Assembly: GCA_902516225.1 (NCBI GenBank)
Contig: CABXXS010000014.1
Location: 1 to 25,844 of the forward strand
DNA from: Puniceicoccaceae bacterium
GTDB lineage: Bacteria > Verrucomicrobiota > Verrucomicrobiae > Opitutales > Coraliomargaritaceae
Length of the DNA stretch: 25,844 bases
Reading direction: 5' to 3'
This document shows positions 1-25,844 of this stretch, in pieces. A program made the translations under genes and the position numbers. The notes under the pieces were generated by a model that was not told the DNA's origin, did not search any database, and worked only from the letters and a program-made list of their open reading frames with translations. Each line of letters begins with the position of its first letter. Within the stretch, counting starts at the first letter, position 1.

Positions 1-1224
1 TGGAATAGTAGCTACCATCACGATGCAAAAAAATGTAAAGTAACCAAAACGATCAGCCAAAAATCCACTCACTGCAGTAGTCGGCCAGAGCACAAGGTTC
101 ATGATCGCCGTGCAGAAAGCATAATGCGTCATATGATACTTCCCAGGACTGATCTGTTGCATCATGTAGAGCATGTTCGCGATAAATCCAAAACTATAGA
201 AAAACTTCTCGATCGTGACCAATGACCCCACGGTCCAGAGTGTCACGGGCTCCCCACCCTGAGCCGCAAGTGCGAGATAGACATAAGTCAAATTCGGCAG
301 GTTGAGACAAATCGCCATAGTAAAAAGTGTCTTCTTCAGCCCGTAATTAGAGATAAACATTCCTCCTAGGATACCACCCGCCAGACTCACCACCGTACTC
401 ACTGTGCCATCGATAATACTCTTCTGAGCAAGAGATAATCCAATGCCACCCACCTCCGAGTCGGCTTGCAGAAACAAATGCCCCACTCCTAATAACAAAC
501 CCTCTCCACTTCGAAACAGAAAGACAAACGCTAGCATGCCCCAGATTTGTGGCTTCCGAAAGAAATCAATCCACGCATCAACGAAAGTGACTCGCGCTTC
601 TTTAATACTCTTAGGGTGATCCGCCACTGAGCCCCTGGGTAAGAAAAAGATATGGTAGCCAGCCAAAGCCGACATCACGGCTGCCGCCACGCACCAAGCG
701 ATCGTCCAGGAAGACGTTTCTCCCTCCCCGAAGTAACTCGCGACATAGACGATGAAGGCCATCGAAAAAATACGCCCAACATTCCAGAATACCCCTTGTA
801 TACCTACATACTTGGCCTGCTCTTTCTTATTTAAGCTCGTGATGTAAATACCATCCATACAGATATCCTGCGTCGCCGAAGCGAATGCCATCATCCACAA
901 CACAGCTATCGAAATCAGAAAGTAACTCGACATCGGCAAACAAAACCCGACCAATACTAGAAGACCCACCATCGAAAATTCCATCAACAAGACAATCCAC
1001 TTCTTTGTCTTAAACATATCGAGAAAAGCGGCCCAAATGGGCTTCAGCGACCACATCAGGGTGATGTTCCCCACCCAGAAAGTGATCTCGGTGTCTGAAT
1101 GCCCAAGGTCTTTAAACATCGTCGCCGCGACCCAGGTGATCATGACATAAGGAATACCCTCGGCGAAGTATCCTGAAGGCACCCAAGACCAAGGATTGCG
1201 GGTGGTGCTTGTGTTTTGACTCAT
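1..1224 (-). CDS. AmpG-like major facilitator superfamily permease (C-terminus beyond window)
   Basis: The minus strand is open from an ATG at 1224 to the left edge, giving 408 codons with no stop, so the 3' end lies outside the window. The protein is highly hydrophobic with many membrane-spanning segments separated by short charged loops. Its start (SGYFAEGIPYVMITWVAATMF) and the following 'LKPIWAAFLD' segment resemble the first two helices and the cytoplasmic loop of AmpG/PAT-type MFS carriers (G-x-P ... K-x-x-W-A-x-x-x-D). Such carriers import muropeptides or sugars by proton symport; the substrate here cannot be read from sequence. It is transcribed away from the C39 peptidase gene, with a 110-base divergent gap between them. 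MFS-type transporter is a confident call; AmpG likeness is moderate. Confidence 0.75.
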   Translation of the reverse strand, partial: MSQNTSTTRNPWSWVPSGYFAEGIPYVMITWVAATMFKDLGHSDTEITFWVGNITLMWSLKPIWAAFLDMFKTKKWIVLLMEFSMVGLLVLVGFCLPMSSYFLISIAVLWMMAFASATQDICMDGIYITSLNKKEQAKYVGIQGVFWNVGRIFSMAFIVYVASYFGEGETSSWTIAWCVAAAVMSALAGYHIFFLPRGSVADHPKSIKEARVTFVDAWIDFFRKPQIWGMLAFVFLFRSGEGLLLGVGHLFLQADSEVGGIGLSLAQKSIIDGTVSTVVSLAGGILGGMFISNYGLKKTLFTMAICLNLPNLTYVYLALAAQGGEPVTLWTVGSLVTIEKFFYSFGFIANMLYMMQQISPGKYHMTHYAFCTAIMNLVLWPTTAVSGFLADRFGYFTFFCIVMVATIP

Positions 1225-1334
1225 AGGGTAAATGATAAGATTTATAAAGGTAGCCCGATCGAGCCTAGGAGCGAGCAAAGATATTAATAAAGATAAAATT
1301 GGCTGATGGACCGTCACTACATAGTTTCTGATCA

Positions 1335-2720
1335 ATGAAAGGACTTTTTCTCACTGGTTTATTGGCCATCAGCACTCTGTGTCTGCATGCCGTAGAAATC
1401 TCCAATAGCGAGGGTATCATTATCGAGGTTGAGATTCTCGTAATTGATAATGCCCGTATCCAAATTCAAACGGCGAATGGGCAAGTAACTTGGCTAGATC
1501 GTGCAAGGCTATCCGAGGAGAGCCAAAAAATGATCAAGAATAAAGAAACGAGGGAGCAAAACGCACATATAGCTCTCAATGCACTACTTGACATCAATTT
1601 GTTCATCGATTCGAACCTATGGGACGACCCCAGCGCAGCAGTAGCCGAACGCTTAAGATGGCCGCATGAATCGAAAACAGACTCACAAAGCAGCTTCCGT
1701 TATTATCCGCACGCGAACTATCGTATACTGCAAGCCCGACCCTACTCAGCTGTACTCTACGGTGAAGACGGAAAGGTGCAGCACGTCAGTATCGTCTTTG
1801 CTAACAAGGGAGACTTCAAATTCAGTGACTCGCCAGACGCGGGCGAAATCGGTGATATGGAGCGAGCGATTGAACAGGACTTTGAACAAATCCGTAATCT
1901 CCTTAGCGAGCAACTCGGCGAGCCAGATCGCCAACAGTTCGGTGTAGGCCGTGGGATTAAACAACTCATTGATCGCTGGGACTGTGAATCACATGCCTTT
2001 CTACTCGCCTCGAAGGACGGAGAGTATACCAGCCTGAAGATCATGCACCCCTCTGCTGCCGATAATAAAGGTCGCGGTAAAAAAATCTCCGACGCCGAAT
2101 TGCGTAGATTGACTACAGAGAACATCATAACCAAAGCTAACGGTGATGTACTGATCGGTAATATCCCGATGGTCGATCAGGGACCTAAGGGATACTGCGT
2201 CCCAGCTACCTTTGAGCGCTACCTACGCTACATGCAAATCCCCGCCGACATGTACATCCTTGCAATGGCGGGACAGACGCAGGTCGGCGGTGGCACTTCG
2301 CTGGCGAGCATTATCGATGCAGTCGATGGCTATGTGGGCTCGCATAACCGCTCAATGAAAGAAGTCAGCAGCGAGATTAAAATACGCACGATAAAAAAAT
2401 ACATCGATGAGGGTCTTCCGATTATTTGGACGATGTTCTCCTCGCATGATTACAACAGCTTTGTCAATAAGCGCACAATTAAACGGCGTAGTGTCAACGA
2501 TTGGGAGGCATGGAAAGACCGAAGCAAGACCGAGGCACGCAGTATCAATCTGCGCAAAGACTTTATGTCAGCACACGCGTGCATGATTATCGGCTATAAC
2601 AAAGCGACCGACGAAATCGCGGTGAGTGACTCGTGGGGTCCAAGCTACGCGGAGCGATGGGTGCCCGTCGAGCAGATGGAACAAGTCTCGCAAGGTTCGA
2701 TCTACTTGATTGATTTCTAA
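1335..2720 (+). CDS. Secreted C39-like cysteine peptidase with SHD1-like N-terminal domain
   Basis: A 461-residue protein with a signal peptide (Lys2, then hydrophobic GLFLTGLLAISTLCLHA, cleavage near residue 19-20). Residues about 21-70 resemble the SHD1-type module common in Verrucomicrobiota and Planctomycetota secreted proteins (a 'W-L-D...L-S' stretch near 53-60). The C-terminal part looks like a papain-fold C39-type (peptidase_C39_2) domain: 'DQGPKGYCVPAT' with candidate nucleophile Cys288, 'SAHACMIIGYN' with His414, and 'VSDSWG' with Asp432. The substrate is unknown. It stands alone: the divergent permease lies upstream, and rsmG converges 84 bases downstream with no obvious terminator between. 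Family assignment is by motif only; an inactive papain-like domain is possible but the triad looks intact. Confidence 0.75.
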   Translation: MKGLFLTGLLAISTLCLHAVEISNSEGIIIEVEILVIDNARIQIQTANGQVTWLDRARLSEESQKMIKNKETREQNAHIALNALLDINLFIDSNLWDDPSAAVAERLRWPHESKTDSQSSFRYYPHANYRILQARPYSAVLYGEDGKVQHVSIVFANKGDFKFSDSPDAGEIGDMERAIEQDFEQIRNLLSEQLGEPDRQQFGVGRGIKQLIDRWDCESHAFLLASKDGEYTSLKIMHPSAADNKGRGKKISDAELRRLTTENIITKANGDVLIGNIPMVDQGPKGYCVPATFERYLRYMQIPADMYILAMAGQTQVGGGTSLASIIDAVDGYVGSHNRSMKEVSSEIKIRTIKKYIDEGLPIIWTMFSSHDYNSFVNKRTIKRRSVNDWEAWKDRSKTEARSINLRKDFMSAHACMIIGYNKATDEIAVSDSWGPSYAERWVPVEQMEQVSQGSIYLIDF

Positions 2721-2804
2721 GCTTAGCTTCCTTGCTGTGTCTGAAACATACTGCTATCAAAACCAGATCGAAGCAAAGGCATTCGACAAGCGCACACGAC
2801 CCGT

Positions 2805-3470
2805 TTAACTAACTTCTTTCCTCGGCTTGCGCGCCCTCGGGACGTCGCGCGCATCAAAATGGAGGATATATTTTTGTTCGAAGTATGGATCGCTGAAAGT
2901 CTCACCCAAATAAATCGTCTTTCGCGGGCGAATACCAAGTAATTCTAGTTCATCTTCAAGCTCTCCTCCCTTCCAATAAAGTACACCGTTGGGAATCGAA
3001 TTGCGTGAGCCACGGCGGAGGTTTTCTCTAATCCAGCTAAAAAACTCAGGAAGGTTTTTTACGGCACGACCAGTAACAAAGTCGAACTGCTTTTTGACTT
3101 CCTCAGCCCGATGTTGACCAACTTCCACATTCTTTAGACCGAGCTGATCCGCTAAATCTTTGACCACTGTGACTTTTTTTCCGATCGAATCAATTAGAGT
3201 GAAATGAGCCTGCGGATAGCAAATAGCCATGATAATTCCTGGAAAACCTCCACCTGTACCTACGTCTAAGACTCGAGTGCCCTGCATGAGTTTAAGATGA
3301 TTAGTTATCGCTAGGCAGTGTGAGAGATGATACTCTTCTAAGCGGTCAATATCTTTTCGGGATATTAAGTTAATCTTAGAATTCCAATCACGAAGTAGAA
3401 CAGCCCAAGTTTCTAGCGCCGACCAAGCAGACACGTCTACATATGGAAATCTTTCTCTGAGTAAACTCAT
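2805..3470 (-). CDS. rsmG: 16S rRNA (guanine527-N7)-methyltransferase RsmG (GidB)
   Basis: A 221-residue SAM-dependent methyltransferase that in the RsmG family modifies G527 of 16S rRNA; loss of this activity is known to give low-level streptomycin resistance. The family features are clear: 'NLISRKD' near 34-40, the SAM-binding loop '[13 protein letters not shown]' at 67-79, the acidic 'LIDS' strand at 92-95, and 'VTGRAV' at 132-137. Length is typical. The ATG at 3470 puts the N-terminus where the family expects it, though no good Shine-Dalgarno is visible. It reads out of the structured non-coding region 3471-3966, and a minus-strand terminator-like hairpin lies about 100 bases upstream of its start, so it may have an attenuated leader. 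Confidence 0.95.
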
Positions 3471-3571
3471 TTGGGGTAATAGATATGAGGGGTTTAAAAG
3501 TTACGAAGTACCACAGTGCGTACACTCTAATAATATAAAAGTTTCTTCATCTGAAGTTAGCTATATTAAAC

Positions 3572-3606
3572 AAAAAGGCGCAGTCCCTACCCCTAAGGAC
3601 TGCGCC
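3572..3606 (-). terminator. Intrinsic terminator upstream of rsmG
   Basis: Perfect 10-bp stem GGCGCAGTCC / GGACTGCGCC (3606-3597 with 3586-3577, 10-base loop), followed on the minus strand by TTTTTG. The U-run lies only on this strand. It would end transcripts coming from the right, before rsmG, unless antiterminated. Confidence 0.75.
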
Positions 3607-3690
3607 TACCATTGTCTACTTAATACCCTCCGGAGAGGGATTTTGTTACCCCATACTTCCTTGCGGAAGTAAAGTTAAGAATGGACGTAT
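3572..3690 (-). ncRNA. Putative structured small RNA or rsmG leader ending in an intrinsic terminator
   Basis: On the minus strand this stretch can fold as a compact RNA. An outer stem pairs CCATT (3684-3680) with AATGG (3613-3609) and CTTAA (3679-3675) with TTAAG (3623-3619). It encloses two hairpins: TACTTCC-GCAA-GGAAGTA (3671-3654) and CCCTC-TCCG-GAGGG (3639-3626). A 10-bp terminator stem followed by TTTTTG comes last. On this strand the loops read GCAA (GNRA type) and UCCG (UNCG type), both unusually stable RNA tetraloops; on the plus strand they would be TTGC and CGGA. This is why I assign the minus strand. No known family was recognised. It could be an independent RNA or the leader of rsmG. 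The 5' end is a guess. Confidence 0.45.
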
Positions 3691-3738
3691 AATAATAAAT
3701 TAAGATTGATCAAGGTGGTTCTCTCGTTGTAGGAATGT

Positions 3739-3788
3739 ACTAATTAAACTAATAAGAATTATAAGTTTAACTAATGTTAAAAACTAAT
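3739..3788. repeat. AT-rich segment with four ACTAAT repeats
   Basis: The hexamer ACTAAT occurs at 3739, 3748, 3770 and 3783 within a very AT-rich block of the rsmG-dciA intergenic region. The spacing is irregular (9, 22 and 13 bases). The role is unknown: a protein-binding cluster, an unwinding-prone element, or chance in AT-rich DNA. Confidence 0.3.
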
Positions 3789-3792
3789 AATT

Positions 3793-3824
3793 TGACACGG
3801 GGTTTACCCCTAAACCCCGTGTCA
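3793..3824. repeat. Perfect 32-base palindrome (14-bp stem, 4-base loop)
   Basis: TGACACGGGGTTTA (3793-3806), loop CCCC, then the exact complement 3811-3824. Neither strand has an adjacent U-run (the minus strand continues AATTATTAGTTTTT), so it is not a textbook terminator. It could be a terminator for a leftward transcript, an operator, or part of a structured RNA. Its loop region TTTACCCCTAAA shares TACCCC with two other sites in the same non-coding region. Confidence 0.6.
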
Positions 3825-3966
3825 GGATCTTATGTACTTTGACTTATTACCCAACTCCCAACACGTGGGAAATGAAATGACTGGAAAGAACTAATTTATT
3901 AGCTAACATCTATCATGCCACTTCCCATTATTTGGCTATTATTAGTAAAAAATTCTCTTAAAAATA

Positions 3967-4332
3967 GTGAAATTCTCCAAAAATACTGAAGATATCATCG
4001 CAGACTTTAGGGGCTTACCTCATACAGTGACGAGTTCTTCACGTAGGGAGCCCACTGCTTTGGACAGTCTTCTTGTTATGCTACAAGAAAAATACCGACT
4101 AGAGAAGCCCAGTCCTGAGCGCTCACTAGTCGAAAACTGGGAGGCAGTATTTGGCCCTAGTCTATGTGAGCGTTGTCATCCTGTACGGATCAAGGATGAA
4201 GACACATTAATTATTTCGGTCACCAATCAAACCCTGCGCTCCGAACTGCAGTTTATGAAACGCGCAGTTTTAAAAAGAATCCAATCACTCGAGCACTGCG
4301 CAGATATTAAAGATATTGTGGTCAGAAGTTAA
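3967..4332 (+). CDS. DciA-like protein (DUF721)
   Basis: A 121-residue protein whose C-terminal half (about 55-121) matches the DUF721/DciA pattern: 'VENWEAVFGPSL', then a basic 'HPVRI', the strand 'DTLIISVTNQTLRSEL', and a helix ending 'LKRIQSL'. DciA proteins help load the replicative helicase DnaB in bacteria lacking DnaC-type loaders. The start is GTG at 3967, the first usable start in frame; no strong Shine-Dalgarno is seen. It follows the structured 495-base non-coding region and precedes thyA by 87 bases. The sequence is divergent, so the family call is good but the helicase-loading role is inferred. Confidence 0.7.
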   Translation: MKFSKNTEDIIADFRGLPHTVTSSSRREPTALDSLLVMLQEKYRLEKPSPERSLVENWEAVFGPSLCERCHPVRIKDEDTLIISVTNQTLRSELQFMKRAVLKRIQSLEHCADIKDIVVRS

Positions 4333-4419
4333 AACTTAAGGAAAATAATTGATTGCTGTCTACCATAGCTCGCGCATTGACAGAGGCGTCCACTACTAAA
4401 AAGTATATATATTCTTAAT

Positions 4420-5214
4420 ATGGAAAGCTACCTTGATTTACTCCGAATAGTCAAAGAGACCGGCACTTACCGAGACGACCGTACTAGCACCGGCACCTAT
4501 TCAGTCTTCGGTGCCCAAGCTCGCTTCTCCCTAGACCCCAACTTCCCTCTCCTGACAACCAAGAAGCTACACCTTCGATCGATTATCCACGAATTGCTTT
4601 GGTTTATCAAGGGCGAGACAAATATTAGTTATCTAAAGGAAAACAAAGTGCGAATCTGGGATGAGTGGGCTGATAAAAATGGCGACTTGGGTCGTGTTTA
4701 TGGTGCCCAATGGCGTGATTGGTCGGCTCCTGAAGGGGAGCGAGTAGACCAATTATCAGAGGTGATAGACTCCCTGAAGAACAACCCCAATAGTCGCCGG
4801 CACATCGTCTGCGCATGGAACCCTGGAGAGATTAGACATATGGCTCTTCCTCCATGCCACGCGCTGTTTCAATTCTACATATCAAATGGAGAGCTAAGCT
4901 GCCAACTCTACCAGCGTAGCGCCGATATCTTTCTAGGTGTTCCCTTCAATATCGCTTCTTATGCACTACTAACGATGATGGTAGCACAGGTCTGCGGACT
5001 TAAAGCCAAGGATTTCGTACATACATTTGGCGATCTACATCTTTATGCCAACCATATGGAACAAGCCGAAGAGCAACTATCCAGGAAACCTAGGGCCCTA
5101 CCACAAATGAGAATTAACCCTGATATTAAGGACATTAATGAGTTTAAATTTGAAGACTTCGAGCTCATTAACTACGACCCGCACCCTGCAATCAAAGCGC
5201 CAATTGCGGTATAA
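4420..5214 (+). CDS. thyA: Thymidylate synthase
   Basis: Makes dTMP from dUMP using methylene-tetrahydrofolate, releasing dihydrofolate. At 264 residues it has the same length as the E. coli enzyme. Key parts are present: phosphate-binding Arg21 in 'DDRTSTGT' (19-26), '[22 protein letters not shown]' (44-65), the nucleophile Cys146 in 'PPCHALFQF', '[13 protein letters not shown]' (165-177), and the conserved C-terminal 'APIAV'. The gene is followed 76 bases later by folA, which recycles the dihydrofolate made here, so the two are probably a functional pair. Confidence 0.98.
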
Positions 5215-5217
5215 TAT

Positions 5218-5252
5218 TGGTGGCGCAGCTCAATGGGTTAGAGTGAGGTAAG
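5218..5252 (+). other. tRNA 5'-half-like fragment
   Basis: The stretch contains AGCTCAATGGGTTAGAG, which reads like a tRNA D-arm (GCTC stem, A-A-x-GG loop, GAG of the return strand), preceded by GGTGGCGC as a 7-base acceptor-like 5' strand. No anticodon arm, T-arm (GGTTCGA) or matching 3' acceptor follows before folA. It may be a decayed tRNA, a recombination scar, or a chance match. Confidence 0.3.
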
Positions 5253-5290
5253 TTTGGAGCAAATAATTCTAATTTCATCACACGCTAAGA

Positions 5291-5773
5291 GTGAACACTT
5301 ATAAAGCTATAGCAGCAATGTCTGAAAACCGCGTTATTGGTAATGCAGGAGACATCCCATGGCACCTTCCCGGTGACTTCAAGTGGTTTAAGCAAACTAC
5401 GATGGGCGCTATCCTTGTAATGGGGCGAAAAACCTACGAATCAATTGGGCGCCCACTCCCAGGGCGCGAGACTTATGTACTTAGTCGCCATTCGCGCCAG
5501 ATTCCGGGGGTCAGTAATATCACGAGCCTTCAATCATTAGATAGCTTAGATACTGACAAGGTAATATGGATTGCAGGCGGAGGAGAAGTTTACAAACAGA
5601 TGCTTGAGCGCTGTGAAGAAATCTATCTAACGAGGGTCCACAAAATTGTAGAAGGAGAAGCTTTTTTTCCTAAATTTGAAGACCAGTATTACCTAAGTTC
5701 CACTATCGATAGTAATGACGATTATACTATAGAGCACTGGGTCAAACGCTCAGAAGCTAAAGAGGCTTTATGA
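5291..5773 (+). CDS. folA: Dihydrofolate reductase
   Basis: Reduces dihydrofolate to tetrahydrofolate with NADPH. The 160-residue product has the full family pattern: 'NRVIGNAGDIPWHLPGDFKWFK' spans 13-34 (catalytic acid Asp29, Trp24), 'GRKTYESIGRPLPGR' 45-59 (NADPH binding), 'IAGGGEVY' 94-101. The GTG at 5291 is chosen because the first beta-strand 'YKAIAAM' must be included; the next Met (residue 10) would remove it. It sits downstream of thyA and converges on glgA with only 8 bases between the stop codons and no terminator hairpin. Confidence 0.97.
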   Translation: MNTYKAIAAMSENRVIGNAGDIPWHLPGDFKWFKQTTMGAILVMGRKTYESIGRPLPGRETYVLSRHSRQIPGVSNITSLQSLDSLDTDKVIWIAGGGEVYKQMLERCEEIYLTRVHKIVEGEAFFPKFEDQYYLSSTIDSNDDYTIEHWVKRSEAKEAL

Positions 5774-5781
5774 ATATCGCC

Positions 5782-7260
5782 TCAAGAAGGTGTAACTGAA
5801 CGTGCTTCTATCGCTGAAGTGTAAATCTCTTCGTATTTTAGCGCTGAAGAGTCCCAGCTGTAATCTCCGAGCATGCCATTTTTTCGGAGCTGCTCAAATT
5901 CTGCAGAGCTATTATAGTATGTGGCGCAAGCCCGGCTGATCGTATCGTAAAGTGCCTCGCCGGTTGGGGCATCAAAAACAAATCCAGTCCCGATGCCGCA
6001 ACCTTCTTGGAACTGTTCTACGGTATCTATTAAGCCACCAGTAGCCCGAACTAAGGGCACAGTACCATAGATCATAGCATACATCTGGGCAAGACCACAG
6101 GGCTCAAAGCGACTTGGCATGATAAAGTAGTCGCCACCAGCAATGGTGAGGTGAGCCAACTCATTCTTAAAACCTGTATAAGAGCCAAAGCCGAGTGGAT
6201 AGCTCGCGTTTAGACTCTCAAAGTTCTCTTCGAGTAATACATCTCCTGAACCGAGTATAGCTACTTGGATCCGCATCTCCGACATTAGGCGATCCCCAAT
6301 CGAGGCAAGTAAATCAAGGCCTTTTTGACCAGCGAAACGGGATACAACAGTAAAAAGAGGTATCTTAGGGTCGACTTCGAGGCCGTATGCTTCTTGCAGG
6401 GCGGATTTGGCAAGGACTTTCCCTTCCATATCATCGACACCAAAGAATTGGGGTATATCGGGGTCTTTCAGCGGATTCCACTCTTCTAGATCAACGCCGT
6501 TAAGTACCCCTGTCAGATCGGAAGCGCGGAATTGTAATACTGGGTGGAGCCCATGACCGCCGTCGCTAGTCTGTATTTCTTCTGCGTAAGTGGGGCTAAC
6601 CGTACTGATTTTAGTTGAATGGTATAATGCCCCTTTGAGCATATTTAAATCGCCCATTGATTCGAGACCGTCCATTCGAAAAGTAAGCTCAGGTAGGCCT
6701 GAGAAGGAAAGAAGGTTCTTATGGAAGCGGCCTTGGTGCTCTAAATTATGAATCGAAAAGACAGAAGCGACTCGCCCCATAGGACAATTTACTTCTGTAG
6801 TATTAAGATAGACTGGAGTGAGCGCACAGGTCCAATCGTGGCAGTGCACGATATCGGGAATCCAGTTAATATGCTCACAAAAATCAATCCCAGCACGACT
6901 AAAGAAAGTAAACCGCTCCCCATTGTCGCCCTCCTTTGCGCTAGGTCCTAAATAAGGGTCAGGCGCTCCAAAGTACTGATTGTGCTCTATAAAGTAACAG
7001 ACCGCCGAAGATCCAGGCAGGTTTTTACGCCAGAGCCGGCCGTAAGCTTCTTGGCTTCCGAGTCGAACGATAAGTGGCCCTTCAAGAGGTTCCGCATCAT
7101 CGAAATCGTGCATGTCAGTATATTTTGGCATCAAGACTCGAACATCGTGCCCGCGGGCAGCGAGAGATTTAGAAAGTGCGCTAACTGCATCTCCTAATCC
7201 ACCAACTTTTTTAAATGGCGTGACTTCCGGTGACAGCATTAGAATCCGGCACAGTTTCAT
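5782..7260 (-). CDS. glgA: Glycogen (starch) synthase, ADP-glucose type
   Basis: A GT5-family glucosyltransferase that extends alpha-1,4-glucan from ADP-glucose. The N-terminal 'KVGGLGDAV' (18-26) is the K-x-G-G sugar-nucleotide loop, and the C-terminal 'PSRFEPCGLAQMYAMIYG' carries the E-x-x-x-x-x-x-x-E-type active-site region, followed by 'RATGGLIDTV'. I start at the ATG at 7260 (492 aa), not the ATG at 7287. The sequence 'MKLCRILMLSPEV' from 7260 matches the usual GlgA start, an AGAGGG Shine-Dalgarno lies at 7275-7270, and the upstream exosortase stop is at 7262, so one base separates the two genes. This spacing suggests translational coupling. Confidence 0.95.
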   Translation of the reverse strand: MKLCRILMLSPEVTPFKKVGGLGDAVSALSKSLAARGHDVRVLMPKYTDMHDFDDAEPLEGPLIVRLGSQEAYGRLWRKNLPGSSAVCYFIEHNQYFGAPDPYLGPSAKEGDNGERFTFFSRAGIDFCEHINWIPDIVHCHDWTCALTPVYLNTTEVNCPMGRVASVFSIHNLEHQGRFHKNLLSFSGLPELTFRMDGLESMGDLNMLKGALYHSTKISTVSPTYAEEIQTSDGGHGLHPVLQFRASDLTGVLNGVDLEEWNPLKDPDIPQFFGVDDMEGKVLAKSALQEAYGLEVDPKIPLFTVVSRFAGQKGLDLLASIGDRLMSEMRIQVAILGSGDVLLEENFESLNASYPLGFGSYTGFKNELAHLTIAGGDYFIMPSRFEPCGLAQMYAMIYGTVPLVRATGGLIDTVEQFQEGCGIGTGFVFDAPTGEALYDTISRACATYYNSSAEFEQLRKNGMLGDYSWDSSALKYEEIYTSAIEARSVTPS

Positions 7261-7261
7261 A

Positions 7262-8308
7262 CTAAGATTCCCTCTCTTTATCTGCATTCCAATTATGGTT
7301 CACATAATCGTGCAGATCGAAATTAAAAATTGGCAGCAGGCAGATAAGGCCTAGACAAGTAAAACCAAGAATTGCCATACCAGTAACGTCGTGCACAGAT
7401 CCAATGTCGCCTAACAGCGGTAGAACCCAGTGCTCGTCGATGGCTCCAGAACCATAATTGTAAGCCCAAAGCGTTAGGAACATACTACGCATTAAATTGG
7501 TCAGAACAGCAAAAATCATAGCTGCAGCTACTAGACACATCTTTTTCCAAAAACGTTTAAGGTAAACAGCGGCAAGGAAGGAACCAGCAAAAAGACACGC
7601 TGTGAGTGAGCGAATACCAGAGCATGCTTCTTCCACGCCGACCTGTCCTTCAGGTAGAATCAGAACATTCCCTTCACGCTCCAACTCATATCCAAGAAAG
7701 TCAAAAATATTGAAGACTACGACGGTGACCTTATTAAGCAAAAATACACGGATGTTTGTTTCTAAAATAGAAACTAATGGTGCAGAGATCATCCAGATTA
7801 GTGCAGGAAATACAAAAAGTGCCGTAAGCGCTAGGCGCTGCTTCAGTGGCATAAGCTGACCGTCAGCCCGCTGTTTTGCGAAAATAAATACAGCACTCAG
7901 GATGAGACCTCCAAGACTAGCCGCGATGGCGAGGGAAGCAGGATTTTGTGGCCCCGTAGCCGTACGCAAGAGTGCTCCGGTAGCAAATAAAAGTAAAGAT
8001 GCGGTAAATACGCAAACCGCAATCCACTCGAGAACAAGGGCTAGAGGGCCCCCATCATATGCCGAGTACACAACCTGCCCGTGCTCTTTACCTGGGAAAA
8101 GATATTCACGCATTATTGGCCAACGATCATAGACTACATAAGCGGCAAACAGCGGCACTATATAACCGAAGCTGTAGTCCTCGCGTGTGCCCCACCAGAA
8201 TAACTGATCCCATATAGTGTAAAATACGAAGCCTAGAATCAGGCAGGAAGCCGCAATCTGGTCGGATAAAAGATTCTTAAAGCTTTGGCTATTGAGTGCG
8301 TTCGTCAC
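7262..8308 (-). CDS. Exosortase (exosortase/archaeosortase family)
   Basis: A multi-pass membrane transpeptidase-type protein of 348 residues with about eight hydrophobic segments. The exosortase triad is visible: Cys229 in 'EEACSGIRS', Arg274 in 'TNLMRS', His306 in 'VHDVTG'. Exosortases cleave or anchor proteins carrying a C-terminal PEP-CTERM-type sorting signal, usually in species with exopolysaccharide loci; no such substrate gene is seen in this window. It is the first gene of a pair with glgA, whose start follows one base after this stop. The exosortase subtype was not determined. Confidence 0.88.
   Translation of the reverse strand: MTNALNSQSFKNLLSDQIAASCLILGFVFYTIWDQLFWWGTREDYSFGYIVPLFAAYVVYDRWPIMREYLFPGKEHGQVVYSAYDGGPLALVLEWIAVCVFTASLLLFATGALLRTATGPQNPASLAIAASLGGLILSAVFIFAKQRADGQLMPLKQRLALTALFVFPALIWMISAPLVSILETNIRVFLLNKVTVVVFNIFDFLGYELEREGNVLILPEGQVGVEEACSGIRSLTACLFAGSFLAAVYLKRFWKKMCLVAAAMIFAVLTNLMRSMFLTLWAYNYGSGAIDEHWVLPLLGDIGSVHDVTGMAILGFTCLGLICLLPIFNFDLHDYVNHNWNADKERES
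7270..7275 (-). promoter_or_regulatory. Shine-Dalgarno site for glgA inside the exosortase 3' end
   Basis: On the minus strand AGAGGG lies 9 bases before the ATG at 7260 and within the last codons of the exosortase gene. It decides the glgA start and supports coupled translation. Confidence 0.6.
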
Positions 8309-8460
8309 GGTTACCGAATAATGATACTTACTACAGAGAAACTATAAAAACCGAAGGTTTGCTATCCTCAGGCACGTAGGCAACCACGAAAAGTGAATTC
8401 TGAACATCGAAATAACAATCGACGCATGCCCCAAAGCCTATAAATTAATAAGTTCAAAAT

Positions 8461-9000
8461 ATGGAAGATTCCGCGCCAAAGAAGACATCGAAAGAGCTAC
8501 CTTCCTCAATGGACAGTTTGCACGCCTATTGGCGCATGCCTTATATACTTACGCCCAAGAAAGAAGATGAGGGCGAAAACCCCTTTACTAAAATTACGAA
8601 AACACGCGATGATGCTGCTGAGTATATTCTATTACGTGGGAAACTAAATTATATAGTGATGAACCGCTACCCATACAATGCAGGACATCTTCTAGTGCTA
8701 CCATACCGTGAAGTCGCATCACTAGATGATCTAAGCCAAGGAGAACGCCACGAACTCATGGATCTTATTGTCGAAGCACAAAATATTCTAACCCGTGCTC
8801 TGAAACCGGATGGATTCAATACGGGCTTTAACTTTGGGAATGCTGCAGGCGCAGGTATACCTTGCCACTTACATTGTCATATAGTTCCACGATGGCAGGG
8901 TGACACTAACTTTATGCCAGTTATCAGCAATACACGGGTACTTCCGGATTCCATGGATGCAATGTTTCAACGTCTGCATTCATGCGTGGAAGCGAAATAA
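8461..9000 (+). CDS. HIT-family nucleotide hydrolase/transferase
   Basis: A 179-residue histidine-triad protein. The triad is 'HLHCHIVPRW' at 136-145 (His136, His138, His140), within a context 'GFNFGNAAGAG ... GDTNFMPV' typical of the AP4A phosphorylase/GalT-like branch of bacterial HIT proteins. Members act on nucleoside 5'-phosphate esters such as diadenosine tetraphosphate; the exact substrate is not decidable here. It opens the plus-strand cluster with phoH 7 bases downstream, so it is likely co-transcribed with it. Confidence 0.9.
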   Translation: MEDSAPKKTSKELPSSMDSLHAYWRMPYILTPKKEDEGENPFTKITKTRDDAAEYILLRGKLNYIVMNRYPYNAGHLLVLPYREVASLDDLSQGERHELMDLIVEAQNILTRALKPDGFNTGFNFGNAAGAGIPCHLHCHIVPRWQGDTNFMPVISNTRVLPDSMDAMFQRLHSCVEAK

Positions 9001-9007
9001 TACTACT

Positions 9008-9964
9008 ATGCCGTCCGAGACGATACACTTTCCTAGCGCACGTCAGTTAAGTCAGCTTTACGTCAACGACGGGCGCCATCTCGAAAAAGTCGAACTGTCT
9101 TTGAATGTCAGTATTGTTTGCCGCGACAACTGGTTGCAAATCGACGGATCCTCTGAGAGAATTACTTACGTAAAGGCGGTTTTCGAACTCCTTGAGTCAG
9201 CACGTGCCCAAGGCTTACGCATACGCAGTTCAGACTTCCACTACACATTACGCTGTGTAGCAGAGGGTAAAGCCGATGAACTGCGTGAGATTTACAGAAA
9301 TCCCCTGATAATCAAATTAAAGCGCCAGAGCGTAGTGCCCAAAACGCTCAATCAAAAACGCTACCTACAAGCCATTGAAACTTCTCCCATTACCTTTGGT
9401 ATCGGCCCAGCTGGCACTGGCAAGACCTACCTAGCCATGGCCATGGCTCTAAAAGAGCTGCTTGAAGGTCGCGTGGAGCGGATCATTCTGACCCGTCCAG
9501 CTGTGGAAGCGGGCGAGACACTTGGCTTTCTGCCAGGAGAGCTACAGGAAAAAATTCTCCCCTACTTGACTCCTCTTTATGACTCAATGAATGATATAGT
9601 CGGCAAGGAGCAAACCGAACAACTCATAACACGTGGTATTATTGAGATCGCGCCCCTAGCCTACATGCGTGGACGTACCCTTGCGAATGCATTCGTAGTT
9701 CTAGACGAAGCGCAAAATACCACCCATGAGCAGATGATGATGTTTCTTACTCGCCTAGGAGACGGCAGTCGCATGGTCGTGACCGGCGACATTACGCAAA
9801 TTGATCTACCCAGTAACAAGCGTTCCGGCCTTAAAGAGGCAACGCGTATCCTCAAAGACCTTGAGAGCATCTGCCTATTTTACTTTCAAGGCCAAGATGT
9901 AGTGCGGCACCCACTCGTACAGGACATTATTGACGCCTACGCTCGTATAGACGATAAAAAATAG
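9008..9964 (+). CDS. PhoH-family ATPase (PhoH/YbeZ)
   Basis: A 318-residue P-loop protein. After an N-terminal domain of roughly 100 residues comes the PhoH ATPase core: Walker A 'GPAGTGKT' (133-140), 'TRPAVEAGE' (162-170), Walker B 'FVVLDEAQN' (229-237) and 'VTGD' (258-261). YbeZ-type PhoH proteins work with the endoribonuclease YbeY in ribosomal RNA processing, and a ybeY gene lies two genes downstream. I use the ATG at 9008; the frame also opens at 8900, but that would overlap the HIT gene and add an unrelated 36-residue head. Confidence 0.93.
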   Translation: MPSETIHFPSARQLSQLYVNDGRHLEKVELSLNVSIVCRDNWLQIDGSSERITYVKAVFELLESARAQGLRIRSSDFHYTLRCVAEGKADELREIYRNPLIIKLKRQSVVPKTLNQKRYLQAIETSPITFGIGPAGTGKTYLAMAMALKELLEGRVERIILTRPAVEAGETLGFLPGELQEKILPYLTPLYDSMNDIVGKEQTEQLITRGIIEIAPLAYMRGRTLANAFVVLDEAQNTTHEQMMMFLTRLGDGSRMVVTGDITQIDLPSNKRSGLKEATRILKDLESICLFYFQGQDVVRHPLVQDIIDAYARIDDKK

Positions 9965-10000
9965 CGAGTTGATAGCTTTTAACTACAGTACTTTTAGCAT

Positions 10001-12379
10001 ATGAATTTTCTAAAGAAAAAAATGTTCCTCCGTAAGTCTAAAGTTCGGCAGCGCTCATTACGCAAGGACAGAGTAAAGAAGAAAGATTCTGCTAATGCGC
10101 CTTTTTTTAAGGCCAGCCAAGTTATTGAGGCTAGTCTCTTTGTACTTTTCTTAGTCCTTCTTGGGGCCATCTGCTTTTTAGGACAGAAACCGAAAGGCCC
10201 ACGGATTATACTCAATCAAGCTGCTCAGTCTCGGATCGTAGCTGAGTTCCCATTCAAATATGTAAGTCAGGTTCATACAGACGCTGCAACTTCAGCAGCG
10301 CGAGCAGAGGTGCCACCTGTCTTTGAGCGCACCTTTGAACCCTTTGATAGATTTAATGCGTTTATCGATGACCTTACTAACGGTTTTACAAAAAATCAGA
10401 TTGAATTCGAGGATGAAGGTGATGAAATTTTACAAGCTGAAATGCTTCAGACAGCAAGTGATATTGCTCAATCTAACGGTCTATCCTTTAAGCCGGAAGC
10501 AATCGATAAACTTTCAACACTTATCGACCCCAGAGATCGTTCTGCACTATTTGAAGATGCCCTAAGCGCACTGAGGTCACTCTATGAAGACGGCATTTAT
10601 TCAGCCATTAAAACCGAAAGCGCAGGCCCTCAGGTAGTCGTCATACAATTAGTTGACGAAGAAGGACGGCATAACCTACCTGAAGCACGCTCACTTGATG
10701 ACGCGATCGTCGAGCTAAGAGAACGTATTAATAAACTCTCACGTAAGTCTGAAACAATTCGTATCCTTTGGGCTATTTTCCGTGAGGGGCTCAAGCCTAA
10801 TTTAATCTACAGCGAAGAAGGTACCACCCGCGCGATTGATAGAGCAATCGGCTTACTAGAGCCCGAACTGGTCCTATTTGAAGAAGGCGATACTCTTATA
10901 GAGCCTGGCGCCATGATCACACCTTCTGACATTGAGCGCATTGCAAAATATCGGTCGGTTGAGGTAGAAAAGAGAGGCAACTCTCTTGTTTTCAACAAAC
11001 TTTTCATCGAGCGGCTAACCCTCACTGCAATTCTAATCATCGTTGCCTTTGTCTACATCAAAGAAGGTCTCAGTGAAGTACATAAGCGCAACCGTGCAAT
11101 CGCGATTACTGCGGTTAGTATATTACTCAACTTACTAATTATTCGAATTATAATGGAGATCGGTGAGAGCGCTTTTGCTGACACTCGCCCGTCTTTAAGT
11201 ATGCTTCCCTATGTCGCGCCTTACGCACTCGCACCTATTTTAGTAGCAGTACTTGTGGGTGGAGCACCCGCAGTACTTTCAGCGCTAATCGTCTCTGTGA
11301 TTTTCGGAATTATTCAGAACAATTCAGTCGAGTTTATTCTAATCGCCTTTTTATCAGGCGTCATAGGAGGCTACATATCTAATAATATCCGTAAGCGATC
11401 TAAGCTCGTGCGTGCGGGTCTTATTGCAGGGATCACAGCTGGCTTAGCTGGAGCTGCCATCGGCTTGCTAAGTGGATTTTCCCTAACTCTTATCGGCCAA
11501 CAAACAATTGTTGCCCTTATGGTAGGGCTACTAACTGGCGTTTTAGCCGTCGGCTTATTACCTATCTTTGAGCAAATTTTTAAAATTACTACCGAGATTA
11601 CCTTACTCGAATTAACTGACTTTAACCACCCACTATTGCGCCGCATGCAAATCGAAGCGCCAGGCACTTACCACCACAGCCTGATGGTAGCTAACCTGTC
11701 AGAAAATGCAGCGGCTGCAATCGGCGCGAGTCCCTTGCTCTGCAGAGTCTGTTGCCTTTTTCATGACATAGGTAAGCTAGTGAAGCCAGAGTACTTCACA
11801 GAAAATCAGCGGGACCGAAGCAACCCACATGACGAGAAGAATCCTTCAATGAGCGCATTAGTGATTAAAGCTCACGTGAAAGAAGGCGTGGAAATGGCAC
11901 GCAAAGAGAAACTACCGCGTGTTATAACAGATGTAATACGTCAACATCATGGAACTACTCTCATTCAATACTTCTACCATCAGGCACAAGAAAAAGAAAA
12001 ACAAAGTAATACTCCTTTAAGCCAGGCCGAAAAGGTAACTAATAAAAAAGATAGCGAGGAATCGGCGAAGAAAGTCGATGAGAGCACTTATCGATACGAC
12101 GGACCCAAGCCAGAGTTTAAGGAGAGTGCTATCATTTTTTTCGCTGACAGCGTCGAGGCCGCTAGCCGAAGCTTAAAAAAGGTTTCACAGCCTAATGTGG
12201 AAGAGCTTATAGATCAAATATTCAAAAATCGAATTGAAGACGGGCAACTAGACAAATGTCCTCTCACTTTTCACGAACTCAACCTAATACGTAAGAGTTT
12301 CATTTACACTCTGCTAAATATGCAACATGCCCGAATCGAGTACCCCAAAAGTAAGTCCGAGGAAGAAAGTTCGCTATAG
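10001..12379 (+). CDS. pgpH: 7TM-HD cyclic-di-AMP phosphodiesterase (PgpH/YqfF type)
   Basis: A 792-residue membrane protein with the PgpH layout. A basic cytoplasmic N-terminus is followed by one membrane helix (about 42-62), a large extracytoplasmic 7TMR-HDED-like domain (about 63-335), a block of membrane helices (about 340-525), and a C-terminal HD hydrolase domain. Metal-ligand candidates are His558/His559 ('YHHSLMVANLSENAA') and His588-Asp589 ('LFHDIGK'), with 'RQHHGT' further on. PgpH hydrolyses c-di-AMP to pApA. A Lys/Glu/Ser-rich insert lies inside the HD domain near 665-700. The gene is 36 bases after phoH and 11 bases before ybeY, the usual phoH-yqfF-ybeY order. Met8 at 10022 is an alternative start. 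Confidence 0.93.
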   Translation: MNFLKKKMFLRKSKVRQRSLRKDRVKKKDSANAPFFKASQVIEASLFVLFLVLLGAICFLGQKPKGPRIILNQAAQSRIVAEFPFKYVSQVHTDAATSAARAEVPPVFERTFEPFDRFNAFIDDLTNGFTKNQIEFEDEGDEILQAEMLQTASDIAQSNGLSFKPEAIDKLSTLIDPRDRSALFEDALSALRSLYEDGIYSAIKTESAGPQVVVIQLVDEEGRHNLPEARSLDDAIVELRERINKLSRKSETIRILWAIFREGLKPNLIYSEEGTTRAIDRAIGLLEPELVLFEEGDTLIEPGAMITPSDIERIAKYRSVEVEKRGNSLVFNKLFIERLTLTAILIIVAFVYIKEGLSEVHKRNRAIAITAVSILLNLLIIRIIMEIGESAFADTRPSLSMLPYVAPYALAPILVAVLVGGAPAVLSALIVSVIFGIIQNNSVEFILIAFLSGVIGGYISNNIRKRSKLVRAGLIAGITAGLAGAAIGLLSGFSLTLIGQQTIVALMVGLLTGVLAVGLLPIFEQIFKITTEITLLELTDFNHPLLRRMQIEAPGTYHHSLMVANLSENAAAAIGASPLLCRVCCLFHDIGKLVKPEYFTENQRDRSNPHDEKNPSMSALVIKAHVKEGVEMARKEKLPRVITDVIRQHHGTTLIQYFYHQAQEKEKQSNTPLSQAEKVTNKKDSEESAKKVDESTYRYDGPKPEFKESAIIFFADSVEAASRSLKKVSQPNVEELIDQIFKNRIEDGQLDKCPLTFHELNLIRKSFIYTLLNMQHARIEYPKSKSEEESSL

Positions 12380-12390
12380 ATACATCCACC

Positions 12391-12864
12391 ATGATGTTAC
12401 CAAAGCTAAGTCTGGAGGTTAATAACCAGTATCGCGCGCTTGATGCTCCTGAAGAGGCCGCTATTTGGATCCTTCAAACGCTACATTCGTCCGGAAAATT
12501 TCCAATCGCTGGCGGAGATCTTTCCGTAGTTTTTGTCGACGACGCACAGATTGCTAAAATCCACGGTGATTACATCGGCGATCCGACCCCGACGGACGTA
12601 ATCACATTTCCTGCCAATAATGAAATGGAATCTGCAGGGGAAATTATTGTCTCTGTCGATCATGCCCGTACTCGCGCCGAAGAACTCAAGGTGCCATTTA
12701 GTCGCGAACTATCTCTTTACCTCATACATGGTTGGCTTCATTTGGCTGCATACGATGATAATAATGAGGAAGAGTGCGCTAAAATGCGAGAAGCCGAGCA
12801 AACCGCACTCACCGTCTTAGACGAAACAGAAGTACCACTAAAGTTTACCCTTTCAGAGATTTAA
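12391..12864 (+). CDS. ybeY: Endoribonuclease YbeY (rRNA maturation factor)
   Basis: A 157-residue metalloprotein of the YbeY family, needed for 16S rRNA 3'-end maturation and 70S quality control. Family motifs: 'DPTPTDVITFP' (64-74), 'GEIIVSVD' (83-90) and the metal site 'HGWLHLAAYDD' (113-123). The usual pattern is H-x3-H-x5-H; here His113 and His117 are present, but the third ligand position (123) is Asp. The gene starts with two tandem ATGs (12391 and 12394), so the true start may be three bases later. It follows pgpH closely, as in many genomes, and precedes the sigma factor by 48 bases. Confidence 0.93.
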   Translation: MMLPKLSLEVNNQYRALDAPEEAAIWILQTLHSSGKFPIAGGDLSVVFVDDAQIAKIHGDYIGDPTPTDVITFPANNEMESAGEIIVSVDHARTRAEELKVPFSRELSLYLIHGWLHLAAYDDNNEEECAKMREAEQTALTVLDETEVPLKFTLSEI

Positions 12865-12912
12865 AATCCTCATTTGGTTGACTGGTAGGGTGCTTCAGAC
12901 GAAAGTCAATAT

Positions 12913-13506
12913 GTGCCCATCGACGAAGAGCCCAAAGTTCCGATTACCCCGCCCGAACTATGGGTGGAATCTTATGGAGATTATCTCTACGGGTTCGCTA
13001 TGTCGCGCTTGAGGAACGCTGAAGCCGCCGCCGATTGCGTACAGGATACTTTTCTCGCGGGGATCAAAGCACTCGAACGCTTTGACGGCAGTAGAGATAT
13101 TAAGTTTTGGCTACGCGGAATTATGCGTAATAAAATTGTCGACCAAATCCGCAAATCGATTAAGGAAAATAAGGTCAATATTGAATCAGAAGATGAAACT
13201 CTGATAGAAAGTTTTTGGTTTAAATATAGCGGTATTGCTACAACCAATCCTGACCCGTGGCAATTTAATCCGCGCAAACATTATGATAATGGAGAGTTCT
13301 GGGTTGTCCTAGAAAAATGCATCGCTCAAGTCAAACATCCAGCGCGCGAGGCCTTTGTATTACGCGTACTAGAGGAGCAAACAACGGAAGAAGTTTGTAA
13401 GGCTATGGATATAAGTCCGAACTATCTATGGGTTCTATTACACAGAGCACGAGAACAACTTAAAACTTTGCTCGAAGCAAATTGGACCGGAAAAGACGCA
13501 AATTAG
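12913..13506 (+). CDS. RNA polymerase sigma-70 family factor (ECF-like)
   Basis: A 197-residue sigma factor with only regions 2 and 4. Region 2 spans roughly 20-85 ('YLYGFAMSRLRNAEAAADCVQDTFLAGI' is the core-binding helix pair; 'FWLRGIMRNKIVDQIRK' the -10 recognition part). Region 4 spans about 135-185 ('REAFVLRVLEEQTTEEVCKAM' and 'YLWVLLHRAREQLK', the -35 helix-turn-helix). The start is GTG at 12913; an ATG two bases earlier is out of frame. A central insert (about 95-130) fits the Sig70_famx1-type subgroup, which is usually paired with a small zinc-finger protein. That is exactly what follows 10 bases later. Confidence 0.88.
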   Translation: MPIDEEPKVPITPPELWVESYGDYLYGFAMSRLRNAEAAADCVQDTFLAGIKALERFDGSRDIKFWLRGIMRNKIVDQIRKSIKENKVNIESEDETLIESFWFKYSGIATTNPDPWQFNPRKHYDNGEFWVVLEKCIAQVKHPAREAFVLRVLEEQTTEEVCKAMDISPNYLWVLLHRAREQLKTLLEANWTGKDAN

Positions 13507-13516
13507 TTAAATACAT

Positions 13517-13780
13517 ATGATCACCTGTAAACAAGTCTCCAATGCCCTATCCAAAGAGGATTACAAAGATATGCCTTTTGTACGTAGACTTTTTCTACGA
13601 TTGCACGTAAGTTTATGCCTGTTTTGTGGAAAGTTCAATAAACAGGTAATGGAATCGCAGCACATGTGTAGCTGTTATAAAGAACATGAGGACACACTCG
13701 CGGCCCATCGCCCCAAGATGAATGAACTAAAAAAAGAAGAACTCAGCCAATTACTCCAGTCGCATATAAAATCAAAATGA
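13517..13780 (+). CDS. Small zinc-finger anti-sigma factor candidate
   Basis: An 87-residue soluble protein with no membrane helix. 'LRLHVSLCLFCGKF' (27-40) gives the H-x3-C-x2-C motif of ZAS/zf-HC2 anti-sigma domains, with an early Cys4 ('ITCKQVS') as the likely further zinc ligand. The rest is charged and helical. Known zf-HC2 partners of this sigma subgroup have the same shape: a short N-terminal 'C-K-E/Q' helix, then 'L-x-L-H-x3-C-x2-C'. It begins 10 bases after the sigma gene, so a sigma/anti-sigma pair is likely. Additional cysteines at 50 and 52 ('HMCSCY') might give redox sensitivity; that is speculation. Confidence 0.75.
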   Translation: MITCKQVSNALSKEDYKDMPFVRRLFLRLHVSLCLFCGKFNKQVMESQHMCSCYKEHEDTLAAHRPKMNELKKEELSQLLQSHIKSK

Positions 13781-13865
13781 ACGCTCCTAGGGAGTAGTTC
13801 ACAGATCTATTGGTATAGCCAAGATGGCACACAAATACCTCCGATTAGTCGGCACAAATTTTGGT

Positions 13866-14672
13866 CTACAAACTAGGCACGGCTTCAAGTAACTTGATAG
13901 TATATGGATGCCTAGGATTATTGTAAATCTCCTCCGCACTAGCATGTTCGACTATTTTACCTTCGGTCATAACAAGCACTTCGTCACTAATGTGCTCAAC
14001 TACTGCTAAATCGTGGGCAATAAACAGATAAGTTAGCCCCAATTCCTCCTGCAGATCTTGCAAAAGATTTACTATCTGCGCCTGAACGGAAACATCTAGG
14101 GCACTGACAGGCTCGTCGCAGACTATAAAATCGGGCTCTACCGCAAGAGCACGGGCGATACCAATTCGCTGGCGCTGGCCGCCACTGAACTGGTGTGGAT
14201 AGCGCTGCATAATGTCGGCGCTGAGACCAACTTTTTCGAGAAGATCTGCTACGCGCGCTTGTTTTTGAACTTTATCCCAATCTTTAAAATGAATATCCAG
14301 TGGTTCCGCGATTATGCTAAAAACTGTCATTCTCGGATTTAGTGAGCTAAATGGATCCTGGAAGATAACTTGTATTTTTTTTCGATAAGGAAAAAACTCG
14401 CGGTTAGTGAATGAAGCTAGATCCACCCCATCGTAATGCACCGAACCCGCGCTTAGAGGAACTAGCCGAGCGATGGCACGGCCTGTTGTCGTTTTACCAC
14501 TACCACTCTCGCCCACAAGCCCAACAGTCTTGCCTTTAGGTATATCAAAACTGATACCATCAACCGCCTTAACTACATCCACCGTACGCTGAAGTAAGCC
14601 ACCCTTGACTGGAAAGTGGACCTTTAAATTATTCACTGAAAGTAAGCTTTCAGTAGTGGATATTTTAGGCAT
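13866..14672 (-). CDS. Oligopeptide-type ABC transporter ATP-binding protein (OppF/DppF-like)
   Basis: A complete 268-residue ABC ATPase: Walker A 'GESGSGKT' (54-61), Q-loop Gln105 in '[14 protein letters not shown]', signature '[15 protein letters not shown]' (162-176), Walker B 'FIVCDEP' (182-188), D-loop 'SALD', and switch His220. The '[11 protein letters not shown]' stretch and C-terminal '[17 protein letters not shown]' mark the OppF/DppF branch of peptide and nickel importers. It ends right after the HPYT motif, shorter than the ~320 residues of many OppF proteins. No permease, OppD or binding-protein gene adjoins it, so its partner is elsewhere. No obvious terminator lies between it and the converging anti-sigma gene. 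Confidence 0.92.
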
Positions 14673-14889
14673 AATATTTTTTTATAATTGAAAGATCACG
14701 CCGTGCAAGAATTAGCCTAAAAAAATTGAGAGTGTATGGAGATTGCACGCGCAAAGCTGGACTTCGCTTAACAAAATAGTTATAACTACTTTTACCTTTT
14801 AATTACAGCAAGCACTAGTCGCCTAGATATGCTTAGTAAAAACTAACATAAACCAAAAATATTTAATCTTTCATAAAAATTTCACGCCT

Positions 14890-15048
14890 ATGAAATCATA
14901 CACAGCTAAAATCACTCTCACTATCAGCCTGTCATTACTTCTCCTCGTTCTTTGTGCCTGTAATTCTACTCGTGTAGATAATGGCGTTATAATTGAAAAA
15001 AAGTCCAATTATAATCCACTAAACTATATTCCAAAAGTACAGTTTTAG
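14890..15048 (+). CDS. Small candidate lipoprotein (52 aa)
   Basis: ATG at 14890 to TAG at 15046-15048. The N-terminus is a classical lipoprotein signal: Lys2 and Lys7, then a hydrophobic stretch ending 'LLLLVLCAC' with Cys24 as the probable lipidated residue (L-C-A-C lipobox; Cys22 is a poorer fit). The mature part is about 29 residues, polar, ending 'NPLNYIPKVQF'. I recognise no family. No strong Shine-Dalgarno is visible, so expression is uncertain. It lies alone between the ABC ATPase and the 6S-like RNA. Confidence 0.5.
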   Translation: MKSYTAKITLTISLSLLLLVLCACNSTRVDNGVIIEKKSNYNPLNYIPKVQF

Positions 15049-15108
15049 TCCGCTTGTATGTAGGCAAACAAGAAATTATTGTCGTTGTCATGCAGGGCTT
15101 AGTCTACT

Positions 15109-15145
15109 TTTTGCACAATCACTCCAGCGTTAATGCTGTGCAAAA
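15109..15145. repeat. Inverted repeat TTTTGCACA / TGTGCAAAA
   Basis: Perfect 9-base arms (15109-15117 and 15137-15145) separated by 19 bases, between the small lipoprotein gene and the 3' end of the 6S-like RNA. It is not followed by a U-run on either strand. It could be an operator or a weak bidirectional hairpin. Confidence 0.4.
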
Positions 15146-15180
15146 CCAGATTAGTTGGTTATTTAAGGCAATTAGTAGCA

Positions 15181-15367
15181 AAAATAAAAAGGCCCCGCAT
15201 GTGCCGTATTAGTGGGAGTTCTTAGCCTTTTTCGTCTAAGGTGGGTGCTTTTCGCGTGGGTTAATATCTTCCGATTGACGGCTAGATAGACACTCACGCG
15301 AGACAAGCTCCCGATTGTTAAAGAGTAAAGGACAGATTCTCCGATAAGTCTCGAACACCGCAGGGTT
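15181..15367 (-). ncRNA. ssrS: Probable 6S RNA (6S-like fold)
   Basis: Read on the minus strand, this ~185-nt segment folds in the 6S manner. The closing stem pairs CCCTGC (15365-15360) with GCGGGG (15198-15193), and GTG (15358-15356) with CAC (15203-15201). A large central bubble follows, with a small 3'-side hairpin CTTAG/CTAAG (15240-15236 with 15225-15221). A long interrupted apical hairpin runs through GGG-A-GCTT/AAGC-A-CCC, CGCGTG/CACGCG and TATCT/AGATA to CCG-TCAAT-CGG. The closing stem is followed by CCTTTTTATTTTT, a terminator-like U-rich end. 6S RNA binds housekeeping RNA polymerase by mimicking an open promoter. Identification is by fold and length, not by a family match; the 5' end is approximate. 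A TTGCTT/TATTTA pair upstream may be its promoter. Confidence 0.5.
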
Positions 15368-15470
15368 AATAATAAATATGATATTATTTTAGCTATAAGC
15401 AACCGGAAAGAAGCAATATTTGCTTGGCTAGAAACTGGACAAAGTTGGTCCTAGCGCCAAAGTTAAGAAT

Positions 15471-16814
15471 ATGAGACGCTTACCGCAGGAAATTATCGCC
15501 CGCAAGCGAGATGGATATGCTCTAGATGCCGTAGATATAAAGGAATTTATTGACGGAGTTGTAAACGGAGATTTTTGCGACTATCAAACCTCATCACTTC
15601 TAATGGCTATTGTACTGCAAGGGATGAACTTGAAAGAAACAGGTCTTTTAACTGATGCTATGATGCGCTCTGGGCGCATCATAGAATTACCCGAGATTAA
15701 TCGCCCAAAAGTTGACAAACATTCTACCGGTGGAGTTGGCGACAAAGTCTCCTTGATTCTAGCTCCTCTGGCTGCGGCCTGCGGTCTTTGTGTGCCCATG
15801 ATGAGCGGCCGCGGTCTAGGCCACACAGGTGGCACTCTTGACAAGTTAGAAGCTATACCCGGTTTTTGCACTCAAATGAGTGAAGAGTCTTACCGGAAAC
15901 AGTTACAGAAGATTCATCAGGCTATGATCGGCCAATCCAACGATATAGTCCCCGCAGACAGAAGGCTCTATGCCCTTCGCGATGTGACAGCAACAGTCGA
16001 GAGCATCCCCTTAATCTGCGCCAGTATTTTAAGTAAAAAGCTAGCTGAGGGGATCGATGCGCTTGTACTCGACGTCAAATTTGGACATGGAGCATTCATG
16101 GCTGATGAGGACTCTGGTCGTAAGTTGGCCGAAGCTCTCGTTGCTATCAGTTCTAGTATGGGAAAGCCAACCTCGGCTCTACTCACTAGAATGGATCAAC
16201 CCCTCGGCCGAATGGTTGGGAACTCTCTCGAAGTAATCGAAGCGATCGATTGTCTACGCGGGAATGGGCCAGGTGATCTCATGGAAGTCACTTATGCACT
16301 CTGCGCGGAAATGCTCCTTCTAGGCGGCCTACACAAATCGAGGAGCGAAGCAAAAAAATCACTCGAAGCGGCTATAACTAGCGGCGCCGCACTGGACGCA
16401 TTTCGAGAACTGGTCCATAGCCAAGGTGGCGACTGTACTGTTATCGATGACGTCTCGCGCCTGCCACATACAAAGCAAAGTAAAGAAATCAAGCTAGGTA
16501 ATGACAAGCCACTCTATGTCACTAGCCTAGACGCAAAAGAATTTGGTTTAGTAGCCTGCCTGCTCGGTGCAGGGCGTGTTAACGCCGACTCAACCGTAGA
16601 CCCATCAGTCGGCTTAGAGTTGCTAAAAAAGATCGGAGATCGTGTCGATGCACACGAAGGAATTGTTCGCATCCACTATAAAGACACAGAGCTACTTGGG
16701 CATGCAGAAGAACGCCTAAAGAAAGCAGTACTACTATCTGAAAAGAAACCGCAAAGGCTTCCTTTGGTTATTGACCATATATATGCCAAAGAGTCGGCAG
16801 GTAAAATAACATAG
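15471..16814 (+). CDS. Thymidine/pyrimidine-nucleoside phosphorylase
   Basis: Cleaves pyrimidine (deoxy)nucleosides with phosphate to the base and (deoxy)ribose-1-phosphate. The 447-residue protein has 'KHSTGGVGDKVS' (83-94, phosphate site) and the family signature 'SGRGLGHTGGTLDKLE' (112-127), followed by an alpha/beta domain and a C-terminal domain. Sequence alone does not separate thymidine phosphorylase (deoA) from the broader pyrimidine enzyme (pdp). It is the first gene of a salvage operon with punA and upp and lies about 100 bases from the divergent 6S-like RNA. Confidence 0.95.
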   Translation: MRRLPQEIIARKRDGYALDAVDIKEFIDGVVNGDFCDYQTSSLLMAIVLQGMNLKETGLLTDAMMRSGRIIELPEINRPKVDKHSTGGVGDKVSLILAPLAAACGLCVPMMSGRGLGHTGGTLDKLEAIPGFCTQMSEESYRKQLQKIHQAMIGQSNDIVPADRRLYALRDVTATVESIPLICASILSKKLAEGIDALVLDVKFGHGAFMADEDSGRKLAEALVAISSSMGKPTSALLTRMDQPLGRMVGNSLEVIEAIDCLRGNGPGDLMEVTYALCAEMLLLGGLHKSRSEAKKSLEAAITSGAALDAFRELVHSQGGDCTVIDDVSRLPHTKQSKEIKLGNDKPLYVTSLDAKEFGLVACLLGAGRVNADSTVDPSVGLELLKKIGDRVDAHEGIVRIHYKDTELLGHAEERLKKAVLLSEKKPQRLPLVIDHIYAKESAGKIT

Positions 16815-16854
16815 ATTTTTCGATCCCTCAATTATCAAGAATCAAAAAAGGCCC

Positions 16855-17652
16855 ATGAAACTACCTATACTGCCTGGAAAACTGGCTAACTTTAACCCAG
16901 AGATCGGACTAATTCTTGGCTCTGGGCTCAGCTTCTTTGCGGACGACCGAATTAAGCTTTCCGGTCGACTACAATATAATGAGATTGAAGGGTTTCCCAT
17001 CTCCACCGCACCGGGCCACATAGGACAGTTTATTTATGGCACCCTTGGTGGTAAACGTGTAATATGTATGCAGGGGCGCTTACATTTCTATGAAGGCTAC
17101 AGCATGGAGCAACTTACTGCGCCTGTGCGTCTAATGAACAGCTTAGGCGTACAGACTCTCTTTATTACCAACGCTGCTGGAGGAATTAATCGCGACTACA
17201 AGCCCGGGGATTTTATGCTTCTGAGTGACCATATAAATCTTCTCGGCACTAATCCACTAATCGGCTCACAGGGAGATGAAGGAATATATTTCCCGGACAT
17301 GTCAGAGGTTTATGACAGTACTCTACGAACCGAAATATGCAATTGGGCAGAAGCCAATAAAATTGAGCTTAAGGAAGGCATTTACCTCGCGACTACCGGC
17401 CCTAGCTATGAAACTCCTGCCGAGATACGTGCTTTTGCCTCATTAGGCGCAGATGCCGTCGGCATGTCTACGGTGCCAGAGGCTATTGTCGCACGCAAAT
17501 TAGGTATGCGAGTACTCGGCATTTCGTGCATAACCAACGCCGCTGCGGGTATCTCCGAGACCAAACTCTCCCACGAAGAAGTATCCAAAACCGCCAGCCG
17601 TGTAAGTTCGCAGTTTGCAGACTTGCTCGAAGCCGGCGTTAACTTAGCTTAA
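16855..17652 (+). CDS. punA: Purine nucleoside phosphorylase (trimeric, PNP class 2 type)
   Basis: Phosphorolysis of purine nucleosides such as inosine and guanosine. A 265-residue protein with 'GLILGSGLS' (18-26, phosphate loop), 'GFPISTAPGHIG' (46-57), 'FITNAAGGI' (103-111), 'LLSDHINLLGTNPL' (122-135), 'TGPSYETPAEIR' (181-192) and 'GADAVGMSTVPE' (198-209), the pattern of the trimeric PNP/MTAP family with the PNP-type 'MSTVPE'. It begins 40 bases after the pyrimidine phosphorylase gene and ends 6 bases before upp. Confidence 0.95.
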   Translation: MKLPILPGKLANFNPEIGLILGSGLSFFADDRIKLSGRLQYNEIEGFPISTAPGHIGQFIYGTLGGKRVICMQGRLHFYEGYSMEQLTAPVRLMNSLGVQTLFITNAAGGINRDYKPGDFMLLSDHINLLGTNPLIGSQGDEGIYFPDMSEVYDSTLRTEICNWAEANKIELKEGIYLATTGPSYETPAEIRAFASLGADAVGMSTVPEAIVARKLGMRVLGISCITNAAAGISETKLSHEEVSKTASRVSSQFADLLEAGVNLA

Positions 17653-17658
17653 AAATTT

Positions 17659-18279
17659 ATGGCTACTAATCTCTGCGACCACCCGCTTGTTCAACATCAT
17701 CTAACTATCCTTCGGGACCGTACAACTAATACTCATGATTTCCGACTAAGTTGTAAAGGCGTGAGCCAAGTTGTTATTTTAGAAGCAGCTAAGCTACTCA
17801 GCCTCGATACCCTTGAGGTCGAAACACCCTTAGAGACGACAGTCGGCGCCCGCCTATCTAGAGGTATTGTCTTTGTACCTATTCTTCGTGCGGGGCTAGG
17901 CATGCTCGAGCATGCGATAGATATTCTTCCTAATTCTAGTGTTGGCTATATTGGGATGGAACGCGAAGAAGCTACTGCGGAGGCTAGTTGTTATTATGCG
18001 AAAATGCCTGAGTTAGATAGTAGTAATCAGGTCTTCGTTCTTGATCCCATGCTTGCAACCGGTGGTTCGGCTGCCCAGTGCGTAGAACAGATTAAAGCCT
18101 ATGGGGCAAAACGTATTTCAATGCTCTGTATTATCGCAGCTCCCGAAGGACTTGTCGCTTTTGAGGCCGCGCACCCCGACGTTCCTGTCATTACCGGAAA
18201 AATTGACAGGGTACTAAATGATCAAAAATATATACTTCCTGGACTCGGAGACTTTGGTGACCGGCTCTATAATTCATGA
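17659..18279 (+). CDS. upp: Uracil phosphoribosyltransferase
   Basis: Converts uracil and PRPP to UMP, salvaging the base released by the phosphorylase upstream. At 206 residues it has the usual length; it carries 'VPILRAGLGM' (73-82), the PRPP loop 'DPMLATGGSA' (129-138), and a C-terminal 'ILPGLGDFGDRLY' uracil-binding segment. Its stop overlaps the start of the next gene (ATGA), so the two are translationally coupled. Confidence 0.97.
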   Translation: MATNLCDHPLVQHHLTILRDRTTNTHDFRLSCKGVSQVVILEAAKLLSLDTLEVETPLETTVGARLSRGIVFVPILRAGLGMLEHAIDILPNSSVGYIGMEREEATAEASCYYAKMPELDSSNQVFVLDPMLATGGSAAQCVEQIKAYGAKRISMLCIIAAPEGLVAFEAAHPDVPVITGKIDRVLNDQKYILPGLGDFGDRLYNS

Positions 18280-19091
18280 TACCTGTCGAAGATCACTTTG
18301 AAGATGTCCTTGAAAAAGCGATTTCGGGCCTAGGTCTTAAAATAGAGGATCTAGCTAGAACTACGAGTATCCAATATGAACGTATCAAGGCCTTACTTCA
18401 AGGTGAGATCGACGAGCTTTCTCTACGAGCTCTAGCTCCGGTACTAGGTCTCTCGGCTGTTAAGTTAATTAATATGGCGCACAATAGGTGGCAGCCCAAT
18501 ATTAAACTACCCGAGCGCGTTGCCCTATATAATACCCCCTTTCCAGTGCCGGGATATGAGACCATGACGGTCAATAGCTACTTAATTTGGAGTGGTCAAA
18601 TAGCTGCTGCTTTTGATACCGGTGCGAACGCCCATAATTTACTGGCTGAAATCGAGCAGCGCGGCCTAAAACTAACGTCACTCTTCATCACTCACACTCA
18701 TCTAGATCATGTCGCTGCGCTATCGCAAATACGCGATGCACATCCCAAATGTATTCTCTACTGCCCTAAAAAAGAATTGCTTCCTGGCGCCTTTGCCCTG
18801 AGCGCAGATGACGACTTAAATTGCGGCAATTTACAAATTAAAGCTCTCCATACCTCGGGCCACTCGCCGGGAGCGCTCAGCTATATCGTAACAGACGGAG
18901 AATTGAAAACAGCATTCGTAGGCGACGCCATTTTTTGTCTCTCAATTGGTAAAGCGCCAATGGCCTACCAAGAAGCTCTAAAGAACAACCGTAGCCACCT
19001 ACTTAGTCTTCCAGAAAAAACTATCCTCTGCCCTGGACACGGTCCGGTCACATCCGTGGCAGACGAAAAAGCACACAACCCATTCTTTTGA
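18276..19091 (+). CDS. Metallo-beta-lactamase-fold hydrolase with N-terminal HTH-like domain
   Basis: A 271-residue protein. Residues about 8-68 look like an XRE-type helix-turn-helix ('LKIEDLARTTSIQYERIKAL', then 'LSLRALAPVLGLS'). Residues about 85-271 form a glyoxalase-II-like MBL domain: 'HTHLDH' (140-145), 'SGHSPG' with His196, 'GDAIF' with Asp217, 'CPGHGP' with His255, a complete dinuclear metal set. The substrate is unknown; hydroxyacyl-glutathione or another thioester is typical. The 4-base overlap with upp ties it to nucleoside salvage. The HTH might be a degenerate structural domain rather than DNA-binding. Confidence 0.85.
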   Translation: MIPVEDHFEDVLEKAISGLGLKIEDLARTTSIQYERIKALLQGEIDELSLRALAPVLGLSAVKLINMAHNRWQPNIKLPERVALYNTPFPVPGYETMTVNSYLIWSGQIAAAFDTGANAHNLLAEIEQRGLKLTSLFITHTHLDHVAALSQIRDAHPKCILYCPKKELLPGAFALSADDDLNCGNLQIKALHTSGHSPGALSYIVTDGELKTAFVGDAIFCLSIGKAPMAYQEALKNNRSHLLSLPEKTILCPGHGPVTSVADEKAHNPFF

Positions 19092-19163
19092 GCAAGGGCG
19101 TCTACTTACAAATTATTTTCCATAGTAATCGGATATGGGAAATACCTACCGCTCTACCCTTGC
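19092..19163 (+). other. Nested inverted repeat after the salvage operon
   Basis: GCAAGGG (19092-19098) pairs with CCCTTGC (19157-19163), and inside it TTTCC..ATA pairs with TAT..GGAAA. No U-run follows on the plus strand. It could form the 3' end of the salvage operon mRNA, but is not a classical terminator. Confidence 0.3.
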
Positions 19164-19244
19164 GCCATAATAGTTAATTGCTTTTATGAACAACTGTGCT
19201 GATCTCTTTAGCGCTCTCACGCACACAGAACACCAGAAAAGAAT

Positions 19245-19970
19245 ATGACTGCATTAAAGATCCCACAACATGTCGCCATCATAATGGACGGCAACGGTCG
19301 CTGGGCAGAGCAACATGGCATGCCTCGAATTGAGGGTCACCGAAAAGGTACACAAGCGGCCGAGCACATCCTCAAAGCAGCAGAAGATTTCGGAGTTAAG
19401 AACATCACGCTTTTTGCCTTTAGCGTGGAAAACTGGAATCGTCCAAAGCTGGAAGTAGCCGCTTTAATGCAACTACTAGATAGCTTCCTAGAAGAGCAAG
19501 AAGAGCAGCTCGTTAAGCGCGGCATGAGGCTGCGCGTACTCGGTCGCACCAACGAACTGCCAACAAGTACACAAAAGCTGCTTCGTAAAACCGAACAAGC
19601 CACTCAGGCATTCGACAAACTCACTGTAGGTCTAGCACTCAACTACGGGTCACGCACAGAAGTCGTGGATGCGGTAAAAGCAATTACTCGAGATACGCAA
19701 GAAGGAAGACTCGACTTGAATGAGCTCGACTACGACGTTTTCCGCCAATATCTTTACACAAAAGAAATGCCGGATCCTGACCTAATTATTCGAACCTCGG
19801 GCGAGTGCCGGCTTAGTAACTTCCTCCTCCTACAGTCCGCGTATTCTGAAATTTATCTCAGTGATGTACTATGGCCAGATTTTGACCAAGCCGAATTCGG
19901 CGCGGCATTAAAAGCTTACGCCTCTCGCGAGCGGCGCTTCGGAAAAACTGCTCAGCAACTGACCTCTTAA
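19245..19970 (+). CDS. uppS: Isoprenyl transferase (undecaprenyl diphosphate synthase)
   Basis: A cis-prenyltransferase making the lipid carrier for peptidoglycan and other envelope glycans. 241 residues, with 'IIMDGNGRWA' (12-21, catalytic Asp15), 'GHRKG' (31-35), 'FAFSVENWNRP' (57-67) and 'RTSGECRLSNF' (183-193). Where most homologues have 'LLWQ' after this motif, this one has 'LLLQ'. It opens the uppS-cdsA-dxr-rseP cluster, with cdsA 37 bases downstream. Confidence 0.97.
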   Translation: MTALKIPQHVAIIMDGNGRWAEQHGMPRIEGHRKGTQAAEHILKAAEDFGVKNITLFAFSVENWNRPKLEVAALMQLLDSFLEEQEEQLVKRGMRLRVLGRTNELPTSTQKLLRKTEQATQAFDKLTVGLALNYGSRTEVVDAVKAITRDTQEGRLDLNELDYDVFRQYLYTKEMPDPDLIIRTSGECRLSNFLLLQSAYSEIYLSDVLWPDFDQAEFGAALKAYASRERRFGKTAQQLTS

Positions 19971-20007
19971 CAGCCTGGGCGCTCCACGAACATCTAACCT
20001 ACTAAAC

Positions 20008-20853
20008 ATGAGCCAACGTATATTAAGCTTTGCCGTTTTATGGATCTTCCTAGGTGTCTCACTTTTTATTTTTGGGGTACACGCTGGCGTCTTCGCTATC
20101 GTACTCCTCGCCTTTTTTACCCAGCTAGAACTTTACCAACTTTTCGAAAAAATGGGGCTCAAACCAATCAAAAGTATTGGTTTATCCGCAGGAGTTGTCA
20201 TCACGCTAGGGTCTTACTATCTCGGAGATCTTGATTCGGGAAGCGACCTCTTTATGCTCAGTTTCGTTGTACTAGCCTTATTAATAATAAGTCTAGACTT
20301 ACAGGCAGGTCGACTACGCAGTTTTATGCCGACACTCTTCGGTCTGCTTTATGTTCCGTTCTTAATGCACTTTTTAATTAAGATTGTGAAGCTTGCAGAG
20401 GAAAATACCCAAATAACCGAACTGGGTACGCCGACAGGCATCTTTCTTGCCGTCTGGTTGGTAGCTGTAGCTAAGTGCGCTGATGTAGGTGGCTTACTCG
20501 TCGGTATGCGCTTTGGCAGGACGCCTCTCTCGATCATCAGCCCAAAAAAAACCTACGAGGGCGCAGCTGGTGGTATCGTATTTTCAATGCTCGTGGGTAT
20601 GATCTTAGCTGCTGTATTTTACAAATATGTTCCTGAGACTCTTACTTGGTGGCGCTGTGCGCTGATCGCCATTCCGATCAGCATTGCTTCGATCGCTTCA
20701 GACCTTGTCGAGTCAGCCTTTAAACGCCAAGCTGGAGTGAAAGATTCAGGTAAAATCATACCCGGAATCGGAGGTATTTTTGACCTTACGGACAGTTTAA
20801 TTCTTACTTCTCCACTTGGGTATTTGCTCTTTAAATTCACGGTCTTTTCATGA
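20008..20853 (+). CDS. cdsA: Phosphatidate cytidylyltransferase
   Basis: Makes CDP-diacylglycerol from CTP and phosphatidic acid, the branch point of phospholipid synthesis. 281 residues with about seven to eight membrane segments. The C-terminal signature is 'SAFKRQAGVKDSGKIIP' followed by 'GIGGIFDLTDS'. The usual PGHGG-x-x-D-R-x-D reads PGIGG-x-x-D-L-x-D here, a variant of the metal-binding region in which both flanking Asp remain. Its last codon overlaps the dxr start by 4 bases (ATGA). Confidence 0.95.
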   Translation: MSQRILSFAVLWIFLGVSLFIFGVHAGVFAIVLLAFFTQLELYQLFEKMGLKPIKSIGLSAGVVITLGSYYLGDLDSGSDLFMLSFVVLALLIISLDLQAGRLRSFMPTLFGLLYVPFLMHFLIKIVKLAEENTQITELGTPTGIFLAVWLVAVAKCADVGGLLVGMRFGRTPLSIISPKKTYEGAAGGIVFSMLVGMILAAVFYKYVPETLTWWRCALIAIPISIASIASDLVESAFKRQAGVKDSGKIIPGIGGIFDLTDSLILTSPLGYLLFKFTVFS

Positions 20854-22001
20854 AGAAGGTCGTTCTCTTAGGAGCCACCGGATCGATCGGAGGCAGTGCT
20901 TTGCGCGTATTACGCGCGCACAAAGATCGGCTGCAACTCGTCGGAGTCGCTGCTAAGGGTAAGCACCGAGAGTTAGCGGATATTTGTAGGGAGTTTAAAG
21001 TAGGCCATGCCGTGCTTCAGTCCGAGCGAGCTTACATAGAGGCTAAAAAGGCAGGAGATTTCCCATCTAGCACGCAGCTTAATTGCGGTTCTCAGGCTCT
21101 CGAATCACTCGCATCACTACCAGATGCAGACATCGTTTTAGTCGCTACAGTCGGCACTGCTGGCCTGCGCCCCACACTGGCAGCAATTGATGCTGGCAAA
21201 GACATCGCCCTTGCCAATAAAGAGCTACTTGTCTTGGGCGGTGCTCATGTTGTAGAGGCGGCTCACCGCAAAGGAGTACGCCTCTTACCAACCGACAGCG
21301 AGCATAACGCTATTTTCCAATGCCTTGAGAGGAGCCCAATAGACCAAGTAGATAAGCTTATCCTTACTGCATCTGGCGGACAGTTCCGCAATACTCCTAA
21401 GGGCGAATTAAATCAGGTAACACCTGAAATGGCGACCCAACACCCCAACTGGTCGATGGGCCAAAAAATTACAGTCGACTCTGCAACTATGGCTAACAAA
21501 GGGCTCGAACTAATCGAAGCACATTGGCTTTTTGGTCTCGAAGCGGACCGGCTTGAGGTGGTCATTCACCCACAAAGTGTGGTACACTCTTTTGTCCAAC
21601 AAATCGACGGTTCCATCCTCGCGCAACTAAGCCCCCCTTCGATGACATTTGCCATACAGCATTGCCTTCTTTACCCCGATCGTGCTCCTAGCGTGGAGCC
21701 AACGATTGATTTTACCAAGGCGTTACAGCTTGATTTTGAAGCGCCCAATTATGCCCGTTATCCATGCCTAGAACTTGCCTACGAGGCACTGCGTAGTGGC
21801 GGCGCAGGACCCGCAATTTATAACGCAGCCAATGAAGTTGCGGTTGAGCGCTTCCTTGCCAAAGAGGTCGCTTACCTTGATATACCTAAAATTATTGAAT
21901 ATAGTCTCAATAAAGTTGAATTGCTTGTCGCACCTAGCCTCGACCAGCTCTTAGAAACTAACAACGAAGCCCGCCTAACCGCACAGAGCCTCAAGCTCTA
22001 A
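20850..22001 (+). CDS. dxr: 1-deoxy-D-xylulose 5-phosphate reductoisomerase
   Basis: Second enzyme of the MEP isoprenoid pathway, supplying precursors to UppS in the same cluster. 383 residues: NADPH loop 'GATGSIG' (8-14), 'ANKELLV', 'DSEHNAIFQ' (metal-binding Asp and Glu), 'SMGQKITVDSATMANKGLE', and 'HPQSVVHSFVQ'. The length is normal. It begins inside the cdsA stop (ATGA), suggesting coupling. Confidence 0.97.
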   Translation: MKKVVLLGATGSIGGSALRVLRAHKDRLQLVGVAAKGKHRELADICREFKVGHAVLQSERAYIEAKKAGDFPSSTQLNCGSQALESLASLPDADIVLVATVGTAGLRPTLAAIDAGKDIALANKELLVLGGAHVVEAAHRKGVRLLPTDSEHNAIFQCLERSPIDQVDKLILTASGGQFRNTPKGELNQVTPEMATQHPNWSMGQKITVDSATMANKGLELIEAHWLFGLEADRLEVVIHPQSVVHSFVQQIDGSILAQLSPPSMTFAIQHCLLYPDRAPSVEPTIDFTKALQLDFEAPNYARYPCLELAYEALRSGGAGPAIYNAANEVAVERFLAKEVAYLDIPKIIEYSLNKVELLVAPSLDQLLETNNEARLTAQSLKL

Positions 22002-22086
22002 ATCCTTTGCCTAATCGACCATTTAGTCTACTACGACCTGACCATTTGAGAGCCTTACAGCAATCGAACCACTCCACTAATTGCCA

Positions 22087-23499
22087 ATGTTATCTAGTAT
22101 TCTCTACATCGCGCTCGCTCTATTTGCTCTAGGATTTTCCATCTTCATTCACGAGCTTGGACATTTTATAGCAGCCAAAAAGCGTGGATTGGTCGCGGAT
22201 CGATTTTCAATCGGATTCGGCCCTCGGCTCTTTGGTTGGAACCACAATGGAACTGACTTTCGAATCTCCCTTCTTCCGCTGGGCGGATATGTCTCTCTAC
22301 CACAGTTAGCCGACATGGGGCGCGTTGAAGGCGGCGAGGGCGATGAGAGTAATCGACTCCCCCCGATTTCTTACGCCGATAAGATGATCGTAGCAGTGAT
22401 GGGCGCAGTCTTTAACTTGATCTTTGCTCTATTGCTCTCGCTAGTGCTCTGGGGTGTCGGTCGAGAAATTGTAAAATCAACCACCGTGGGTTTCGTAGCT
22501 GAAGAAATCCGCAATGCGGATAATGAGATCGTTCCGGGGCCTGCTTTTGTCGCTGGAATTATTGAAGGGGATATTATTGACAGTATTGACGGAAATAAAG
22601 TGCCTGATTGGTGGTACTTTCAGAATGCTATTGCCACGGGTGTAGGTAAAGGTACAGGCGATTTAGGCCGCCGACAAGTGGAAGTCCGCGTACTCAGAGA
22701 GGGTGAAGTTATAGATTTTATTGTCTATCCTGAACTCGTCTCTAGCGAGCGAATGCGCTATATCGGTATCGAACCTGAGACCGACGAGACTTCCGCGCCG
22801 ATTGTTATGCGACTCGAGGCTGGCATGCCTGCGATCGATGCTGGGCTAAAGCCTGGTGATCGCCTAATACGCCTTGACGGCGAAGACATCATCTCTGGCG
22901 CTTTTTTAAGCACTTATCTCAGTAAATATGGAGATCGAAGTATCGATGTGACTGTAGAGCGCGAGGGCAAAGAGCTTACCCTGCCGATACGGCCTAGGAT
23001 CAAAGACGGCGAAGATAGCCCGCGCTTCGGATTCGCCTACGATTTTCAGTACAAGACTCAGAGCGTTCACTACAACCCAATCGAGCAACTTTATCGTTTC
23101 GCTGAGACTATGAAGATGACGCTCTATGCTCTACTTCACAAAAACTCTGATGTCGGGGTAAAAAATATGAGTGGCCCTGTAGGAATAGTGCACGGGCTCA
23201 CTCGAATGGCGCAAGTAGGATTTATTGATCTGCTATGGATGCTAGCTCTGATAAATGTGAATCTAGCCATCTTTAATCTCCTTCCAATTCCCGTGCTCGA
23301 TGGCGGGCATATGCTCTTCGCGACTGCATCAAAAGTCATAGGGCGTCCACTTCCGAGGAAGCTTATGGAAAACATGCAGGGCGCTTTCATGCTCATCCTG
23401 CTCGGTTTCATTATATACGTCAGCTTCTTCGACGTCGGTCGCGTCGGTCGTGACATCGGTTTAATTAAGGAAGAAGCCCTCGTAGAAGAAGCGCCATAG
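22087..23499 (+). CDS. rseP: Site-2 protease RseP (zinc metalloprotease)
   Basis: An intramembrane metalloprotease that cleaves membrane-bound anti-sigma factors or other single-pass substrates. Zinc motif 'HELGH' at 22-26 in the first membrane helix; two PDZ-like domains in the middle (around 'AFVAGIIEGDIIDSIDGNKV' and 'AIDAGLKPGDRLIRLDGEDI'); C-terminal 'NLLPIPVLDGGHM' with the third ligand Asp. I start at the ATG at 22087 (470 aa); a TTG two codons earlier is also in frame. It ends the uppS cluster and converges with dnaX. Confidence 0.94.
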   Translation: MLSSILYIALALFALGFSIFIHELGHFIAAKKRGLVADRFSIGFGPRLFGWNHNGTDFRISLLPLGGYVSLPQLADMGRVEGGEGDESNRLPPISYADKMIVAVMGAVFNLIFALLLSLVLWGVGREIVKSTTVGFVAEEIRNADNEIVPGPAFVAGIIEGDIIDSIDGNKVPDWWYFQNAIATGVGKGTGDLGRRQVEVRVLREGEVIDFIVYPELVSSERMRYIGIEPETDETSAPIVMRLEAGMPAIDAGLKPGDRLIRLDGEDIISGAFLSTYLSKYGDRSIDVTVEREGKELTLPIRPRIKDGEDSPRFGFAYDFQYKTQSVHYNPIEQLYRFAETMKMTLYALLHKNSDVGVKNMSGPVGIVHGLTRMAQVGFIDLLWMLALINVNLAIFNLLPIPVLDGGHMLFATASKVIGRPLPRKLMENMQGAFMLILLGFIIYVSFFDVGRVGRDIGLIKEEALVEEAP

Positions 23500-23537
23500 G
23501 CAGCAACCCTCGGGCAACTGAATTGCGCCTGCAAGAT

Positions 23538-25132
23538 TTAGAAAATCTGGTCGCGCTCGTCTACGTGGCGGATTTGAGTTAGACTACCCTTAAACTTCTG
23601 CTCTAAGACTTTTAATACCTCAGGAGTAAGCGCGGCTTGAGCATGATCGAGGCTGATTAAAGCCTCCTCCGAAGTCAGTATGGGAATATCCAATTTTTCT
23701 TCTTGGCTCGTGTCGTGCTGGGACGCCGCGACTACCTGCTGTTCGCTCTGGCCGAGCTCTTCGCCCCCAGTTTCAGGAATAGATTCTTCTGGCGGGTACC
23801 CGCCACCATTATCACTGTTATTAGCTTTTTCTGCGGATTCTACTACATCCAGCTCTCGATTAGACTCGGCATTTCTCTCATCACTAAAGGGACTTGGATC
23901 GGTCTCCCCAGTTTTTTCGGGGGCCTCGACTAGATCTGAGCCAGCGAAATTAGGGTTAGCTGGCGGAATGATCAGGGCTTTTTTTTTTCGCCTTCGCCCC
24001 CAGTACTAGTTTTTTCCGAGTTCGCCGCAGAAGCTGCAGTCACTTGTTTAATCAAACTATCGATCGCTCGTGAGCGCGACTCTTCGGATGCTTTTAAGAG
24101 AACGACTTCGAAATTTACTTTTTCAGATAGTCCTTTCTGCACAGAGACTTCCCCACGGTGCAGGGCATCTAGCATTCGCATAATTGACTCCGTGCTCATA
24201 TCCGTTCCAAGCTTTTTCGTACTACCGTCATTGTGAATGGCATCAAGAAGTGCGACACGAGCGTGAGCTTCGAGGTCGACTAGGATTCGGTAGAGGTCGC
24301 GGCCTTCTGCCGAAAATTCATCTACCGCAGCTATGATACTTGCGTAGTCCAGCGCAGCGAGCGCCTTTGCGAGTTCAGAAATACGCTCGGCAGACACGAG
24401 CCCATAGACATCGAGTACATCAAATTCTTTAATATCGTTACCGCAGAAAGAAATCATCTGGTCTAGAATGGATTGGGCATCGCGCATGCCGCCATTGGCT
24501 AACCGCGCTATGGATGTAAGCGCAGTGGACTCGACCTTAATCGCCTCGGTCTCACAAATCTGCATAAGCTTTTCCGCGATCACAGCGTCCGATATCGGGC
24601 GGAACTCGAAGCGTTGACAACGCGAGACAATTGTAGGCAGCACCTTATGAGCTTCAGTAGTAGCAAAAAAGAATTTTACGTGCTCAGGTGGCTCTTCTAA
24701 GGTCTTTAACAGTGCATTAAATGCCGCCGTCGATAGCATGTGAACCTCATCAATAATGTATATTTTATAGGTGCACTGCGCGGGTGCGAACTGGCACTCT
24801 TCTCGCAAGCTACGTACCTGCTCGACACTATTATTAGATGCCCCGTCGATCTCGATTACATCCATACACGAGCCGTCCATGATGGCCTGACTGGTAACGG
24901 ACTCGTTATCGGGTGTGACACTGGGTCCTCCTTCCGCGTTGAGCGCCTTAGCGAAAAGACGCGCGGTGCTGGTTTTGCCAGTTCCTCGAGGACCTACAAA
25001 GAGATAAGCATGGGCGATTCGTTTTGAATCGATCGCATTACTCAAGGTGCGCACTATATGGTCCTGCCCCACCAGTTCATTAAACTGCTTGGGGCGCCAG
25101 CGGCGTGCGATTACTTGATATGCTTTTTCCAT
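23538..25132 (-). CDS. dnaX: DNA polymerase III subunit tau (DnaX), read through a -1 frameshift
   Basis: Clamp-loader ATPase and replisome organiser. Walker A 'GPRGTGKT' (47-54), 'DEVHML' (129-134) and 'SRCQRF' (170-175) are intact. The zero frame (386 aa) stops at 23972-23974, two codons after an A10 run. The -1 frame is open from that run to a TAA at 23538-23540, adding 146 residues: an acidic, Ser/Glu/Pro-rich linker, then a folded-looking end ('[17 protein letters not shown]', final '[12 protein letters not shown]'). A -1 shift at A-AAA-AAG therefore gives a 531-aa tau. Alternatives are transcriptional slippage (+1 A) or an undercounted homopolymer. All four zinc-module cysteines are missing (Ala66, Asp75, Ser78, Ser81). 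Confidence 0.8.
23940..23989 (-). promoter_or_regulatory. dnaX recoding site: A10 slippery run with downstream hairpin
   Basis: On the minus strand, G followed by ten A (23988-23979) and G contains the in-frame heptamer A-AAA-AAG, the same as in E. coli dnaX. A G-rich stretch (GGGGGCGAAGG) lies just upstream and might pair with 16S rRNA. A 6-bp hairpin GCCAGC/GCTGGC (23964-23959 with 23945-23940) lies 13 bases downstream, farther than usual for a stimulator. Confidence 0.6.
23972..25132 (-). CDS. dnaX: DnaX gamma-like short form (zero-frame product)
   Basis: Without a frameshift the same start at 25132 gives 386 residues ending '...GEGEKKKP'. It contains the complete AAA+ region and the domain III oligomerisation part, ending in an Ala/Ser/Glu-rich tail, as gamma subunits do. 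Both forms are probably made if the shift is programmed. Confidence 0.75.
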
Positions 25133-25393
25133 CGGTCGTTAATTAAAGAAGCTCGTAAGAACTGCATCTGGCAAGGGGCTTTTTCATAAAATAAACGACT
25201 TCCAGCTGGCGAACTATGCGGGAAGTGATAGGGATGTAAATTTTGATGAATACTCAGTTAACAAATCGTGACGTAGACTCGATACCCTTAAAAATAATTA
25301 CAACTTGAGAGCGATTCACACGATGACATGTTGTAAACCTTGATAAGAGCTTTTTTACTAAGTTAAATTTACCAGAGCAACCGAATATATCAT

Positions 25394-25844
25394 ATGAGCA
25401 TACGATTAATAATATCCTTATCCTTCATTCTCAGCGCTTCGTTGACCCAAGGGTCCCAATCCTACCCTCCGAAAATAAGCAGCGATTCCGTACACACATA
25501 CAAGAGCGTAGACGGCCATGATTTGAAAATCTGGGTTTTTAATTCGACGATCACTCTCCAAAAAAATGCTCCAGCAATGCTCTTCTTTTTCGGTGGTGGT
25601 TGGAATAGCGGCTCCCCTACGCATTTTGTAAAATATTGCGAACGTTTAAGTGAACGCGGTATGGTAGGTATCGTCGCAGATTACAGGGTCAAATCTCGTC
25701 AAGGAGTCCAAGCAAAGAGTTGTGTCGAGGATGCCCTAGATGCCCTTCGATATATCACGGAAAATGCCACCACATTAGGGATTGATTCTGATAGAATTGG
25801 CGTTGGTGGAGGTAGTGCCGGTGGACACTTAGCCGCAAGCTTGG
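25394..25844 (+). CDS. Secreted alpha/beta-hydrolase (esterase-like), 3' end beyond window
   Basis: ATG at 25394, open to the right edge (150 codons). The signal peptide is 'MSIRLIISLSFILSASLTQG'. The mature part has 'FFFGGGWNSGS' (HGGGW-like oxyanion loop with Phe in place of His) and 'VGGGSAGGHLAAS' (G-x-S-x-G nucleophile elbow of the GDSAGG type), the pattern of BD-FAE/acetyl-esterase-like enzymes that deacylate carbohydrates. The catalytic Asp and His lie outside the window. It is divergent from dnaX with a 261-base gap in which I see only AT-rich sequence. Confidence 0.85.
   Translation, partial: MSIRLIISLSFILSASLTQGSQSYPPKISSDSVHTYKSVDGHDLKIWVFNSTITLQKNAPAMLFFFGGGWNSGSPTHFVKYCERLSERGMVGIVADYRVKSRQGVQAKSCVEDALDALRYITENATTLGIDSDRIGVGGGSAGGHLAASL

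Follow-up and report, generated by a model that had tools for sequence, protein, structure and literature searches.

Probable RNA-polymerase slippage on a conserved A-run in dnaX of the bacterial order Opitutales

Introduction

In Escherichia coli, gamma and tau are made from one gene, dnaX, which reads tau in frame and shifts at an in-phase A_AAA_AAG heptamer to produce gamma. An SD-like element and a hairpin are described as parts of the E. coli site (PMC3711429). The dnaX gene of Thermus thermophilus, as it has been described, reaches a similar outcome by slippage of RNA polymerase (RNAP) on a run of nine A (A9) at the gamma/tau border, where unslipped transcripts encode tau and slipped ones gamma. 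According to PMC5009743, Thermus slippage adds one or more A in diminishing proportions, and the RNAP hybrid is 9-10 bp long. About half of the product is reported to be full length (PMC5009743; PMC1088944). Thermus has both tRNA-Lys species, unlike E. coli, and their joint presence has been linked to slippage rather than to frameshifting (PMC5009743).

A third arrangement is described in PMC3711429 as a GeneTack dnaX cluster of 17 genes from 12 genera, nine of them with ten A, in which two ORFs meet at an A10 and the tail lies in the -1 frame; transcriptional realignment was inferred by its authors. A two-ORF A10 dnaX with a -1 tail is already known from that description, and Opitutales members may already be in its species list. 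The same paper takes a mixed shift direction among orthologues as a sign of transcriptional realignment, and reads in this way certain IS630-type transposase families in which the downstream part lies in either -1 or +1.

Here we describe dnaX in a stretch of 25,844 nucleotides from a Puniceicoccaceae bacterium (the window, meaning the whole of the DNA analysed) and in relatives across Opitutales. As in the GeneTack cluster, the gamma ORF of the window ends just past an A10 and tau needs a shift into -1; the cluster is described as -1 only, whereas the Opitutales site has tau in -1, 0 and +1. As described for Thermus, a run of RNAP-hybrid length lies at the gamma/tau border, the off-frames are closed nearby and two tRNA-Lys are present, but in the window gamma would be the unslipped product and slippage is proposed to make tau. 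The window is likewise reversed relative to E. coli, with which it shares the in-phase heptamer; neither the SD-like element nor the hairpin is conserved in Opitutales, and the run here is ten A. The IS630-type families are mobile-element genes, whereas Opitutales dnaX is a core replication gene across one order. Among the matches listed, a literature search whose scope left most subscription journals outside returned no report of the Opitutales site or of +1 tails, and the spread over three frames within one order looks to be the new part.

Results

The dnaX locus of the window

The features of the locus are as follows.

23972..25132, minus strand: dnaX 0 frame, 386 aa, gamma-like clamp-loader subunit (ATG at 25132, TGA at 23974-23972)
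23979..23988, minus strand: A10 run (T10 on the plus strand), proposed slippage site (sequence and conservation in Opitutales)
23972..23974, minus strand: 0-frame TGA, the gamma stop, two codons past the run (sequence)
23956..23958, minus strand: +1-frame TAA, seven codons past the run, a gamma-length stop for the third frame (sequence)
23538..23978, minus strand: putative -1-frame tau extension, 146 codons plus TAA at 23540-23538 (ORF, profile match, dN/dS)
23541..23663, minus strand: conserved C-terminal segment of the tau extension, its last 41 codons, predicted helical (alignment A2, AlphaFold2, profile)
23940..23964, minus strand: 6-bp hairpin GCCAGC/GCTGGC with a 13-nt loop, probably not functional (folding z, relatives)

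The 0-frame coding end of dnaX reads GGC GAA AAA AAA AAG CCC TGA, and the -1 frame, entered within the A10, starts after the run with GCC CTG ATC. Our analysis of the minus strand confirmed the layout given in the original prediction: ten A, a 0-frame stop two codons on and a -1 frame open for 146 codons. Judged by curated profiles and by similarity to E. coli gamma/tau, the 386-aa product is the DnaX core: PF13177 scored 142 bits (cut-off 27; E 2e-41), PF22608 55 bits (cut-off 27) and NCBIfam TIGR02397 (dnaX_nterm) 410 bits (cut-off 250), and a PDB comparison matched the product to the gamma/tau chains of E. coli with E 3e-69. PF12169 (domain III) reached 22.3 bits on the window dnaX, under its cut-off of 24.4. 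The gene is convergent with an ORF ending at 23499, with 38 bases between the two stops. Elsewhere in the window, a 6S RNA (RF00013, 65.5 bits, gathering 46.4) lies at 15188-15369 on the minus strand, between ORFs 13866-14672 and 15471-16814.

Apart from the A10 of dnaX, neither strand of the window has a run of at least nine A. In window-only run statistics, shuffles averaged 1.33 such matches and 31 of 100 reached the observed 2; an A-run of nine or more is unremarkable by chance alone in 26 kb. The significance of the A10 comes from its conservation in relatives and not from the statistics of the window.

The tail resembles tau only in the shifted frame

A profile of 48 in-frame DnaX C-termini matched the -1 frame of the window with E 4.6e-5. 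Over the Opitutales loci described below, 22 of 62 tails in -1 and 9 of 17 tails in +1 were matched in the predicted frame at E<1e-3, and 46 and 13, respectively, at E<0.1. No match was obtained in 158 other forward frames or in 237 reverse frames at E<1e-3, nor was there any at E<0.1. Four tails gave no profile match whatsoever, and Pfam and NCBIfam searches returned no family for the tau tail.

In an alignment of 29 family tails (A2) the linker is variable and the last 35-40 residues are conserved, with invariant F, G, R and D positions. AlphaFold2 run on A2 modelled the linker with low confidence and placed two helices in residues 110-128; mean pLDDT of the tail was 60.1 overall and 68-85 in the last five ten-residue blocks. 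This model agrees with the acidic linker and structured C-terminus that had been proposed from tail composition. Tail dN/dS, computed for 21 pairs, was 0.47 between the window and its nearest relative, L001, and 0.10-0.70 in the other computable pairs, values higher than those of the core. Summed over 13 of these pairs, tail substitutions at codon positions 1/2/3 numbered 244/186/481. By these measures the tails are under purifying selection.

Conservation of the A-run across Opitutales

Of 109 relatives searched, 107 gave some match, several of these weak only. The locus set consisted of the relatives' dnaX loci and named contigs with duplicates removed; weak matches from genomes without a dnaX contig were left out, and the order was identified by named records (Puniceicoccaceae, Coraliomargarita and others). 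Two loci were excluded throughout: L005, a family-f1 locus close to the end of its contig that has no run, and L101, a second, broken dnaX-like locus of genome G041. The order counts also exclude L153-L175, which come from other orders and phyla.

Of the 112 dnaX loci compared in Opitutales, window included, 103 have 8-13 consecutive A at the site and nine are without such a run. Run lengths were A10 in 83, A9 in 16, A11 in two, and A8 and A13 in one each, which places A9 or A10 in 99 of the 112. The run begins between residues 364 and 386 in all but one of the 103 run-bearing loci, the exception being L100 with a start at residue 408. A class-level search matched 187 of 189 genomes, and 40 were sampled, comprising 27 from other orders and 13 further Opitutales genomes of family f13. 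All 13 of the latter carry A9 or A10, and in the combined set these lengths account for 112 of 116 run-bearing loci. None of the 27 genomes sampled elsewhere in the class has a run of at least eight A in the scanned stretch; counted from the match start, dnaX in these genomes is a single frame of 512-693 codons, and three of them have a run of 8-9 A elsewhere, after codon 330. On this sampling the A-run is a feature of Opitutales. Upstream lysine codons in these dnaX genes are about half AAG (876 AAA vs 914 AAG), so the all-AAA run does not reflect codon bias, with the caveat that the run was defined as A-only.

The nearest genome compared, G001, shares 57% of 31-mers and carries the A10 and stop unchanged; its protein is 99% identical. 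In three of 11 genomes scanned, G001 (1.2 Mb, 64% complete), G016 and the single-contig genome G076, an exact A10 occurs once, and in dnaX. In the same scan G079 (family f19) had 66 exact A10 in 2.1 Mb, compared with 1-10 in the ten other genomes; if this count is real, slippage-prone runs are not purged there.

Gamma/tau recoding at the window dnaX, which the original prediction had called probable, is well supported by sequence comparison, because the run is conserved, homology to tau is found only in the shifted frame and the tail appears to be under selection.

Two further observations concern individual loci. The run is absent in L089, L091-L094, L098 and L099, which are long-branch lineages, and the genomes behind the run-less long-branch loci (families f6, f7, f25 and f27) measure 0.8-1.3 Mb. 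Genome G041 has two dnaX-like loci, L025 (C33) and L101 (C24). One has internal stops; in the other, the last 45 bases before the stop are identical to L006 and the tail end is like that of L023. The pair looks like a mixed bin or a misassembly, recombination near the A-run being less likely.

The frame of the tau extension varies among relatives

In the 112 loci the tau extension lies in -1 in 62, in 0 in 21 and in +1 in 17; nine have no run, and in three (L085, L088 and L142) the run is present and the sequence is truncated past it, leaving the frame unassigned. With the f13 genomes added there are 125 loci, 75 with tau in -1 and the other counts as before (0, 21; +1, 17; truncated, three; no run, nine). 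All counted loci of the window's own family, f1, are -1, and families f19, f20 and f22 each have both +1 and 0 members. The 21 frame-0 loci share the Thermus layout, an unbroken tau with the run inside, and 18 of them have A9 or A10. Comparison with relatives had been suggested in the original prediction as a check, and most uninterrupted dnaX genes turned out to carry the same A-run rather than none.

To map these states we used a maximum-likelihood tree with 83 DnaX cores of the order and three of the outgroup, 86 in all. The three-state label required at least ten frame changes, and well-supported branches alone force six changes for the +1 label. AU tests rejected a single +1 clade (p-AU 3e-30) as well as a single -1 clade (p-AU 0.0003). 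The tree left out 21 family-f1 rows by thinning, the three truncated rows, seven run-less rows on long branches, three A9 rows likewise on long branches (L095-L097) and eight of the 13 further f13 rows.

Five members of the f8 clade combine A10 with a +1 tail. A sixth, L133, has A11, hence tau in -1; it comes from one metagenome assembly and may be an error. In the f8 sisters L050 and L138 the run is decayed or shortened (CAA AGA AAA ATA and GGA AAA AAA ATT, respectively) and tau is in frame. Since their sisters have A10 with a +1 tail, L050 and L138 appear from these sequences to be losing the recoding mechanism.

Early stops close the non-tau frames

In the window, the non-tau frames close two codons (0) and seven codons (+1) past the run. 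The corresponding positions were compared in 54 representatives, one for each combination of genus, tail frame and run length. Where the tail is in -1, the third frame is closed within seven codons in 34 of 36 cases, against 10.5 expected (P 0.0002). Where it is in +1, the -1 frame is closed early in 5 of 5 cases (0.5 expected), and where it is in 0 the +1 frame is closed early in 11 of 13 (3.0 expected). The weakest cases include the -1 frame of 0 tails (10 of 13 vs 6.1 expected, P 0.016) and the 0 frame of +1 tails (4 of 5 vs 1.5 expected, P 0.025). In every class, stops tend to close the two non-tau frames a short way past the run. Closure of the third frame counts against a pure -1 ribosomal shift, because such a shift never visits that frame.

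Stimulatory signals and tRNA-Lys

The window hairpin pairs 23964-23959 with 23945-23940 in a 6-bp stem located 14 nt downstream of the run. A downstream GC hairpin had been part of the original prediction; the stem exists, but it is not conserved, as one pair is broken in L001 and the stem was not seen in 12 other close relatives. The 50-nt segment containing it has a folding z of -2.1, compared with -2.4 for a control 150 nt downstream in dnaX. Over 100 loci, downstream folding had a mean z of -0.44 vs -0.02 and -0.01 in controls, and two close relatives, L007 and L009, have strong downstream folds with different stems (-23.2 and -22.9 kcal/mol, respectively, each over 60 nt). An SD-like upstream motif occurs in 28 of 103 loci and in 21 of 103 at a control position, which is no enrichment. 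As a frameshift stimulator, structure upstream or downstream of the run is a weak candidate that is not conserved, and we rejected it.

All ten relatives tested, among them two of the same genus, were confirmed to have both tRNA-Lys(UUU) and tRNA-Lys(CUU), and in none of the ten was there a single tRNA-Lys reading AAA and AAG as in E. coli. In G062, L194 and L238, which overlap one tRNA-Lys(CUU) candidate, gave no tRNA; a second copy, L236, did.

Discussion

We propose, with a probability of roughly 85%, that the window carries a split dnaX whose long product, tau, is made by RNAP slippage on the A10. On the T10 template RNAP would lose register, and the all-A:T RNA:DNA hybrid of 9-10 bp would re-pair one or more bases off, giving a mixed mRNA population with A-runs of differing lengths. 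In mRNAs that keep the ten A of the template (or have 12, 13 and so on) the reading frame would end within a few codons, giving gamma, about 386 aa; those with 11 A (or 8 or 14) would join the -1 frame and encode tau, about 531 aa. Two extra A would give a gamma-length product ending at the +1 stop. A slippage spectrum like that of Thermus would here yield substantial amounts of both proteins. Tau would then consist of the AAA+ clamp-loader core, an acidic disordered linker and the conserved C-terminal helical segment, which presumably tethers the polymerase and/or the helicase. We infer slippage itself, both proteins and their ratio, and the binding partner of the tail.

Slippage is the likeliest mechanism when set against the alternatives. 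Programmed -1 ribosomal frameshifting on A_AAA_AAG, with roles reversed relative to E. coli dnaX such that the shift makes tau, is unlikely. The window by itself would be compatible with such a shift, given its in-phase heptamer and hairpin and a family in which all counted loci are -1. Beyond the window, A_AAA_AAG, a strong E. coli shift site, is the commonest end of the run in -1 loci (53 of 75), downstream folding is slightly above controls and strong in L007 and L009, a reversed candidate with E. coli-like signals is described in Chlorobium phaeobacteroides (PMC5009743), and frameshift efficiency in E. coli reporters of a different gene is also positively correlated with A-run length (PMC3711429). 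The E. coli phase of A-AAA-AAG, stressed in the original prediction, is correct, but it is uninformative as evidence because any run of at least nine A contains an in-phase A_AAA_AAN heptamer. What separates the mechanisms is the comparison across the order. The 17 loci with +1 tails favour slippage, because a -1 ribosomal shift cannot reach them, and Opitutales dnaX thereby shows the mixed direction that PMC3711429 takes as a mark of realignment. The kept run length of 9-10 also favours slippage, because it matches the RNAP hybrid, whereas a ribosomal shift needs only seven A. The distant hairpin, broken in L001, the SD-like motifs at near-control frequency, the two tRNA-Lys in all ten relatives and the closed third frame stand against ribosomal frameshifting as well. 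The E. coli-like shift of the original prediction is therefore not upheld, its heptamer phase being automatic, its hairpin not conserved and its gamma/tau roles reversed, and the Thermus-like transcriptional slippage that it named as an alternative is better supported by the three tail frames, the run length and the stops.

Ribosomes might instead slide on poly(A) and leave in any frame, which would permit all three tail frames and require no RNA heterogeneity. Sliding in several frames along iterated AAA has been described for E. coli systems, but the cell-free minimum given in that work is 11 A (PMC4363877) and nearly all runs here have 9 or 10, making this explanation very unlikely. A sequencing or assembly error in the homopolymer, or a decaying gene, has to be considered because homopolymers are error-prone and many of the relatives are metagenome assemblies. 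It is nevertheless improbable in the extreme: A10 recurs in independent assemblies, including the single contig of G076, no one length correction joins both -1 and +1 tails, early stops close both other frames in each class, and the codon-position counts of the tails point to purifying selection.

Slippage, as the preferred mechanism, suggests a wider reading for the order, which we regard as probable, although with less confidence than the proposal for the window. Opitutales dnaX would be frame-indifferent: the A9-A10 run, apparently acquired at the root of the order, would be held by selection while the frame of tau drifts among three, slippage would supply all of them and the early stops would make gamma. 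As part of this reading, the transcript length that makes tau (A10, A11, or A9/A12) would have changed at least ten times.

The proposal would extend slippage-made gamma and tau, reported for Thermus, to a bacterial order by evolutionary evidence, and the spread of tail frames gives a comparative test that can tell RNAP slippage and a -1 ribosomal shift apart from genome sequences alone. In genomes with an out-of-frame tau, automated gene prediction is likely to overlook tau or to report dnaX as broken. One and the same run is predicted to yield a different gamma:tau ratio in each of the three frame classes, a point that bears on the reason for keeping gamma at all. If the frame-indifferent reading is true, Opitutales would in effect be a naturally occurring mutant series for one slippage site.
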